Shown: positions 1 to 64,000 of the stretch, piece after piece
Layout of the letters: every line of letters starts with the position of its first letter
How positions within the stretch are numbered: position 1 is the stretch's first letter
Assembly (NCBI RefSeq): GCF_013839425.1
Contig: NZ_JACDNP010000001.1
Coordinates: 1 to 64,000 of the forward strand
Reading direction: 5' to 3'
Length of the DNA stretch: 64,000 nucleotides
Source of the DNA: Halorhabdus salina
Lineage (GTDB): Archaea; Halobacteriota; Halobacteria; Halobacteriales; Haloarculaceae
Program-made: the position numbers and the translations under genes
The notes under the pieces: model-generated
Databases searched by the model: none
What the model was told of the DNA's origin: nothing
Seen by the model: only the letters and a program-made list of their open reading frames with translations

Positions 1-1
1 T

Positions 2-379
2 TTAGCGTGAGCTACTAGGAAATCTATACGAATTCAGGAGGCGCTGAACTGCGTGGTTTCGAGCGTCTAAACAAGGCCCTTTAGGAGTAAAGTCTAAAGC
101 AATTAGAAGGCACCATCTCTCCAACCCTGGGTGCTTCTCCTTTGCTGTTTCATATGAGCTTTGAATCTGTGACTTTCGAGAATGATTGAGACGGCCAGTA
201 AAGAATTTATGTTGGTATATTGTTAATTCGCCTTGGGTCTGTCCTTTGAAACAATCAATACCATCATCCCCACCAGATCCATCGACTGTCCTGACTCCCT
301 CTCTCTTTTCCATCAGGAGATCACTTGCTAAGGATTCGAATTTACTCGGATCAAGATATGATAAGTCTATATCTATCAA
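2..379 (-). CDS. PD-(D/E)XK nuclease-like N-terminal domain, truncated
   Basis: A 125-aa reading frame. Residues about 10-100 look like the restriction-endonuclease-like domain found at the N-terminus of large NTPase defence proteins: 'DLL..' helix, then 'GGDDGID', then 'YQHKFF' (an acidic residue followed by a Q-x-K variant of the D/E-x-K signature), then a helix and 'LERWCLLIALDFTPKG'. After 'TPKG' the sequence becomes Arg/Ser-rich and stops at once, where family members usually continue for hundreds of residues, so the gene is probably frameshifted or truncated here. The other two frames also stop within about 15-20 codons. DNA around it is AT-richer than the rest of the window, which fits an acquired gene. 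The domain call is by motif only. Confidence 0.5.
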   Translation of the reverse strand: MIDIDLSYLDPSKFESLASDLLMEKREGVRTVDGSGGDDGIDCFKGQTQGELTIYQHKFFTGRLNHSRKSQIQSSYETAKEKHPGLERWCLLIALDFTPKGPCLDARNHAVQRLLNSYRFPSSSR

Positions 380-657
380 TATTCATCTCATTTCTAACTC
401 GGTCTATAACTTAAGTGTACTGCCAATATAAGACATCAAAAATTCTGTCTTATCAATGAAGTATACAGTCTCAATCACGGCCGATTGCTCTATCAGCCCG
501 ATATCGATACCTGCGGACTTTGTGCCTTCTATCTTGCACCACTCCACTCATCAGACACCGACTGTTTCACTACGTTCGCCAAGAGCTGTGTCGAGTATTC
601 CCAGATGACACCGAGTCGGAGCCGGCGGATACCGCTCACGACACGAATCCGTCTAAA

Positions 658-1470
658 TCAACGATCTAGCCGGTCGGTCAACCCATCGAGGATCGCCTCG
701 TGCACCGCGCCGTTGGTGGCGATCAGCGACTCGCTGTCGTGTCGCCAGCGATTGCCGTCGAGATCGGTCACGCGACCGCCACCGGCTCGAACCATGTGCG
801 CGCCGGCAACGGTGTCCCAGGCGGTCATATGGACAGTCGAGATTGCGGCGTCGATCTCGCCGCAGGCGACCATCGCCATGGAGGTTTGCCCGCTGCCCAG
901 CCGCCGCAGGTCGCCCAGCTCGTGGTGGATGTAGCTCGTCACCTCGTCGTAATCGTCCCGGTCGCGGTCTTTCAGCCCGAAGATCGGCGCGACGATCAAC
1001 GACGAGGGGTCCGTGCGGTCGCTGACCGAAGACTCTACGCCGTTGCGTTCGACGCGATCGGCGCCTGCGGCGTAGGTATCACCGATCGCCGGGAGTGCCG
1101 TCGCGGCGGCGATCGGGTCGCCCTCAACCGTCCGTGCGAGGCTGACCCCCCAGAGACGATTGTCCCGGACGAAATTATTGGTGCCGTCGATCGGATCGAT
1201 GATCCAGGCGGGACCGGACTCGGGAACGGTCTTTTCGGCATCGTTCTCCTCACCGACGATCACCGCATCGGGATCGCGCTCGGTCAGGAGTTCGATGATC
1301 CGCTCTTGGGCCTCCTGATCGGCTTTTGAGACCGGATCCATCCGATCGCGTTTGAAGTCATTGTCGATGCCCTCCCGAAAGTACCGGCAGGCGATCTCCG
1401 CGCCTGACTCGGCGGCGTCGCGGGCAATTGCGAGCGATTCTGCGGCCGTCAGCGTATCAGTTCGTCCCAC
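658..1470 (-). CDS. Inositol monophosphatase family phosphatase
   Basis: Magnesium-dependent sugar-phosphate phosphatase of the IMPase/archaeal FBPase superfamily, 270 aa, the usual length. Visible motifs in order: 'DPVSKADQ' near residue 45, 'GEEN' (metal-binding Glu pair) near 73, the signature 'WIIDPIDGTNNF' near 90-101, and the C-terminal 'AWDTVAGAHMVRAGGG' with the last metal-binding Asp. In archaea such enzymes hydrolyse inositol-1-phosphate and/or fructose-1,6-bisphosphate; which substrate applies here cannot be read from sequence. Cytoplasmic, no signal peptide. It is followed on the same strand, 104 bases upstream, by the phosphate transporter gene. Confidence 0.88.
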   Translation of the reverse strand: MGRTDTLTAAESLAIARDAAESGAEIACRYFREGIDNDFKRDRMDPVSKADQEAQERIIELLTERDPDAVIVGEENDAEKTVPESGPAWIIDPIDGTNNFVRDNRLWGVSLARTVEGDPIAAATALPAIGDTYAAGADRVERNGVESSVSDRTDPSSLIVAPIFGLKDRDRDDYDEVTSYIHHELGDLRRLGSGQTSMAMVACGEIDAAISTVHMTAWDTVAGAHMVRAGGGRVTDLDGNRWRHDSESLIATNGAVHEAILDGLTDRLDR

Positions 1471-1574
1471 GTCAATGCCTCAGGAACCTACTGTATTGCT
1501 TCCAGTGGCTTCAGTGATGGGACTCGATCGATCGGCAGCAGTCAAATTGCGTTCATCCGATCCAGATAGATCGC

Positions 1575-2732
1575 TCAGAAAACGGTGAAAAACGAAAACG
1601 AGAGCAGTGTTGCCATGCTGGGACCGAGAATCCAGAACGACACAAACCGGACGACAGTCCCCGGGTTGAACAGTTGTGTGGCCGTTGTTATTTCGCCAGG
1701 GTCCTCCTCGCCGATCGGTGATGGACCGTCATCCGTCTCAGCCGCGAGCGTATCGACCGAGATGTTGGTCTCTGCCTCCCCAGTAACGAGCTCCGGGACA
1801 GTCGCCGTCCGCGTCGCCCGGCCCCATCCGAGACCGATAATCGTCATGATCGTCGCCATGGCCAGGCTCATCGGGATCCCGATCCAGGACAGGAAAGTCG
1901 TAATCGTTGAGGCAACAACCATGACGACCATCGCGGCCAGCATCGGCAGGTCAGTAATGTCGTTGCCGACTGACTCCATTGTTCGCCGGGCGATCGTAAA
2001 CGCCCCGATACCGATCGCTACCGTCCCGAGGAGGACCGCCGGTTCAATGTCGAGACTCCCCCCACCGACCAGTGGCGCGACAGCGTTTGCCACGTTGCTT
2101 GCGCCGGCACTGAAAGACATGTAACAGGCGATGAGCAACACGAGAATAGCACTGTACAGTTCGCGAATCGTAGTTCCAGGACCGAGTTGTGGGACAGGGA
2201 CGATGGCTGCCCATCGGTAGGTGAGCAGCGGCCCCTCGGACTCGGGAATGGAAATCCGGTGTTCGAGATAGGGATAGATGTACCGGCCGATGAGACTACC
2301 CACCCAGAACCCGACGATCGGTGCGATGAGCCACCAGACGACAATCCCGCCAAGGGCAGCCCGATCGAGCGTGTTCGTCGCGAAGCCGTACCCTGAGATT
2401 GCACCAACAGCAGTCATCGACGTGGAAACGGGGACACCGTAGATGTTAGCGACCAGCATTCCCAGCCCGATGAACGCCAGAATGACGGTCGCGGCCGTCA
2501 ACGAGAACTCCGGCACGAGGTCGCCACCGAGCGTATCGATGACGTTCCGACCCAGCGTCCATCCGCCCACGAAGACGAACACCGTCATCAACCCGGCCGC
2601 AACCGTCTTATTGACGACTTCCGCACCGACGGCCGGTCCCCAGGCGACACCCGTCGAAGAACCACCGATATTGAACCCGACAAACGTCGCAACGAGAACC
2701 CCAAGCGCCAGCAAGAGACTGACCATAGACAA
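1575..2732 (-). CDS. PiT-family inorganic phosphate transporter
   Basis: Integral membrane phosphate permease, 385 aa with about ten hydrophobic segments. The PiT signature is present twice, as expected for the inverted repeat of the family: 'GFNIGGSSTGVAWGPAVG' near residue 20 and 'SFSAGASNVANAVAPLVG' near 205. A polar central-to-late loop (about residues 315-350, rich in Glu/Asp/Thr) precedes the last membrane segment. Start chosen at the Met just before the first hydrophobic stretch. PiT carriers take up phosphate by cation symport. A universal stress gene starts 93 bases away divergently. Confidence 0.9.
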   Translation of the reverse strand: MSMVSLLLALGVLVATFVGFNIGGSSTGVAWGPAVGAEVVNKTVAAGLMTVFVFVGGWTLGRNVIDTLGGDLVPEFSLTAATVILAFIGLGMLVANIYGVPVSTSMTAVGAISGYGFATNTLDRAALGGIVVWWLIAPIVGFWVGSLIGRYIYPYLEHRISIPESEGPLLTYRWAAIVPVPQLGPGTTIRELYSAILVLLIACYMSFSAGASNVANAVAPLVGGGSLDIEPAVLLGTVAIGIGAFTIARRTMESVGNDITDLPMLAAMVVMVVASTITTFLSWIGIPMSLAMATIMTIIGLGWGRATRTATVPELVTGEAETNISVDTLAAETDDGPSPIGEEDPGEITTATQLFNPGTVVRFVSFWILGPSMATLLSFSFFTVF

Positions 2733-2812
2733 TCGTTGCCCAGCAGCAACGTATATGTAGTGATATGAGTGTTGACTGTAGCCGTCCAGTCGATCGTGTT
2801 AGACTTTATCTT

Positions 2813-2818
2813 AGGTGG
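2813..2818 (+). promoter_or_regulatory. Shine-Dalgarno-like site
   Basis: AGGTGG seven bases before the ATG at 2826. It partly matches the archaeal anti-SD and decides the start of the universal stress gene. Confidence 0.45.
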
Positions 2819-2825
2819 TTGCGTA

Positions 2826-3254
2826 ATGAAACTCATGGCCGATCGTATTCTCGTTGCGATGGACGACTCCGAGATGGCCGCAACGGCACTTCAGTACGCC
2901 CTCGATACCGTTCCGGACGCCGATATCACGGTCCTGCACGTCGTCGGCGAACCCTCGCCATGGATGGGCGAGGCGATGGGTCTCGCGATGGAAGACGACC
3001 TCGAGTCGGCCAAGGAGACCCACGCCGAGACCGTTCTGGATCGGGCAAGGGAAATCGCTGCCGATCACGGTCGCGAAATAGAGACGGACGTAGGGATGGG
3101 GAGTCCGGCGAAAGCGATCGTCAACCGCGCTGCGGACTTCGATCAGGTTGTCATCGGAACCCACGGAGAGTCACTCGTCGACCGCTTGCTCATCGGGAAC
3201 GTCGCCGAGAAGGTGTTCCGCCGCTCGCCTGTGCCGGTGACGATCGTCCGGTGA
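2826..3254 (+). CDS. Universal stress protein (UspA family)
   Basis: Single-domain UspA-fold protein, 142 aa. It opens with the beta-strand 'DRILVAMDDSEMA' and ends with the family C-terminus 'GTHGESLVDRLLIGN...RSPVPVTIVR'. The ATP-binding pattern G-x2-G-x9-G-(S/T) is nearly complete, but the last position is Asn (G-N), so nucleotide binding is plausible but not certain. The start at 2826 is preferred to the in-frame upstream Met at 2769 because a Shine-Dalgarno-like AGGTGG sits at 2813-2818, and the residues between the two Mets do not belong to the fold. Confidence 0.88.
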   Translation: MKLMADRILVAMDDSEMAATALQYALDTVPDADITVLHVVGEPSPWMGEAMGLAMEDDLESAKETHAETVLDRAREIAADHGREIETDVGMGSPAKAIVNRAADFDQVVIGTHGESLVDRLLIGNVAEKVFRRSPVPVTIVR

Positions 3255-3317
3255 ACTGACGAATCCGCCATGCAAACGCAGTTTCGACACCGAAAACCCC
3301 AGAATTTCGACCGGCAG

Positions 3318-4451
3318 TTACTCCAGGGGCTGCTCGTCAGGTGTGAGATCCACGACCGCGGCCGATCGGTCCTGTGATGGCGGAACGAGCGAAATCTCGT
3401 CGATATGAATCCGATAGGCCTCCATATCTTCGAAGATTGAGCCCCAACTCCCGATCGTGTACGGCGACCCATCGTCGTCGATAGTCACGGTCAGCCCCGA
3501 AGCGAGTTGATCGATCGAAGGCGGATCCTCGATCCGGAAATCGTCCTGATAGGAGGTAGCGATGACCTGGCCAGAGACTGTTTCGACCTGGTGGGTCTGG
3601 TTGTCGTATCCAGTGGCCACGATCGAGACGTCGACTGATTCGTCGAACAGCAGACTGAAATCCTGAATAAACTCCTCTAAGGTGACGAACGACCAGCCGT
3701 CGTCCGTGTCGACGTACGCCCGTTCGTTCAGCGACCAGTTGCACGTGTAGAAGTACCAGTGGAAAATAAAGGAGAGAATGTCGTCGTCGATCATGACGCC
3801 GTACTGCTCCGGTGCGCGGGTGTTCGGTGTGAAATAGCAGTGGCGGCGGTCGACAACAGCCAAGGATGGCCCCGGAATGTACGACCAGCGTAGTTCCGTC
3901 ACCGCGTCCTCGTAGGGGAGCTCTTCGACGGATGCCTTACTTTCGGGATCAGCGTAGACGCTGACGCGGACGACGACACCCGAAGATTTGGCTTCCCGGA
4001 GGGCCGGCAACAGCGACTCGAACTGTTGGCCGGTCAGCACGGCTTCGATCAGGCTCTCGCTGTCGGCAAAGGTTTCTCTCGCCCGTTCGATGATCGTCTC
4101 TTGATGTTTGACGACACTCATCCCGTGCTCGGTGAGATGGGGCCGTTCCCAGCGGTCCTCGATATCGTCCGCCGCATCCTGGAGTCGTCGGCCCTGCGAG
4201 CGAAGCTGATCGAGAACGACCTCGGGTTCTGTTGGTCGGACGTGTAACTGGTCGCGATCGATCGTCTCGACGTATCCCTGGCGTTCGAGGTCCCGAAGAA
4301 TCTTGTAGATCTGTGAGGTTGGGATCGAGGAGTTCTGGGCGACTTTGACAGCCGGAGTGATGCCGAGATCCAAGACAGTGAGATATGCCTCGGACTGATA
4401 GGACGTGAGCCCAGCGTTCTCCAAGGCTGCCTGTAACTCGTCGGGTTTCAT
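3318..4451 (-). CDS. TrmB-family transcriptional regulator
   Basis: 377-aa regulator. Residues 1-75 are the TrmB winged helix-turn-helix ('LTSYQSEAYLTVLDLG' then 'IPTSQIYKILRDLERQGYVE'), followed by a short coiled coil ('DQLRSQGRRLQDAADDIEDRW') and a long C-terminal sensor region of the TrmB sugar-binding type. Start chosen at 4451 because the HTH begins there; the in-frame upstream extension is unlike the family. It lies divergent from a universal stress gene 102 bases away, so both share a control region. Haloarchaeal TrmB proteins commonly control sugar or central carbon genes; the effector here is unknown. Confidence 0.85.
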   Translation of the reverse strand: MKPDELQAALENAGLTSYQSEAYLTVLDLGITPAVKVAQNSSIPTSQIYKILRDLERQGYVETIDRDQLHVRPTEPEVVLDQLRSQGRRLQDAADDIEDRWERPHLTEHGMSVVKHQETIIERARETFADSESLIEAVLTGQQFESLLPALREAKSSGVVVRVSVYADPESKASVEELPYEDAVTELRWSYIPGPSLAVVDRRHCYFTPNTRAPEQYGVMIDDDILSFIFHWYFYTCNWSLNERAYVDTDDGWSFVTLEEFIQDFSLLFDESVDVSIVATGYDNQTHQVETVSGQVIATSYQDDFRIEDPPSIDQLASGLTVTIDDDGSPYTIGSWGSIFEDMEAYRIHIDEISLVPPSQDRSAAVVDLTPDEQPLE

Positions 4452-4553
4452 GTGGGATAGTCGCCGGTTGGACGAGTAATGATTATTCTGGTCGGTCGTC
4501 AGTATCAGCCCAGACGCCCGAACGTTCATGTGTGAGTCCGTGCCACATCTAGT

Positions 4554-4988
4554 ATGGTCGAGACCGTCCTCGTCCCGTTCGACGGCTCCCCAATGTCCGA
4601 ACGTGCCCTGGAGTACGTCACTCGGGAACACCCTGACGCGGCGGTCCACCTCCTGCACGTGATTGACCACGTCGAAACCAGCTACGAGTTCGACTGGACA
4701 GCCGTACCGGGGCCTTTGGACAATTGGTCACAGGAAGCGACCGGCCGTGGACGTGATATCATCGACGACGCACGGGAAACCGCCCAGCGAGCTGGCCTGA
4801 CTGTCACCGAAAGCGAGCTCGTCGTCGGCCGCCCGGCCAACAGCATCGTCGAATACGGTGACGATCACGAGATAGATCACGTCGTGATGGGAACCCACGG
4901 TCGAGGAGGGCTCTCGCGGTTCATTCTCGGTAGCGTCACCGAGCGTGTCTTGCGGCGCTCGACGGTCCCGGTAACGGTCGTCCGGTAG
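4554..4988 (+). CDS. Universal stress protein (UspA family)
   Basis: 144-aa UspA-fold protein. It begins 'VETVLVPFDGSPMSERAL' and contains the complete ATP-binding pattern in 'MGTHGRGGLSRFILGSVTE' (G-x2-G-x9-G-S), unlike the paralogue at 2826. C-terminal strand 'RRSTVPVTVVR'. It is transcribed away from the TrmB gene. Its stop codon touches the stop codon of the convergent copper ATPase gene with no intervening base. Confidence 0.9.
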   Translation: MVETVLVPFDGSPMSERALEYVTREHPDAAVHLLHVIDHVETSYEFDWTAVPGPLDNWSQEATGRGRDIIDDARETAQRAGLTVTESELVVGRPANSIVEYGDDHEIDHVVMGTHGRGGLSRFILGSVTERVLRRSTVPVTVVR

Positions 4989-7316
4989 TCAGGACAGCGA
5001 CCGGGCGGAGTTAGCGACGACCAGGAGGCTGCTGGTCGCCATCGCCACCGCAGCCACGAGGGGATTCAAGAGGCCAGCGACGGCGACCGGGAGGGCGACG
5101 GCGTTGTAGAGAAACGCCCACCCGAGATTCTGCCTGATACGGCGGCGCGCAGCGGTCAGTAGCGTGAAGACGTCTGGCACCCGAGAGAGGTCGTCGCTCA
5201 TCACGACCGCGTCGGCGGCGTCGGCGGCGAGTTTGGTCCCCGTCGCCACGGCGATGCCCAGATCTGCCTCGGCCAGTGCGGGCGCGTCGTTACTCCCGTC
5301 GCCCACCATGGCCACCGTCCGATCGGCCCCCAGTCGTCGGACAGTTGCGGCCTTCCCTTCCGGGGGGACGCCCGCGAACACGGAATCGACCGCGGAATGG
5401 TCGCGAAACCGGGCGGCCGCCCGGTCGCTGTCGCCCGTGAGGACGACGATTTCGTGCTCGGCCGCGAGTGCTTCGACCGTTTGTTCCCACTCCGGCCGAG
5501 GCTGATCGCCCGCCACAGCGAGTGTGCGAGCCTCGCCCTCCCAGCCGATCAGTGCCGGAATCGTCCCGCGTTCGTGGGCCGCCTTAACCCGAGTGCGTAA
5601 TTCCGCTGGAACCGACCAGCCCTGAGCCTCGAAGAGCGCGACTGACCCGACCAGAACGTCCTCGACATCGACTGTCCCCGAGACGCCGCGCCCTGGATGG
5701 GTCTCGACATCGCCGACTTCGGGCAGGGAATCGTCCGCGGCCTCGACGATCGCACCGGCGATCGGGTGGTCGGCGAACTGTTCGAGCGCCCCAGCCCGCT
5801 GTAAGGCCTCGCCGCCCGGCGCTTCCAGCAGCGTGAGATCAGCTGTCGTCAGCGTTCCGGTTTTGTCGAAAACAACCACATCAGCCGCTTCGGCGCGTTC
5901 AAAGGCCGCGCCGTCTGTGACGACAATCCCACGATCGAGCGCGGCGCGGATTCCCGAAGCGACCGCAAGCGGTGTGGCCAGCCCCAACGCACAGGGGCAG
6001 GAGACGATCAACACCGCGAGTCCGGTCAGGAGCGCGGCCGTCGGTACCGCGCCGAGGGCGAGATGAACCACGAAGGCCGCGATCGAGAGCGCCACGACGC
6101 CCGGGACGAACACGGCGGCGATCCGATCGGCCAGTCGCTGGACGCCAGGTCGGGAACTCTGGATGGCCCAGAGGTGATCGACGAGGCGATCCAGCGTGCT
6201 CGTGGCGTCGGCGGCGACCGAGACGATCAGGCCGCCGCTGGTCACCATCGAGCCGCCGATGACCGAATCGCCGGGTACCTTGCGCTCGGGCAGGGATTCG
6301 CCGGTCACCAGCGACTCGTCGACGGCCCCATTGCCTTCGCGGACGGTGCCATCGACCGGGATGCGCTCGCCGCTCTCGACGATCACTTCGTCGTCAGGCT
6401 GCAGGTCGTCGACGCTGACTTCCTCGGTGCCATCGGGGCCGCGGCGGCGAGCCCGATCGACCTGCCTGGCCGTGAGTTCGCTTAGTCCGGCAGCGGCGCG
6501 GCGCTTGATCCGCTGTTCGTAGTAGTTGCCAAGCGAGACGACGACCACGACGACGACGGTGATGTCGAAGTACACCTCGGTGTGGCCGGCCAGGAACGCG
6601 ATTGCGCTGTAGAGATACGCCGTCGAGGCGGCCAATGCCACCAACAGGTCCATGTTCGGATACCCGGCCCGGAGGCTGACGTACGCCCCGCGGAGGATCG
6701 GAAAGCCCGTGTAGCCGAGGACGATCGTGGCCATGACCCAGACGTTCGCCAGCAGGTAGGCCCCGGCCGGCCCGTCGACGTTCAGCAGTGCTGCACCCTC
6801 GAACCCCAGATACGTCGGGTACAGAAAGAGGACGTACCAGACCATCGTCATCATGCCGAAGAAGCCGCCGACCAGGAGTCGACCCTGTTGGATCGACGCA
6901 GTCTCGCGGTCGCCCTGCGCGCGTTCGCTCGCGTCGTATCCGAGACCGGAGATGGTTTCGGCGACGGCGTCTGGTTCGGTCTGGTCGGGATCGTAGACGA
7001 CTTTGACCGTGCTCGCGGGATAGCTGGCCTGGGCCGCCTGGACACCGCCGTCTCCGACCGCCTGGGACTCGACGAACGCCTCGCAGGTCCCACAGTGCAT
7101 CCCCTCGACGGAGAGATAGGCCGTCTCGCCGTCGGCCCCGTCGATATCGCCGGTCTGGACGGCCTCGCGGGCGGCCGTCGCGTCGGTGGCTTCGACGTCC
7201 TCGACCTGGCGAGCGACTTCGAGACAGCCCTGACAGCAAAACGTGCCCGGGACTTCGTCGTCGGTCACGGGTGGATCGGGCGTTGGCAGGTCACAGAGCG
7301 TACAGGAGTCGGACAT
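4989..7316 (-). CDS. Copper-translocating P1B-type ATPase, CcoI/FixI-like
   Basis: 775-aa heavy-metal ATPase. N-terminus: Cys-rich module with C5, C8, C27, C28 and C31, as in oxidase-assembly CcoI/FixI pumps. Then an HMA domain with 'GMHCGTC' (C75, C78), membrane segments, the actuator 'TGES' (about 339), the ion-translocating 'SCPCALG' (CPC about 440-442), the phosphorylation site 'DKTGT' (about 484) and the hinge 'GDGSNDAPALA'. CPC with CcoI-like N-terminal cysteines points to Cu(I). Start at 7316 gives this complete N-terminus. It is two bases downstream of the SafE-like gene and opposite the ba3 oxidase genes, so a role in loading oxidase copper is inferred. Confidence 0.9.
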   Translation of the reverse strand: MSDSCTLCDLPTPDPPVTDDEVPGTFCCQGCLEVARQVEDVEATDATAAREAVQTGDIDGADGETAYLSVEGMHCGTCEAFVESQAVGDGGVQAAQASYPASTVKVVYDPDQTEPDAVAETISGLGYDASERAQGDRETASIQQGRLLVGGFFGMMTMVWYVLFLYPTYLGFEGAALLNVDGPAGAYLLANVWVMATIVLGYTGFPILRGAYVSLRAGYPNMDLLVALAASTAYLYSAIAFLAGHTEVYFDITVVVVVVVSLGNYYEQRIKRRAAAGLSELTARQVDRARRRGPDGTEEVSVDDLQPDDEVIVESGERIPVDGTVREGNGAVDESLVTGESLPERKVPGDSVIGGSMVTSGGLIVSVAADATSTLDRLVDHLWAIQSSRPGVQRLADRIAAVFVPGVVALSIAAFVVHLALGAVPTAALLTGLAVLIVSCPCALGLATPLAVASGIRAALDRGIVVTDGAAFERAEAADVVVFDKTGTLTTADLTLLEAPGGEALQRAGALEQFADHPIAGAIVEAADDSLPEVGDVETHPGRGVSGTVDVEDVLVGSVALFEAQGWSVPAELRTRVKAAHERGTIPALIGWEGEARTLAVAGDQPRPEWEQTVEALAAEHEIVVLTGDSDRAAARFRDHSAVDSVFAGVPPEGKAATVRRLGADRTVAMVGDGSNDAPALAEADLGIAVATGTKLAADAADAVVMSDDLSRVPDVFTLLTAARRRIRQNLGWAFLYNAVALPVAVAGLLNPLVAAVAMATSSLLVVANSARSLS

Positions 7317-7318
7317 AT

Positions 7319-8080
7319 TCAGAAGGCAGGTGGCATCGGCAGCGGAAGATGCGGAATAGCGACGCCGAACAGTGATAGTCCCTTCGCGAGTGGAATCGTC
7401 CCGAGAACGACGAACGCCACGCCCAGCGCGCGGTGAATCCGCTGTCGAGCGGCGACCGAGAGCGACTGGAAGGCCGTCCCGTAGGCGAACAGCGCCGGGA
7501 TCGTCCCGAGCCCGAGTGCGCCAAGGGCGAGTGCGCCAGTCAGTGCCGAGCCGGACGAAAGCGCATAGAGGTAGGCCGGATACAACAGCGGGCAGGGCAA
7601 GAGGCCGTGGACGGCACCCAGGGCGAGGATGCCCGGGCCGTCGACGTATCGGTCGACCCGTGCCGTCAACGCGCCCGTCACGCGCTGGAAGATACCGCCG
7701 ACGAACGGCAGCGACCCGCCGGTTGGACTCGTGCCGGTCACGACGTAGCCCAGCCCGAGGAGGACGATCACAGCCCCGACGAGGACGCCAGTTGCCCCCC
7801 TGAGCGTCGTCGCCACCGGGAGTCCGCCGACGGCATCGGTCGCGAGGGCACCCAGCGCGCCCAGCAGTCCGCCGATCAAGGTGTAACTGATCGTCCGCCC
7901 GAGGTTGAACAGCCCGTGCTGGCGGAGTGCATGAAAGCTGGGGCCGCGAGCGTCCCGCCCAGCCATCCGATCGCCGTACAACGTCACCAGCGGCCCACAC
8001 ATCCCGAGGCAGTGAGCACCGCCAAACAGCCCGATGGCGAACAAGACGGCCAGACTGGGATCAGTGAGTGCCGTACTCAT
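7319..8080 (-). CDS. SafE/DsbD_2-like membrane protein
   Basis: 253-aa integral membrane protein with about six helices. Two half-repeats each carry a conserved motif: 'GGAHCLGMCGPLV' (paired Cys) near the N-terminus and 'GLLPCPLLYPAYLYA' in the middle. This is the 'sulfite exporter TauE/SafE' or DsbD_2/UreH-type family. In bacteria close relatives sit beside ccoI/ccoS genes and take part in oxidase copper or thiol chemistry. Start at ATG 8080 rather than the upstream TTG, because the first helix begins right after it. The gene ends two bases before the copper ATPase start, so the two are one operon. Confidence 0.8.
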   Translation of the reverse strand: MSTALTDPSLAVLFAIGLFGGAHCLGMCGPLVTLYGDRMAGRDARGPSFHALRQHGLFNLGRTISYTLIGGLLGALGALATDAVGGLPVATTLRGATGVLVGAVIVLLGLGYVVTGTSPTGGSLPFVGGIFQRVTGALTARVDRYVDGPGILALGAVHGLLPCPLLYPAYLYALSSGSALTGALALGALGLGTIPALFAYGTAFQSLSVAARQRIHRALGVAFVVLGTIPLAKGLSLFGVAIPHLPLPMPPAF

Positions 8081-8144
8081 CGTATCGCTATCCCAACGGG
8101 TGAGCTGGTAACAACGGCGGCGATGCCGGAGCAAGCAATCCCCA

Positions 8145-8327
8145 TCACGCCGTTAGTTCTCCTCGTCTGGATTCACGGATGCCAAACATGAGAGACAGCG
8201 ACCCAGCGATCAGCAGGACGTTGACGAGCGATAACACGGCGATGGTCGAGCGCCCGGTAACGAACGCGACAACGGGAATGAGTGCGAGCAACGCGAGCAG
8301 CGGATATGCCCGAACGTTGAGTTCCAT
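8145..8327 (-). CDS. Small two-helix membrane protein, oxidase-associated
   Basis: 60-aa peptide with two hydrophobic helices (about 8-25 and 30-48) and a charged tail 'RESRRGELTA'. It is first in the minus-strand arm (this peptide, SafE-like, copper ATPase), directly divergent from the halocyanin/oxidase operon. Similar small peptides are annotated as cytochrome ba3 accessory subunits in haloarchaea; that assignment rests on position and size only. Confidence 0.6.
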   Translation of the reverse strand: MELNVRAYPLLALLALIPVVAFVTGRSTIAVLSLVNVLLIAGSLSLMFGIRESRRGELTA

Positions 8328-8350
8328 AGGCGGCGCTTCGGGTTCAAATG

Positions 8351-8358
8351 CTTAAAAC
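8351..8358 (-). promoter_or_regulatory. TATA-like element for the copper/SafE arm
   Basis: On the minus strand the sequence reads GTTTTAAG, centred about 26 bases before the first base of the start codon at 8327. This would give a leaderless transcript. Predicted by eye. Confidence 0.4.
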
Positions 8359-8546
8359 CCAACCCCTCATTGCATGGGATTACAAGAGATGGCTGGTTTT
8401 TTACGCCTGAGGGGAAAGCTTGTGGGCATGGTACAGCGCCACTCACGGCGAGGACGCTTCCTGGTCGCGTCTGGATCGACGTGGGCCACGCGATCCGCCG
8501 CCGTGACAGAGCCGAGCAGGACCGTTCGAACGGGCGGTGATCGGCC

Positions 8547-9398
8547 GTGAGCGGACGGTCGGGGATCGACGGACTGACCCGGCGAGAGTTGCTCCGCGGT
8601 GGAGCGGCCGCCGGCACGGCCGCCGCCGGCCTGGCGGCGACTGGCACCGCCACGGCACAGTCGGGCGTGGATTTCGATGGCTGGTTTTCGGACGTCTCGA
8701 ACTACGACGGCATCGTCGACCGGCGCGGTCAGGACGAAGTGACCGTCGAGGTTGGCGTCCAGGCCAACGGGAGCGACTGGGGGTTCGGTCCCGCGGCAGT
8801 CAGAGTCGATCCCGGGACGACAGTCGTCTGGGAGTGGACTGGCCGTGGCGGCGCTCACAACGTCGTCGCCGAAAACGACGGCTATTCGTCGGGGACGGCG
8901 GTCAACGAAGCCGGCGAGACGTTCGAACAGACCTTCGAGGAGACGGGCATCTCGAAGTACTTTTGCGATCCCCACCTCGCGGTCGGCATGAAAGGGGCGA
9001 TCGTGATTGGTGATATGGGTGCCGGCGCAGGCGGCGAGGACGGCGGCGGCGGTAGCTTCCAGCTCTCCCAGGAAGGCTGGCTGCTGGCGGGGAGCTTCGG
9101 TCTGGCTGTCGCCTCACCGCTCATCTTTGCGGCGTTCTTGCGGTTCCGTGGCCGTGACAGAGCGGTCGGCCCATCGGACGAAACCCGAAACCAACTCAAG
9201 CGCGTCGAGGAGCGCGAGGGGCCGCCCGTGGCCGAGGAGGCCCCCGTCGAAGCGCCGGCACAGGAGATCGAACACGACGAGTACGACCCCTGGGGAACGC
9301 TCTCGCTGGTCATCGGCTATCTGTTGCTGGTGGTCACGCTGTGGGTGTTCATGTACTTCGTGGAGTTCCTGGGACGTGGCCCGACGGTAATCGGGTAG
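8547..9398 (+). CDS. Membrane-anchored halocyanin (blue copper), Tat substrate
   Basis: 283 aa with a GTG start. A twin-arginine signal ('TRRELLRGGAAAG', residues 11-23) is followed by an 'AAAGLAATGTATAQS' export region. Residues about 60-155 form a halocyanin domain with type 1 copper ligands H104 ('GGAHNV'), C140, H143 and M148 ('FCDPHLAVGM'). Unlike soluble halocyanins, a Gly-rich linker leads to a membrane helix (about 165-187), a charged loop rich in Glu/Pro, and a second helix at the C-terminus. It precedes subunit II by 12 bases, so it is probably the oxidase electron donor fused to an extra membrane subunit segment. Confidence 0.85.
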   Translation: MSGRSGIDGLTRRELLRGGAAAGTAAAGLAATGTATAQSGVDFDGWFSDVSNYDGIVDRRGQDEVTVEVGVQANGSDWGFGPAAVRVDPGTTVVWEWTGRGGAHNVVAENDGYSSGTAVNEAGETFEQTFEETGISKYFCDPHLAVGMKGAIVIGDMGAGAGGEDGGGGSFQLSQEGWLLAGSFGLAVASPLIFAAFLRFRGRDRAVGPSDETRNQLKRVEEREGPPVAEEAPVEAPAQEIEHDEYDPWGTLSLVIGYLLLVVTLWVFMYFVEFLGRGPTVIG

Positions 9399-9410
9399 GA
9401 GGGTACAGGT

Positions 9411-9932
9411 ATGGACATCCATCGCTTCGAAAAACTCTGGATCGCGATTGCACTGCTGTTGATCATCGGGTTCATTTCGACCGTTGCTTACGGTTCGCTG
9501 GGACCCGGCGTGAAGATGATAGACAACTCCGGCGGGACCATCGACGCCGAGGAGGTCCAGTCCGGGTCATCTGGGACTGGATTCGACGACCCAGGAGTCA
9601 CCAAGACGGGACCGAACGAGTACGAGGTCTACGTGAAAGCCCAGCAGTTCCAGTTCATCCCCGGCACGAGTCAGCCAATCGAGGTGCCCGCGGGTTCGAC
9701 AGTCACCTTCTACGTGACCGCGTCGGACGTCACCCACGGGTTCAACATCGCCGGCACAAACGTCAATACAATGGTCATTCCCGGACAGGTCGCAGAGTTG
9801 ACCGTCAACTTCGAGGAACCCGGTTCGTACGGCATCGTCTGTAACGAGTACTGCGGCGGCGGTCACCACACGATGGAAGGGCGACTCGAAGTCGTCCCGC
9901 AGTCGGAATATAACAGCACGGAGGGTGTCTGA
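9411..9932 (+). CDS. cbaB: Cytochrome c oxidase subunit II, ba3 type (CuA)
   Basis: 173 aa with one N-terminal membrane helix (about 10-30) and a cupredoxin domain. The binuclear CuA site is complete: H109 ('VTHGF') and C144-x3-C148-x3-H152-x2-M155 ('CNEYCGGGHHTM'). The single helix and short length are typical of ba3-type rather than aa3-type subunit II. The stop codon abuts the ATG of the subunit I gene at 9933, so the two are translated together. Confidence 0.9.
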   Translation: MDIHRFEKLWIAIALLLIIGFISTVAYGSLGPGVKMIDNSGGTIDAEEVQSGSSGTGFDDPGVTKTGPNEYEVYVKAQQFQFIPGTSQPIEVPAGSTVTFYVTASDVTHGFNIAGTNVNTMVIPGQVAELTVNFEEPGSYGIVCNEYCGGGHHTMEGRLEVVPQSEYNSTEGV

Positions 9933-11618
9933 ATGGCATTTGTCGACGAGTACCCCGACGCGGCGAAGGTTGTGCGCGCAAACTTCGGTGTGGCGTTCAT
10001 CGCGCTGGCCATCGGCGGCCTCTTCGGACTGATCCAGGCCCTCCATCGGACTGGCGTCTTCCGTGGGCTCATCAACTCGACGGATTACTATACCGTCCTC
10101 ACCGGCCACGGCGTCTTGCTGGCTCTGGTGTTTACGACGTTCTTCATCGCCGGGCTGTTCACCTGGGGTGTCACCAACAGTCTAGAGCGGTCACTGCCGA
10201 ACCCGCGATTGACGTGGGCGTGGTTCCTGACGATGCTCGTCGGGAGTGGGCTGGCGGCAATCGCGATCATCGGCGGGTTCTTCCCCGAGTTGCCTCTCAG
10301 TGCGGACGTCCTCTTCACATTCTACCCACCGCTGCAGGCCAGCCCGGTGTTCTACATCGGTGCGGCGCTATTGATCGTCGGCTCCTGGATCGCCGGGTTC
10401 GACTGGTTCCGAACCTTCTGGGCCTGGCGTAAAGACAACCCCGACGAACGCATTCCGCTCCAGACGTTCATGGTCCTGACGACGATGATCATGTGGTACG
10501 TCTCGACGGTCGGCGTCGCCATCGAGGTCGTCGTCTTCCTGATCCCGTGGTCGCTGGGGCTGATCAGCGAGGTCGACCCGCTCCTGACGCGGACGCTGTT
10601 CTGGTACTTCGGCCACCCAGTCGTCTACTTCTGGCTCATGCCAGCGTACTTCATCTGGTATACGATCCTGCCCAAGTTGGCCGGCGGTCGCCTCGTCAGC
10701 GACGCCCTGGCCCGGATCGTCTTCGTCCTGTTCGTCATCCTCTCGACGCCCGTCGGGTTCCACCACCAGTATCTGGATCCCGGCATCCCTGAGGGCTTCA
10801 AGTTTATCGCGATGACGAACACGATGTTCCTGCTGTTGCCGAGTCTGCTAACCGCCTTCACCGTCGTCGCGAGCATGGAACACGGCGCGCGCCAACGGGG
10901 CGGGACGGGCTATCTCTCCTGGCTGTGGAACCTGCCCTGGGACAATCCCGCCTTCGCCGGGAGCGCCCTCGCGGGCATCATGTTCGCCGCAGGTGGGTTC
11001 TCCGGAATGATCAACGCCGGGATGAACATCAACTATCTCATCCACAACACGCTGTGGGTACCGGGTCACTTCCACCTGACCGTCGGGACCGCCGCTGCCC
11101 TGACGTTCATGGCCGTCTCCTACTGGTTGGTCCCACAGATAACCGGCAAGCGCCTCCAGCACCGCAATCTGGCGATCGTCCAGCCGTACGTCTGGTTCGT
11201 CGGGATGACGTTGATGTCAAATGCGATGCACCGGGCTGGCCTGGCCGGTGTGCCGCGACGGACGGCCGAACCGGAGTACAACGTCGTCGATGCGACCTTC
11301 CCCGAGGTACTTGGTGGGATGGGTGAGATGCAAATCCAGATCGCCCTTGGTGGGACGCTGTTGTTCCTCGGACTCGGGCTGTTCCTCGTCGTGATGACGG
11401 GAACCTGGCTCGCCGAGCGTGGCCGGGGGACACTATCGGTCAATAGCCATCTGCCGGCGGCGCTTTCGGGCCCCGAACACTCGCCCCGGGTGCTTGATAA
11501 CCTGCGACTGTGGACGGCCATCGCGATCGTCCTCATCCTGATCGCCTACGGGCCACCGATTGCGAGCATGATCGGCGACGGCGTCCTGAACCCAGGCAGT
11601 CCCGGGTTCCCCGTCTGA
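9933..11618 (+). CDS. cbaA: Cytochrome c oxidase subunit I, ba3 type
   Basis: 561-aa heme-copper oxidase core with at least twelve membrane helices. Metal ligands are visible: H59 ('TGHG', low-spin heme), H228 and Y232 ('GHPVVYFW', CuB ligand with the cross-linked Tyr), H277/H278 ('FHHQYLDPG', CuB), and H379/H381 ('GHFHLTVG', the two hemes). The Glu of the A-type 'GHPEVY' motif is replaced by Val, as expected for B-family (ba3) oxidases. It reduces oxygen to water and pumps protons at the membrane. Operon: halocyanin, subunit II, subunit I. Confidence 0.92.
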   Translation: MAFVDEYPDAAKVVRANFGVAFIALAIGGLFGLIQALHRTGVFRGLINSTDYYTVLTGHGVLLALVFTTFFIAGLFTWGVTNSLERSLPNPRLTWAWFLTMLVGSGLAAIAIIGGFFPELPLSADVLFTFYPPLQASPVFYIGAALLIVGSWIAGFDWFRTFWAWRKDNPDERIPLQTFMVLTTMIMWYVSTVGVAIEVVVFLIPWSLGLISEVDPLLTRTLFWYFGHPVVYFWLMPAYFIWYTILPKLAGGRLVSDALARIVFVLFVILSTPVGFHHQYLDPGIPEGFKFIAMTNTMFLLLPSLLTAFTVVASMEHGARQRGGTGYLSWLWNLPWDNPAFAGSALAGIMFAAGGFSGMINAGMNINYLIHNTLWVPGHFHLTVGTAAALTFMAVSYWLVPQITGKRLQHRNLAIVQPYVWFVGMTLMSNAMHRAGLAGVPRRTAEPEYNVVDATFPEVLGGMGEMQIQIALGGTLLFLGLGLFLVVMTGTWLAERGRGTLSVNSHLPAALSGPEHSPRVLDNLRLWTAIAIVLILIAYGPPIASMIGDGVLNPGSPGFPV

Positions 11619-11659
11619 CGGGGCCACATCCAAGTGGCCGGCAATTGAATACCAGACCG

Positions 11660-12175
11660 ATGGAACGTGCGACGCTCGTGAAGGTGTTGCTCGTCGTCGC
11701 GATCGGGATTCCGCTTTTGATCGAAGGGGCAACCTTTCTCAGCCTGTTCAATCAGCACCTCGGCAGTGAGGACACGGCCGGGACGCCGACGCCGGCCCCC
11801 GAGACGTTCTCGGTTGGCGACGATCTCCTGACGAACGTCCACGGGGAAAACGTGACGGCGACGATCGAAAACGGCTCGATCCAGGCGACCGACGACGCCT
11901 GGCTGTTCACCCTGGAGATCGATGTCCAGAACAGTGGGCCAGGACCGGTCGCCGTCAACGTCGGGCCACTCAGGACCGGCGACGGGACAGTTGGATCGAC
12001 TGTCGCCGAAAGCGGCGAAATCGGGCCGAGTGCCTCGACGACACTGTTCGTTCAGTGGTCGCTCCCGACAGGTGAGACGCCCCAGTCACTGACGGTGACC
12101 AGAACGCGCTACGGGAGCGATCCGATTACCACGGAGAGGACTGTCCGGATCGGTGGCTTCCCCGTCCAGCGATAA
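11660..12175 (+). CDS. Membrane-anchored extracytoplasmic protein of the oxidase operon
   Basis: 171 aa. One N-terminal helix ('LVKVLLVVAIGIPLLIEGA') is followed by a linker ('GTPTPAPE') and a beta-rich domain of about 120 residues outside the membrane. It starts 42 bases after subunit I and is the last gene in the operon. No family recognised; a ba3 accessory subunit is possible from position. Start at 11660 places the helix at the very N-terminus. Confidence 0.65.
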   Translation: MERATLVKVLLVVAIGIPLLIEGATFLSLFNQHLGSEDTAGTPTPAPETFSVGDDLLTNVHGENVTATIENGSIQATDDAWLFTLEIDVQNSGPGPVAVNVGPLRTGDGTVGSTVAESGEIGPSASTTLFVQWSLPTGETPQSLTVTRTRYGSDPITTERTVRIGGFPVQR

Positions 12176-12241
12176 CGCGTACAGGACGTTTCCGGGATAC
12201 CGGCAGGAATTTTGGGTCGATTCGAACGTCGTTCCCTATGG

Positions 12242-13378
12242 TCACTCCGCGCCGCCGATAACCGACGAGAGCTGTTCGCGCCACGCTTCGAGGTCTTCGA
12301 TCGTGTCCTCGATATCTTCCAGTCGGTCGTCGATCTCGCTCGTGTCGCCGACCTGCTCAGAGACGTCCTCGATCTGGGATTCGAGGTCCGTCACCGTCGA
12401 ATCGAGGTCCTCGACAGTCGCCTCGACGTCGTCGACAGTCTCGCTGTGGGTCGAGACAGTGTCCTGGACTGACCCGACCTCGCCTTCGATCGCTTCGAGT
12501 TCACGCTGGACGCTCGAAAGATCACCCTCGAACGATTCGAGACGATCGCGGAACTCCTCGATTAATTCGTCACCCTGTCCGTTCTCGTCGAGGAACTCCT
12601 CAAGGGCGGACGTATACGCGGTGAGGTCACTGACTTCGTTCTGGAGGTGCTGGATCCGGGCGTCGACAGCACCGTCCCCGTCACCGCCTCCGCCTCCGCC
12701 GGAACCGCCGGGCCCGCCCAGATCAAGTTCCTCTTCGAGTACCGCCAGGGTGGCGTCGTCGACGGCGTCCTGCCGGATCTCGGCGGCGAGCGTCTTGGCG
12801 ACCGAGCCAGGTTTGACACCGTCGATCGTCGCTCCGTCACCGCTTTCAGCACTTTCACTGCCTGCTTGCTCTTCGTTGGGATCGGCCAGATCCAGGGTTT
12901 CGATCTCCTCGTCGTCGGTGTCTTCCAGCCCTGGCACGCTGTCGCTGTCACCCGCGATGACGTCCCGAACCACGTCGCTGCCGGCGTCCTCAACCAGATC
13001 TTCCTCGGCTTCCATTGGCGGGTCGACGGACTCGATCGTCGGTTCAGTCAGGAATTTCTCGACGTCATCTGTCCCCGTCGCGCGGATCCCGTAGACGGTC
13101 GTGTACTCCGAATCCGCATCGATCTCCCGTTCGAAGGTGATTGTGTCCTCGTCGATTGTCCAATGTTCGCTGCCGTACTCCGGGTGAAAGCCGAGATCCT
13201 CGACGGTAACATCGCCCGGCACGTCGTCGGTTAGCGTGACCGTCACCGGTTCAGTCCGCTGGGACGTGATGTTGAACGCGATCGCAGGAACCGGGAACTC
13301 GTCGGCCTCGAACCGCTTGACGACAGTGATACCGTCCGCGGAGAGAGTTACCGGCTCGTACGTCTGCGTGTTGCTCAT
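12242..13378 (-). CDS. Haloarchaeal coiled-coil protein, function unknown
   Basis: 378 aa, strongly acidic. Residues about 5-115 form a beta-rich domain. Next comes a disordered Asp/Glu/Ser segment, a conserved-looking helical patch ('PGSVAKTLAAEIRQDAVDD'), a poly-Gly linker, and from about residue 225 to the end a long heptad-rich coiled coil. No signal peptide or membrane helix, so it is cytoplasmic. It is convergent with the oxidase operon. The architecture suggests a structural or scaffold protein, but I do not recognise a function. Confidence 0.7.
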   Translation of the reverse strand: MSNTQTYEPVTLSADGITVVKRFEADEFPVPAIAFNITSQRTEPVTVTLTDDVPGDVTVEDLGFHPEYGSEHWTIDEDTITFEREIDADSEYTTVYGIRATGTDDVEKFLTEPTIESVDPPMEAEEDLVEDAGSDVVRDVIAGDSDSVPGLEDTDDEEIETLDLADPNEEQAGSESAESGDGATIDGVKPGSVAKTLAAEIRQDAVDDATLAVLEEELDLGGPGGSGGGGGGDGDGAVDARIQHLQNEVSDLTAYTSALEEFLDENGQGDELIEEFRDRLESFEGDLSSVQRELEAIEGEVGSVQDTVSTHSETVDDVEATVEDLDSTVTDLESQIEDVSEQVGDTSEIDDRLEDIEDTIEDLEAWREQLSSVIGGAE

Positions 13379-13557
13379 GAACATACGTCGGTGAACCAAC
13401 GGTATTAAAGTTACTTCCGCTGGCGCTCCCTGAGCTCGTCACAGGTCGATTCGATCACCGATGTCGACGACATCGAGTCGCCTGGGGCTGGCCATCTTTC
13501 GAAGAGCACGTCGAAACAGACAACGGTAGGGAGGGAACTAGCGGGGACAGCGTCGGT

Positions 13558-13953
13558 CTAGTGCTGACAGCAGCCGCCGGCCTTCTCGCCGAAATCGACC
13601 GCCAGTTCGGCCGAAATTTCCGCATCAACGCGCCCGAGGCGTCGCTCCAGAGCACTTTGGGCCTGCAGGTACTCTTCCATCACCGGCAAGGACTGGAGGT
13701 CCTGGTGGGCGTCTTCGAGTTCACGGCGATCGAGTTCGCTGGCCTCGCCACGTTGCTTCGCGCGCTGGAATGCCTCGCGTTTGCGCTCGAAGGTCGCGAT
13801 GTGTTCTTGAACCTCCTCGTCAGCCTCGACGGCGGCCTTCGCTTCACGAAAGTCCTCGTGTTCCGGCAGATCAGCGATCGCCTCCCCCAACTTGCTGGCG
13901 AGTCGGTCGACCGCCTCGATTTCCGTCTCACTGGTGTCAGTATCGACGCTCAT
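13558..13953 (-). CDS. YlbF/YmcA-family small helical protein
   Basis: 131 aa, all-helical ('VDRLASKLGEAIADLPEHEDFREAKAAVEADEEVQEHIATF'-type pattern over residues 12-55), with a helical 'LQSLPVMEEYLQAQ' block, as in the YlbF/YmcA (Com_YlbF) family. It ends with 'GGCCQH', a possible metal or redox tail. In Bacillus the family acts in an RNA-decay/competence complex; the role in archaea is unknown. Start at 13953 is chosen because upstream residues are Pro/Arg-rich and unlike the family. Confidence 0.7.
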   Translation of the reverse strand: MSVDTDTSETEIEAVDRLASKLGEAIADLPEHEDFREAKAAVEADEEVQEHIATFERKREAFQRAKQRGEASELDRRELEDAHQDLQSLPVMEEYLQAQSALERRLGRVDAEISAELAVDFGEKAGGCCQH

Positions 13954-14041
13954 ACCGCTACGTGGGTCACGACGAGTAAAACCAGTCGGAAGGGAGCAGG
14001 TTCGGCCGGTTGTTCCGCGAATCTGTTCTGGCTCGTCTGGC

Positions 14042-15166
14042 TCACCGCTCGTCGACTGGGGCCCACTCACGCCCGCGGCCCCCGACAAACTTGCTCCGCG
14101 GGCGAATCAGTCGGTTGTTCTCGCGCTGTTCGAGACAGTGGGCCGTCCAGCCGGCGACCCGCGAAATCGCAAAGGTTGGCGTGAACAACTCGGGCGGGAT
14201 GCCGACGCCATGGAGCAGGACAGCCGTGTAGAACTCGACGTTCGTGTCGAGATCCAGGTCGGGCCGGTGTTGGGCCAACACGTCCCTCGCCACGTCTTCG
14301 ATCGCCTTGGCCGTCGCAAAGAAATCGTCCTCGCCCTCGTAGAACGCCGCTGTGGCGTCTTCTAACACCGCAGCCCGTGGATCGCGGGCGTCGTACACCC
14401 GGTGGCCAAACCCCATCAGGCGGTCGCCGCGTTCCAGGCGCGTCTCGAGTTCGGCCCGCACGTTGTCAGTACCTTCGAGATCTTTGAGCATTCCCAAGAC
14501 CAGATCGGGTGCGCCGCCGTGGAGATCGCCACGGAGCGCACCGATCGCGCCCGTGATCGCCGAGACGAGTTCCGATTCCGTCGAGACGATCGTCCGGGCA
14601 GTAAACGTCGAGGCGTTGAGCCCGTGGTCGACGACCGCGGTAAGATACGTTTCCAGCCCCGCGACTTGGGCCGCAGTCGGCTCCTCGCCCGTCAGCATAT
14701 AGAGGTAGTTGGCCGCGTGGGAGAGATCTAATCGCGGTTCGATCGGTGCTTCCCCGGATATGACGCGCCAGTAGGTCGCCGTGATCGTCGGCAGCCGGGC
14801 GATAAGCCGGAGCGCATCGGCCTCGGGATCGTTGGGCTCGACGGCCGTGGCGGTCGCTGCACCCATCCGGAGCGCAGCCATCGGTCCGGCGCCACGCTGG
14901 GCAGCCGCCACGACGGCATCGTGGCAGGGTTCGGGGAGGGTCCGGTACGAGCAGAGTCGATCCTCGAAGGATGCCAGTTCGTCGGCGTCGGGCAGGCGAT
15001 CGTACAACAGGAGGAAGACCGTCTCGGGGTAGCTCGCGTTGGCCGCCAGCTCGGCGACGGGATAGCCCGCGATCCACAGCTGGCCGGCCTCGCCGTCGAT
15101 GTCGCTCAGGCGCGTCTCCGCGACGGTCACGTCCGCCAACCCCTCGTGAACCTCGTCGTCAGTCAT
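14042..15166 (-). CDS. Citrate synthase family protein
   Basis: 374 aa, the length of archaeal/type II-like citrate synthases. Motifs: 'DHGLNASTFTARTIVST', 'LHGGAP' (catalytic His), 'GFGHRVYDARDPRA' (second catalytic His) and 'NVEFYTAVLLHGVG' preceding the Arg-rich 'RPRSKFVG' C-terminus. It condenses acetyl-CoA (or propionyl-CoA) with oxaloacetate. The 'HGGAN' of many enzymes is 'HGGAP' here, so a methylcitrate-type or paralogous enzyme cannot be excluded. It is on the same strand as, and 88 bases upstream of, the YlbF-like gene. Confidence 0.85.
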   Translation of the reverse strand: MTDDEVHEGLADVTVAETRLSDIDGEAGQLWIAGYPVAELAANASYPETVFLLLYDRLPDADELASFEDRLCSYRTLPEPCHDAVVAAAQRGAGPMAALRMGAATATAVEPNDPEADALRLIARLPTITATYWRVISGEAPIEPRLDLSHAANYLYMLTGEEPTAAQVAGLETYLTAVVDHGLNASTFTARTIVSTESELVSAITGAIGALRGDLHGGAPDLVLGMLKDLEGTDNVRAELETRLERGDRLMGFGHRVYDARDPRAAVLEDATAAFYEGEDDFFATAKAIEDVARDVLAQHRPDLDLDTNVEFYTAVLLHGVGIPPELFTPTFAISRVAGWTAHCLEQRENNRLIRPRSKFVGGRGREWAPVDER

Positions 15167-15247
15167 CGCCTCCCTCTACTGACTCGGGGGGTAAAACTGT
15201 GGGCGACTCGGCGTCGCCCGCGTCGCGTGTCGAGTCGGTCGTTGCCC

Positions 15248-15802
15248 CTACTTCTCAGTCCCGTCCGTGTCGTCGCTTCCATCGCTGATGACGTCAGCCA
15301 GCCAATCGCCACGGACGAACACGATCGCCCCGACGAGTGCGGCCGTGACGTTCGAGAGCGCGATCGCGTACCACGCGCCGATCGCCCCGAGGGAGAACAC
15401 GAGGACGAACAGCGCAGCGAAGACCGCCCAAGCGCCCCACAGCGTCGTCACGCCGATGCCCATCGCCAGGCGAGTCGACCCCGAGCCGTAGAATGCCCCG
15501 TTCATCATGTGATAGGACGCCATGATGACCCAGGTCGGTGCAACAACCCGGAGGAACGTCGCACCGTGCTCGACGATCGGGGCGGCGTCCGGCCCAGTGA
15601 TGAACAGGCTCACGATCGGGCGTGCATACACGAACGTGAACGCCCCCGCGGCCAGGAAAGCAGCCGCCAGAATCGCGATGGCGACGTAGACCGTCCGGCG
15701 AGCTCGATCACGATGCCAGGAAGCAATAGCTTCCAGGGGGAGAACCGGCCGTGGGCCTGCATTGCAGGCCCAGTTACAGGGCGGCGGGCATGCGAACTGT
15801 CT
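15248..15802 (-). pseudogene. MATE efflux transporter remnant (C-terminal part)
   Basis: From about 15720 down to 15248 the frame encodes the last third of a MATE-family multidrug/sodium antiporter: 'DRARRTVYVAIAILAAA', then 'YARPIVSLFITGPDAAPI', 'MNGAFYGSGSTRLAMGI' and two more helices. The open frame runs on to an in-frame stop at 15803-15805 with sequence that no longer looks like MATE, and nothing upstream matches the first two thirds (family length is about 450-480 aa). A 5' deletion, probably at the aminotransferase boundary, is the simplest explanation. Confidence 0.65.
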
Positions 15803-15932
15803 CTACGGATGCCAACGCGGAGTATATGTCTTTCGTCACTCGCGAACGGTAGCGTCCCGGTTCCGGGCCGAATTCCGAGTCCGACCGCGCCCAGTAGCAA
15901 GGATTAACGCCCCCGCGTTCCCCGGAGGGTAT

Positions 15933-17054
15933 ATGACCCACTTCTCACAGCGCGTCGAGCAGGTTTCGATCTCGGGCATCCGCGAGGTCTTCGAAGCCGC
16001 CGGCGAGGACGCGATCAACCTCGGTCTGGGCCAGCCGGACTTTCCCGCCCCAGAACACGCTCGCGAGGCAGCCGTCGAGGCAATCCGCGCCGGCAAGGCC
16101 GACGCCTACACCTCGAACAAGGGCACCCGCGAGCTTCGGGAGGCCATCGCTGCAAAACACGCCAGGGACAACGATCTCGATGTCGACCCCGAGCACATCA
16201 TCGCCACGTCGGGCGGCAGCGAGGCGCTGCACCTCGCGCTGGAAGCCCACGTCGATGCAAATGAAGAAGTCATCTTCCCCGATCCGGGCTTTGTTTCCTA
16301 CGATGCACTAACCCATCTCGCGGGCGGCACGCCGAAGCCGATCGGCCTCCGGGACGACCTGACGCTCGATCCCGCCGCCGTCGAGGACGCCATTACCGAC
16401 GAGACTGCAGCCTTCGTCGTCAACAGTCCCGCCAACCCGACCGGTGCGGTCCAATCGCCCGAGGACATGCGCAAGTTCGCCCGCATCGCCGACGAGCACG
16501 ACGTGCTTTGCATCTCCGACGAGGTCTACGAACACATCGTCTTCGAGGGTGAGCACCGCTCGCCGGCGGAGTTCACAGAGAGCGACAACGTCGTCGTGGT
16601 CAACGCCTGCTCGAAGACTTACTCGATGACTGGCTGGCGGCTCGGCTGGGTCACTGGCAGCGAGGGCCGTATCGAGCGCATGCTTCGTGTCCATCAGTAC
16701 AGTCAGGCCTGTGCAAGCGCGCCCGCCCAGTTCGCCGCCGAAGCCGCACTCTCGGGGCCACAAGATCGCGTGTCGGAGATGGTCGAGGCCTTCCAGCAGC
16801 GCCGGGACGTGTTGCTCGACGGCTTCGAAGATATGGGGCTGGAAACCCCCAAGCCCCGCGGTGCGTTCTACGCGATGCCGAAGGTGCCAGCGGGCTGGGT
16901 CGATGCAGTGATCGATCGCGGCGTCGTGGTCGTTCCCGGCGACGCCTTCGGCGACGGCGGCACCGGCTACGCGCGGCTCTCCTATGCGACCGATCTCGAA
17001 CAGCTAAAGGAAGCGATCGAGGTTATGCGTGAAGCAACTGAAGCAGTTCAATAG
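15933..17054 (+). CDS. PLP-dependent aminotransferase (class I, aspartate-type)
   Basis: 373 aa. Fold-type I motifs: 'NLGLGQPDFPAPEH' at the start, 'VVNSPANPTGAV', 'CISDEVYEHIVF', and the PLP lysine in 'NACSKTYSMTGWRLGW', then 'GAFYAMP' and 'ARLSYA'. It transfers amino groups between amino acids and 2-oxo acids; substrate range is not readable. Start at 15933 is supported by GGAGG at 15924-15928 and by the family N-terminus. The longer upstream frame overlaps the MATE remnant and is not used. Confidence 0.88.
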   Translation: MTHFSQRVEQVSISGIREVFEAAGEDAINLGLGQPDFPAPEHAREAAVEAIRAGKADAYTSNKGTRELREAIAAKHARDNDLDVDPEHIIATSGGSEALHLALEAHVDANEEVIFPDPGFVSYDALTHLAGGTPKPIGLRDDLTLDPAAVEDAITDETAAFVVNSPANPTGAVQSPEDMRKFARIADEHDVLCISDEVYEHIVFEGEHRSPAEFTESDNVVVVNACSKTYSMTGWRLGWVTGSEGRIERMLRVHQYSQACASAPAQFAAEAALSGPQDRVSEMVEAFQQRRDVLLDGFEDMGLETPKPRGAFYAMPKVPAGWVDAVIDRGVVVVPGDAFGDGGTGYARLSYATDLEQLKEAIEVMREATEAVQ

Positions 17055-17075
17055 CTAACACCGTTATCGAGTCCC

Positions 17076-18257
17076 TCACTTCGCTGTCGAGACGATCTTG
17101 ATGACGTCACCTTCGGACAGTTCCGTATCCTCGGCGATCCGCCTATTCTCACGGGCGTCGACGGCGTGGAGGTAGCCATCACCGATATCGGAGTGGACAG
17201 CATATGCCAGATCCAGCGGCGTCGAACCACGCGGCAGGAGGAAGGCGTCGGGCAACATGTTCCCCTGGCCGTCTGTCCAGTGGGTCTCGTTCTGGACGGG
17301 ATAAACAGTGATGTGATCGAGTATGTCGTATGCCGCCTCGTCAAGCGCGGTCTGGACACCCGTTCCGCCGTGAGCGGCCATGACCTCGCGGATCCGTTCG
17401 AGTCCGTCTCGCTGATTCCCGCTGACATCACTGACGAGTTCGAAGTCCGCATCCCCGGGATCGTACGCGAGGACCCCGGACTCGGCCGCCCGACGGAGCG
17501 CGAGTTCGCCGTCGGCGGTCGTCGGAATCGTCGCCTCGTTGCGCTCTTTTAAGCGCTGGACGTTCTCGGTGCTGGCGGCGTCGGCCTTGTTGGCGACGAC
17601 GACGATAGGTTTGGTCCGCTCGCGGATCTCCCGAGCCAGGGCTTCGCGGTGCTCGTCGGTCCAAGCCAGGGGATCCTCGGGATAGTCCACGGCTCGTAGC
17701 GTCCGGGCGACATCGAGTTCTGTCGCGCCCACGCCCGTGAGAAATTCCGTGAGTGCCTCGTCGAGATCGAAGTCCGGCGAGCGAGACTGTCGCTCGACGG
17801 TTTCCCAATTGCGGTCGACGACGCTTGCCAGCCAGAGGTCCATCTCCTGCTCGATGAAGTCCAGATCCTCGACGGGATCGTGTTCGCCGACGCCGACCGG
17901 TTCGCCTTCTTCGTCGGTTTCACCGGCCGCGTCGACGACGTGCAATATGGCGTCAGCGTCGGTCAATTCGTCGAGGAACTGGTTACCCAGCCCGCGCCCC
18001 TCGTGTGCACCCGGGACTAGTCCCGCAACGTCGAGCAACTCGACGGGAACGTAGCGCTTGCCGTCGTGACAGTGATCGCTGTCACACCGTTGGTCGCGGT
18101 CGAGACACGGGCAGTCGGTGCGGACGTGGCTCACCCCTCGATTGGCGTCGATCGTCGTGAACGGGTAGTTAGCGACGTCGACATCGGCCATCGTCGCCGC
18201 GCGATAGAATGTAGACTTGCCGGCGTTTGGCTTGCCGGCAAGCGCGAGTGAGAGCAT
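17076..18257 (-). CDS. OBG/YchF-like GTPase with C-terminal TGS domain
   Basis: 393 aa. G1 '[10 protein letters not shown]' at residues 7-16, G2/G3 region '[12 protein letters not shown]' and '[16 protein letters not shown]', G4 'NKAD' near 232, and a C-terminal TGS domain ('[23 protein letters not shown]'). A Cys-rich insertion ('[15 protein letters not shown]') after the switch is typical of the archaeal branch and could bind zinc. Translation-associated GTPases of this group bind ribosomes; the cellular role in archaea is not established. It is convergent with the aminotransferase gene. Confidence 0.88.
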
Positions 18258-18376
18258 GTCCCGCCCTACCGAAGCGAACAGTTTCCCACTTTCGGTTAGC
18301 TCTGACTACTGTTTCACCCAAAACATCGGATCCCCGACCACGGCAGGTATGTGTATGATGTATCGATGCTGACCGT

Positions 18377-18995
18377 TCAGGCCTCGGTCATCTGGACGAT
18401 CTGGATCAACGAATAGATCGGCACACCCTCGACCGTGTCGTCGCCGTGTTTGTCCGTGAGGACGGCCCCAGCGACGTGATTCCCTCCGCGCTCGCGGACG
18501 ATCTTGATCGTCTCGGCCATCGTCTTGCCCGTGTCGATGTTGTCATCGACAATGTAACAGTCCCGACCGCGGATCGACGCGAAGTTCCGCGAGAACGGCC
18601 CAGAATTCGCCTGTTCGTCGTCCCAGCGGTGCTTACTCGGCGTATAGACGCTCAGATCCATGTCGAGATCGCGCGCGACAGTCGTTGCCAGCGGCCCGCC
18701 AGATGTGCCGATCCCGATCGTCAAGTCGACGTCTTCGCCTTCCTTCGAGGGGGGTCCGCCATCGGGCGACCGGCGGAGGACAGCCGTTGACTGTCCCGGC
18801 CCACCACACTCCAGTCGACGTGGATATCGTGAGGTGTCTCGACTGTAGTGTCGGGGCGTTACCACCGTCGGTCTGCTCGAGTAGCCAGCTTACGGTCTCC
18901 CGGGAGACGTTCAATTCGTCCGCGATTTCGCCTTTCGACAGGCCAAGCCCAGTGAACTCCTCGGCACTGTCGATACGATCGTCCAGTGACTTCAT
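18377..18995 (-). pseudogene. gfcR: gfcR (PRTase-fold sugar regulator) with two frameshifts
   Basis: The N-terminus ('[20 protein letters not shown]' followed by the HTH '[20 protein letters not shown]') is in one frame. The middle ('[18 protein letters not shown]' and '[13 protein letters not shown]') is in a second frame. The phosphoribosyltransferase core ('[20 protein letters not shown]', the PRPP-binding 'YIVDDNIDTGKTM') is in a third. One missing C at each of two C runs (on the minus strand, 18856-18853 and 18754-18749) restores a single full-length frame of about 206 aa. GfcR activates semi-phosphorylative Entner-Doudoroff and gluconeogenesis genes in Haloferax. Either a real pseudogene or two homopolymer sequencing errors. 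Confidence 0.8.
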
Positions 18996-19066
18996 CGACA
19001 GGAATTATCGAACCAGGAGCGTAGAACGATTGAGTTCTCACCTATCCCAGACACCGAGACCCGGCG

Positions 19067-19600
19067 CTACTCGCCGTCGCTGCCCCTCTCGCCAGCGTCT
19101 GTTCCGTCTGTAGTGGCATCGTCGTACTGCGATTTGAGGGAAGCCAGCTCCGCGTCGACATCGACGGCAACTGCGTCGTCTTCGGCATCTTCTGGGAGTT
19201 GCTGTTCGAGCCGTCGGTTGAGGCGTTGAGCGTCCGAAAGCAGCTCGCGTGTCCGTTCGTCGCCCGATTCGGTATCGATTCTTGACTGTACCTCGGAGAG
19301 GGCCTCGTCGATTCGATCGACGACGGACTGACCAACCGCAGGGGCCGTCGACTCCTCGGCCGGCCGGTCGGTGTCGTCGGCCAGTTTGAGCGCGCGCTGT
19401 AGCAACTGGAGCATCTTGATGTTCGTCTGGAGGATGAGAATCGTCGCCGGGATCGTCACCTCGGTCGTGAATTGTCGAAGGCGGTCGAGGCCACGGCGGT
19501 GTTGTGGCCCAGCCTTGACCGTCCGCTGTAACTCCTGGAGCGTCCTGACGAGCTCGCCCACCAGTTCCCGGGGTGAGGGACCTACCGATTGGTTACTCAT
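19067..19600 (-). CDS. Conserved haloarchaeal helical protein, function unknown
   Basis: 177 aa. Residues 10-80 are a conserved-looking helical block ('LVGELVRTLQELQRTV', 'LRQFTTEVTIPATILILQTN', 'IKMLQLLQRALKLAD') followed by a variable acidic coiled-coil tail with 'ELASLKSQYDD' near the end. No membrane segment of clear length, although 'TIPATILILQTNIKMLQLL' is hydrophobic and could sit at the membrane surface. Start at 19600 is preferred to the Met three codons earlier because a TATA element lies about 25 bases upstream. Confidence 0.75.
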   Translation of the reverse strand: MSNQSVGPSPRELVGELVRTLQELQRTVKAGPQHRRGLDRLRQFTTEVTIPATILILQTNIKMLQLLQRALKLADDTDRPAEESTAPAVGQSVVDRIDEALSEVQSRIDTESGDERTRELLSDAQRLNRRLEQQLPEDAEDDAVAVDVDAELASLKSQYDDATTDGTDAGERGSDGE

Positions 19601-19623
19601 AGGGCACATTTCGAAAGCAAGCC

Positions 19624-19628
19624 TTAAA
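19624..19628 (-). promoter_or_regulatory. TATA-like element
   Basis: TTTAA on the minus strand, about 26 bases from the ATG at 19600, predicting a leaderless transcript for the helical protein. Confidence 0.4.
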
Positions 19629-19813
19629 GACCCGAGTGACGAGGCGAGCGTCGGGACTGGTCGTTTCGCCGGGTCACGACTCGATCCTGGGCGGAAGTAT
19701 CAGTAATACAATCGATAATCGGTATCACACCCCGCTTTCGAAATCCGGCGTGTTCACGCCCCTCCGGTCGAAGAATATGCACGTCAATCTGTACCAGACG
19801 GCGACGATACAGG

Positions 19814-19822
19814 TAAATATTT
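19814..19822 (+). promoter_or_regulatory. TATA-like element for acd
   Basis: TAAATATTT, placing transcription start near 19845, a few bases before the acd ATG at 19854. Confidence 0.4.
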
Positions 19823-19853
19823 CCCCCGTGATACCCGACTTTCAAGGGATACG

Positions 19854-21947
19854 ATGGGCCAGTTAGATACCTTATTCGCGCCCGAGCGAGTTGCAGTGGT
19901 CGGAGCCACCGAGAGCGACGGCTCCGTCGGGCGTGCTATCATGGAGAACCTTCTGGACGGCTACGGCGGAGACGTCGTGCCGATCAATCCCAGTTCCGAG
20001 GACGTATTCGGACTGGAGTGCTATGACAGCCTCACCGACGTCGAAGGCATCGATCTCGCCGTTGTGGTCGTCCCGCCACAGATCGTCAACGGCGTACTAC
20101 AGGATGCTGGAGAAGCCGGCATCCGGGACGTCGCCGTCATTACAGCCGGGTTTGGCGAGTCCGGCAGTGAGGGCGTCAAGCGCGAACAGGAGATGCAAGA
20201 GATCGCCAACGAGTACGATATCAACCTCGTCGGGCCGAACTGCCTGGGCGTCATCTCGACATCAGTCGGCATGAACGCCACGTTCACCGAGAAGTCGGCC
20301 ATGGAAGGCAACATCTCCTTTATGAGCCAGTCCGGGGCCTTCATCTCGGCCGTCCTCGACTGGGCCGGCGATCACAATGTCGGGTTCAACGACATCGTCT
20401 CGCTTGGCAACAAAGCCGTCCTCGACGAAGGGTCGTTCATCGACTACTGGGGCGACGATCCCGATACCGACGTCATCCTCGGGTATCTCGAAGATATTGA
20501 GAACGGTCGCGAGTTTGTCGACACCGCAAGGGAAGTCACGAAGGATACGCCGATCGTCGCAGTCAAATCCGGCCGCACGGAAGCCGGTGCCTCCGCTGCG
20601 GCCTCCCACACCGGGGCGATCGCCGGCAGCGAGCGCGCCTACGAGGCAGGCCTCGAACAGGCCGGCGTCATCCGGGCCACCAGCGTGCAAGAACTGTTCG
20701 ACTTCGCGACGATTCTCGGCGATCAGCCACTGCCCGAGAACAACGACATCGCGATCGTCACCAACGCCGGTGGCCCCGGCGTGATGGCAACCGACGCGAT
20801 CGGCGATTCGAGTCTCGAAATGGCGTCGTTCACCGACGAGACCCTGGAAAGTCTCGAGGAAGCGGTGCCCGGGGAGGCCAACATCTTCAACCCAGTCGAC
20901 GTGCTCGGAGACGCCTCGGCAGAGACCTACGAAGCGGCACTCGATATCGTCCTCGACGATCCGAACGTGGGTTCGGTCATCGTCGTTTCCTCACCCCAGT
21001 CGATCGACTTCGAGGCGCTTGCGGACGTGATGATCGAGAAACACGAGGCCTACGGCATCCCAATGGCAGCCAGCCTGATGGGTGGCGAAACTGCCGAAGT
21101 TCCCGCCGAAATGCTCGGCGAGGCCGGAATCCCGTCGTACTTCGATCCCGCACGCGGTGTCAACAGCCTCGACGCTCTCTGGGAGTACGCCGAAATCCAG
21201 AGCCACGAGTACGCAGCCCCGACTGACTTCGACGTCGACCGAGAGCGCGCCCGTGAGATCCTCGAACGGACCAAAGAGCGAGATACCAACAAACTCGGCG
21301 TCGAGGCGATGGAACTACTTGACGCGTATGGCATCCCGATGCCGGACAGTGCCATTGCAACGAACAAGACCGAGGCTGTCCAAGCGGCCGGCGAGATCGA
21401 CGGCGATGTCGTGATGAAAATCGTCAGTCCGGACATCCTCCACAAATCCGACATCGGCGGCGTCGAAGTCGGCGTTCCCGACGACGAGGTCGCCGACACC
21501 TACGACGATCTCATTGCCCGCGCACGAAACTACCAGCCCGACGCGACGATCCTGGGCGTCCAGCTCCAGGAGATGGCCGACCTCGACGAAGGCACCGAAA
21601 CCATCGTTGGGATCAACCGCGATCCGCAGTTCGGGCCCCTGGTGATGTTCGGCCTGGGCGGCATCTTCGTTGAAGTGCTCGAAGACGCCACGTTCCGGGT
21701 CGCGCCCGTCAGTGAACCCGAGGCCGAAGAGATGATCGACGAAATCGACTCTGCGCCGCTGCTTCGTGGCGCGCGTGGCCGGGAACCGGTGGACGAAGGC
21801 GCTGTCATCGAGACGATCCAGCGCATCTCACAGCTCGTCACCGACTTCCCCGCGATCCTCGAACTGGATATCAACCCGCTAGTCGCGACACCCGATGGCG
21901 TCTCGGCGGTCGACATCCGCCTAACAGTCGACCAGGAAGAACTGTAA
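19854..21947 (+). CDS. acd: Acetate-CoA ligase (ADP-forming), fused alpha-beta
   Basis: 697 aa. CoA-binding Rossmann domain at the N-terminus ('VAVVGATESDGSVG'), succinyl-CoA-ligase-like domain with the phosphorylated His in 'ASAAASHTGAIAGS' (near 250), then a C-terminal ATP-grasp domain ('DGDVVMKIVSPDILHKSDIG', 'MFGLGGIFVEVLED', 'LELDINPLV'). It converts acetyl-CoA, ADP and phosphate into acetate, CoA and ATP, the usual archaeal route to ATP during acetate overflow. Alpha and beta parts are fused in one chain, as usual in haloarchaea. The next gene, 63 bases on, is a Pta-related protein with its own TATA box. Confidence 0.93.
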   Translation: MGQLDTLFAPERVAVVGATESDGSVGRAIMENLLDGYGGDVVPINPSSEDVFGLECYDSLTDVEGIDLAVVVVPPQIVNGVLQDAGEAGIRDVAVITAGFGESGSEGVKREQEMQEIANEYDINLVGPNCLGVISTSVGMNATFTEKSAMEGNISFMSQSGAFISAVLDWAGDHNVGFNDIVSLGNKAVLDEGSFIDYWGDDPDTDVILGYLEDIENGREFVDTAREVTKDTPIVAVKSGRTEAGASAAASHTGAIAGSERAYEAGLEQAGVIRATSVQELFDFATILGDQPLPENNDIAIVTNAGGPGVMATDAIGDSSLEMASFTDETLESLEEAVPGEANIFNPVDVLGDASAETYEAALDIVLDDPNVGSVIVVSSPQSIDFEALADVMIEKHEAYGIPMAASLMGGETAEVPAEMLGEAGIPSYFDPARGVNSLDALWEYAEIQSHEYAAPTDFDVDRERAREILERTKERDTNKLGVEAMELLDAYGIPMPDSAIATNKTEAVQAAGEIDGDVVMKIVSPDILHKSDIGGVEVGVPDDEVADTYDDLIARARNYQPDATILGVQLQEMADLDEGTETIVGINRDPQFGPLVMFGLGGIFVEVLEDATFRVAPVSEPEAEEMIDEIDSAPLLRGARGREPVDEGAVIETIQRISQLVTDFPAILELDINPLVATPDGVSAVDIRLTVDQEEL

Positions 21948-21980
21948 TCATCCCCGGACCGGACGGCGATCGGGAGGACC

Positions 21981-21987
21981 TTTAAAT
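21981..21987 (+). promoter_or_regulatory. TATA box, leaderless promoter
   Basis: TTTAAAT centred 26-27 bases before the ATG at 22011. The 3' gene can therefore be transcribed independently of acd. Confidence 0.5.
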
Positions 21988-22010
21988 CAGTCCGCGCCAT
22001 AAGGGTTCAC

Positions 22011-23087
22011 ATGGACCCGATACTGGTTACCTCAACCGAAGAAGCGACCGGGAAAACCGCGGTTTCTCTGGCGATTGCAAAGCTCGCCGACGCAGCTGGC
22101 CATAGCGTCGGCTACATGAAGCCGAAAGGTACCCGACTCCAGAGTGCAACCGGCAAGACCAGAGACGAAGACCCAATGCTCGCACGACAGCTGCTGGGTC
22201 TTGACTCCGAGATGCACGAGCTCGAACCGATCGTCTACACGCCCACCTTCGTCCAGGAGGCCATCCAGGGCCGGGAAAAACCTGCGGAACTCCGCGAGCG
22301 CGTCTTAGAGAACTACGAGAAAATGGCAAGCGAGCAGGACATGATGGTTATCGAAGGAACCGACCGGCTCGTCACTGGCGGCATCGTCGATCTGACGGAC
22401 AACGATATCGCCGAGATGCTCGATGCCAACGTTGTCCTGCTCTCACGGTACGACGAACCGGAGGACATCGACGACATTCTGGCCGCCGCCGAGACGCTCG
22501 GTGACTCCCTGGCTGGCGTCCTATTCAACGCCGTCCCCGACTCGGTGTTCGACCAGTTGACGACCGATGTCGTGCCGTTCCTCGAGAATCGGGATATCCC
22601 GGTGCTGGGCGTCGTCCCACGAGTACAGGAGCTGGCCGGTCTGACGGTCGACGACCTGGCTGAACGGCTCGGTGCAGAAGTACTGACTGAAAACGCTGGC
22701 ACGGACCTGTTCGTCGAACGATTCACTGTGGGTGCGATGTCCGGTGAGTCCGCGCTGACGCAGTTCCGCCGAATGCAAAACGCGGTGATGATCACCAGCG
22801 GCGACCGGCCGGAAATCATCACGGCAGCCCTAGAAGCCTCCGGCATCAAGTGTATCGTCCTCGGTGGCGGGTTCCGACCGTCCAATGCCATCATCGGGCG
22901 GGCCGAAGAGGAGGGTGTCCCGATTCTCCTCTTGCAATCGGACACCCGGATGGTTATCGATCGCACCGAAGACTTCCTCAAGACCGGGCCGACGCGCAGT
23001 CCTGCAACTGTCGAGCGAATGCAGGAACTACTCGACGACCACGCCGACGTCAGCTCGCTCATCGAGGACCCGGGAGCCGAGGACTGA
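22011..23087 (+). CDS. BioD-like P-loop plus DRTGG domain protein (Pta N-terminal-like)
   Basis: 358 aa. Residues 1-210 are a dethiobiotin-synthetase-like P-loop NTPase ('TSTEEATGKTAVSLAIAKL', later 'VIEGTDRLVTGG' and 'GVLFNAVP'). Residues about 220-330 are a DRTGG domain ('FTVGAMSGESALTQFRR', 'CIVLGGGFRPSNAIIG'). This pair forms the regulatory N-terminus of long bacterial phosphotransacetylases, but the catalytic PTA_PTB domain is absent. Position behind acd suggests a role in regulating or sensing acetyl-CoA/acetate metabolism; this is inference. Confidence 0.85.
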   Translation: MDPILVTSTEEATGKTAVSLAIAKLADAAGHSVGYMKPKGTRLQSATGKTRDEDPMLARQLLGLDSEMHELEPIVYTPTFVQEAIQGREKPAELRERVLENYEKMASEQDMMVIEGTDRLVTGGIVDLTDNDIAEMLDANVVLLSRYDEPEDIDDILAAAETLGDSLAGVLFNAVPDSVFDQLTTDVVPFLENRDIPVLGVVPRVQELAGLTVDDLAERLGAEVLTENAGTDLFVERFTVGAMSGESALTQFRRMQNAVMITSGDRPEIITAALEASGIKCIVLGGGFRPSNAIIGRAEEEGVPILLLQSDTRMVIDRTEDFLKTGPTRSPATVERMQELLDDHADVSSLIEDPGAED

Positions 23088-23160
23088 CGACTACGGGTCG
23101 AGTTGTTCTTTCAGCGCCTGATAACGGTCTCAGGACTTATGCGGTTCTGGAACGTAGGAT

Positions 23161-23212
23161 CGGTTGGAGCCAACCGGCTCCGTATTGTCACACGCAGGGG
23201 GCACTGCCCCCT
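23161..23212 (+). other. Cluster of overlapping hairpins between operons
   Basis: CGGTTG-GAGC-CAACCG (23161-23176) and GGAGCC-AACC-GGCTCC (23166-23181) share bases and cannot form together. A third hairpin, AGGGGGC-ACT-GCCCCCT (23196-23212), follows. They lie in the 201-base gap between the DRTGG gene and hflX. They could be a terminator/antiterminator-like switch, a processed RNA or an extragenic repeat. No T-tract follows directly. Confidence 0.45.
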
Positions 23213-23288
23213 TCGTACCCCTTTGATATCGGCCCGTTCCCCGCATCGACCGAGGCTTGAATAACACCCACGGCATAGCCCTCACTGA

Positions 23289-24602
23289 GTGACTGGGACA
23301 ACCGAAGATGCCGACGCAGCGATCATCGTCAAGCGTGTCGAAGACGGGAGCGCCAATACCGACGAAATCAAACGGTTAACAGCTGCTGCTGGCTATCAAG
23401 TCGTCAGAGTCGTTACGCAGACCAGAACCGAGGATCCGGCCTACCACGTCGGCAAAGGCAAGGCCGTCGAGGTCGCCGAGCGCGTCCGAGAGACCGACGC
23501 GAACCTCGTGATTTTCGACAACCAACTCGGGCCGTATCAGACGTTCAATCTCGGGACCGAGCTCCCCGAGAGCGTCCGTCTGCTCGATCGGTTCCGACTC
23601 ATTCTGGAAATCTTCGGCCAGCGTGCCCAGACACGCAAGGCCCAACTCCAGGTCGAACTCGCTGAGTTGCGCTACGAACTTCCGCGCGCGGAAGCCAAAG
23701 CCAGCCTGGCCAAACGCGACGAGCGGCCGGGGTTCATGGGCCTGGGCGAGTACGACGAGAGTCGCGAAGAGGACATCAAAGCCCAGATTTCCCGGATCCG
23801 GGACGAACTCGAACGGATCGAACAAACCGACCAGCATCGCCGGGAACAGCGTCGGGAATCCGGGTTCGATCTCGTCGCGCTGGCGGGCTACACCAACGCC
23901 GGGAAGTCGACGCTGTTGCGCCGGTTGGCCACAGACCTCGACATCGAGGAAAACGTCGATGTCCATCCAGACCTGGACGAGACCGCAGAATCCGAAGACC
24001 GGCTGTTTACGACGCTGGGAACGACGACGCGGCGAGCAGATATCGAACGACGCGACGTGCTCGTGACTGATACAGTGGGGTTCATCTCGGAATTGCCCCA
24101 CTGGCTGGTCGAATCGTTCAAGTCGACGCTCGATTCGGTCTACCGGGCGGATCTCGTCTTGCTGGTCGTCGACGTCAGCGAACCGATCGAAGACATCCGC
24201 GAGAAACTCGTCACGTCACACGATACGCTGTATGAGCGCAACGAAGCGCCGATCCTCACGGTCCTCAACAAGATCGATACGGTGGAGGCGGACGAATTAC
24301 AGCATAAACGCGAGCAACTCTCCGCACTGGCCCCGAACCCGGTCGCCGTCAGCGCCCAGACGGGCGAGCATATCGATCGGCTCCGGGACCGGATCGACGC
24401 AGAACTCCCGGCGCTCGAACGCGAGCGACTCGTCTTACCGATGTCAGACGACGCGATGAGCGTCGTCTCCTGGATCCACGATCACGCCCACGTCGAAAGC
24501 GTCGAGTACGGCGAGCAGATCGTCGTCGAGTTCGAGGGGCGACCGGCGATCATCGAGCGGTCACGGTCGAAGGCAGGTAATCTCGGCGAAGCCTCGCCCT
24601 GA
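23289..24602 (+). CDS. hflX: GTPase HflX
   Basis: 437 aa with a GTG start. N-terminal HflX domain ('AYHVGKGKAVEVAERV', 'VIFDNQLGPYQTFNL'), a coiled coil rich in Arg/Glu (about 120-190) containing 'RPGFMGLGEYDES', then a G domain: G1 'GYTNAGKSTLL' near 203, G3 'DTVGFISELPHWLVESF', G4 'NKID'. HflX binds the large ribosomal subunit and rescues stalled ribosomes in bacteria; archaeal HflX has GTPase activity. The hairpin cluster 80-130 bases upstream may affect its expression. Confidence 0.92.
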   Translation: MTGTTEDADAAIIVKRVEDGSANTDEIKRLTAAAGYQVVRVVTQTRTEDPAYHVGKGKAVEVAERVRETDANLVIFDNQLGPYQTFNLGTELPESVRLLDRFRLILEIFGQRAQTRKAQLQVELAELRYELPRAEAKASLAKRDERPGFMGLGEYDESREEDIKAQISRIRDELERIEQTDQHRREQRRESGFDLVALAGYTNAGKSTLLRRLATDLDIEENVDVHPDLDETAESEDRLFTTLGTTTRRADIERRDVLVTDTVGFISELPHWLVESFKSTLDSVYRADLVLLVVDVSEPIEDIREKLVTSHDTLYERNEAPILTVLNKIDTVEADELQHKREQLSALAPNPVAVSAQTGEHIDRLRDRIDAELPALERERLVLPMSDDAMSVVSWIHDHAHVESVEYGEQIVVEFEGRPAIIERSRSKAGNLGEASP

Positions 24603-24620
24603 TCGGCTGCCGCACTATCG

Positions 24621-25067
24621 TCAGTCATCGGTTCGCTCACGCTCAAGCGCCCGCTCACGAAGCCGCTCACAGCGCTCGCTCTGGACTGTCAGGTCCGGAA
24701 CACTGATCGGCGAGCCGTCTTCGTCGATTGCGACGAAGACGAACCGGGAGCCAGTCGTCGTCTCCCGGTCGCCGGTACGCGGGTTCTCGCGGGCGGCTTC
24801 CAGCGCGACCTTCACGCTCGTCCGGCCGGTCTCGTAGGCGTAGGATTCGATGACGACCGCGTCGCCGGTCGGCACGGGGCGATGGAAGTTCATCTGGTCG
24901 ATCGAGGCGGTGACACAGGGCTCGCCCGATGCCCGCATCGCCGACATCGCGCCGAGTTCGTCCATCCACTTCATGACGTGGCCCCCGTGGACCGTGCCGT
25001 AGTTGTTGGCGTGATTGGGCTGGACCCGCCAGCGGTTTTCGAGGTAGGTCTCGCTGATCGTCGGCAT
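24621..25067 (-). CDS. Acyl-CoA thioesterase (hotdog fold)
   Basis: 148 aa. 'NHANNYGTVHGGHVMKWMDE' is the hotdog helix signature of YciA/BACH-type acyl-CoA hydrolases, followed by 'VTASIDQMNFHRPVPTGD' and the strand 'GSRFVFVAIDEDG'. It hydrolyses acyl-CoA to free acid and CoA; chain length is unknown. Convergent with hflX, 18 bases between stops. Confidence 0.88.
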   Translation of the reverse strand: MPTISETYLENRWRVQPNHANNYGTVHGGHVMKWMDELGAMSAMRASGEPCVTASIDQMNFHRPVPTGDAVVIESYAYETGRTSVKVALEAARENPRTGDRETTTGSRFVFVAIDEDGSPISVPDLTVQSERCERLRERALERERTDD

Positions 25068-25319
25068 GGGAGGTGTATCGGCGGGACATCAGGAGAGTCT
25101 ACCGGTCACCAGAACGGAACCTGAATCGAAGTAGCGTCAGACCTACGCTATCGACACATACGGATATCCCGCATTTCTGGAGTGCCGTAACACTGGAAAT
25201 ATCGCTCTCACTCCTCGAGTTATGCACAAAGCAATCGCTGACCGGGGTCAACATACGAGATACAGAAGGTTCAACGAGATACCGCAACCAATGATCGAGC
25301 GACAAAATCACATGAGTCC
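25068..25319. other. AT-rich spacer
   Basis: About 250 bases of lower GC than the neighbours between the thioesterase start and the broken zinc-module gene. I see no convincing gene or RNA in it. Confidence 0.4.
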
Positions 25320-25880
25320 TTATTGATCAGAGCAAGGGAGGTGGCCGGGGAGACTTTTGATGGTTTTCCCGCAGTAGGGACACTCCTTGCTCTCATAATT
25401 ATGTGCACCGCCTCGGTCTGAGTGGTCAGGGGCGTCGAGTACCTCAAACTCTTTCTCTTCCCGTAGACGTTCCCACGCTTTCTTGAACGAATCTTTGGAC
25501 AGGGCTCGAGTGATATTTTCGGTCGTTAGCTCCCGGCCTCCCAACGTCTCTCTATTCAGCTCTATCCACGCTTCTAAAACCTCTCGGGGCGTATGTTCGT
25601 GAGTGAGATAGTATATTGATTTAGTATTTCCAAAGGTACTTTTGGTTCCCTTTGGGTGTGCTAATAGTTCGAATTTTCCGATCCCATGTTTTTATTTTGA
25701 CTCATAGCTCGTTCTCCCGAGGGTACTCCCATCCATGGGCCCGTCCCGACGTAGTTTCATCACGGATAACGGAGCTGTCTCATGCTGAGGATCGCGAGCG
25801 CACGACCCACGCGGATGTCCCCATTCCCCACATGTTTGGCAGAAAACCGTCCGATCATCATCGGGTGGATCGGATACCAT
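25320..25880 (-). pseudogene. Zinc-module protein interrupted by an in-frame stop
   Basis: A single frame runs from ATG 25880 to TGA at 25320, broken only by TAA at 25692-25694. The first 62 codons contain a zinc-knuckle-like C-x2-C-x3-GH-x4-C ('CQTCGEWGHPRGSC'). After the stop the frame continues without a usable ATG/GTG for 123 codons: 'KFELLAHPKGTKSTFGNTKS', 'THEHTPREVLEAWIELN', then a C-terminal C-x2-C...H-x2-C module ('CPYCGKTIKSLPGHLPC'). The continuous frame implies one gene of about 186 aa inactivated by a nonsense change, although two coupled short genes cannot be excluded. The DNA is AT-rich compared with its flanks. No family recognised. Confidence 0.5.
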
Positions 25881-25904
25881 CTGCTTTGTCTAACACACTC
25901 CACG

Positions 25905-25911
25905 TTTAACA
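25905..25911 (-). promoter_or_regulatory. TATA-like element
   Basis: GTTAAAC on the minus strand, centred 28 bases from the ATG at 25880. It supports that start and a formerly expressed gene. Confidence 0.35.
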
Positions 25912-26137
25912 GGGTAACCATTGGTCGATAAATCCGTCGAGGCGAGATAGGTACGCGTTGACGTTCGGCCAAACTTCTAAAAGCTCTGAACATGCGCCGT
26001 GCCTGTCGCAAACCAACGTCAGCTGAGGATGTATAGATTCCTCCCGTCGGATTCAGACCAACCGAGCGCCCAATCACTCTCAGCAGTAATCACCACCAAG
26101 CTATCAGTCATAAGCAGCCTAATGGGATGTCGTCCGC

Positions 26138-27583
26138 TTACTCGCCCCAGATCGCCATCGGCACTGCTTCGAGGACATCCGTCGCGACGAGGCCGTAGCC
26201 GCGCTCCTCGGCGGCCTGGTCACCGGCCCGACCCGTGACGTACGCGCCGAGCGACGCCGCCGGATGCGGATCGAGCGTGGCGGCGAGCGCCCCGGTAACG
26301 CCCGCAAGCACGTCACCCGTGCCGCCGACGGTCATGCCCGGGTTCCCGGTCCGGCTGATCCGCGTCCGTTTGCCGTCCGAGATCACGTCCTCGGGCCCCT
26401 TCACGAGCAGCGTCACGTCGAGTTCGGTGGCCAGTTCGTCGACGGCTGTCGCGCGTGCGTCCAGGCCGTCGGTCGATCGCCCGCCCATGCGTTCGAACTC
26501 CCCACGATGGGGCGTACAAATCAGGGTCGCCGCCGTCTCGACATCGGGCACGACTGCAAGGGGGTCAGCGTCGACGACCACCGTCCCCTCGACGTCGGCC
26601 AGGAGAGTGCGGGCGGCCGCAAGCGTCTCTTCGGCACGGCCCAGGCCCGGGCCGAAAACGACACTGTCGTGTTCGGCCGCCAGGTCGAGCACGGTCTCGA
26701 CGTTCTCGGGCGTGAACCGCTCGCCGTCGAACGATCGGACGATCAGGTTCTCGCTGTACCCCTGGATCTGGGGCGCGATCGCGTTTGGACAGGCCACTCG
26801 GACGAGGTCGGCACCCGCTCGCAGGGCGGACTGGGCAGCCAGCGCCGGCGCGCCAGTGAAGGGGCCGCCACCGACGATCAACACCTCACCGAACTCGCCT
26901 TTGTGGCTGTCTTTGGGCCGGGACAGTCGCTGCAAATCGCCGCGTTCGACGAATCGCTCTGCCCCATCGGGGATGCCGATGTCCGCGACCTCGACGGGCG
27001 CATCGAGGTCTGCCAGACCGGGTTTGGGCTTGTGGAACGTGACCACGCGGTCCGCGTCGACAGCCTTGTCGGCGAACGTCCCCGAGGCAGCGTCCAGCCC
27101 GGAGGGAACGTCGACGCTGAGGACCGTCGCGTCCGCCTCGTTGATGGCCGTGGCTGCGGTCGCGACAGGTTCGCGCAAGGCCCCGGAGATCCCGGTGCCA
27201 AGCATTGCATCGACAATCACGTCCGGATCGTCGAGATCGAACGTCATCGAGTCGGTCACGGTACGCGTTTCGATCTCTGCTCTTTGGAGAGCGTTCCAGT
27301 TCTCCCGAGAGATGTCGGTCGTGATCGAGTCCGGCTGTCCGAGGAGTGTGACCCGTGGGCTGAACTGCTTGAGAAACCTGGCAGCGACGAACACGTCCCC
27401 GCCATTGTTTCCCCGTCCGGCGACGATCTCGACGTGATCGCCCGGTTCGGCGACGTCCGTCACGGCCGCCGCGACGGCGTTACCGCTCGACTCCATCAGT
27501 TGCTTTCGCGACACCCCCAGGGCTGTGGCATTTGCGTCGATAACGCCCATTTCCGCGCCCGTGATGACGGTCCCGAAACTCAT
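26138..27583 (-). CDS. nnr: Bifunctional NAD(P)H-hydrate repair enzyme
   Basis: 481 aa, two fused domains. Residues 1-210 are the NAD(P)HX epimerase (YjeF_N) with 'GRGNNGGDVFVAARFL' and 'DVPSGLD'. Residues about 220-480 are the ADP-dependent NAD(P)HX dehydratase with 'FGPGLGR', 'DADPL' and 'GNPGMTVGGTGDVLAGVTGA'. The enzyme repairs hydrated nicotinamide cofactors formed by heat or by side reactions of GAPDH. It stands alone between an AT-rich spacer and a small acidic gene. Confidence 0.93.
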   Translation of the reverse strand: MSFGTVITGAEMGVIDANATALGVSRKQLMESSGNAVAAAVTDVAEPGDHVEIVAGRGNNGGDVFVAARFLKQFSPRVTLLGQPDSITTDISRENWNALQRAEIETRTVTDSMTFDLDDPDVIVDAMLGTGISGALREPVATAATAINEADATVLSVDVPSGLDAASGTFADKAVDADRVVTFHKPKPGLADLDAPVEVADIGIPDGAERFVERGDLQRLSRPKDSHKGEFGEVLIVGGGPFTGAPALAAQSALRAGADLVRVACPNAIAPQIQGYSENLIVRSFDGERFTPENVETVLDLAAEHDSVVFGPGLGRAEETLAAARTLLADVEGTVVVDADPLAVVPDVETAATLICTPHRGEFERMGGRSTDGLDARATAVDELATELDVTLLVKGPEDVISDGKRTRISRTGNPGMTVGGTGDVLAGVTGALAATLDPHPAASLGAYVTGRAGDQAAEERGYGLVATDVLEAVPMAIWGE

Positions 27584-27669
27584 GGCCAGTCGTTGATTCG
27601 CGGCGGGGTTAACTGTTCAGCTTTCACATATTGAAACCAGGACCGTCCGTTTTTCAGCGTCGATTCCCA

Positions 27670-27843
27670 ATGTCCACCCCCATGCCGCTGATGGCAAACG
27701 ACGACTTCTCTATCCACGATGACGACTGCGAGAAACAGGATAACGGGTGGATGCCCCTATCTGATCTTCCGGACGAAGTGACGTCGATGGACGATCTGGA
27801 GTGTGATTGCTGGGCAGAGTACGATTCGATTTCCGAGATCTGA
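27670..27843 (+). CDS. Small acidic protein, function unknown
   Basis: 57 aa from ATG 27670, very acidic, with paired cysteines near the end ('LECDCWAEYDSISEI'). Convergent with acylphosphatase, 10 bases between stops. Codon use is compatible with a real haloarchaeal gene, but the size makes it uncertain. Confidence 0.45.
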   Translation: MSTPMPLMANDDFSIHDDDCEKQDNGWMPLSDLPDEVTSMDDLECDCWAEYDSISEI

Positions 27844-27853
27844 CTGGCGGGTC

Positions 27854-28132
27854 TCAGCGTCTGATCTCGAAGCTGTCCAGTCCCGACGGCGATTCGTATT
27901 CGACATCGACGTTCTCGACTCGTGCCTGTGGACTCCCCTCGTGACAGAACTCGATCATCGCGTCGACGGCCGCCTCGGGCCCCTCGAAGACTGCCTCGAC
28001 CCGACCGTCAGTGAGGTTTTTTACCCACCCGTCGACGCCCTGTTCCCGGGCGGTCTGTTCGGTCGTCGCCCGGAAGAACACGCCCTGAACGCGTCCAGAG
28101 ACGAAGACGTGCGCCCGTCTGCGTTCGCTCAT
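27854..28132 (-). CDS. acyP: Acylphosphatase
   Basis: 92 aa, the normal length. Signature 'VFVSGRVQGVFFRATTEQ' with the catalytic Arg, followed by 'GVDGWVKNLTDGRVEAVFEG' carrying the catalytic Asn. It hydrolyses acyl phosphates such as acetyl phosphate or 1,3-bisphosphoglycerate. It lies 61 bases downstream of the glycosylase gene on the same strand. Confidence 0.92.
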   Translation of the reverse strand: MSERRRAHVFVSGRVQGVFFRATTEQTAREQGVDGWVKNLTDGRVEAVFEGPEAAVDAMIEFCHEGSPQARVENVDVEYESPSGLDSFEIRR

Positions 28133-28193
28133 AGGCGAGTGTTGAACTGTCGACCGGAAAAGCGCTCCCGTCCAGAAGCTACTATCGGTGGCG

Positions 28194-29120
28194 CTATGTG
28201 CCGCCGTTCCGGAGATGATGAAACAGGTACGTCTGGGCGTACCCAGCGTACTCGTCCCCGAGGCGCTGCCGGATCGCCCGGGATGTCTCGGCATAGGATC
28301 CCCGGTCACAGTCCGGGAAATACTCCTCGATGGTCGACTGAATCCAGGTGTCCAGTGGCACCGCTTCGAGGAAACCCAGAGAGAACAACGCCACACAGTC
28401 CGCGACTTTCTCCCCGACACCGACGAACTGTGTGAGTGAGTCGCGAGCGTCTTCGTAGGCGAGGTCGGTCGCCTCAGCCGGATGGGCCTCGCCGCCGGCG
28501 ACCATCTCCGCGCTTCGCTTGACGTACGGGGCGCGATAGCCGAGGCCGAGATCACGCAGTTGTGCCTCGGTCGCGTCTGCCAGGGCGTCCGGTCCCGGAT
28601 AAGCGTAATACCTGTCGCCGTCGAACGTGACTGACTCGCCGAAAGCGTCGGCAAGAGCACGCTGCATTTCGAAGATCCGGCCCACGCGCATCTGGGCCGA
28701 ACAGATGAACGAGATCAGCGTCTCGAAGGGGGGATCGCGGACCAGGCGCATCCCCCAGTAGCGATCGAAGGCAGCCCCAAGGAGCGGTTCGTCCGCCGTC
28801 GCCGCCCGGATCGCCGGGAGATCGTCGGCTAGTCGTAAGCGGTGTCGAAGCGTCCTGTCTGCGTCGAACGTCGCTTCCCACTGGAGCGAATCCGAAGTCT
28901 GGCGGACGCGAACGACTTCGGGACCGGAGTGGGTGTCCTCAAGTGCCCATTCTGTTTCAGGCCGGACGACGGTGACGTACCAGGCCTCGCCGGCGGACGT
29001 GCCCTCGCCCTCGTACATCCGGCCGTCATCCCGATCCCAGAGATACGACTGACCGCTCTCGACGGTCGCTTGCAGGTCGAACGGGCCGATATCACCCAGT
29101 GCCAGCGTTCCCTCGTGCAT
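28194..29120 (-). CDS. 8-oxoguanine DNA glycosylase, OGG1-type HhH-GPD
   Basis: 308 aa. N-terminal OGG-like beta domain ('VESGQSYLWDRDDG') and C-terminal HhH-GPD domain. Catalytic Lys lies in 'FVGVGEKVADCVALFSLG' and catalytic Asp in 'VPLDTWI', matching the K249/D268 pair of human OGG1 ('KVADC' and 'PVD' contexts). It excises oxidised guanine opposite C and has lyase activity in the family. Cytoplasmic base-excision repair. Divergent from the DUF555 gene. Confidence 0.85.
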   Translation of the reverse strand: MHEGTLALGDIGPFDLQATVESGQSYLWDRDDGRMYEGEGTSAGEAWYVTVVRPETEWALEDTHSGPEVVRVRQTSDSLQWEATFDADRTLRHRLRLADDLPAIRAATADEPLLGAAFDRYWGMRLVRDPPFETLISFICSAQMRVGRIFEMQRALADAFGESVTFDGDRYYAYPGPDALADATEAQLRDLGLGYRAPYVKRSAEMVAGGEAHPAEATDLAYEDARDSLTQFVGVGEKVADCVALFSLGFLEAVPLDTWIQSTIEEYFPDCDRGSYAETSRAIRQRLGDEYAGYAQTYLFHHLRNGGT

Positions 29121-29208
29121 TCGGTCACTCTCGGAAGCGGGCCCCTTTGTCGGTTTCGTGTCTCGCGAGGGGCTAACCTTCTTATCGGAGGCGATAGAAC
29201 AAATTCGT

Positions 29209-29700
29209 ATGAACTGTCGAGTTGTCGTCGAAGCGGCTGTGCCCGTCTACGACGTCGAAACACCGGACGAGGCGGTCCGCATCGCGATCTCGAAGACGGG
29301 TGAGATGCTGAATCCCGACCTCAATTACGTCGAGATCAGCATGGGCAAACGCCAGTGCCCGCATTGTGGCGACGACCTCGATCCGGCGTTTCTGGCTGCC
29401 GACGAGAGTCTGGTCGCCCTTGAACTTGAGATGACGGTCTTCAGCGTCGAACGCGACGAACACGCCGCCCGCATCGCCCGCAAAGAGATCGGTCAGCGCT
29501 TAGAGAACATCCCACTGGATGTCCTCGAGATCGAGGAAATAGAGGACGAGGATGAAGACGAAGCAGAAAGTGATGCCGAAGACGACGCTACCGACGATAT
29601 CGATGCGGAGACACCCGCGGAGACGACGACCGACGACGAAGCCGACACCTCACATGAGGACGACGTGCTCCCGGAATTCGAGGAACTCATCGACGAATAG
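29209..29700 (+). CDS. DUF555/UPF0212 family protein
   Basis: 163 aa. It begins 'MNCRVVVEAAVPVYDVETPD' and contains the zinc-like 'CPHCGDD', then 'ALELEMTVFSVERDEHAARI' typical of UPF0212. The last 50 residues are a nearly pure Asp/Glu/Thr tail, as often added in haloarchaea. Function unknown. A TATA-like CTTATCG at 29181-29187 would start transcription at the ATG. Confidence 0.85.
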   Translation: MNCRVVVEAAVPVYDVETPDEAVRIAISKTGEMLNPDLNYVEISMGKRQCPHCGDDLDPAFLAADESLVALELEMTVFSVERDEHAARIARKEIGQRLENIPLDVLEIEEIEDEDEDEAESDAEDDATDDIDAETPAETTTDDEADTSHEDDVLPEFEELIDE

Positions 29701-29951
29701 CCCCCAACGCTATTGACCCGGTGAGGCGGGCACCGAGTCGAGGGTCGGGTGTGGTGGCTGACCTCAATACGTTTTCTTCGAGCGATAATGTGGGCTGATT
29801 GGTACGTATACGTCACCGGTCACGGGTCTGCTACCGTTGCTGTGAAGCTGCAGACTGCGACGACCAGTGGCCAGCGACGGCGAAATGCGGATCCGACCAG
29901 GCCACAGCCTCACCACCGAGTGGCTGGTCTACCGCAGCCGAAAAGTCGGGT

Positions 29952-30188
29952 TCAGTCCGCAGCAGCGGAGACGCGTTCGGCGTCTTCGGACTCGAGTTCG
30001 TCAGTGATGCCGTCAGCAAGCGCAAACACAGCCGCCTTGTGGTCTGTTTTGGACTTGTGAATCGATGTCGGCTTGACGCCGAGGTCAGTATATCGTTCGT
30101 GTGTGACCGTCTCGCCTTTGTTCTCTTCGTAGTGGTCACGCACCTGGGCGAGCAGCCCATGGAGATGAATGAGCTCCTGCTTTTTCAT
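29952..30188 (-). CDS. UPF0058 family protein
   Basis: 78 aa. 'MKKQELIHLHGLLAQVRDHY' and 'PTSIHKSKTDHKAAVFALAD' are the two helical signatures of the family. A GTG two codons upstream (30194) is an alternative start. Function unknown; a second paralogue lies at 36812-37090. An AGTACT double repeat lies 32 bases upstream of the start. Confidence 0.85.
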   Translation of the reverse strand: MKKQELIHLHGLLAQVRDHYEENKGETVTHERYTDLGVKPTSIHKSKTDHKAAVFALADGITDELESEDAERVSAAAD

Positions 30189-30219
30189 GGTCACTTGCCT
30201 GTAATGATTCGAGGGTTAT

Positions 30220-30237
30220 AGTACTACTCTGAGTACT
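30220..30237. repeat. AGTACT direct/palindromic pair
   Basis: AGTACT occurs at 30220-30225 and 30232-30237, each a palindrome, 12 bases apart (about one helical turn). Possible operator of the UPF0058 gene. Confidence 0.35.
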
Positions 30238-30375
30238 GTTACCAAACGTCTCCGGAAAGCACGGCGTCCCTAACGGTTGATTTCCCATATTTATCTCTGA
30301 GTATCGGCACAATCCATTCAGTTAACTGAAACGATTGGACACCCGGTACAGCCACGCCCGACGTGGGTTGAAAAG

Positions 30376-30382
30376 TTTTTAC
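30376..30382 (+). promoter_or_regulatory. TATA-like element for aIF2-beta
   Basis: TTTTTAC centred 27 bases from the ATG at 30406, predicting a leaderless transcript. Confidence 0.4.
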
Positions 30383-30405
30383 TCGCCGGTTAATAACCAG
30401 GGAGT

Positions 30406-30810
30406 ATGGACTACGACGACATGCTCAATCGGGCCATCGAAGAGACGCCCGAGATCGACGCCAGTTCCGAGCGGTTCGATGTCCCCGATCCAGACGTGCG
30501 CCAAGAGGGCAACGTCACAGTCTACGAGAACTTCCAGGCGACGACGCGGCGGCTCTCCCGGGACGACGATCACGTGCTGAAATTCTTGCAAAACGAGCTG
30601 GGGACCAGTGGTCACATCGACGAGAGCGGGCGAGTACGCCTCACGGGCGAGTTTCGCGAGCGGCGGATTTCAACCGCCATCGACGACTACACCGATGAAT
30701 TCGTCTTTTGCTCTGAGTGTGGCCTCCCGGACACACGATTGGTCAACGAGCAGGGGGCCATATTGCTCCGCTGTGAAGCCTGCGGCGCGCGATCGGCGAC
30801 CAGCGGGTGA
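30406..30810 (+). CDS. eif2b: Translation initiation factor 2 subunit beta
   Basis: 134 aa. The aIF2-beta core contains 'NFQATTRRLSRDDDHVLKFL' and 'ELGTSGHIDESGRVRLTG'. A C-terminal zinc ribbon has two C-x2-C pairs ('CSECGLPDTRL' and 'CEACGARS'). As part of the aIF2 heterotrimer it helps deliver initiator Met-tRNA to the small subunit. Convergent with the 59-aa zinc protein, four bases between stops. Confidence 0.93.
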   Translation: MDYDDMLNRAIEETPEIDASSERFDVPDPDVRQEGNVTVYENFQATTRRLSRDDDHVLKFLQNELGTSGHIDESGRVRLTGEFRERRISTAIDDYTDEFVFCSECGLPDTRLVNEQGAILLRCEACGARSATSG

Positions 30811-30814
30811 CCCT

Positions 30815-30994
30815 CTACTGTAACTCGCGTACCGTTTCGAGATCGTGCTCGGTGCGCATGAACTCAGAGAGCCGTCGCTGTTCGTCACACGACGGACAGT
30901 TGAATGTTTCGTCAGGCGCGGGAAGGTCACGGGGCGTCGACTCCCAGTCTTTGCGACAGTCGGGACATAACAGACGGACGTACGCTTCCTCCAT
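30815..30994 (-). CDS. 59-aa double zinc-ribbon microprotein
   Basis: ATG at 30994, TAG at 30815-30817. The peptide contains C-x2-C at 'LLCPDCRKDW' and C-x2-C at 'NCPSCDEQRRLSEF', then 'MRTEHDLETVRELQ'. It resembles small haloarchaeal CPxCG-related zinc proteins that are usually missed by size filters. No function known; nucleic-acid or protein binding is likely from the fold. A perfect 7-bp inverted repeat lies nine bases upstream of the start. Confidence 0.75.
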   Translation of the reverse strand: MEEAYVRLLCPDCRKDWESTPRDLPAPDETFNCPSCDEQRRLSEFMRTEHDLETVRELQ

Positions 30995-31002
30995 CTATGC
31001 GC

Positions 31003-31026
31003 TATCATGACAGGCGAGCCATGATA
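31003..31026. repeat. Inverted repeat upstream of the zinc microprotein
   Basis: TATCATG (31003-31009) and CATGATA (31020-31026), perfect 7-bp arms with a 10-base spacer. Located where an operator or core promoter of the gene at 30994 would lie. Confidence 0.45.
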
Positions 31027-31195
31027 AGCCTTGTCACCATTCCGATGCCGTTCGGTAGCCTGCCTCCCTGTATCGCGACCTGCAGGACATGCCGTGACCG
31101 GATCCTGGCCGGAGAGAGTGACTTGTTCCGCCCAAGACAGCTGCGATATCCAGCAAAGCGTCGGGAATGATTTCAACAGTGACCAGCGGCGACAA

Positions 31196-31606
31196 TCAAG
31201 TCCCGTGGCGCTCGATCAACGAGGCGTAGTGACTCTTGTCACGAACACCGACGACCTGCTCGGCAACCTCGCCGCCCGCAAAGAGGGCGACTGTCGGAAC
31301 GCCACGCACCTGGTGCTGGCTCGCGAGCTCTTGGTGGGCGTCGACATCGACTTTCAGGACCGCCGCGTCGGTATTCGCAGCCAGTTCCTCGATAACGGGT
31401 TCGATCATCTTGCACGGACCACACCAGTCCGCATAAAAGTCGACGAGGACAGTATCGTACGCCTCGACTGAGGACTCGAACTCCCCGACACTCCCAACGT
31501 GAATCGGTTCATCGGGTACTGCGGGTTCTTTTTCGGTTGATTCGTCCGTTTTCAGCTCTTCTGTTTTCTGCGCTTTGATCTGTTCGATGTCTTCTGCGTC
31601 GCTCAT
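31196..31606 (-). CDS. trxA: Thioredoxin
   Basis: 136 aa. A 35-residue charged extension precedes a canonical thioredoxin fold: active site 'FYADWCGPCKMIEP', cis-Pro in 'VRGVPTVALF', and buried Asp in 'VLVDFY'. Cytoplasmic dithiol reductant. Divergent from an OxsR-like regulator 229 bases away; both promoters carry the same 9-mer (TTTTGAACG). Confidence 0.92.
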   Translation of the reverse strand: MSDAEDIEQIKAQKTEELKTDESTEKEPAVPDEPIHVGSVGEFESSVEAYDTVLVDFYADWCGPCKMIEPVIEELAANTDAAVLKVDVDAHQELASQHQVRGVPTVALFAGGEVAEQVVGVRDKSHYASLIERHGT

Positions 31607-31640
31607 TCGGCTACCGATACAACCCGTATGAAGTTAAGTA

Positions 31641-31649
31641 TTTTGAACG
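31641..31649 (+). promoter_or_regulatory. Shared 9-mer TTTTGAACG, copy 1
   Basis: Located 35-43 bases upstream of the thioredoxin start, overlapping its AT-rich core promoter. An identical copy is at 31803-31811 before the regulator. Candidate regulator site. Confidence 0.35.
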
Positions 31650-31802
31650 TACGAAACAATACTGCTTCAAGGGGTGTCGTCAGGTCTGTCGTCAAAACCG
31701 GCAGAATTCGCGCGTCGATGACAGCCACGTCAGCAACTGCAGAGTGTCGCTCACGCCGAAAGAGCCAACCACGAGGAGAGTGATGCACAACTCTCACAAC
31801 AC

Positions 31803-31811
31803 TTTTGAACG
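31803..31811 (+). promoter_or_regulatory. Shared 9-mer TTTTGAACG, copy 2
   Basis: Located 25-33 bases before the ATG at 31836, overlapping the expected TATA position of the regulator gene. Confidence 0.35.
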
Positions 31812-31835
31812 GAACTGCCTAATGATGAGACAGTT

Positions 31836-32207
31836 ATGTCAGCGTCGATGGTCGAATATCTCAATCAGGACATGCAGTGTGAAGGACTGCTGGAGTGTGT
31901 ACACGGACTCAAGGACCTCGACAGGGAGGTGTTCGTCACCTTGACCGAGGCCCAAGAGCCAAAGACGATCGACGAGATCGCAGCTGCGGTCGATCGCGAG
32001 CGCTCGACGGCCTACCGGGCAGTCCAACGGCTATTGCAATCCGGGTTCATCCAGAAAGAGCAAGTCAACTACGAACAGGGGGGGTACTATCACGTCTATC
32101 ATCCGACCGATCCAGACGAGATTGCCGACGAGATGCAACGCACGCTCAACGATTGGTACGCTAAAATGGGCCAATTGATCGGCGAGTTCCGCGACAAGTA
32201 CGACTGA
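31836..32207 (+). CDS. TrmB-family single-HTH regulator, OxsR-like
   Basis: 123 aa. N-terminal segment with C15 and C21 ('MQCEGLLECVHGLKDLD'), a winged HTH ('KTIDEIAAAVDRERSTAYRA'), then a C-terminal helix ('DEMQRTLNDWYAKMGQLIGE'). The layout matches OxsR, a thiol-based redox regulator of Haloferax with a conserved N-terminal Cys, though that match is from memory of the family. Divergent from thioredoxin, which fits a redox role. Confidence 0.75.
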   Translation: MSASMVEYLNQDMQCEGLLECVHGLKDLDREVFVTLTEAQEPKTIDEIAAAVDRERSTAYRAVQRLLQSGFIQKEQVNYEQGGYYHVYHPTDPDEIADEMQRTLNDWYAKMGQLIGEFRDKYD

Positions 32208-32305
32208 CGCTGGGGCGGTTCTGCCCAGTTCGGGGCTGGATGCCAGAGACAGACCGGTATATGTTTGGTCAGTGACTGTCTGGGTCCACCAAGGTCCCCC
32301 CGCAC

Positions 32306-33145
32306 ATGGTTCGTACGTTTTACGATGTGTTAGGCATCCCCGAATCTGCAACCGTCGAAGAAATTGAATCAGCGTATCGAGAACGCGTCAAGGAGACCCA
32401 TCCGGACGTCACTGACGACGAAGACGCCCACGAAACCGTCCAGCGCGTTATCGAAGCAAGAGACGTCCTCACGGACGAAGCCGAACGGTCCAAATACGAT
32501 CGGCTAGGTCACGAAACCTACGTCGGTCAGACAGTGCACGAGCCCATAGACGCCGACAGTACCGCTGCTGAACCGTCCGACAGCCCCGAAGAAACCGTTT
32601 CGACAGCCAGTGATAACAGCGAGTGGACGAACGACACGCAGACGGCTGCCGACGACTGGTGGCAAAAGCATGCCGACCAAGCGGCAGGTGGCCGGACAAC
32701 ACCGAGGGGCCGGACTGTCGGAGAACACGTCGCCGAGACAAACACGGAACGTTCCAGCTGGACGAACGGGTCCGGATACGCCGTCCGCCAGCCGACCGCA
32801 TCGAACGAACTCAACTGGAGTCGGCTCTTCCCGGGCAGCCAGTCGGCCGTGCTCCTGCTAGCAGCGTTCATCTGCTATCCAATGCTCGTCGTTTCGAGTG
32901 TCTTTCCGTCGTTCCCGCTGGTCGTCAATCTCGTCGTCAGTGCCTGTACGCTCCTCATCACAATCTATCTCGTCTCGATCCCTGAGGTAGGGACGCTCGC
33001 GTTCGGGTTCTGGAGTCTAGTGACAGTCGGGGCACTCGCCCTCGGGCATCTCGATCCGTTCTCCATCGCTGGCGTCCTCGCGATGACGGTGACGTGGGTA
33101 CCGCTCGTCCTCTCACTGGCCGTCTTCGCCCTCGTGAGACCCTGA
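32306..33145 (+). CDS. Membrane-anchored J-domain protein
   Basis: 279 aa. Residues 1-65 are a J domain with the HPD motif ('KETHPDVTDDED') and 'RSKYDRLG'. A long polar, Ser/Thr/Asp-rich linker follows, then three to four hydrophobic helices from about residue 180 to the end. It would recruit and stimulate an Hsp70 (DnaK) at the membrane; it lacks the zinc and substrate-binding domains of DnaJ. Its 3' end overlaps the convergent menD gene by 33 bases. TATATG at 32258-32263 is a likely TATA box. Confidence 0.85.
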   Translation: MVRTFYDVLGIPESATVEEIESAYRERVKETHPDVTDDEDAHETVQRVIEARDVLTDEAERSKYDRLGHETYVGQTVHEPIDADSTAAEPSDSPEETVSTASDNSEWTNDTQTAADDWWQKHADQAAGGRTTPRGRTVGEHVAETNTERSSWTNGSGYAVRQPTASNELNWSRLFPGSQSAVLLLAAFICYPMLVVSSVFPSFPLVVNLVVSACTLLITIYLVSIPEVGTLAFGFWSLVTVGALALGHLDPFSIAGVLAMTVTWVPLVLSLAVFALVRP

Positions 33146-34903
33146 TTCGAGTACTGACGCCACGTCCTCTGCCAGTGTCTCCCGCGTCCGGTGGCTCTCC
33201 GTCGCGTCCGTCTGTACCTCGATAATCTGGGTGCCCGCCGAGGCCAGTGATTCCCGATAGAGTTCGCCAAAGGCGCTCGGGGTCTCCGCACGGACGAACG
33301 TCGCGCCAAAGAGGTCGGCGACTGGCGAGAAATCTAAGCCGTGGGGCGTCTCGAAGAACTCGGTGAACGGCGGGTCGAACGATTCGATCGGGAGCATGTG
33401 GAAAATGCCGCCGCCGTCGTTGTTTACCAGGACGATCGTCGCCTCGACGTCGCCGCGGTCCAGCGCCAGCAGGCCGGTGAGGTCGTGATAGAACGCCAGA
33501 TCGCCGATCGCCAGAACCAGCGGGCCCTCGGTGACGCTCCCGGCCCCCAATGCCGTGCTCGTCACGCCGTCGATGCCACTGGCCCCACGATTGCCAATGA
33601 CCCGAATCGGCGCGTCCCGAGGCTCACCGAAGCGATCGAGATCGCGGACCGGCATACTATTCGAGACGACCAGCGTTGCCTCGGCCGGGGCATCGGCCGC
33701 GATCTGGGAGAGGATGCCGCCTTCGAACGCAGGCTCCGCACGTCGCTGCTCGATTACTGACCAGTAGGCGCGCTCGGTGTCGGCGAACCGTGATCGCCAC
33801 GCTTCGCTCCCGGGTGTCGAGAGTTGCTCGGCCAGTGTTCGGGCGAGTGCCGTCGGCTCAGCGACAAGCAGATCGGTGGCCATGAATTCGGCTTCGGGCC
33901 ACCGGCCGGCCGGGTCGACGACGAACTGGCGGGCGTTGGCGTCTCGCAGGTAGTGCCGGCATACCTTCGAGGTTGGCGAGCGACCGAACCGGACGACCAC
34001 CTCCGGGTCGGGCCAGCCCCAGGAATCGACGGCGTCGAGATACGAATCGTACCCGCCACAGACGACCGGCCCGTCCGGGTCGTGGCCGAACCGATGCCCC
34101 GAGAGGGGATCTGCCAGGACCGGAAAGCCCGTGGCGTCAGCCAGGGCAGCCAATGCCGCTCTCGTCGGCGCGGGACGATTTGTGGGGCCAGCGACGAGCA
34201 AGCCGCGGTCGGCCGCTTCAATGGCGTCAACGACGCCAGAAAGGTCCTGGTCAGGAAGTCCCGGCCGGCCATTGCTGACGTCCACGAACGGACCGTCGCG
34301 ACCCTCGACAGCCAACGGTGCGCGATCAGCCAGATCCGCCGGCACGTCACCCTCGACCGGGGTCGGTTCCAGGGGTTTGCGAAACGGGACGTTCAGGTGA
34401 ACTGGGCCGGGTGGCGTCCCCGTCGCAGTGGCGACCGCCCGGGCCGCCGTCACGCGAAGCGATCGGAGTTTGCGCGGGCGAGGGGCCGGTTCGGGCAATG
34501 TCCGATACTGCCGCACGGCCGAGCCGTACAACTGTTTCTGGTCGATCGTCTGATTTGCGCCACTGTCGTGCAGTTCCGGCGGTCGATCCGCCGTGAGAAC
34601 TACGAGTGGGACGCGGGCAGCATCAGCCTCGATGACGGCCGGGTGGAGGTTCGCCGTGGCCGTCCCGGAGGTAGTGACGATCGCGGTCGGCTCGCCCGTC
34701 AGCGCCGCCTGGCCCAGCGCATAGAAGCCGGCCGATCGTTCATCGAGCAACGATATCGCCTCGATGTCGTCGTGAGCGGCAAATGCGACGGTCAGCGGCG
34801 TCGATCGGCTCCCAGGGGCCAGGACGGCCCGCGTTACGCCGGCGGCTGCCAGTTCCCCGACGAGCGTCTCCGCCCAGAGCACAGTTCGATTGGGCGCAGT
34901 CAT
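33113..34903 (-). CDS. menD: 2-succinyl-5-enolpyruvyl-6-hydroxy-3-cyclohexene-1-carboxylate synthase
   Basis: 596 aa, ThDP-dependent. 'VLAPGSRSTPLTVAFAAHDD' and 'DERSAGFYALG' (catalytic Glu) in the N-terminal domain; C-terminal ThDP site 'LAIGDLAFYHDLTGLL...NNDGGGIFHMLP'. It joins isochorismate and 2-oxoglutarate in menaquinone synthesis. Start at 34903 overlaps the stop of menF by four bases (ATGA), so the two genes are translationally coupled. Confidence 0.93.
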   Translation of the reverse strand: MTAPNRTVLWAETLVGELAAAGVTRAVLAPGSRSTPLTVAFAAHDDIEAISLLDERSAGFYALGQAALTGEPTAIVTTSGTATANLHPAVIEADAARVPLVVLTADRPPELHDSGANQTIDQKQLYGSAVRQYRTLPEPAPRPRKLRSLRVTAARAVATATGTPPGPVHLNVPFRKPLEPTPVEGDVPADLADRAPLAVEGRDGPFVDVSNGRPGLPDQDLSGVVDAIEAADRGLLVAGPTNRPAPTRAALAALADATGFPVLADPLSGHRFGHDPDGPVVCGGYDSYLDAVDSWGWPDPEVVVRFGRSPTSKVCRHYLRDANARQFVVDPAGRWPEAEFMATDLLVAEPTALARTLAEQLSTPGSEAWRSRFADTERAYWSVIEQRRAEPAFEGGILSQIAADAPAEATLVVSNSMPVRDLDRFGEPRDAPIRVIGNRGASGIDGVTSTALGAGSVTEGPLVLAIGDLAFYHDLTGLLALDRGDVEATIVLVNNDGGGIFHMLPIESFDPPFTEFFETPHGLDFSPVADLFGATFVRAETPSAFGELYRESLASAGTQIIEVQTDATESHRTRETLAEDVASVLESGSHEGEDGQ

Positions 34904-36258
34904 CGTAAGGCGTCGATGATCGGCTGGTACTTCAGTTGAATCTCGTCCCACTCCTCGTCAGGATCGCTGTCGGCGACGATCCCCGCGCCCGCAAACAGCG
35001 TCGCCTGCCGGTCCCGCGCCAGAGCAGATCGAATGCCCACTGCGAAGGTCCCGTCGCCCTCGGCGTCAAACCACCCGATTGGAGCCGCATACCAGCCACG
35101 GTCGAAGGCCTCGGTGTCCCGGATCGCCGAGAGCGCCGCGTTCGGAGGCAAGCCCCCGACGGCCGGCGTCGGGTGGAGTTCGGCGACCAGCGAGAGGACG
35201 TGAACGTCCTCGGCGAGCGTGGCCTGAATCGGCGTCCGGAGATGTTGGACGGTTGCAAGCTGGCGGATCGACCGCTCGCCCGTTTGTACAGTCTTGGCAA
35301 CGCCGTCGAGTTGGTCGCGGATCGCTTCGACGACCAGTGCGTGCTCGTGGCCGTCTTTCTCACTGTCGATGAGTTGCTCGGCCAGCCACTCGTCTTCAGC
35401 CTGGGTCTCGCCGCGGCCGGTCGATCCCGCCAATGCCGCCGTCTCGACAGTCCGTCCACGACGAGCGACCAGCCGTTCCGGTGTCGCACCGAAGAACGTG
35501 CCGCCATCGGGATCGTCGGGGCGAAGGGCAAAGCGATAACAGTCCGGATACGTCGATCCGAGCCGATCGATCGCAGCCGGCACGGAGAGGGTGTCGGTCA
35601 GTTGGACCGACTGTGCGCCAGCGAGAACGACCTTCCTGAGATCGCCACGCTCGACGCGCTTGACCGCCGATTGGACCTGTTGTGTCCAGGCGGCCCGATC
35701 TGGGAGTTGTGTTCGGTTCAAGATACCCGGTGGCCCGGTCGCTGTCGGCGGTTCGGCGGTCTCAAGTGTCGCCATCCAACGGTCGATCGTCCGCTCAACC
35801 TCGGCGTCCGCCTCAGGACCGACGGCGGCGGCGGTGAGCCACTGCTCGTCGTCGCGTTCGATCACCGCGACCGTTGGGAGAACGAATCTGGCGTCGGAAT
35901 GGCCGTCCCAGTCTGGCTCGCCGTGGGTGGATTCCCCGCCCTCGTGGAACGCGAAGCCACCGAACAACCGGGGTGTGGCGAACGCCGGAAGTGTATCCGA
36001 GACAGTTCGATTGGCGAACAACTCGCGTGCTCGGCGCCGAACCGTCTCGAAACGGTCCGGCCCGGTTGCCGTGATCGTCGTCGCACTGCCAAGACCAACG
36101 ACTCGCTCGCCCGGGCCGTGCCAGACGACCCACGGCCGATCGCCGTCACGCCCGTCGGCCAGCAGCGACAGCGACGACGCCTCGACCGGCCGACCGGCGA
36201 CGACCAGCGAGCCGTCTCCACCAGGGTATTCGATCGCGTTGGCACGCGCTGACTCCAT
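34900..36258 (-). CDS. menF: Isochorismate synthase
   Basis: 452 aa of the chorismate-binding family. 'RLFGGFAFHEGGESTHGEPD', 'VVLAGAQSV', 'FFGATPERLVARRGR', 'AALAGSTGRGETQ', 'ELHPTPAVGGLPP' and the metal-binding C-terminus 'DPDEEWDEIQLKYQPI' are the conserved blocks. It converts chorismate to isochorismate, the first step to menaquinone, the haloarchaeal respiratory quinone. First gene of the menF-menD pair; a minus-strand TATA (CCTTAATGG at 36282-36290) would give a leaderless mRNA. Confidence 0.93.
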   Translation of the reverse strand: MESARANAIEYPGGDGSLVVAGRPVEASSLSLLADGRDGDRPWVVWHGPGERVVGLGSATTITATGPDRFETVRRRARELFANRTVSDTLPAFATPRLFGGFAFHEGGESTHGEPDWDGHSDARFVLPTVAVIERDDEQWLTAAAVGPEADAEVERTIDRWMATLETAEPPTATGPPGILNRTQLPDRAAWTQQVQSAVKRVERGDLRKVVLAGAQSVQLTDTLSVPAAIDRLGSTYPDCYRFALRPDDPDGGTFFGATPERLVARRGRTVETAALAGSTGRGETQAEDEWLAEQLIDSEKDGHEHALVVEAIRDQLDGVAKTVQTGERSIRQLATVQHLRTPIQATLAEDVHVLSLVAELHPTPAVGGLPPNAALSAIRDTEAFDRGWYAAPIGWFDAEGDGTFAVGIRSALARDRQATLFAGAGIVADSDPDEEWDEIQLKYQPIIDALR

Positions 36259-36281
36259 TCAGCACGCCTTGGGGCACAATC

Positions 36282-36290
36282 CATTAAGGG
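36282..36290 (-). promoter_or_regulatory. TATA-like element for menFD
   Basis: CCTTAATGG on the minus strand, about 27 bases from the first codon of menF at 36258. Confidence 0.4.
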
Positions 36291-36531
36291 CTGACGGTAG
36301 CCTCTCTCGAAGGCGGGTTCGAAATCACCGCACACAGTGGATCAGAAGGGACAAAATCGACAATCGCAAGACGAAAAGCGAACATCGCAAAATCTGCCGT
36401 GAGATGGGCGAACGTGAACGATCCCAACTAGTTTCCGGAAAGAAATTTCTCCGTCGGCGAACGAATCGTATCACGATTGGTATCCTGCCCGTCAGGCTTA
36501 AATGCCCCTCCGTGCAACCCCCAACGACTCG

Positions 36532-36747
36532 ATGGCGAAAGTAGAGATCACAGTACCGGAACATCTCGAGATGCAGATCGCTCAGATGGTCGAAGAAGGA
36601 GAGTTTCTCAACCGCGAAGACGCGATCGAGGACCTCCTTTCGACCGGCCTGAAGGCCTACAAGACAAGTGGGCCGATCGACGACGAGGAGGAGCCAGGCT
36701 TGGAGGACGACGGCATGATGGGTCACGAAGACGAGTACGTCTTCTGA
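36532..36747 (+). CDS. Ribbon-helix-helix-type small protein
   Basis: 71 aa. A beta strand 'AKVEITVPEHLEMQIAQMV' is followed by 'FLNREDAIEDLLSTGLKAY', the RHH/CopG pattern, and an acidic tail ending 'EDEYVF'. Probably a DNA-binding or antitoxin-like regulator, although no partner toxin gene is adjacent. Start at 36532 is supported by CTTAAAT at 36497-36503, about 30 bases upstream. Confidence 0.75.
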   Translation: MAKVEITVPEHLEMQIAQMVEEGEFLNREDAIEDLLSTGLKAYKTSGPIDDEEEPGLEDDGMMGHEDEYVF

Positions 36748-36811
36748 TCGATCGCCTGGTAGGCCTTCTCGGGCAATCCTTAAGCCGGTTTCTCCGTAAT
36801 CCCACACAAGG

Positions 36812-37090
36812 ATGCACAAAGACGAATTGCTCGAATTACACGAGCAGATGCTGACGATCAAGGATTACTTCCGCGACCAAGAGTCGGTCGACGACAGCCT
36901 CTTTGAGCCCTACGAACAACTCGACGTGACGCCAGCGGACGTCCACATGTCCAAAAGCGAGCACAAACACGCGGTGTTCGTTCTGGGTAACGCACTGGCA
37001 AACGCCATGAGTGAAGACGAGTTCTCCGACGCCGGTCGCGTGAGCAAGCGCATGAAGGAACTCGCCGAAGACGCCGAATCGAAACTATAG
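36812..37090 (+). CDS. UPF0058 family protein
   Basis: 92 aa, paralogue of the gene at 29952. 'MHKDELLELHEQMLTIKDYF' and 'PADVHMSKSEHKHAVFVLGN' are the same two helical blocks, with a longer C-terminal helix. CTTAAG at 36779-36784 is its likely TATA box. Convergent with the crotonase gene, three bases between stops. Confidence 0.85.
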   Translation: MHKDELLELHEQMLTIKDYFRDQESVDDSLFEPYEQLDVTPADVHMSKSEHKHAVFVLGNALANAMSEDEFSDAGRVSKRMKELAEDAESKL

Positions 37091-37093
37091 CGG

Positions 37094-37870
37094 TCACTCA
37101 CTGGTGTGGCGTTGCTCGCCTGCGATGAATGCCTGAACGCACTCATGGTGGGCTCTCGTCCCAAGGAGGCGTCGTTGAGCCGCTCGTTCGTCGACCATTG
37201 CTGCTGTCAAGCGTTCGAAATCGGTATCGATCAGGCGCTTTGTCTCGGCCTGGATCGCTGCCGGCCCGTCGACGACCCGACTCACGAACTGGCCGAGTCC
37301 ACGCTGGAATTCATCGCCGGCGAACACGCGGTCGAACAGACCGTACCGGTCGGCTTCCTCGGCATCGAGTAACGCTCCGGTGAACAACAGTTCCTTCGCC
37401 GTTGACTCACCGACCACCTCGGGGAGGAAATATGTCGCACCGCCCGCCGGAGCGAGCCCGAGTCGCCGGAACCCGAAGCCGATCTGGCCGGCCGTGCTGG
37501 CGACGACCAGATCACAGGCCAGCGCGAGCGATCCGCCCGTTCCGAACGCTGGGCCGTCGACCGCTGCGATCGTCGGCGCGGGGAATGCAGCCAGTCGCTG
37601 GATCAGCTCGTCGATCGCCGCCAACCGGTCGAGAAGTGCATCCGCCGAGAGGTTGCCCGTCGCTTCCCTGACAACGCCATCGACGTCACCGCCGGCACAG
37701 AACGTTTCACCGGTACCCTGGACGACGAGACAGCGCGCCCCGGAGACGGTATCTAAGACGTCTTCGAGTCCGGCGACAACCGCGGGCCCTAGGCTATTTC
37801 GGGTCTCCGGGGCGTCGATCGTCACCGTCGCAATCGCGTCCTCGACCTCGTAACGTACCGGTGTAGCCAT
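37094..37870 (-). CDS. Crotonase-fold protein lacking both hydratase glutamates
   Basis: 258 aa of the enoyl-CoA hydratase/isomerase superfamily. The oxyanion-hole motifs are present ('FCAGGDVDG' near 57-65 and 'GPAFGTGGSLALACD' near 106-120). The two catalytic Glu positions of enoyl-CoA hydratase (GGGCE and PE, 20 residues apart) are S114 and F134 here. It therefore probably performs another crotonase reaction (isomerase, hydrolase or lyase) or binds CoA esters without hydration. Start at 37870 matches the family N-terminus. Confidence 0.8.
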   Translation of the reverse strand: MATPVRYEVEDAIATVTIDAPETRNSLGPAVVAGLEDVLDTVSGARCLVVQGTGETFCAGGDVDGVVREATGNLSADALLDRLAAIDELIQRLAAFPAPTIAAVDGPAFGTGGSLALACDLVVASTAGQIGFGFRRLGLAPAGGATYFLPEVVGESTAKELLFTGALLDAEEADRYGLFDRVFAGDEFQRGLGQFVSRVVDGPAAIQAETKRLIDTDFERLTAAMVDERAAQRRLLGTRAHHECVQAFIAGEQRHTSE

Positions 37871-37987
37871 TGTAATCACATGTGTGCGTCGAGCCCAAAA
37901 GGATTGAGACGGGCTGTAGTGACACCATTGTGCCGTCACCGCGACGCGGCCCGTGCATTGACGTAGCTCCCACGCCAGAGTGGCCCT

Positions 37988-39397
37988 ATGCGCATCCACT
38001 GGCATCGACGCGACCTCCGGATCGAGGACAACCCCGCCCTGGCTTCGAACGGAGCCGATGCAACTGGGCCAGTGCTACCGGTGTTCGTGCTCGATCCGGC
38101 CGTCCTCGATCACGCCGGACCACCCCGCGTGGCGTTCATGCTCGACGCGCTCGATTCGCTCCGGTCGGCCTACCGCTCGCTTGACAGCGACCTGCTCGTG
38201 GTCCAAGGGAACCCCGTCGAGAAACTCCCCGAAATCGCCGCAAATCGAGACGCTTCGATGGTTTCCTGGAATCGAGATTACTCCGGACTGGCTCGTGAGC
38301 GCGACACTGCCGTCAGGCAAGCACTGGAAGAGAGCGGGATCAAACGACGCGCCCACCACGGGGCCGTCCTCCACGAACCGGGGTCGATCCGCACCAACGA
38401 CGGCGACCCCTACTCGGTGTTTACGTACTTCGGGCGCAAGTGGCACGACCGCCCGAAAGACGATCCGGTCGACCCGCCCACAGGTGAGGATCTCGTCACC
38501 GTCGAGACCGACACGTCGATCCCGACACTGGCCGATCTCGACGTCGAGGAGCCGACAGCGACGATCCCGCCGGCGAGCACCGCGGCCGCGCATGACCGAC
38601 TCCGAAACTTCTGTGAGGCGGACATCTACCGGTACGAGGAGCGTCGGGACTACCCTGCCGACCGATGTACGTCACGGCTCTCCCCACAGCTGAAGTGGGG
38701 CACGATCGGCATCCGGACGGTCTACGAAGCGACCGAACAGGCACGCAAAGCGGCCTCGACGGATGCCGAGCGCGAATCCGTCGACGAATACCAGTCCCAG
38801 CTCGCTTGGCGGGAGTTCTACGCGCAGGTACTGTGGTTCAACCCCCACGTCGTCGAAGGGAACTACAAATCCTACGAGAACGAGATCGAGTGGCGCAAGG
38901 ACGCCGAGGCACTGGCTGCCTGGAAAGCGGGCGAGACGGGGTACCCAATCGTCGACGCAGGGATGCGACAGCTGCAAGCGGAGGCGTACATGCACAATCG
39001 CGTGCGGATGATCGTCGCCGCGTTCCTGACGAAAGACCTCCTGATCGACTGGCGTGCGGGGTACGACTGGTTCCGTGAGAAGCTGGTCGATCACGACACG
39101 GCCAACGACACCGGGGGCTGGCAATGGGCGGCCTCGACGGGGACCGACGCCCAGCCGTACTTCCGGATCTTCAACCCGATGACCCAGGGCGAGCGCTACG
39201 ACCCTGACGGCGAGTACATCCGGGAGTTTGTCCCCGAGCTAGCGGGCGTCCCAGCCGACGTGATCCACTCCTGGCACGAACTCGATCAAGGGGCCCGGGA
39301 GATGCACGCGCCCGAGTACCCGGCTCCAATCGTCGATCACAGCGAGCGCCGCGAACAGGCACTCGCGATGTTCGAGCGAGCCCGGGGCGACGAATAA
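37988..39397 (+). CDS. phr: Deoxyribodipyrimidine photolyase (class I CPD)
   Basis: 469 aa. N-terminal antenna domain ('IHWHRRDLRIEDNPAL') and C-terminal FAD domain with 'ESVDEYQSQLAWREFYAQVL', 'GYPIVDAGMRQLQAEAYMHN' and 'DTANDTGGWQWAASTGTDAQ'. The Trp-rich block after the FAD site fits a repair photolyase rather than a cryptochrome. It repairs cyclobutane dimers with blue light. The next gene is superoxide dismutase; a photolyase-sod neighbourhood is known in Halobacterium. Confidence 0.9.
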   Translation: MRIHWHRRDLRIEDNPALASNGADATGPVLPVFVLDPAVLDHAGPPRVAFMLDALDSLRSAYRSLDSDLLVVQGNPVEKLPEIAANRDASMVSWNRDYSGLARERDTAVRQALEESGIKRRAHHGAVLHEPGSIRTNDGDPYSVFTYFGRKWHDRPKDDPVDPPTGEDLVTVETDTSIPTLADLDVEEPTATIPPASTAAAHDRLRNFCEADIYRYEERRDYPADRCTSRLSPQLKWGTIGIRTVYEATEQARKAASTDAERESVDEYQSQLAWREFYAQVLWFNPHVVEGNYKSYENEIEWRKDAEALAAWKAGETGYPIVDAGMRQLQAEAYMHNRVRMIVAAFLTKDLLIDWRAGYDWFREKLVDHDTANDTGGWQWAASTGTDAQPYFRIFNPMTQGERYDPDGEYIREFVPELAGVPADVIHSWHELDQGAREMHAPEYPAPIVDHSERREQALAMFERARGDE

Positions 39398-39583
39398 ACC
39401 CATCGCGGCGTGGCGGAACCAATAGTCTCATGAACTGTCAGTTTCGTCTCACTCGGTCGACGACATGCCACATCGGCCACTGAATCTCTCGGTCTCGGTC
39501 GTGCCGCCTATGTGAAATAATACCATCCACGTTCTAAACATTTAACACGTATGCGATCGTCTATCGTAGTGGAGGAATTTCAC

Positions 39584-40195
39584 ATGTCCGAACGTTCAAA
39601 CCCCGAATTGCCGGCCCTGCCGTACGACTATGATGCCCTCGAACCGCACATCTCCGAGCAGGTCCTAGAGTGGCACCACGACACTCACCATCAGGGCTAC
39701 GTCAACGGCCTCGACAGTGCCGAGGCGACACTCGAAGAGAACCGCGCCGCGGGCGATCACAGCTCGACCGGTGGAGCCTTGAGCAACGTCACCCACAACG
39801 GCTCGGGCCACTACCTGCACACGCTGTTCTGGGAGAACATGTCCCCGAACGGCGGCGGCGAGCCAGATGGCGACCTCCGGGCGCGTATCGAAGAAGACTT
39901 TGGCTCATATGACGCCTGGAGGGCCGAATTCGAGGCTGCTGCAGGCGCTGCCGGTGGCTGGGCGCTGCTGGTATACGACCCCGTTGCGAAGCAACTGCGC
40001 AACGTTGCGGTCGACAAGCACGACAACGGTGCGCTGTGGGGCTCACACCCGATCATGGCCCTCGACGTCTGGGAGCACTCCTACTACTACGACTACGGGC
40101 CGGATCGCGGGAGCTTTATCGATGCCTTCTTCGAGGTCGTCAACTGGGAGAAAGTCGACGAAGAGTACCAGAAGTCCCTCGAGCACTTCGAGTAG
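39584..40195 (+). CDS. sod: Superoxide dismutase (Mn/Fe)
   Basis: 203 aa. 'LPYDYDALEPHISEQVLEWH' start, metal ligands in 'WHHDTHHQGYVNGL', 'NGSGHYLHTLFW', and 'DVWEHSYYYDYG' (Asp and His ligands). It converts superoxide to peroxide and oxygen in the cytoplasm. Start at 39584 is supported by GGAGG at 39571-39575; TTTAAC at 39541-39546 is a possible TATA box. Confidence 0.95.
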   Translation: MSERSNPELPALPYDYDALEPHISEQVLEWHHDTHHQGYVNGLDSAEATLEENRAAGDHSSTGGALSNVTHNGSGHYLHTLFWENMSPNGGGEPDGDLRARIEEDFGSYDAWRAEFEAAAGAAGGWALLVYDPVAKQLRNVAVDKHDNGALWGSHPIMALDVWEHSYYYDYGPDRGSFIDAFFEVVNWEKVDEEYQKSLEHFE

Positions 40196-40234
40196 AAGCG
40201 CGCTGAGCTTTTGCCTGACGCCCGATCGTGACGG

Positions 40235-41908
40235 TCACAAGTCGGTGCGGATCTCGATCCGTGCACCCCCATCCGGGGCGTTCGTTGCCGTGATCGACCA
40301 CCCATGTTGCTCGACGATGTGCGACACTATCGAGAGTCCGTAGCCGATGCCGGAACTCTCAGTCGAGTACCCCATCTCGAAGATATCTTCGACGGCGTCC
40401 GGATCGAATCCCGGTCCGTCGTCTGTCACGGCGAATCCACTTGGATCCGACAGTGCTTCGACGCGAACCTGCAAGGACGAGTTGCCAGGTGACTCGCCAC
40501 TCGAACCGTGTTCCACCGCGTTCCGAAACAGATTCTCGAACAATTGCTGGAGACGATCGGGGTCTGCCTGGATCGTCAGCGAGCAGTCAGTCGCAAGGGT
40601 TGCCTCGGCAGTTTCGACGAACGACCAGGCCGTCTCGGCGGTTGAAGTCACGTCGACCGGATCTCGCTGGATCGCGTCGTTCCCGCGGGCCAGTGTTAGC
40701 AGGTTTTCGACGAGTGTCTCCATGCGTTCGTGGGCCCGCTCGGCTCGATCCAAGTGGTCGCCACCGTCTGTCTCGCGGGCAAGTTCGACGCTCGCTGAGG
40801 CGACTTGCAGCGGACTGCGCAGATCGTGACTGACGACGCTGGCAAACCGATCGAGCTGTTCGTTGCGGCGTTGTAACTCTTGTTCCCGCTCGCGTTGTTC
40901 GGTCAGATCCACGACCAGAAAGACGTGGCCCACGAGGTCGTCGTTGCGTTCGATCAACGGCGACGACTGCAGTCGGAGGTACCGATCGGCCGCCTCGAAT
41001 TCGCGCTGGGCTGGCGATCGGTGCCCCACCATCTCGTCGTACGTGTCCAGAATCGCCGGATCGTCGATGACTGACCGAACATCCGTCCCGACACGGTCCT
41101 CGCCGGCGAAACCGAGCAACTCGCTGGCCCGGGCGTTGTACTCGACGAGTCGATCTGTCGTGTCGACGACGAACACCGCCGTCTCGATCGTATCGAGTAC
41201 GATCTGCGTCGTTACCGGAGTCACGCTGAGAAAGTCCTCGCGGACAACGGCCCACGTGAACGCGATCGCCGTCACGGTGAACGCGATGGCGGTCGGATCA
41301 GCGGGAAGATCGACGACGTGATACGCGGCGTTGGCCATCCACGGCACCAGCGCCGCGACGACGACCGCCGCCACCTGGCGTCGATACCGGTAGCGCGAAC
41401 GCACGGCAAAAACGACCAACAGGGCAATTGCTATCACCAACAGTACGTACGAGTACAGCGTGTGGATCGGAAAGACAGGTCCCATCGTGCGCGAGATCCC
41501 ATCGAGTGCTTCGCCATCAGTACCAACGGCCGTCCAGATCAGCCGATGGGCATCGTTCGTCCAGATCAGTGCCGTGAGTGCAATCGGCTCGACAGCCAGG
41601 GCGGCGATCGTCCGGCGAGTGGGATATTTGGTTCGACCCGTGTAGGCAAGCACGAACGCGAACAGTGACGGCACGACCAACGTCACGCTGATGTACCCGA
41701 CGTTGCCGACGAGGATAGCGAGGTGTGCACCCGGCCAGAGACTGCTCACGAAAACAGAGGCCGACCAGGTGGCCGCCGAGCCGAGCAAGACCACCAGCGC
41801 AAGCCCGCCTCGGTTGTCCCGGTGTTGCCAGGCGATCCGAAGGGCCACGAGCGTGATCGCGACAGAGGCGAGCAAGCCAAGCTGATAGAGCAGTACCGTG
41901 GCCGCCAT
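40235..41908 (-). CDS. Membrane histidine kinase (7TM-PAS-HisKA-HATPase)
   Basis: 557 aa. Seven N-terminal helices (residues about 1-220) of the histidine kinase 7TM type, a PAS domain ('LDTIETAVFVVDTTDRLVEY' onward), HisKA with the phospho-acceptor in 'VVSHDLRSPLQVASASVEL', and an ATPase domain with N box 'LFENLFRNAVEHG' and G boxes 'DDGPGFDPDAV' and 'GIGYGLSIV'. It senses a membrane or extracellular signal; no response regulator is adjacent (the nearest is at 43853). Convergent with sod. Confidence 0.9.
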   Translation of the reverse strand: MAATVLLYQLGLLASVAITLVALRIAWQHRDNRGGLALVVLLGSAATWSASVFVSSLWPGAHLAILVGNVGYISVTLVVPSLFAFVLAYTGRTKYPTRRTIAALAVEPIALTALIWTNDAHRLIWTAVGTDGEALDGISRTMGPVFPIHTLYSYVLLVIAIALLVVFAVRSRYRYRRQVAAVVVAALVPWMANAAYHVVDLPADPTAIAFTVTAIAFTWAVVREDFLSVTPVTTQIVLDTIETAVFVVDTTDRLVEYNARASELLGFAGEDRVGTDVRSVIDDPAILDTYDEMVGHRSPAQREFEAADRYLRLQSSPLIERNDDLVGHVFLVVDLTEQREREQELQRRNEQLDRFASVVSHDLRSPLQVASASVELARETDGGDHLDRAERAHERMETLVENLLTLARGNDAIQRDPVDVTSTAETAWSFVETAEATLATDCSLTIQADPDRLQQLFENLFRNAVEHGSSGESPGNSSLQVRVEALSDPSGFAVTDDGPGFDPDAVEDIFEMGYSTESSGIGYGLSIVSHIVEQHGWSITATNAPDGGARIEIRTDL

Positions 41909-42018
41909 TGTCCAATACTTCCGACCAACCGTGTTCAATCTTGGCTTCGGCAGGGCTACAGTCGCCCGACTCGACCAGTTTCGAGGGACTTACCCGGAGA
42001 GAGCGGGTACTGACGGCC

Positions 42019-42291
42019 ATGCCACGACCGAAAGCGGACTTCGACGATCTGCGGCCGCTGGCGTTTCGCGAACCGGACGAGGTACTGGATGCAGACCGAA
42101 TGTACACCATCTACGAGGTGGCTCGACTCCTCCAGGGCGTCGAGACGGACGCCGAACTCGACGTCGAGACCGAAAACGTCCTGCTCGACTGGGCGATCCC
42201 CTGGATGCTGAAATACGCTGACGAGTTCGTCTTCGCAGAACCGGAAAACGATGCTGAACCGGGTCACTACGGGCTGGCCACCGAGGAATGA
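42019..42291 (+). CDS. Conserved small haloarchaeal protein
   Basis: 90 aa, acidic, all-helical, starting 'MPRPKADFDDLRPLAFREPD' with 'MYTIYEVARLLQGVETDAEL' and 'LLDWAIPWMLKYADEF'. Its stop overlaps the ATG of the next gene (ATGA at 42288-42291), so the two are co-translated and probably work together. Function unknown. An in-frame extension to 41908 would overlap the kinase start and is not used. Confidence 0.7.
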   Translation: MPRPKADFDDLRPLAFREPDEVLDADRMYTIYEVARLLQGVETDAELDVETENVLLDWAIPWMLKYADEFVFAEPENDAEPGHYGLATEE

Positions 42292-43091
42292 AGCTCCTGG
42301 TGGCTGGTGGCGACCGCGTCGACGCCGGCAAGACGACGTTCTCGGTTGGCCTGCTCGAACGAACGGGTGCGACCGGCTTCAAGCCGCGGGCCGGCAACGA
42401 TTACTGGTTCGATCAGGACGACTATCGGCGGGCGATCGAAGCGAGCCGTCTCTATGGAAAAGACGCCAAACGGCTTGCCGCAGCGAGTCCTGATGATCGT
42501 CGTCCCGAATCGATCAACCCGATTCACCGGCTGTGGCGACCCTCCCCGGGCGGCGGATCCGGGTTGCTCGGACGGCCGGATCGTGAATTCTTGCTCGATC
42601 GAGTCGGCGGGCAGTTCCTCCGCAACGGAACCGTCGACGTACCTGTATCCGCCCGCGAACACCTCCCGATCGAAGATGCCACCGTCGTCGAATCAGTGGC
42701 CGAACTCGACGCGTCGACCGAGCGGCTACACCGAAAAGCGCTGGCCAACATAACCGAAACGATCGCGGCTTCCGACCGCGCAGTCGTCGAATCCTACGGG
42801 GACATCGCGCGGCCACTCACGGAGTTCGAGCCCGACGCCGTCGCCGTCGTCGAACCACGGCGAGCACGAATCTACCCGGGCCGGCGATACGCAAAGGCCT
42901 GTACAGTCGCCTCGGGATCAGCCGAGCACGGTCGTCTCGAAGAACGCGTCCCGTCGGTCGTCGATCTGGTCGACCCGATTGAGAGGGTGACGCTGCCGGC
43001 GCTGACCGGCGACCAGCGCGCTGATCCAGTCGCCGTCGCAGACGCCTACGAGCCGGCCTACGACGCGTTGGTGGCCGCGGCGCTGGAGTGA
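42288..43091 (+). CDS. P-loop ATPase/GTPase, BioD-like
   Basis: 267 aa. The N-terminus 'LLVAGGDRVDAGKTTFSVGL' is a deviant P-loop of the dethiobiotin-synthetase type (G-x5-GKT). 'VVESYGDIARPLTEFEPDAV' and 'VVEPRRARIYPG' are later conserved-looking blocks. No substrate can be assigned. Translationally coupled to the 90-aa protein upstream. Confidence 0.7.
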   Translation: MKLLVAGGDRVDAGKTTFSVGLLERTGATGFKPRAGNDYWFDQDDYRRAIEASRLYGKDAKRLAAASPDDRRPESINPIHRLWRPSPGGGSGLLGRPDREFLLDRVGGQFLRNGTVDVPVSAREHLPIEDATVVESVAELDASTERLHRKALANITETIAASDRAVVESYGDIARPLTEFEPDAVAVVEPRRARIYPGRRYAKACTVASGSAEHGRLEERVPSVVDLVDPIERVTLPALTGDQRADPVAVADAYEPAYDALVAAALE

Positions 43092-43104
43092 GAGGACGAC
43101 CCGA

Positions 43105-43680
43105 TCACATCCGGGCGGCCCGGTAGGCGAGTGTAATAGTCTCGTAGGGATCGGTCGTTACGCTCGGGCCATGCCCGACGTGGAGCTGTCCGAGATCCTC
43201 GGAGACGGCATCCAGCACCCGGTTGATACTCTCGATCAGCAGGTTCCTGTCACCCTCTTCGAGGTCCGTCCGGCCGAAGCCACCGTTCTCGAAGACGAGG
43301 TCGCCAGCGAACAGAATGCCGGGGTCGGCCCCGTACAAGCAGACGTGATCGTCCTTGTGGCCCGGTGTGTGGAGCACGGTATACTCGTGATCGCCGATTG
43401 TGATCGTCGCTTCGTCGGCCAGTTCCCGATCGACGCCCGACACAGATGAATCGAATCCCCAGACGTCGACGTCGAAGGCGTCGGTGATCGACGCGAGATT
43501 CCCGATGTGATCGGGATGGGTGTGGGTCAACACGACAGTGTCCAGTTCGTCGGTATGTGAGCTGACAGCGTCGACGAGGTCGAACCCGTTGCCGGTGTCG
43601 ATGAGTACCGTGCGGTCGCCCTGGACCAGGAACGTGTTACTCGTGAATCCCCCGACGCCAGTTGCGAGATTGTCGATCAT
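43105..43680 (-). CDS. Metallo-beta-lactamase fold hydrolase
   Basis: 191 aa. 'VVLTHTHPDHIGN' gives the HxHxDH zinc motif, with further ligands in 'HTPGHKDDHVCL' and 'LFAGDLVF' and the late His in 'LHVGHGPS'. Typical of small glyoxalase-II-like or related hydrolases; the substrate is unknown. Convergent with the P-loop gene. Confidence 0.88.
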   Translation of the reverse strand: MIDNLATGVGGFTSNTFLVQGDRTVLIDTGNGFDLVDAVSSHTDELDTVVLTHTHPDHIGNLASITDAFDVDVWGFDSSVSGVDRELADEATITIGDHEYTVLHTPGHKDDHVCLYGADPGILFAGDLVFENGGFGRTDLEEGDRNLLIESINRVLDAVSEDLGQLHVGHGPSVTTDPYETITLAYRAARM

Positions 43681-43852
43681 ATCTGTGACGTACGCGTCAG
43701 CCTATTTGTAGTGTCGGGTCTTTTCGCCGTTTTGGGTGCCGGCCTGAACGACGACGTGGCCCCTGCCTGGGGACGTCTCCCCGAGGGCGTCTGCGTCGGC
43801 CAGACCCACAGTGATATGTAGCAGGAGGTAATTATCTCACGGTAGATGGCCG

Positions 43853-44437
43853 ATGTCTGATTCCGAACCGCCAGTCGTCCTCATCGTCGAAGATGAACCG
43901 GACGTGGCCGAAACGTACAATCTCTGGTTACAGGACCAATACGAGGTTCGCATGGCCGGCGACGGGACCGAGGCGCTGGAACTCTTAGACGACGATGTCG
44001 ACGTCGTCTTGCTCGACCGGATGATGCCCGGTCTCTCCGGTGACGAGGTCTTAAAGCGCATCAGAGACAGCAACAGTGACTGTCGGGTTGCGATGGTCAC
44101 GGCGGTCGAACCCGACTTCGATATTCTGGAGATGGGGTTCGACTCGTACCTGACGAAGCCGATCCGGAGCGACGAACTCCACGAGACAGTCTCGAACCTC
44201 CTCGAACGCTCCGAATACGACGATCTCCTCCAAGAATACTACTCTCTCGTCGAGAAACAGGCGACGCTGGAGGCCACGAAAAGCAGCGCCGAACTCGCCG
44301 AGAGCGAGCAATATGCGTCGCTCACCGAACGCGTCGAAGACCTGCAAAGCGACCTCTCACAGACGCTTGGCGGCGTCGAGAACGACGAAGACTTCATCGC
44401 AACATTGCGGGAGTTGAGCAATGGCGACGAACACTGA
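43853..44437 (+). CDS. Response regulator with HalX domain
   Basis: 194 aa. REC domain with acidic pocket 'IVEDEPD', phospho-acceptor D55 ('VVLLDRMMPGLSG') and 'SYLTKPI', followed by the haloarchaeal HalX helical domain ('LLQEYYSLVEKQATLEA') and a coiled coil. HalX regulators have no classical DNA-binding domain. The last 17 bases overlap the start of the RecA-like gene, which indicates coupled translation. Confidence 0.9.
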   Translation: MSDSEPPVVLIVEDEPDVAETYNLWLQDQYEVRMAGDGTEALELLDDDVDVVLLDRMMPGLSGDEVLKRIRDSNSDCRVAMVTAVEPDFDILEMGFDSYLTKPIRSDELHETVSNLLERSEYDDLLQEYYSLVEKQATLEATKSSAELAESEQYASLTERVEDLQSDLSQTLGGVENDEDFIATLRELSNGDEH

Positions 44438-45107
44438 CAGCACAGAGACCATGTACGACCTCTCATCAGTACTCGACGTGGACGCCCTCGAAGCCGTCCG
44501 TCCAGGGACCAGCATCCTCGTGTCGGGGCCGGCAATGACCGGCAAAGAGGCGTTCGCCTACGAGATTCTCGCGGACGGCGTCGCTGCCGGGCAGGGCGCA
44601 GTGATTGTCTCGACGGGAGACCGGGCCGAGACTGTTATCGAAACCTTCGACGAGCGTGTCAGCGTCGAGGAGTACAGCCTGGGGATCGTCGACTGTGCTG
44701 GCGATCAAAGCACCGCCGAGTCGCGTCCCCAGGACGGCATCTTCGTCCACCACGTCGCCTCACCGGGCGACCTGACCGGGATCGGTATCGGCTTCACCGA
44801 GGCCTTAGAGGCACTCCACGACCAGGGGATCGACAGTGGACGGCTCGCCCTGTCCTCGCTGTCGACGATGCTTACCTACACGGACCGGAAGACAGTCTTC
44901 AAGTTCTGTCACGTCCTCTCTTCGCGTCTGGACGCTGCCGAGTACCTCGGTCTGTTCACAATCGATGCCAGCGCCCACGACGAGCAGACTCTCCAAGTCA
45001 TCAAACAGGCCTTCGATGGCATGATCGAGATCCGTGAGCGCGACGGCACCCGTGAGGCACAGGTTCGGGGACTGACAGCCGAGCCCAGCGACTGGACCGC
45101 CCTGTAA
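44421..45107 (+). CDS. RecA/KaiC-like protein with degenerate Walker A
   Basis: 228 aa. Position of Walker A is 'VSGPAMTGKEAFAYEIL' (G36-K42-E43): the Ser/Thr after the Lys is Glu, so ATP hydrolysis is doubtful. Later strands ('GAVIVSTGDRAETVIETFDE', 'RLALSSLSTMLTYTD') follow the RecA/Rad55-like fold widespread in haloarchaeal signalling loci. It probably partners the overlapping response regulator as a signalling or scaffold subunit. Confidence 0.75.
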   Translation: MATNTDSTETMYDLSSVLDVDALEAVRPGTSILVSGPAMTGKEAFAYEILADGVAAGQGAVIVSTGDRAETVIETFDERVSVEEYSLGIVDCAGDQSTAESRPQDGIFVHHVASPGDLTGIGIGFTEALEALHDQGIDSGRLALSSLSTMLTYTDRKTVFKFCHVLSSRLDAAEYLGLFTIDASAHDEQTLQVIKQAFDGMIEIRERDGTREAQVRGLTAEPSDWTAL

Positions 45108-45130
45108 CGGCACCCTGAGCCTCGAGCGCG

Positions 45131-45958
45131 TCACTGACCCGCCGATCGCCTGTCACCTGGATCGTAACGTTCAGCCTGCTCCCAATGTTTCCGAAACTGT
45201 GATTCTAGCTCCAGGGCAAACGAGGGATCCTTGACGTTGAGAAGTCCAACGACAGTGTCCGGTTCCATCGGATTTGTCACCTCGAAGCACAGCTCGACGT
45301 GATCGATGAGAAAGAACCCGCCGTGGAGCCGGTCAGTGAAACGAACGCGAAAGGCATCGTCGTCGAACGGTGCGTGTTCGATTCGTTCGAGGAGGCCACC
45401 GGGGACCTCAGCGACGAGATTACGGGGGACCAGCATCGAGACGTCCACCCCACGCTCGATAGCAGCAGCGACGTGATCGAGGACATTTGGCCCCATTTCC
45501 ACCACATCGAACTCCGAAGTGAACACATCCGCGACCATCACCACTTCCTCGTCGGCCATCTCGATCCGTTCGAGAAGTAACTCGGTTGCGTCTGCCGTCC
45601 CGATCGCCGTCGTCAGGAACCGTTCTTCGACGGTCGTTTCAGCCGAGAGTTCATCGACGAGTTGGTCGCCAAGGACTTCGTATCGGTCGATCTCCGCACG
45701 CAGTTCCCGACTGCGGGTCTCGACCAGTCGGTCGATGGCGACTGCTGGTTCGACAGCGAGATACTGGTTTGGTCGGCTGTGAGTCTGTGCACGAACGAGA
45801 CCACGCGTTTCCAGGCTATCGAGGACATCGTAAACCCGCCCCTCGGGGACGCCGCTGGCCTCGGCCAGTTCCATCGCCGAAACCGGGCCGAGCCCAGTCA
45901 TACTCCGATATGCGCGGTCTTCGTAACTCGACAGACCGAGATCGCGTAAGTCGGTCAT
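45131..45958 (-). CDS. TrmB-family regulator of the repeat protein/MMPL locus
   Basis: 275 aa. Winged HTH 'LGLSSYEDRAYRSMTGLGPV' and 'SGVPEGRVYDVLDSLETRG', coiled-coil linker ('RSRELRAEIDRYEVLGDQLV'), and a C-terminal PLD-like sensor domain ('DEEVVMVADVFTSEFD', 'ERGVDVSMLVPRNLVAEV'). It is divergent from the repeat-protein and MMPL genes across a 188-base AT-rich gap, the standard place for a local regulator. The effector is unknown. Confidence 0.85.
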   Translation of the reverse strand: MTDLRDLGLSSYEDRAYRSMTGLGPVSAMELAEASGVPEGRVYDVLDSLETRGLVRAQTHSRPNQYLAVEPAVAIDRLVETRSRELRAEIDRYEVLGDQLVDELSAETTVEERFLTTAIGTADATELLLERIEMADEEVVMVADVFTSEFDVVEMGPNVLDHVAAAIERGVDVSMLVPRNLVAEVPGGLLERIEHAPFDDDAFRVRFTDRLHGGFFLIDHVELCFEVTNPMEPDTVVGLLNVKDPSFALELESQFRKHWEQAERYDPGDRRSAGQ

Positions 45959-46146
45959 ATTCGTAGTTAGGCGTGATATCGGAAATACACTTCGGCGAGT
46001 TTGTTTATCTCATTGGAAGATGGATATTTCTCCGCGCCACGTTGTGTTTTTTCTCGAATCTCCGATCCGATTAATATAAAGAAACAGATATATAGTTGTT
46101 TTGGGTTTGCCAACCGTTATCCGAATACAGCGGCCTACACAGGAAT

Positions 46147-49100
46147 ATGAAGGGTTCTGAACGGGCCGGATCGAGGCGGAAACTAGGGGCGATCAGTCTC
46201 GCCACGTTGGTCCTAATCAGCAGCCTCGTTTGCGTCGCACCAGTCGGGATCGGCGTCGCCAGTGCGGCCAATTCGTCGACGATCGAAGGGACGCCACACT
46301 TGAACACGTCAGCACCCGACGCGCGCCTCAATCCCGGGCAGAACGGCGCAGTCGGCATCACAATCACGAACGACGCGGCCTACGACGACAACAACGTAAC
46401 GCATCCATCAGAAGCGCGCTCACGCGCGGGTGAAGCGCGGTCAGTGAGTCTGGACATCTCCGACACGAAGGGGGCACCGCTTTCGGTCGAGACAGGCACC
46501 CAATCGATCGGAACCATCCAGGATGGGGAGTCAAGTGGCCCACACTCGTTCAACGTCGTCGTCGACGAGGACGCTTCCGCCGGAACCTACGAGATGGAGG
46601 TGACGACCGAATATCGCCACGCCAAACAAGTCACCTACGAGCAGGTCGCGGACGGCGAGTACGCGTACAACGAGACGGTCGTGACGCGGACCGAAACAGA
46701 CACGATCACGGTCGTGATCGAACCGGAAGCACGCTTCGAAGTCGATAGCGTCGACCACGACGTGCCGTTAGGGGGCGAGGGGACGGTCTCTCTGGAGATC
46801 TCGAACACGGGCGATGAAGACGTCACCGAGGCGGCAGTCTCGGTGACGTCGAGCGATTCGAACGTCTACTTCGGCTCGGGGACAGCGACGTCCGAGGCAA
46901 ACGTCGGCGACTGGAATGCCGGCGAAACCAAACACTTGGAGTTCCGTGCCGGGACCGTCGAGAGTGCAGTCAGGCGAGAATATCCGATCGATCTGACACT
47001 CAGTTACACGAACAGTGACGACACACAGACATCGACCTCCGAGCAACTCGGAATTACACCGACCAACCGGACCCGCTTTACAGTCACGGAAACGAGCCAC
47101 GACGTCCCGTTAAACGGTGAGGGGACAGTGACGTTCACGATCGATCACACCGCTAACAAAGACATCTCTGATGTCTCAGTCACGGCCTCGACAGGGGAGT
47201 CCGAACTGTATTTCGGCTCCGAATCCTCGCGATCGGCGACGGCTGTCGTCAGCGAGTGGGAAGCCGAGCAGCAGCGTGCGTTTACGTTTCGCGTTGGGAC
47301 GACCGAAAATGCGGTGAATCGATCCTATCCGATCGACGTGCAGTTCGAGTATACCGACGACGCTGACAACGACAACGCCCGGACCGAGACCGTTGATATC
47401 AAGCCCGGCGTCCGCGATCAGTTCCAGATCGAAGCCGTCGATCACAACGTGCCCCATGACGGCGAAGGAGTACTGGCTGTCAACGTGACCCAGGTCGCAA
47501 ACAAACAGATAAGCGACGTCGCCGTGACGGCCTCGACGTCGGATTCGGCCGTCTATTTCGGCGCTGAATCCTCTCGCTCGTCGACGACGATCATCGAGCA
47601 GTGGAGCAATAACGACCAACGGCAGCTACGCTTCCGGGTCGGGACGACCGAGGATGCCCTCAATCGGACCTACCCGATCGAGTTGTCCTTCGAGTACACC
47701 GACGAAAGGGACAATCAAAACTCCCGACGCAAGCAGGTCGATATCCGACCGCAAGCGAAAGACCACCTCTCGATTCACTCCGTCGAACACAACGTCCCCA
47801 TCGACGGCGTCGGCCAGGTCACAATCCTGGCCAACAACACCGCAGAACGGAATTTCTCGGATATCTCGGTAACGGCGTCGACGCCGGACTCCGAAGTGTA
47901 CATCGGCTCTGAGACCTCACGGTCCGGCACTGCAACGCTGAGTGAGTGGTCGGCCGGCCAGACCCGTTCGATCACCTTCCAGATCGGCACCAGCTCGAAC
48001 GCGGTGAATCGATCCTACCCGCTCGATCTGGAGATCGAATACAGCGATGCGGCCGACAATAACAACCAGCACACCGAACAAATCGAGTTTCGGCCCCGAT
48101 CCGAGCCGCAGTTCACCGTGCAATCGATCGATCACGAGGTCCCGATCGGGAGCACGGGCCAGGTCACGCTGACAGTGCGAAACGAGGGGCCGATCAATGC
48201 GAGCGAGACAACGCTGACGATCGGCTCCAATACGGACGCGGTTTACTTTGGCGCAGGGGGCACCCCCGAGCCGATCGAGGCCCAGGGGGTCGTCGTCGAG
48301 CCACCCCGAACCGGAACGCCGACGGCCCAGAGCCACATCGGCAACTGGTCGGTTGGCGAGACAAGAACCGTCTCCTTCAGGGTCGGCTTCGACGAGAACA
48401 CGCTCCCCCGGCGCTACGCCGCCGAGCTTTCGGTCAGTTACGAGAACAAAAACGGCGACGATATGCCCGATCGAACGAAGATGATCGGGATCAGGCCGCT
48501 GGCCGAGCAACTGTTCGATTTCGGGGCTGTGGACAGTGACCTCCACGTGGGAGAAGAAGGAAATCTGGTGGGTGAGATCACAAACGTCGGGAACCGGTCA
48601 GTCGAGGGCGTGGTCGTTACCGCCGAGACACAGCGAGAGACCGTCACCTTCTACAACGCTCGCTACGCCGTTGGAGAGCTCGAACCAGGAGAATCCGAGC
48701 GGTTCCGACACCGGGTTGGTATCACTGACGAAGCCGAACACGGGCCGCGGTTGTTCGAAGTATCGGCCCGCTATCGGGATCCCCAGAACGACATCCAGAC
48801 CACAGACTCCCGGGACCTCAACGTCGATTTGAGCCCGGAACGGGACGCATTCGGACTCGAAACCAACGCGACGTTCGAGCCGGGTGCCACCGAAGCTCTC
48901 GAAGTGACCGTGAGTAATCGCCGCAACGAGACACTCAGGAACGTGCAGGCGAAGCTGTTCACCGACGCTCCGCTCGATAGCGAGGACGATTCGGCGTTCA
49001 TTCCGGAGCTCGCGCCGGGCGAATCGACGACGATCACGCTCGACCTCTCGGTCGGCAGTGGGGCCAGTGTGAAAACCTACTCGGCGTCGATGGACTTTCG

Positions 49101-49326
49101 CTACGACAACGCACGTGGCGAGAGTACGCTCTCAGATACGTACCGGGTGCCCGTCGTCGTCGAGCAGCCCGAGTCTGGGATGGGCCTGCCCGTGCTACTC
49201 GTCGGCCTCGGACTGGTGATCGCGGTCGCCGTCGTCGGCTGGCGGTTCGGGGCGGTCGACCGCATTCGAAACCGGATTGCCGAGTGGCGGACGGACCGCG
49301 CCGGGATCGCCGACCAGCAAGAGTAA
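46147..49326 (+). CDS. Secreted/membrane protein with seven tandem COG1361-type repeats
   Basis: 1059 aa. Signal peptide at residues about 1-41 ('ISLATLVLISSLVCVAPVG' core). From about residue 196 there are seven tandem beta-sandwich repeats of about 112-134 aa, with the pattern 'HxVPxxGxG..', 'SDVxVTAST', 'VYFGSESSRS', 'FRVGTTENAxNRSYPI'. A C-terminal membrane helix ('LPVLLVGLGLVIAVAVVGW') and a basic tail anchor it in the cytoplasmic membrane with the repeats outside. Repeats 2-4 start exactly 345 bases apart. Start at 46147 precedes the signal. The MMPL gene begins 34 bases after its stop. Confidence 0.85.
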   Translation: MKGSERAGSRRKLGAISLATLVLISSLVCVAPVGIGVASAANSSTIEGTPHLNTSAPDARLNPGQNGAVGITITNDAAYDDNNVTHPSEARSRAGEARSVSLDISDTKGAPLSVETGTQSIGTIQDGESSGPHSFNVVVDEDASAGTYEMEVTTEYRHAKQVTYEQVADGEYAYNETVVTRTETDTITVVIEPEARFEVDSVDHDVPLGGEGTVSLEISNTGDEDVTEAAVSVTSSDSNVYFGSGTATSEANVGDWNAGETKHLEFRAGTVESAVRREYPIDLTLSYTNSDDTQTSTSEQLGITPTNRTRFTVTETSHDVPLNGEGTVTFTIDHTANKDISDVSVTASTGESELYFGSESSRSATAVVSEWEAEQQRAFTFRVGTTENAVNRSYPIDVQFEYTDDADNDNARTETVDIKPGVRDQFQIEAVDHNVPHDGEGVLAVNVTQVANKQISDVAVTASTSDSAVYFGAESSRSSTTIIEQWSNNDQRQLRFRVGTTEDALNRTYPIELSFEYTDERDNQNSRRKQVDIRPQAKDHLSIHSVEHNVPIDGVGQVTILANNTAERNFSDISVTASTPDSEVYIGSETSRSGTATLSEWSAGQTRSITFQIGTSSNAVNRSYPLDLEIEYSDAADNNNQHTEQIEFRPRSEPQFTVQSIDHEVPIGSTGQVTLTVRNEGPINASETTLTIGSNTDAVYFGAGGTPEPIEAQGVVVEPPRTGTPTAQSHIGNWSVGETRTVSFRVGFDENTLPRRYAAELSVSYENKNGDDMPDRTKMIGIRPLAEQLFDFGAVDSDLHVGEEGNLVGEITNVGNRSVEGVVVTAETQRETVTFYNARYAVGELEPGESERFRHRVGITDEAEHGPRLFEVSARYRDPQNDIQTTDSRDLNVDLSPERDAFGLETNATFEPGATEALEVTVSNRRNETLRNVQAKLFTDAPLDSEDDSAFIPELAPGESTTITLDLSVGSGASVKTYSASMDFRYDNARGESTLSDTYRVPVVVEQPESGMGLPVLLVGLGLVIAVAVVGWRFGAVDRIRNRIAEWRTDRAGIADQQE
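46732..49170 (+). repeat. Seven tandem coding repeats
   Basis: Repeat starts judged by eye: 46732, 47074, 47419, 47764, 48109, 48511 and 48847. Spacings are 342, 345, 345, 345, 402 and 336 bases. Repeats 2-4 are the most alike; GCGGTGAATCGATCCTA is identical at 47311-47327 and 48001-48017 (690 bases, two repeat units apart). Confidence 0.8.
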
Positions 49327-49360
49327 TAGATCAGTAAGAGACGCTGCCAGGCCTCCACTT

Positions 49361-51799
49361 ATGACCCGTATCCGTTCCATCGATCACGAGGACATCGTCC
49401 GAGCGGTCGACAGAGAGATCGTCGATCATTCTGGCCGCATCATCATCGTGTTCTTGGTGTTGACAGGTGCCTTCGCCGGCGGCATGACGGGCGTGAGTAT
49501 CGACGCCGGCACCCAGCGGTTCTTCGAGAGTGTGCCAGAGCACCACACCCAACAGTTCATCGACGAGCAGTTCGGCGCGACGTTCGACGCGGGCGAGGAC
49601 TCGACGCAAGTCGTCGTCAGCGACGAAAATGTCTTCTCGAAACGGGCCTTGCTCCGGATACTCAAACTTCAGGAAGACCTCGAATCAAATCCGTCCCTCC
49701 GGGTGGGCGACGTGACTGGACTCGCCTCCGGGGTCGCCAGAATACTGGACCCGTTCGCGACGACGACAACAGCACAGCGGCAGGTGATCGAAACGGCGAC
49801 GCCCACAGAAATTCGAGAGGCCAGCCACACGCTGCTCGATCGACGGCCCCAGGTCGCCCAGCTATTGAGTGAAGATCAAAACCTGGCCGAACCGCAAGCC
49901 TCAGCTACGATCGTACTCGTCTCACACACGGTCCCGGAGAGCGACGATTCGACCCTAGAGACTGTCCAAGAGCGGATCAAGCAGGTCGCCGAGACAGGCC
50001 ACGGCGACGTTCGCGTGTTCGGGACGGCGATCCAAGATGCTGGCTTCGATCGGGCAATCTTCGAGTCACTGTCGTTGATCGTCCCGCTGGTGACCGTCCT
50101 GATTCTCGTGTTCCTGATCGTCGCCTACCGGGACCCGATCGATCTCGTACTTGCGCTCGTGAGCCTGATTTTCGCCATCGTCTGGACGTTCGGCTTCATG
50201 GGGTATGCCGGGATCAAATTCAATCTGATGATGGTCGCCGTCCCGGTCCTGTTGCTGGGCGTCGGGATCGACTTCGGGATCCACGCAGTCAACCGATATC
50301 GGGAGGAGCGGGTCGCTGGCAAGCCGATCGACGAGAGTATGTCGATCGCCAACCGCCAGTTGCTCGTCGCCTTCTTCATCGTCTCGGTCACGAACGTCAT
50401 CGGCTTCTCGGCGAACGTCACGAGTGCCCTCGGACCCGTCCGGGAATTCGGGCTCGTCGTCGCGGTCGGGATGGTGTTCACGCTCGCGGTCTTTGGCGTC
50501 TTCCTGCCCGCGCTGAAACTCGCCGTCGATCGCTGGCGGCAGTCGATGGGTGTCAGAGAGTTTTCGATCACGCCACTCGGGGGCGAACAGTCACGGCTCG
50601 GCGACGTCCTCCGATCGAGTGCGATCGTCGCGAAGCGACACCCGTTGCTACTACTCGCGGTCATCCTCCTGGTAACCGGTGCCGCCGCCCATTCCGCGAC
50701 GAACGTCCAATCGAAGTTCGAGACTGAAGACTTCTTGCCGTACGCCGATCACCCCCCACAACTCGATGCGATTCCCGACCAGGTTGCCCCATCCGAGTTC
50801 GAAATCACGGCCACGGCAAATTACATCACCGACACGTTCGAGACGACCAATACCGAACAGGTGACGTTGTACGTCGAGGGACCACTTCGGCGTGATCACG
50901 CCCTCGAAGCCGTCTCCCGTGTCGGATCGGACCCGCCGGACTCGTTCGTCCGTAAAGACGATCGGGCGGTCTCACAGAGTATCATCGACGTGATGCAGAC
51001 GGCTGCCCAACAGGATGCCGAGTTTGCGGACCTGCTCGACCGGAACGACCTCTCGGATAACGGCGTCCCCGATCGGAACCTCGATGCGATATATCAGGCG
51101 CTGCTCGCCTCTGAGTACGGGGACCAGGCCCGCCAGTATCTGACCGAGGATCGACGGGCGACGAAGGTCGTCTACCAGGTCGAGGCCAGCGCCAGCCAGA
51201 AGGAAGTCACCGAAGACGCACGGACGCTCGCAGCCGATACCCGGTTCGACGCCGTTGTGACGGGCGATATTATCGTCTTCCGGGCGCTGACCGAAGCGCT
51301 ACTGAGCTCTGCGATCGTCAGTTTCGCCGTCGCGTTCTCGCTGACGGCCGCGTTCCTCGTCGTGATCTTCGGCCTGCTTGAGGGGCAATGGTCACTCGGG
51401 TTGGCGACGATGGCTCCGGTCGCCGTCGCGATCGTCCTACTCGTGGGCTCGATGCCCGTGCTCGGTATCGCGTTCAACGCACTGACAGCGACGATCCTCG
51501 CGATCACGATCGGTCTCGGAGTCGCCTACGCTGTCCACGTCAGCCACCGATTCATCGACGAATATGACGACAACGGAGACGTCCACGAGTCGCTGCTTGT
51601 GACACTCAGCGGAACAGGAGGTGGAATTACCGCGAGCATGCTGACGACCTCGGGGAGCGTCATCTGTATGACTGTCGCCGTCAACCCGATCTTAGGTCAG
51701 TTCGGTCTGTTGACCGGTATCAGTACGTTCTTCTCGTATCTGACGGCAGTGACGGTGCTGCCGCTGACACTCCGTGGCTGGGCGCACGTATTCGGCTAG
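49361..51799 (+). CDS. MMPL/RND-superfamily transporter
   Basis: 812 aa, two homologous halves. Each half has one helix, a large extracytoplasmic loop (about residues 47-210 and 465-640) and a five-helix bundle ('VTVLILVFLIVAYRDPIDLV', 'VPVLLLGVGIDFGIHAVNRY'; and 'LTATILAITIGLGVAYAVHV'). The G-x-D/H residues in the fourth helix of each bundle fit proton- or cation-driven RND/MMPL or sterol-sensing-like exporters. It is co-transcribed with the repeat protein, which may act as its extracellular partner. Substrate unknown (lipids or glycans are common for MMPL). Confidence 0.87.
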   Translation: MTRIRSIDHEDIVRAVDREIVDHSGRIIIVFLVLTGAFAGGMTGVSIDAGTQRFFESVPEHHTQQFIDEQFGATFDAGEDSTQVVVSDENVFSKRALLRILKLQEDLESNPSLRVGDVTGLASGVARILDPFATTTTAQRQVIETATPTEIREASHTLLDRRPQVAQLLSEDQNLAEPQASATIVLVSHTVPESDDSTLETVQERIKQVAETGHGDVRVFGTAIQDAGFDRAIFESLSLIVPLVTVLILVFLIVAYRDPIDLVLALVSLIFAIVWTFGFMGYAGIKFNLMMVAVPVLLLGVGIDFGIHAVNRYREERVAGKPIDESMSIANRQLLVAFFIVSVTNVIGFSANVTSALGPVREFGLVVAVGMVFTLAVFGVFLPALKLAVDRWRQSMGVREFSITPLGGEQSRLGDVLRSSAIVAKRHPLLLLAVILLVTGAAAHSATNVQSKFETEDFLPYADHPPQLDAIPDQVAPSEFEITATANYITDTFETTNTEQVTLYVEGPLRRDHALEAVSRVGSDPPDSFVRKDDRAVSQSIIDVMQTAAQQDAEFADLLDRNDLSDNGVPDRNLDAIYQALLASEYGDQARQYLTEDRRATKVVYQVEASASQKEVTEDARTLAADTRFDAVVTGDIIVFRALTEALLSSAIVSFAVAFSLTAAFLVVIFGLLEGQWSLGLATMAPVAVAIVLLVGSMPVLGIAFNALTATILAITIGLGVAYAVHVSHRFIDEYDDNGDVHESLLVTLSGTGGGITASMLTTSGSVICMTVAVNPILGQFGLLTGISTFFSYLTAVTVLPLTLRGWAHVFG

Positions 51800-51822
51800 G
51801 GAGTGACGAGATAGCGATCCGA

Positions 51823-52257
51823 TCAGTCCAGAATATTGTCGAGAAACGACACCCACCGCCGATTGCTCTCGACATCTTGTTGTCGGGCATTTTCGGCGAG
51901 ATCCGGCTCGTGGAGGTTTTGTAGGGCCGCGAGTGCTCGATCGATCCCGACGATCGAATCAGCCAGTGCCTCGGCTTCGGAGGTAGTCAAGTCAGCCGAT
52001 TCGAGCCGCTCCGTTCGTGTTGATCGCTCGGCGGTTAGCTTGCGGCGGACTTCACGGACGCGGTCGCGTAACTCCGGGGGAACAGTTCCCTGGCGTTTGG
52101 TCTCCCAGACAAATTCCTTCAAGTTCATCTCTGTCCCCTGGATCTGGACTGCCGTCGGGAGCTGTTGGCCGACGGTCGCCGTCTTTCGCTTGATGCGTTC
52201 GAGTAACTCCTCGCGTCGTCGGTCAGTTAGAACGTCCTCGTCTCCCGTTTCGCCCAT
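51823..52257 (-). CDS. Conserved haloarchaeal helical protein (DUF5788-like)
   Basis: 144 aa, charged and helical: 'RRREELLERIKRKTATVGQQ', 'PTAVQIQGTEMNLKEFVWET', and a C-terminal 'ESNRRWVSFLDNILD'. The family assignment is from memory and not certain. Function unknown. Convergent with the MMPL gene, 23 bases between stops. Confidence 0.7.
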   Translation of the reverse strand: MGETGDEDVLTDRRREELLERIKRKTATVGQQLPTAVQIQGTEMNLKEFVWETKRQGTVPPELRDRVREVRRKLTAERSTRTERLESADLTTSEAEALADSIVGIDRALAALQNLHEPDLAENARQQDVESNRRWVSFLDNILD

Positions 52258-52345
52258 GTTGAGGGCTCACAGGCGAACCATCGGGAGTCTTTCGGTTCGT
52301 GACCGCCGGTGCACGAGAACGAAGCGTCCAATCGCCCCGAGTTCG

Positions 52346-53119
52346 TCACGTTCCAGGCTCGTTCGACTGCGCGCCTGACGTGGAGATGTCGCTACCACAC
52401 ACGTACTCGGTTTCGAGATACGTCCGGACACGATCGACGAGCATCGCGTCGTACGTCCAGGCACCGTAGAACTGATCTGGCCCGCGCTGTTCGGCCAGCA
52501 AAGCGGTCTCCTGGGCGTCCTCGTCGCCACCGTCGAAGACGACGAACCACGTGGTGGCAATCTCGTCGGTCTCGACCGCATGAACCTGGGCAGCACCGAG
52601 GTCAGGGGCCGCATCATCTGGCACGCCAAAAGCATGGACGGTCACCCCGTGGCGGGCAATATCGGCGTAGACGGACGATTGCTCAGCCATGAGCGAAAAG
52701 CGCTGGAAGCCGGCGTACAACGTGCCAGAGCCGATACGACGGGCCCGATCCTCGATCTCTCGAGACGCGTAGTGCAACTGGGCCCGGTCGGTGGACGTGA
52801 ACGTGGTCTCTTTGAGATGCTTGAGGACGGCCTCATATTCCGTATCCGCGAAGCCGACGCCGTTGACACCCACGTTCGTCTCGGTAACCAGTTCACGGAG
52901 GAGTGAGCCGTCAAGAACAGCCAGCACACCGTCAACAGCACTGAGGACCGCAACATCGGCCGGGCGTCCGGATGCCGTCTGAACCGACGAAATCCGGACG
53001 TTCTGGGTATCGAAGAAGTCGGCCAGGTGGTCTCCGAGGCGATCGCCCTCAGCTACATTGAACAGCACCAGCTCCTTTTCGTGGTTGTTGATCGCCTCGA
53101 TGCAGCCATGGAGATCCAT
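52346..53119 (-). CDS. DICT sensory-domain protein
   Basis: 257 aa. The core 'HYASREIEDRARRIGSGTLY', 'GFQRFSLMAEQSSVYADIAR' and 'VHAFGVPD' is the DICT domain, a ligand-sensing fold found in bacterial and haloarchaeal regulators. The N-terminal 110 residues contain 'ELVLFNVAEGDRLGDHLADF' and resemble a second small sensor domain. No DNA-binding or kinase module, so it probably acts with a partner. It is 25 bases downstream of mutS on the same strand. Confidence 0.75.
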   Translation of the reverse strand: MDLHGCIEAINNHEKELVLFNVAEGDRLGDHLADFFDTQNVRISSVQTASGRPADVAVLSAVDGVLAVLDGSLLRELVTETNVGVNGVGFADTEYEAVLKHLKETTFTSTDRAQLHYASREIEDRARRIGSGTLYAGFQRFSLMAEQSSVYADIARHGVTVHAFGVPDDAAPDLGAAQVHAVETDEIATTWFVVFDGGDEDAQETALLAEQRGPDQFYGAWTYDAMLVDRVRTYLETEYVCGSDISTSGAQSNEPGT

Positions 53120-53143
53120 CAACCAAGGATATGGACGGATATA

Positions 53144-55756
53144 CTATAAAGCCCCGTCCGCATCGTCACCAGCCAATCGCTGCAATTTTGCCAAGGTATT
53201 GAGTGCTTCAAGGGGCGTCAATTCGGCGACGTTGAGCGATTGTAACTCGGCCTGCAGCTCGTCCGAAGTCGCGTTCGTCCCCTGTGGTGTAGATTCCGAG
53301 CCGTTGCTGTCGCTCGTCTCTTGGGCCACTGCATTGTCGAGACGCGCCTGTGCATCCAGCAACCCTCGGGACCGATCGACGACTGGATCGGGCACGCCGG
53401 CGACAGCAGCGACCTCGACGCCGTAAGATGCCGTTGCGGGGCCGGGTGCGATCTCGTATGGGAAGGCCACGTCGCCGCTCTCGCGATCGGTCCGGAAGTG
53501 CATATTCGTCGCCCGTGAGAGGCTCGCAGCGACGTCAGTCAGCTCGTGGTGATGCGTGGCAAAGAGAGTCGTGGCCCCGACGTCGTCGTGGATGTACTCG
53601 GTCACCGCGCGAGCGATCGCCAGGCCATCGGTCGTGCTGGTACCCCGCCCGACCTCGTCAAGCAACACCAGCGAGTCCGTGCTAGCCTGGTCGAGGATCG
53701 TCGCGAGTTCGCTCATCTCGACCATGAACGTCGACCGGCCGCCGGCGATGTCGTCACTTGCCCCCACGCGGGTGAACACGCGGTCGACGATCCGAAGCGT
53801 TGCGGAGGCGGCCGGGACGAAACTCCCCGCTTGGGCGAGGATGGCGATCAAGCCCACCTGGCGCATGTACGTCGACTTCCCACTCATGTTCGGCCCGGTA
53901 ATCACCGCGAGAAACGCATCATCATCGAGGTCGACGTCGTTTGGCACGAACTGGTCCTCGGCGCGCTCGACAACCGGGTGGCGACCCCCCTCGACGTGGA
54001 TGCCGTCGCTGTCGAATGTGGGCCGACAGTAATCGCGTTCGGCCGCGACGGTCGCGAACGAGACGAGCACGTCAAGCGTCGCTACGGCGTCGGCCACCGC
54101 CTGGACGCGCTCGGACTGGGCGGCGACCTGCTCGCGGACCTCGACGAACAGCTCGTATTCGAGGTCCTCAGCCTGGCTCTCTGCCCGCAAAATCTCGTCT
54201 TCGCGTTCCTTGAGTTCGGGCGTATAGTAGCGCTCGGCGCGTTTCAGTGTCTGGCGTCGTTGATAGTCCTTGGGCACACGATCGAGGTTCGCATCGGTCA
54301 CTTCGATGTAGTAGCCATGAACGGCGTTGTGGCCAACTTTCAGCGAGTCGATGCCGGTCCGCTCGCGCTCGCGTGCCTCCAAGTCGTCGATCCAGTCTTT
54401 GCCCTCCCGCTCGGTCGCGCGCAGCTCGTCGAGTCGCTCGTGGTATCCCTCGCTGATGATCCCGCCCTCGGTGATCTCGGTCGGTGGGTCTGGGGCGATC
54501 GCGTCGTCGATCAACCCACGAACGTCGTCTAACTCGTCGAGTCGGTCCTGAAGGTCCGCGAGCAAGGGAGCCCCAGCATCGGCCAGTGCCGCACGGAGTT
54601 CGGGGATGACGTCGAGCGTGTCCTTCAGCGAGCGCAGATCGCGAGCGTCGGCCCGGGAACGAGAAACACGGGAGATGAGTCGCTCAATGTCATAGACGTC
54701 AGCGAGCAGTGCCTGCAGTCGTTCGCGGGTTTGCAGGGCCGAAACGAGTTCCCCGACAGCCGCGTGGCGGGCCTCGATCCGATCGCGATCGAGCAACGGC
54801 CGGCGAAGCCACTCGGTCAACCGGCGACGGCCCAGTGCACACGCCGTCTCGTCCATCACGTCGACGAGCGTCAGATCAGTGCCACCCGTGACTGTCCGGC
54901 GTTCGAATATCTCCAGACTTTCCAGGGCGACCGCGTCCAGAACCATGTACTCCCGCGGATCGTATCGCGTGAGGTGGTTGAGATAGTCCAGGCGGCCGTC
55001 CTGGCCGCCGCGGGCGTACTCTGCATAGGCAAGCAGTGCGCCACAGGCCTTGACTTCGGCGTCAGTCGCCAGCAGCCGATCCGGCGGACCGAAGTACTCG
55101 GTGACACGCTCGTGGGCGTGGGACTCGGCGAAGTAGTCCTCGACGACGGGGCTGACGGTACATTCGCCGCCAAAGAGGTCCGGCGCGTCCGGGCCGACGA
55201 TTCCCTCAGCCGGGCTAAATCGGGTGAGTTCATCCCGGATTGTGTCACGGTCGTCGGTACTGGTCGCGTAGAAATCGCCGGTCGAAACGTCGAGGACGGC
55301 CACGCCAAAGCGACCCTCGGCCGCCACGAGCGCGGCGACGTAGTTGTTCTCGGCCCCACCCAGCAGTTCGTCTTCGGTGAGCGTCCCCGGCGTGATGATC
55401 CGCGTGACGGCCCGATCCACGACGCCACTGACCGCGTCTGGGTCCTCGACTTGCTCGGCGATAGCCACACGATAGCCTGCATCCAGCAGTTTCTCGACGT
55501 AGGACTCGGCGTTGTCGATCGGAACGCCGGTCATGGCGTACGTGCCGGTCGAGTCTTCACGTTCGGTAAGCGTTACCTCACAGACCCGCGCGAGAACATC
55601 GGCAGCGTCACAGAACGCCTTGTAGAAGTCTCCCGACTGAAACAGGACCAGCGCGTCGTCGTAGCGCTCGGTCACCTCGACGTACTGGCTCAACATCGGC
55701 GTGAGTTCCTCGCGCCGCTCGGCCATCTTGGCCGGCGGCCCCAGCGCCGCGTCCAT
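53144..55756 (-). CDS. mutS: DNA mismatch repair protein MutS (MutS1 type) with altered FxE motif
   Basis: 870 aa, full length. Domain I '[18 protein letters not shown]' (residues 39-56): the mismatch-reading Phe-x-Glu of MutS is F44-Y45-K46 here. Connector and lever domains follow, then clamp '[14 protein letters not shown]' near 473. The ATPase has Walker A '[15 protein letters not shown]' (619-633), '[17 protein letters not shown]', Walker B '[14 protein letters not shown]' and 'FATHHHEL'. The C-terminal helix pair is preceded by a Ser/Gln-rich linker. Haloarchaea carry several mutS paralogues; no mutL is adjacent. Start at 55756 matches the family. Confidence 0.9.
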
Positions 55757-55856
55757 GCCCGAGTGAGTACGCCCCAGCGGACAAATACCCGTTGGTCGCC
55801 GGTCGTTGTCGTCGTGCCTCCACAGCGTTGTGGAGTCCAGACAATATCGACTGGTA

Positions 55857-55863
55857 TTTAAAT
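55857..55863 (+). promoter_or_regulatory. TATA box of the CGVC thioredoxin
   Basis: TTTAAAT centred 25 bases before the ATG at 55885, predicting a leaderless transcript. Confidence 0.5.
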
Positions 55864-55884
55864 CTTGGGCACCGAGTGAAAGTA

Positions 55885-56238
55885 ATGGCAGCCACACGCT
55901 ACGACGCGACGGACCCACCCAAACGCCCGGTCGCACTCGAAGACGAAGCCGATCTCGACGCGCTCGTCGAGACCTACGGGACCGTCCTCGTCGAGTTCTA
56001 CACGGACGGGTGTGGCGTCTGTGCGTCGATGGAACCTGTGTTGGGGATCGTCTCCCAGGAAAGCGATGCCGTGATCGCGACGGTCAACCCGCGGGACGAT
56101 CCGCCGCTGGTCGATCGCTTCGACGTGCGTAGCGTCCCGCTGCTGGTCGTCTTCCGGAACGGCGAACCTGTCAAACGCGTCGCTGACGGGTTCCAACCTG
56201 CCGAGGACGTACTCGAACTACTCGACGACACAGTCTGA
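55885..56238 (+). CDS. Thioredoxin-family protein with CGVC active site
   Basis: 117 aa. '[20 protein letters not shown]' is the thioredoxin active-site helix with C-G-V-C in place of C-G-P-C, and '[16 protein letters not shown]' carries the cis-Pro. The Pro-to-Val change usually alters redox potential, so it may be an oxidant or an isomerase-like protein rather than a general reductant. Divergent from mutS, 128 bases between starts. Confidence 0.85.
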
Positions 56239-56423
56239 CCGCAGGGCGAGCAGTCCCTATCTCCGTCAACGAGGAGATGGCCGTCAGCGGCAGCCTGTGT
56301 CAGTTCCTCGATCGGCAGGTCATTGACGGCCTGGCGACGTGCCGTCGCGAACGCCTCCGCAACGGTCGTCCCATCGGGACGGAACTGATAAATAGGACGT
56401 CGGATCGCGAACGACTCGTTCAC
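55998..56423 (-). CDS. Possible small protein antisense to the thioredoxin 3' end
   Basis: Frame of 141 codons starting at 56423. The first 65 residues lie in the gap after the CGVC thioredoxin and look protein-like ('[20 protein letters not shown]', '[20 protein letters not shown]'). The rest is antisense to the thioredoxin and Ser-rich. Either a real short protein whose 3' end has been lost, or a chance frame. Confidence 0.25.
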
Positions 56424-56459
56424 CGCGAGTTCCTTGCACGATTCGGACCGACGGAAGCC

Positions 56460-57188
56460 TCAATCTGTATTTCGAATCACGAGAATCGAGACGCCAGAGA
56501 CGAGCGTCACGGCGACGACGTGGCCGACTAAGGCCGCGGCAAGGAAGATGTGATCAGTGACGAACGGAACCAACGCGAGTTGGGTCCAGGCGAAGGCGAT
56601 AGTGATCGCGTCGATACGGACGAGTTCCTCGGCGGTAGCAGAATCGACAGTGTCGCCCAGTGCCACGCTTCGCCAGAGACCGACGAGACTCGCCCACCAC
56701 CCAGTTCCAATCCGGTAACAGACGTCCCACAAGACGAGCAGCGTGAAGAACACGGCTGGAGCGGGTAGCGGGTCACCGAGCAAGTCGGCGAGCAGCGTCG
56801 TCCCGCCCGAGCGTGGATCGATCACGAACAGGTACGTGAGTAGTGCGATGAACGATCCCAGGCCCAGGACGATTTCGATACCGGAGCCGAACAACACCTG
56901 GGTGTACCGTTTCGGGACATCGAGGCGGCGAATTCGCCGACCGATCGTCAACAGAAAGACGCTGCCGGCAGCGGCGATCACGACGGCTGTGGTTCCGGCA
57001 AGCAACCCATCCCAGCGGCTGTAGCCGATCGCGAGAACGAGCACGCCAGCCTCGAAGACGAGCAACTGAACGAGCAACGCGACCGTCCGCGTCAGTTCGA
57101 CACCGGGGATCGACCCGGCGATACTCTCGTACACCCAGCGCTCGGGGGGTCGGTCGGGCGGCCCCTGGCCCGAAGCGGAACCAGTCAT
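56460..57188 (-). CDS. Multi-helix membrane protein, function unknown
   Basis: 242 aa with about six hydrophobic segments, e.g. 'TVALLVQLLVFEAGVLVLAI', 'AGTTAVVIAAAGSVFLLTI' and 'APAVFFTLLVLWDVCYRIG'. N-terminal 25 residues are polar and cytoplasmic. Its start overlaps the stop of the SDR gene by four bases (ATGA), so the pair is co-translated. No family recognised with confidence. Confidence 0.75.
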   Translation of the reverse strand: MTGSASGQGPPDRPPERWVYESIAGSIPGVELTRTVALLVQLLVFEAGVLVLAIGYSRWDGLLAGTTAVVIAAAGSVFLLTIGRRIRRLDVPKRYTQVLFGSGIEIVLGLGSFIALLTYLFVIDPRSGGTTLLADLLGDPLPAPAVFFTLLVLWDVCYRIGTGWWASLVGLWRSVALGDTVDSATAEELVRIDAITIAFAWTQLALVPFVTDHIFLAAALVGHVVAVTLVSGVSILVIRNTD

Positions 57189-58075
57189 GCCCCGGCGTCG
57201 CCCCCGAACGCACGCGCCACGGCGTCATCGAAGGCTGTTTTCTCGACGGATATCACGTCCGCGACGCTGTCGTCCGTGACGACGACCGGGTTCTTCAGTC
57301 CGAGGATCAAGGGTCTTGAGATCGCCTTCGGGACGTCAGTGACAAACTCCACCCAGTACGAGGAGAGTCGCGGCGTCAGGACTGGCACCGGGATGATGTA
57401 CCGCCGCTTGCCGAGAATGGCCGCCGTGCGTTCGAGCATGTCACGATAAGTCAGGATCTCGGGGCCGCCGATCTCGTAGGTTTTCCCTGCCGTTTCCGGA
57501 TGATCGAGCACGCCGACCAGATACGTGATCACGTCTGAGATGGCGATCGGCTGGCACTCGGTGTAGAGCCACCGTGGCGCGATCATCACCGGCAGGCGCT
57601 CGACGAGCTGGCGAACCATCCGGAAACTGGCACTGCCGTTACCGACGATGATCGCTGCCCGGAGCGTCGTCACGTCGTAGGCCCCCTCGGTCAGGATCGA
57701 TTCGACTTCCTGGCGCGATCGAAGATGCTCCGAGAGGTCGTCGCCGGCTTCGCCCAGTCCGCCGAGATAGATCACGCGCTCGATGCCGGCGCTTTCAGCG
57801 GCAGCCCGGAAGTTCTCGGCGGCCGTTCGGTCCCGTTCGGCAAACGTCTCGCCAGTTCCCAGCGAATGGACGAGGTAATAGGCTGCATCGAACCCATCGG
57901 AGAAGTCAAGCGTCGCCGGGTCGAGCAAGTCACCTTCGGTGACGGTGACCCCACTCGGCGAATCGTACGAACTCGCGTCACGCGTCATCGCGACGACGTC
58001 GTGGCCTGCCGCTTGTAAGGCAGGGACGAGCGAACTGCCAACGAATCCAGTCGCCCCAGTGACGAGAACCTTCAT
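57185..58075 (-). CDS. NAD(P)-binding SDR-family protein (atypical)
   Basis: 296 aa. Rossmann start 'MKVLVTGATGFVGSSLVPAL', then 'DAAYYLVHSLGTGETFAERD', 'RVIYLGGLGE' and 'TLRAAIIVGNGSASF'. The catalytic Y-x3-K of classical SDRs is not obvious, as in the atypical NmrA/YbjT-type group, so it may bind or reduce a quinone- or lipid-like substrate or serve as a redox sensor. Start at 58075 gives the canonical Rossmann N-terminus; the in-frame upstream stretch is treated separately. Confidence 0.82.
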   Translation of the reverse strand: MKVLVTGATGFVGSSLVPALQAAGHDVVAMTRDASSYDSPSGVTVTEGDLLDPATLDFSDGFDAAYYLVHSLGTGETFAERDRTAAENFRAAAESAGIERVIYLGGLGEAGDDLSEHLRSRQEVESILTEGAYDVTTLRAAIIVGNGSASFRMVRQLVERLPVMIAPRWLYTECQPIAISDVITYLVGVLDHPETAGKTYEIGGPEILTYRDMLERTAAILGKRRYIIPVPVLTPRLSSYWVEFVTDVPKAISRPLILGLKNPVVVTDDSVADVISVEKTAFDDAVARAFGGDAGA

Positions 58076-58159
58076 ACTGGTACTCCGGGCCGCGTTGGCA
58101 AAAACACCGGGCGTCACTCTCGGGAGTTGGTGTTGGTGGTTGATCCGCTCGGCAAGGAC

Positions 58160-58303
58160 CGACGGCACAGTAGTCTGACATTGCAGACTCTTCCAAGTTG
58201 GTCGGGTCGTCCCGTCCTCGTTGTGAATCTCATTCTCGGTATCGAATGTGGCCCCACAGCCATCACACTCGTCGACAGTCCAGGTCACGACAACAAACCA
58301 CAC
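58160..58303 (-). pseudogene. Possible zinc-ribbon gene fragment upstream of the SDR
   Basis: The frame upstream of the SDR contains 'VDECDGCGATFDTENEIHNE' and then 'DGTTRPTWKSLQCQ', the first half of a small zinc-ribbon protein. The expected second C-x2-C is missing in this frame. The next frame reads 'CAVGPCRADQPPTPTPESDA', a plausible C-terminal tail, so a one-base loss after 'LQC' would explain the break. Low confidence. Confidence 0.3.
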
Positions 58304-58370
58304 GACCAGTGGGACAGTGGGTACTTCACCGCGTCCGTCCGATCGATATCACGTCGATCGACCTCCGAAT

Positions 58371-58378
58371 CTTTATCC
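58371..58378 (+). promoter_or_regulatory. TATA-like element for ldh
   Basis: CTTTATCC, placing transcription start near 58400 and the ATG about ten bases further on. Confidence 0.4.
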
Positions 58379-58409
58379 CTGTCTGTTAGTTAGCCGAAGG
58401 CACAGAACC

Positions 58410-59366
58410 ATGCCAGAGCGACCAGTCAAAGGGAAAGTAGCGATTATCGGAGCCGGAGATGTCGGCGCGACAACTGCATACGCGCTGATGCAAAGTGGAT
58501 CGGTCTCGGAGATCGCCCTGATAGACATTGATCACGAAAAGGCCGAAGGTGAAGCAATGGATCTGCGCCACGGCGCAGCATTCGTCAAACCAGTAGACAT
58601 CTACGCCGGCGACTACGAGGACGCCTGGGACGCCGACATTGTCGTCATCACTGCCGGGGCGAGCCAGAAGCCGGGCGAGACGCGCCTGGAATTGCTCGAA
58701 CGAAACGTCGATATTTTCGAGGACATGGTCCCCCGAATCACGGAGGGGTTGAACGACAACGCGATACTTCTCGTGGTGACGAACCCCGTCGACATCCTCT
58801 CGTATGTCACCTGGAAGGTCTCGGATCTGCCCTGGCAGCGCGTCATCGGGACCGGGACTGTCCTCGACACCTCTCGGTTCCGGAACGTCCTCAGCAAGAA
58901 CTGTAACGTCGACGCACGGAACATCCACGCCTACGTTATCGGCGAACACGGCGACAGCGAGGTGCTCGTCTGGAGTGCGACCCACATGGCCGGCGTCCCA
59001 TTCGACGACTACTGCCCGGTCTGTGAGGAAGACTGTGACCTCCAGAACCGCGAGTTGATCGCCGAAGAGGTCCGCGGGGCGGCCTACGAGATCATCGACC
59101 GGAAGGGTGCGACGTACTACGCAATTGCGCTGGCTGCGACCGACATCATCGAAAGTGTCGTTCGAAACGAGAACTCGATCCTCACAGTCTCGACGCTGAT
59201 GGACGGGCAACACGGTGTCGAAGACGTCTATCTGAGTACGCCGACCGTGCTCAATCGCGGCGGCGTCCGTCGCATAGTTGATCTCGATCTCAGCGACAGC
59301 GAGCGCGAACAATTCGTCGAATCGGCCAAAGTCCTGCGGTCGGAACTGGACAAACTGGACATCTAG
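58410..59366 (+). CDS. ldh: L-lactate dehydrogenase
   Basis: 318 aa. NAD site 'KVAIIGAGDVGATTAYALM'. Substrate loop 'ASQKPGETRLELLERN' with Gln at the specificity position (Gln for lactate, Arg for malate), 'TNPVDILSYVTWK' and catalytic His in 'AYVIGEHGDSEVLVWS'. The segment 'CPVCEEDCDLQNREL' resembles Firmicute-type LDHs. It reduces pyruvate to L-lactate with NADH. Probably acquired from bacteria at some point (inference). The start is supported by the upstream TATA. Confidence 0.92.
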   Translation: MPERPVKGKVAIIGAGDVGATTAYALMQSGSVSEIALIDIDHEKAEGEAMDLRHGAAFVKPVDIYAGDYEDAWDADIVVITAGASQKPGETRLELLERNVDIFEDMVPRITEGLNDNAILLVVTNPVDILSYVTWKVSDLPWQRVIGTGTVLDTSRFRNVLSKNCNVDARNIHAYVIGEHGDSEVLVWSATHMAGVPFDDYCPVCEEDCDLQNRELIAEEVRGAAYEIIDRKGATYYAIALAATDIIESVVRNENSILTVSTLMDGQHGVEDVYLSTPTVLNRGGVRRIVDLDLSDSEREQFVESAKVLRSELDKLDI

Positions 59367-60110
59367 AACGACTGTTCGAGCTGGCGAATCCGAGCGGACA
59401 GCGTGGGTGGACACGACCGAACAGATCGTTGCCGTTTCGTCTACTCGAAGCCATATGACTGGTGACAATAACTCGCATGTTGCTGGTATGCGACATCTAC
59501 GTCACCAGACAGGTCAATAGTAGAAATAAGGTAGGCAGTGTATACATGGAGAATCGTCGCTCAAGCCAGCGGTTGAAGAACTCAGCCAGAGCCGCGGTTC
59601 GAAGGAAGCAGTGAGAAGACTGGGCCAAGCCGAATGATGAAACTGAACTATCCGCTAGCGTCCAGTAACGAACGCCTGGCTCGTCCGAAAGCGTCACACG
59701 AGGGGTACTGGGTTACGCTATACTATGTGGAATATCGGAAATGAACGTGAATAGACCAGCATAATGTGTGTACCCCAGATGGCGACTAGATCGCCACACA
59801 AAATCACACTCCAAAGATACGCCAACCAGCAGATTAGCAATTCGTAGTCGAACACAGAGGAACCAGGAATATAATTATAAAACAAATCACTATACAGACG
59901 TATTATAAAAATATGTAACTATATTCTCCGCTGGCCAGAAGTGGCGTTTGTATTCACTCGAATATGATTATTCTATAGAGCAACCACTGCTCACTCGATG
60001 CACAGCGGTGCCGATCTACGACCGCAAAACGTTGCTCCGCAACCAGTAAATTGCTGTGTCCAAACTCGTCCGTAAAATCAGATTGCAGAGTGCGCGCCCG
60101 CCACACCACT
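59367..60110. other. AT-rich gene-free gap
   Basis: About 740 bases of low GC between ldh and a TrmB gene that ends convergently. The only protein-like piece is a short plus-strand stretch around 59545-59636 ('AVEELSQSRGSKEAVRRLGQ') that ends at a stop and has no start, probably a gene relic. No RNA or repeat recognised. Confidence 0.45.
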
Positions 60111-61172
60111 CTAGAGACGCGTAATCCGAATCGAACGGGCCCGGTAATCCTCGAGGTAGGCATTGGTCCCACCAACAGTGATGGTTTCGTCGCCGGTATC
60201 GATATACAGACACGACTGGTGAGGGATGTTCGTCGTGATCGGTTCGATCAACCGTTGGCCGACCTCCACGACCTCACCGCTAATCGCGACCGACGCTTCC
60301 GGTTCGTCGACCGGCCGGGCATCTATCTCTGCGGCGATGTCGATACCGTCTTTCAGCTGGAGGGTTGCATCGATGACGGCCTTCCGGATGTTCGAATAGG
60401 TAGTCGGAAGGCTCTGTGGCGCTGTTACATAATATTCCTCGCCGATTTGCCACTGATATTCCATGAGCGTCGTGAAGACGACGCTCACGAGGTGGGGTTG
60501 AGACGAGTACAACGCATTTCGATGACTCGAAGAATCAGACGTAATCTTCGTCGGTGCGACCAACCCAAAGTCGCGGTCCACAGCAAGGAGAATGAGCCCT
60601 GGATCGTCGCTGTACCGGATTACGTCAGCTGTTTCTTCCATCGGCGGGCCGGGTCCCAAATCGGTGTCTTCGTCGTAGTCTGTGAGTAAAAGCATCGTCG
60701 CGACGTCACTGTCGATAGCATCAACGAGTTTGTCTTGGACTGTCGAAAGCAATTGCGCCGGCATCGAAACCCCGACGCGGCGTTGGGCCGACGATATCAT
60801 CTCCTGCATCGTTGCGATGACTGTCGACCTGGATTTCAATATCTTTACGGTCTCCGTACTATAGTGGTCCCGGTGGTACCGCTCTTCTAGTCGCTCGTGC
60901 AGCTGGGTGACCATCGTTTGCAGCTGTTCGCGGACTTCGTCGGGGGGCGCAGGCTCGACTGTTGTCGGGGTGATATAATCGTTCACTACGACGAAATTGA
61001 ACGCTTCCAGTTTGTCGATCGCGTTGTACGCGTGTCGACGAGAGATATTGGACACGTCGACGACCTCCTGGACAGTCATCGGGCCGTCGTGGAGTATCGT
61101 TATGAACGCCTCTGTCTCCTTCGCAGTGAATCCAAACGAACGGATCAACTCCGAGAGTTGCTCGGCCATCAT
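60111..61172 (-). CDS. TrmB-family transcriptional regulator
   Basis: 353 aa. Winged HTH at residues 5-75 ('GFTAKETEAFITILHDGPMT' and 'VSNISRRHAYNAIDKLEAFN'), a coiled coil ('QLQTMVTQLHERLEERYH'), a PLD-like middle part ('VATMLLLTDYDEDTDLG') and a C-terminal TrmB sensor region ('GQVIA'-like strand replaced by 'SVAISGEVVEVGQRLI'). Start at the first of two ATGs (61172), about 25 bases from a minus-strand TATA (TTTATC, 61195-61200). No metabolic gene is adjacent on its 5' side. Confidence 0.82.
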   Translation of the reverse strand: MMAEQLSELIRSFGFTAKETEAFITILHDGPMTVQEVVDVSNISRRHAYNAIDKLEAFNFVVVNDYITPTTVEPAPPDEVREQLQTMVTQLHERLEERYHRDHYSTETVKILKSRSTVIATMQEMISSAQRRVGVSMPAQLLSTVQDKLVDAIDSDVATMLLLTDYDEDTDLGPGPPMEETADVIRYSDDPGLILLAVDRDFGLVAPTKITSDSSSHRNALYSSQPHLVSVVFTTLMEYQWQIGEEYYVTAPQSLPTTYSNIRKAVIDATLQLKDGIDIAAEIDARPVDEPEASVAISGEVVEVGQRLIEPITTNIPHQSCLYIDTGDETITVGGTNAYLEDYRARSIRITRL

Positions 61173-61586
61173 ACACACGGAGTGCGGCCGATCCGATAAA
61201 TGATATGGTAAGCCATGACGCAAGGGCAGACGACAATTCTCCCAGCACAGCACCCACTGACAGGCATCATTCGCTGTCGAGATCGCACAAGAGCCCTCGC
61301 CCTCACAGAATTGTGTTACCTCGTGGTTCCCTCCACAGGCCTGCCAGTGAACCTGAACCGTCGTGTTCACGTCAAAATCACCGACCGCCTGTGACTGTCC
61401 ATTGCGACTCGAGTTCCTCACCCGTCCGACTAGGTCGTCCTCCTCGATCAATCGCGCAACGGTGTTCGAGGGTCAGTTGCTAGAATCGGTATTGGTGTCG
61501 TGACTGATTGCGCTATTGGGACGCAAATAGAGCCGATACAGGCGTCGTTGACTGCTTGGGCCCTCCGGTAGCAGCGCCACGATCAG
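61173..61586. other. Gene-free stretch
   Basis: About 410 bases with no frame that looks coding apart from upstream in-frame sequence of the TrmB gene, which is Cys/Arg-rich and not family-like. Confidence 0.4.
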
Positions 61587-61898
61587 CTACATTGCGTACT
61601 CGCTGAAATTGTCGATCAGTGATCCAATACGGGTCGAATCGAGGGCATCGAAGGAGTCAAACAGCATGACTGAGACCGCTTCGTGGAGATCGTCGAGGAG
61701 ACACCTAGCCAGCGCGAACACCAATTCCCTCACTTTGCGCTCGCGTTCGTTGAGATGGTCGATCGTATTCTCAGATTCCAAACCGATCGCTGTCGCCCGG
61801 ACAACGTGGAATTCCAAGAGAGTCTGGGTGACCGTTTCACGAACTCGCTGCCCAATTTGTTCGACCCGTACGAGCCAAGTCCCCACGACGTGTGACAC
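61587..61898 (-). CDS. Hypothetical or decaying small protein
   Basis: 103 aa from GTG 61898, helical and Leu-rich ('LNERERKVRELVFALARCLL', 'HEAVSVMLFDSFDALDS'). The frame extends upstream in a protein-like way ('DYWPLDPKQTWHVR') until a TGA at about 61949. The opposite strand (plus, to 61895) also reads like a protein with two in-frame TGA codons at 61620 and 61671, so the coding strand is uncertain. No family recognised. Confidence 0.35.
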   Translation of the reverse strand: MSHVVGTWLVRVEQIGQRVRETVTQTLLEFHVVRATAIGLESENTIDHLNERERKVRELVFALARCLLDDLHEAVSVMLFDSFDALDSTRIGSLIDNFSEYAM

Positions 61899-62345
61899 CC
61901 TGACGTGCCACGTTTGTTTCGGATCTAATGGCCAATAATCGGTCCCTCAATGGAGGCAATATATCGAAAATGCGGACGCCAAAGCCGGAGAAATGGCGGG
62001 CTACTATCGCCTCGTAAGTGTCGAAACGCTATCGCAGCGAGGGCAAAGCTGTTTGGGGCCCTCACCGATCTGACTGTCAAAACCAAGACCAGATCCGTGT
62101 GACCACAATTGGGGAGTTGCACGCACTACAATATTGATACTCGAAATACTACTACCTACGGCGATAGTGGTCAGTGCCAACTAAAGCATCCTTCCGCAAA
62201 GAAATGGTGGTTCGGACCGGGAACATACTGGGATGGGTGTGAGGGCGCGTTGTACCGCAGCTGAATATGACTGTCGGCTCCAAATTAGTAATACAACAGT
62301 CACTATGCAGAAACTGACAGAAATAGTATAGTACTATTTACGACA
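61899..62345. other. Gene-free AT-rich stretch
   Basis: About 450 bases; no intact frame with coding character. Short protein-like pieces in different frames suggest decay. Confidence 0.35.
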
Positions 62346-62723
62346 GTGTGCTACGATCAAAAGTGGGAGTCAAGATTGAGGCATCCGCATAACTGGAACC
62401 ATTCGCCCGAATTTCTCAACGACAACAGTGGTTCCAAGATAGACCTCTTCTCGTGGTGCGAACCGAGCCAATGGAACAGACGTCTACCGACGAAGGCCAA
62501 GAAAGATGAAAAAGACGATATTATTCCAAGAAGTGGGATATTTGACTGGAAAATACAATATTTCACAAGCCAGATCAACAGAAGCACAGACATACCGAGA
62601 GTCGCATGTGGTAGAACGATACTGTCCAACGCCGTCATTGCCGATCTTCTCGGAGAAGAACTGAATCGCGTCTGCCCGGGTCCGATTAGCGAACCAGTAA
62701 TCGACGCAGCTCTTCACATCTGA
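62346..62723 (+). CDS. Hypothetical AT-rich ORF
   Basis: 125 aa from a GTG start, polar and Asn/Lys/Trp-containing ('CEPSQWNRRLPTKAKKDEKD', 'SGIFDWKIQYFTSQINRSTD') with a C-terminal 'AVIADLLGEELNRVCPGPIS'. Composition is unlike the acidic, GC-rich host genes, which would fit a foreign origin. A minus-strand frame of 117 codons overlaps it. No family recognised. Confidence 0.3.
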   Translation: MCYDQKWESRLRHPHNWNHSPEFLNDNSGSKIDLFSWCEPSQWNRRLPTKAKKDEKDDIIPRSGIFDWKIQYFTSQINRSTDIPRVACGRTILSNAVIADLLGEELNRVCPGPISEPVIDAALHI

Positions 62724-63352
62724 GGATCGTATCGTCTCCCACAAACAAATGAGTAATCTTACTAATGACGTTATCTGATAAATACTAGTAAAAGCGAACA
62801 CAATAGCTTGTGACACAATCCACAATCGCGTCGCCAATGCGTCGACTTCGCAGAGACAGTACCGTTGGTGGGCACATTCGAGTACTGGCTAGTTTCCGAC
62901 AACGTCGCATCAGACTGCGCTGATGTCGCGCGTCAGCAAATAGGATACCGCTCGGGCAATTGCTTTCGTTCAAATAGGACACAGAGGACTGAGACGCCTT
63001 GGCCGTCCATTGCACAGGAGGAGCGGCGTTACCGAACACATGACTGCAGCACAGCGTCGGTCGTTATTACCAACATAGACCCGGGAGGCCCACCGCCTAG
63101 TCTTGCGGGGGCACGGAATGGTTGAACCGGTACACTGGTCGACGAGTACACCACCTACGCACGTTTCCCTCGTTCCCGATGGCCACCCCCCGCGACGTAC
63201 CGACTGGCCCGTGTCCGCTCTTTTCACTGATGGGCCACTCGTTGACCCGTAGTGATTGGAGGAAGCATCCCGAAGACTCTGGATACCATATAACGAAAGT
63301 ACGACTGTTATTTTGATCGCTATCCGTTCCACAGCCCCGGACAATTCATCGA
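62724..63352. other. Gene-free stretch
   Basis: About 630 bases. Several open frames are present, but all are rich in Cys/Arg/Ser and lack coding signal; none is annotated. Confidence 0.35.
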
Positions 63353-63511
63353 GTGACGAGCGAACAGCCGACATCGAACAGTGACTTGCAGTTCCGTCCC
63401 GACCCGGAGCGGGAATGGCTCCTGGAGTGGCAAAGACAAAACCAACGCAGCGACCGAGCGAAAACACAGTTTCAGAGGTGGCCTGAAGATCCCTCGGTCT
63501 GTGATCCGTAA
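63353..63511 (+). CDS. Possible 52-aa protein or gene relic
   Basis: GTG 63353 to TAA 63511. The peptide ('LQFRPDPEREWLLEWQRQNQ', 'TQFQRWPEDPSVCDP') is hydrophilic and protein-like with host-like codon use. The same frame past two stops contains a C-x2-C motif ('RRCEECHSEHSRKNLL'), so this may be the remains of a longer gene. Confidence 0.3.
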   Translation: MTSEQPTSNSDLQFRPDPEREWLLEWQRQNQRSDRAKTQFQRWPEDPSVCDP

Positions 63512-64000
63512 TAGCGGCCAGAACCAGTTCGGGCCGTAACGGACCCAAATCACGCAAGCACTGATTTGGCGGCACGATCTGTCTGGTTACCGCACCCACC
63601 TCGACGATGCGAAGAGTGCCACTCTGAGCACTCCCGCAAGAATCTGTTACATATGATTTCACAGGCATACGAGCAATTTTACATTTGTTACTGCCAGTTT
63701 ATTTGGGAAATTATATCTAAAGCAAAATAACTCAAAAAATATCCTGGCCCCAGTTTGAGATCAGGGTTGTGAGAGTCGTTATCGCACGACTAGTACGATG
63801 TAATTGAATTTTACAGATCCGAATAAGTACCAAAGACCATTATATACAACCAGGCCTGGAGAGCACGCGCAACCACGCGTTGGTGATTTTGTTGGTCAGC
63901 AGGAACAGCCACTGGGATCGGCCGACAGATGTATCCTGGCAGGGTATGGACGTCTAACAGCTACATCACGGACTAACGAGAATCCGCAAACTGAGACTAT
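63512..64000. other. AT-rich end of window
   Basis: About 490 bases, GC falling sharply from 63650 on. No gene recognised; a gene may begin beyond the window edge. Confidence 0.35.

Follow-up and report, generated by a model that had tools for sequence, protein, structure and literature searches.

GfcR, formerly annotated as PyrE1 or as an orotate phosphoribosyltransferase-like protein, is an activator of haloarchaeal sugar catabolism. The closest described systems are those of Haloferax volcanii and Haloarcula hispanica, whose GfcR proteins belong to family NF045507 and have an HTH plus PRTase layout. Deletion is known from these two model haloarchaea and impaired or stopped growth on sugars. 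According to PMC11519228 (citing Johnsen et al. 2023), the H. hispanica deletion strain failed to grow on fructose, mannitol and sorbitol and grew poorly on glucose, and the genes for GAPDH I and pyruvate kinase are activated by GfcR in H. volcanii.

The window analysed here, a stretch of 64,000 nucleotides from Halorhabdus salina, carries on its minus strand (18995-18377) the HTH, linker and PRTase parts of one gfcR gene in three successive frames. The layout and the piecewise profile match are those of the two described proteins; the locus differs from them by two frameshifts, by substitutions and by the lack of an intact copy in the genome. The pieces, the deletions and the intact neighbours were located as follows.

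18855-18995, minus strand: HTH part of the putative gfcR pseudogene (N-terminal, codons 1-47), frame 1, start ATG at 18995; NF045507 positions 1-51/52
18755-18854, minus strand: linker and start of the PRTase domain of the putative pseudogene, frame 2; NF045507 positions 55-89
18377-18754, minus strand: PRTase domain of the putative pseudogene, frame 3, to stop TGA; NF045507 positions 91-214; PF00156 at 47.7 bits
18853-18856, minus strand: deletion 1, one base, between 18855 and 18854 in a CCCC run; GCCGCC in the sister; from DNA alignment with six intact orthologues
18749-18754, minus strand: deletion 2, one base, in a CCCCCC run; GAY-CTN-CTN (Asp-Leu-Leu) in relatives; from DNA alignment
17076-18257, minus strand: YchF-related GTPase gene (NF007171), intact neighbour; marker of the syntenic locus in 7/7 Halorhabdus genomes
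19067-19609, minus strand: DUF7547 protein gene, intact neighbour on the other side of the locus in 7/7 Halorhabdus genomes

The pieces matched NF045507 with 176, 57.5 and 34.8 bits (E 9e-52, 2e-15 and 1.5e-8), and a chance match is ruled out because three colinear pieces hit the same GfcR family. They stay short of the curated cut-off (300 bits, full-length match), which the intact Halorhabdus orthologues exceed, that of the sister genome G002 with 329.8 bits. Identity with the sister protein was 87% in the HTH part (residues 1-47), 65% in the linker and early PRTase part (18755-18854) and 87% in the PRTase part. The gene grouped with that of G002, as the genomes do in the genus tree, and had the same neighbours as across the genus; by tree position and gene neighbours the locus can thus be assigned to gfcR as an NF045507 orthologue. 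The original prediction had named the gene GfcR and described the split into three frames at these coordinates, with four Cs at 18853-18856 and six at 18749-18754, and both points held. It had also proposed looking for another gfcR- or pyrE-like copy; a search of the genome (25-contig draft, estimated 99.99% complete) returned no second gfcR copy.

Translated from the ATG, the sequence goes out of the GfcR frame at codon 48 and meets a stop after 120 codons, so that the predicted product is an HTH without a PRTase domain; no premature stops were found in the gene beyond those that the shifts cause. The PRTase part is still open within a 162 aa ORF that starts at GTG 18865, of which the first ~39 residues are in a wrong or foreign frame.

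The two deletions were read from the assembled sequence and its alignment to orthologues rather than from sequencing reads. Alignment with six intact orthologues placed one missing base after nucleotide 141 (18855/18854) and one at about nucleotide 242 (18754-18749), which bears out the two one-base losses that had been predicted. At the first site GCCCC stood against GCCGCC in the sister, and at the second GACCCCCC stood against GAY-CTN-CTN in all aligned relatives. Because the relatives differ at both sites and have a C run at neither, the runs are not inherited runs minus one C. The lost bases may as easily have been a G and a T as two Cs; the second site would have needed a deletion and at least one T-to-C change, or else the loss of a C together with two T-to-C changes. 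The complete regulator was predicted to return on addition of two Cs. The frame does open, but reading through with the broken codons masked gave Pro-Pro where relatives have Leu-Leu, and six residues that are invariant in 42 orthologues are changed.

Whether the breaks reflected true loss or sequencing error had been left open. An error in sequencing or assembly, by which two bases of the C runs were missed although the cell carries an undamaged gene, would agree with the position of both breaks inside C runs of the assembled sequence, with the flanking frames that stay open and with the draft state of the assembly (25 contigs). We nevertheless consider it very improbable. Ortholog pairs were compared between 304 kb of the window's genome (the window plus 240 kb, roughly one tenth of its length) and 400 kb of the sister genome; only sustained frame changes were counted, as raw counts had been raised by shadow ORFs, by starts set too far upstream and by gaps where variable regions were aligned. 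Among 119 pairs (136 kb), gfcR alone showed mid-gene breaks of this kind. Nine other listed genes had shifts at their starts or ends only, which are explained by start choice or variable tails. In the scanned 304 kb, runs of C or G occur 1438 times at a length of exactly 4 and 34 times at exactly 6. Even if ten random breaks had occurred over the stretch, the chance that two would fall in gfcR is about 0.001. Nor would homopolymer slips account for the six invariant-residue substitutions and the raised omega described below, and the relatives' lack of a C run at either site also speaks against such slips. Separately, the gene for a J-domain protein (window 32306-33145) has a one-base shift relative to its sister orthologue near the C-terminal end, which changes the last ~35 residues.

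The remainder of the gene was damaged as well. Of 65 columns that show no variation among 42 intact orthologues, the window gfcR has a different residue at six (L7R, L14F, A35V, A64V, K98T and P174H); when each intact orthologue was left out in turn, departures averaged 0.1 with a maximum of 1. Rates were estimated with a custom-written codon model, not a standard package, on a gfcR tree built by FastTree. Own-branch omega was 0.229 against a background of 0.0615 (p = 0.0035), and omega = 1 was not rejected for this branch (p = 0.07); the sister branch had an omega of 0.07 and rejected 1. Where the other four species share one residue, the window gene has 15 amino-acid and 6 synonymous changes and the sister 2 and 6 (Fisher p = 0.04). 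Own-branch omega was not raised in either neighbour gene. Since omega rose and yet stayed below 1, the gene was probably under purifying selection for part of its branch and then not; a value below 1 is as expected for a gene that worked for part of that time. The locus thus shows both disabling mutations (the two one-base deletions) and relaxed purifying selection, by which pseudogenes are recognised.

The window gfcR is therefore very probably a genuine pseudogene of the haloarchaeal HTH-PRTase activator, judging from its sequence and that of its relatives. Real decay is preferred to a sequencing slip because of this other damage and because two other members of the genus have lost the gene separately; of the alternatives left open originally, loss is thus favoured by relaxed selection, by changes at invariant sites, by the lack of other breaks in 119 genes and by two further losses, and error is disfavoured. 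Two close homopolymer shifts should not be called an error before the rest of the gene has been checked. A mixed case, in which one deletion is real and the other an error in the sequence of a pseudogene, was judged very improbable: a single disabling mutation would be enough for the observed relaxation, but nothing specific points to this case and the sampled error rate is low.

It is least probable, and hardly credible, that the split gene still works, either as separate HTH and PRTase proteins or by ribosomes that shift frame twice. The open PRTase part, with its 87% identity to the sister, could be read in this way; the ORF, however, begins with its foreign-frame residues, and omega was raised in the PRTase part alone too (0.21 against 0.06, p = 0.055). 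Two shifts would be required within 100 bases, the split form occurs in no relative, and programmed frame shifting was rejected as the RNA near the sites shows no unusual folding (z -1.1).

Decay of gfcR, the preferred reading, also extends to other members of the genus. gfcR is missing as well from the Halorhabdus genomes G004 and G005, which keep the DUF7547 and YchF-related GTPase genes on either side; their losses concern the same locus as the window gfcR. The gap between these two genes is 813 bases in the window's genome (G000), 284 in G004 and 197 in G005. The G004 gap holds a gfcR relic, TTGKTMTETIQIIQMTE followed by a stop, which aligned to gfcR and its downstream flank of the congener G001 with a best score of 77, where shuffled sequences reached 35 at most; in the G005 gap the downstream flank alone is recognisable. 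Thus nearly the whole gene is left in the window, a short relic in G004 and nothing of the gene in G005. The neighbour-gene tree was (((G000,G002),(G004,G001)),(G003,(G005,G006))), by which topology the three losses lie on three separate tips; the gfcR tree was consistent with vertical descent.

We suggest that selection on gfcR relaxed after the split from G002, the closest sampled relative; the gene then acquired substitutions at sites that are normally invariant, and two deletions of one base each left it in three frames. Elsewhere in the genus the locus has been lost on at least two further occasions, in one case by an internal deletion that left a relic and in the other completely. The window's species would accordingly make no active GfcR, and we infer that the gene became dispensable in these lineages because their glycolytic genes are controlled in another way.

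Genes for pyruvate kinase (pyk), GAPDH-I (gapI) and 1-PFK-type kinases were present in 7/7 Halorhabdus genomes, which rules out target-gene loss as the cause of gfcR loss. The pyk promoter (L168, G000:C1:191863-191910) contains the palindromes TACCAC-N8-GTGGTA and TATCAGA-N4-TCTGATA, 10 bases apart; both were found in all seven genomes, with or without gfcR and with no more than one mismatch per palindrome, and were seldom seen elsewhere at that quality, so that they are essentially confined to pyk. Long conserved blocks were also present in the pyk promoters of all seven genomes, and the gapI promoter had conserved blocks in all. No regulon motif emerged from a search for a GfcR operator, and the palindromes were rejected as such since they are essentially confined to pyk and present irrespective of gfcR. 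Because the promoter elements have not decayed with gfcR loss, some other factor probably makes use of them.

True loss had been predicted to rewire sugar metabolism. Such rewiring is hypothetical: gapI, pyk and the conserved promoter blocks persist in genomes that lack gfcR. In Halorhabdus utahensis, pentose-pathway genes were constitutively expressed on all tested sugars (PMC8551123), which agrees with loose control of sugar use in the genus but is no proof of it for glycolysis. It is possible, although doubtful, that the sugar-catabolism activator has been repeatedly dispensable in Halorhabdus and that the glycolytic genes are now constitutive or controlled by a different regulator acting through the conserved promoter palindromes. 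The genus offers natural gfcR-plus and gfcR-minus sister species, pairs in which one can ask how an archaeal activator is replaced. That a genus of carbohydrate users has lost gfcR three times independently in nature, with the genes of known targets kept, shows that the role of GfcR is not universal. The finding is one of ordinary recurrent decay of a known regulator, to which recurrence within one genus adds some interest.

Across the family, 77 of 103 Haloarculaceae genomes that are at least 95% complete passed the NF045507 cut-off, and one more (G011) had a full-length match below it. Full-length gfcR was absent from 25 of the 103 (about a quarter), the window's genome among them. Several Haloarculaceae (G008, G018, G114, G116 and G077) had two full-length copies each, the opposite of the Halorhabdus losses. 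In genus g11 (G016, G034, G095, G097 and G099), most genomes showed one in-frame stop inside the GfcR profile match, which may reflect a match overrunning the normal gene end. A PfkB-type match with one internal TAG was found at G000:C21:182037-182930 and at G002:C1:984599-985492, and may represent an old pseudogene common to both genomes or again a match that overruns the gene end. The GfcR proteins of Halorhabdus and genus g3 (L010-L013, L015 and L016) have GIGKSG and DDNIDTG, stretches that we take to be the usual PRPP-binding places in such domains, where those of other Haloarculaceae (L017 and L022-L024) have GIEKAG and DDTITSG; ligand preference may differ between the two groups.
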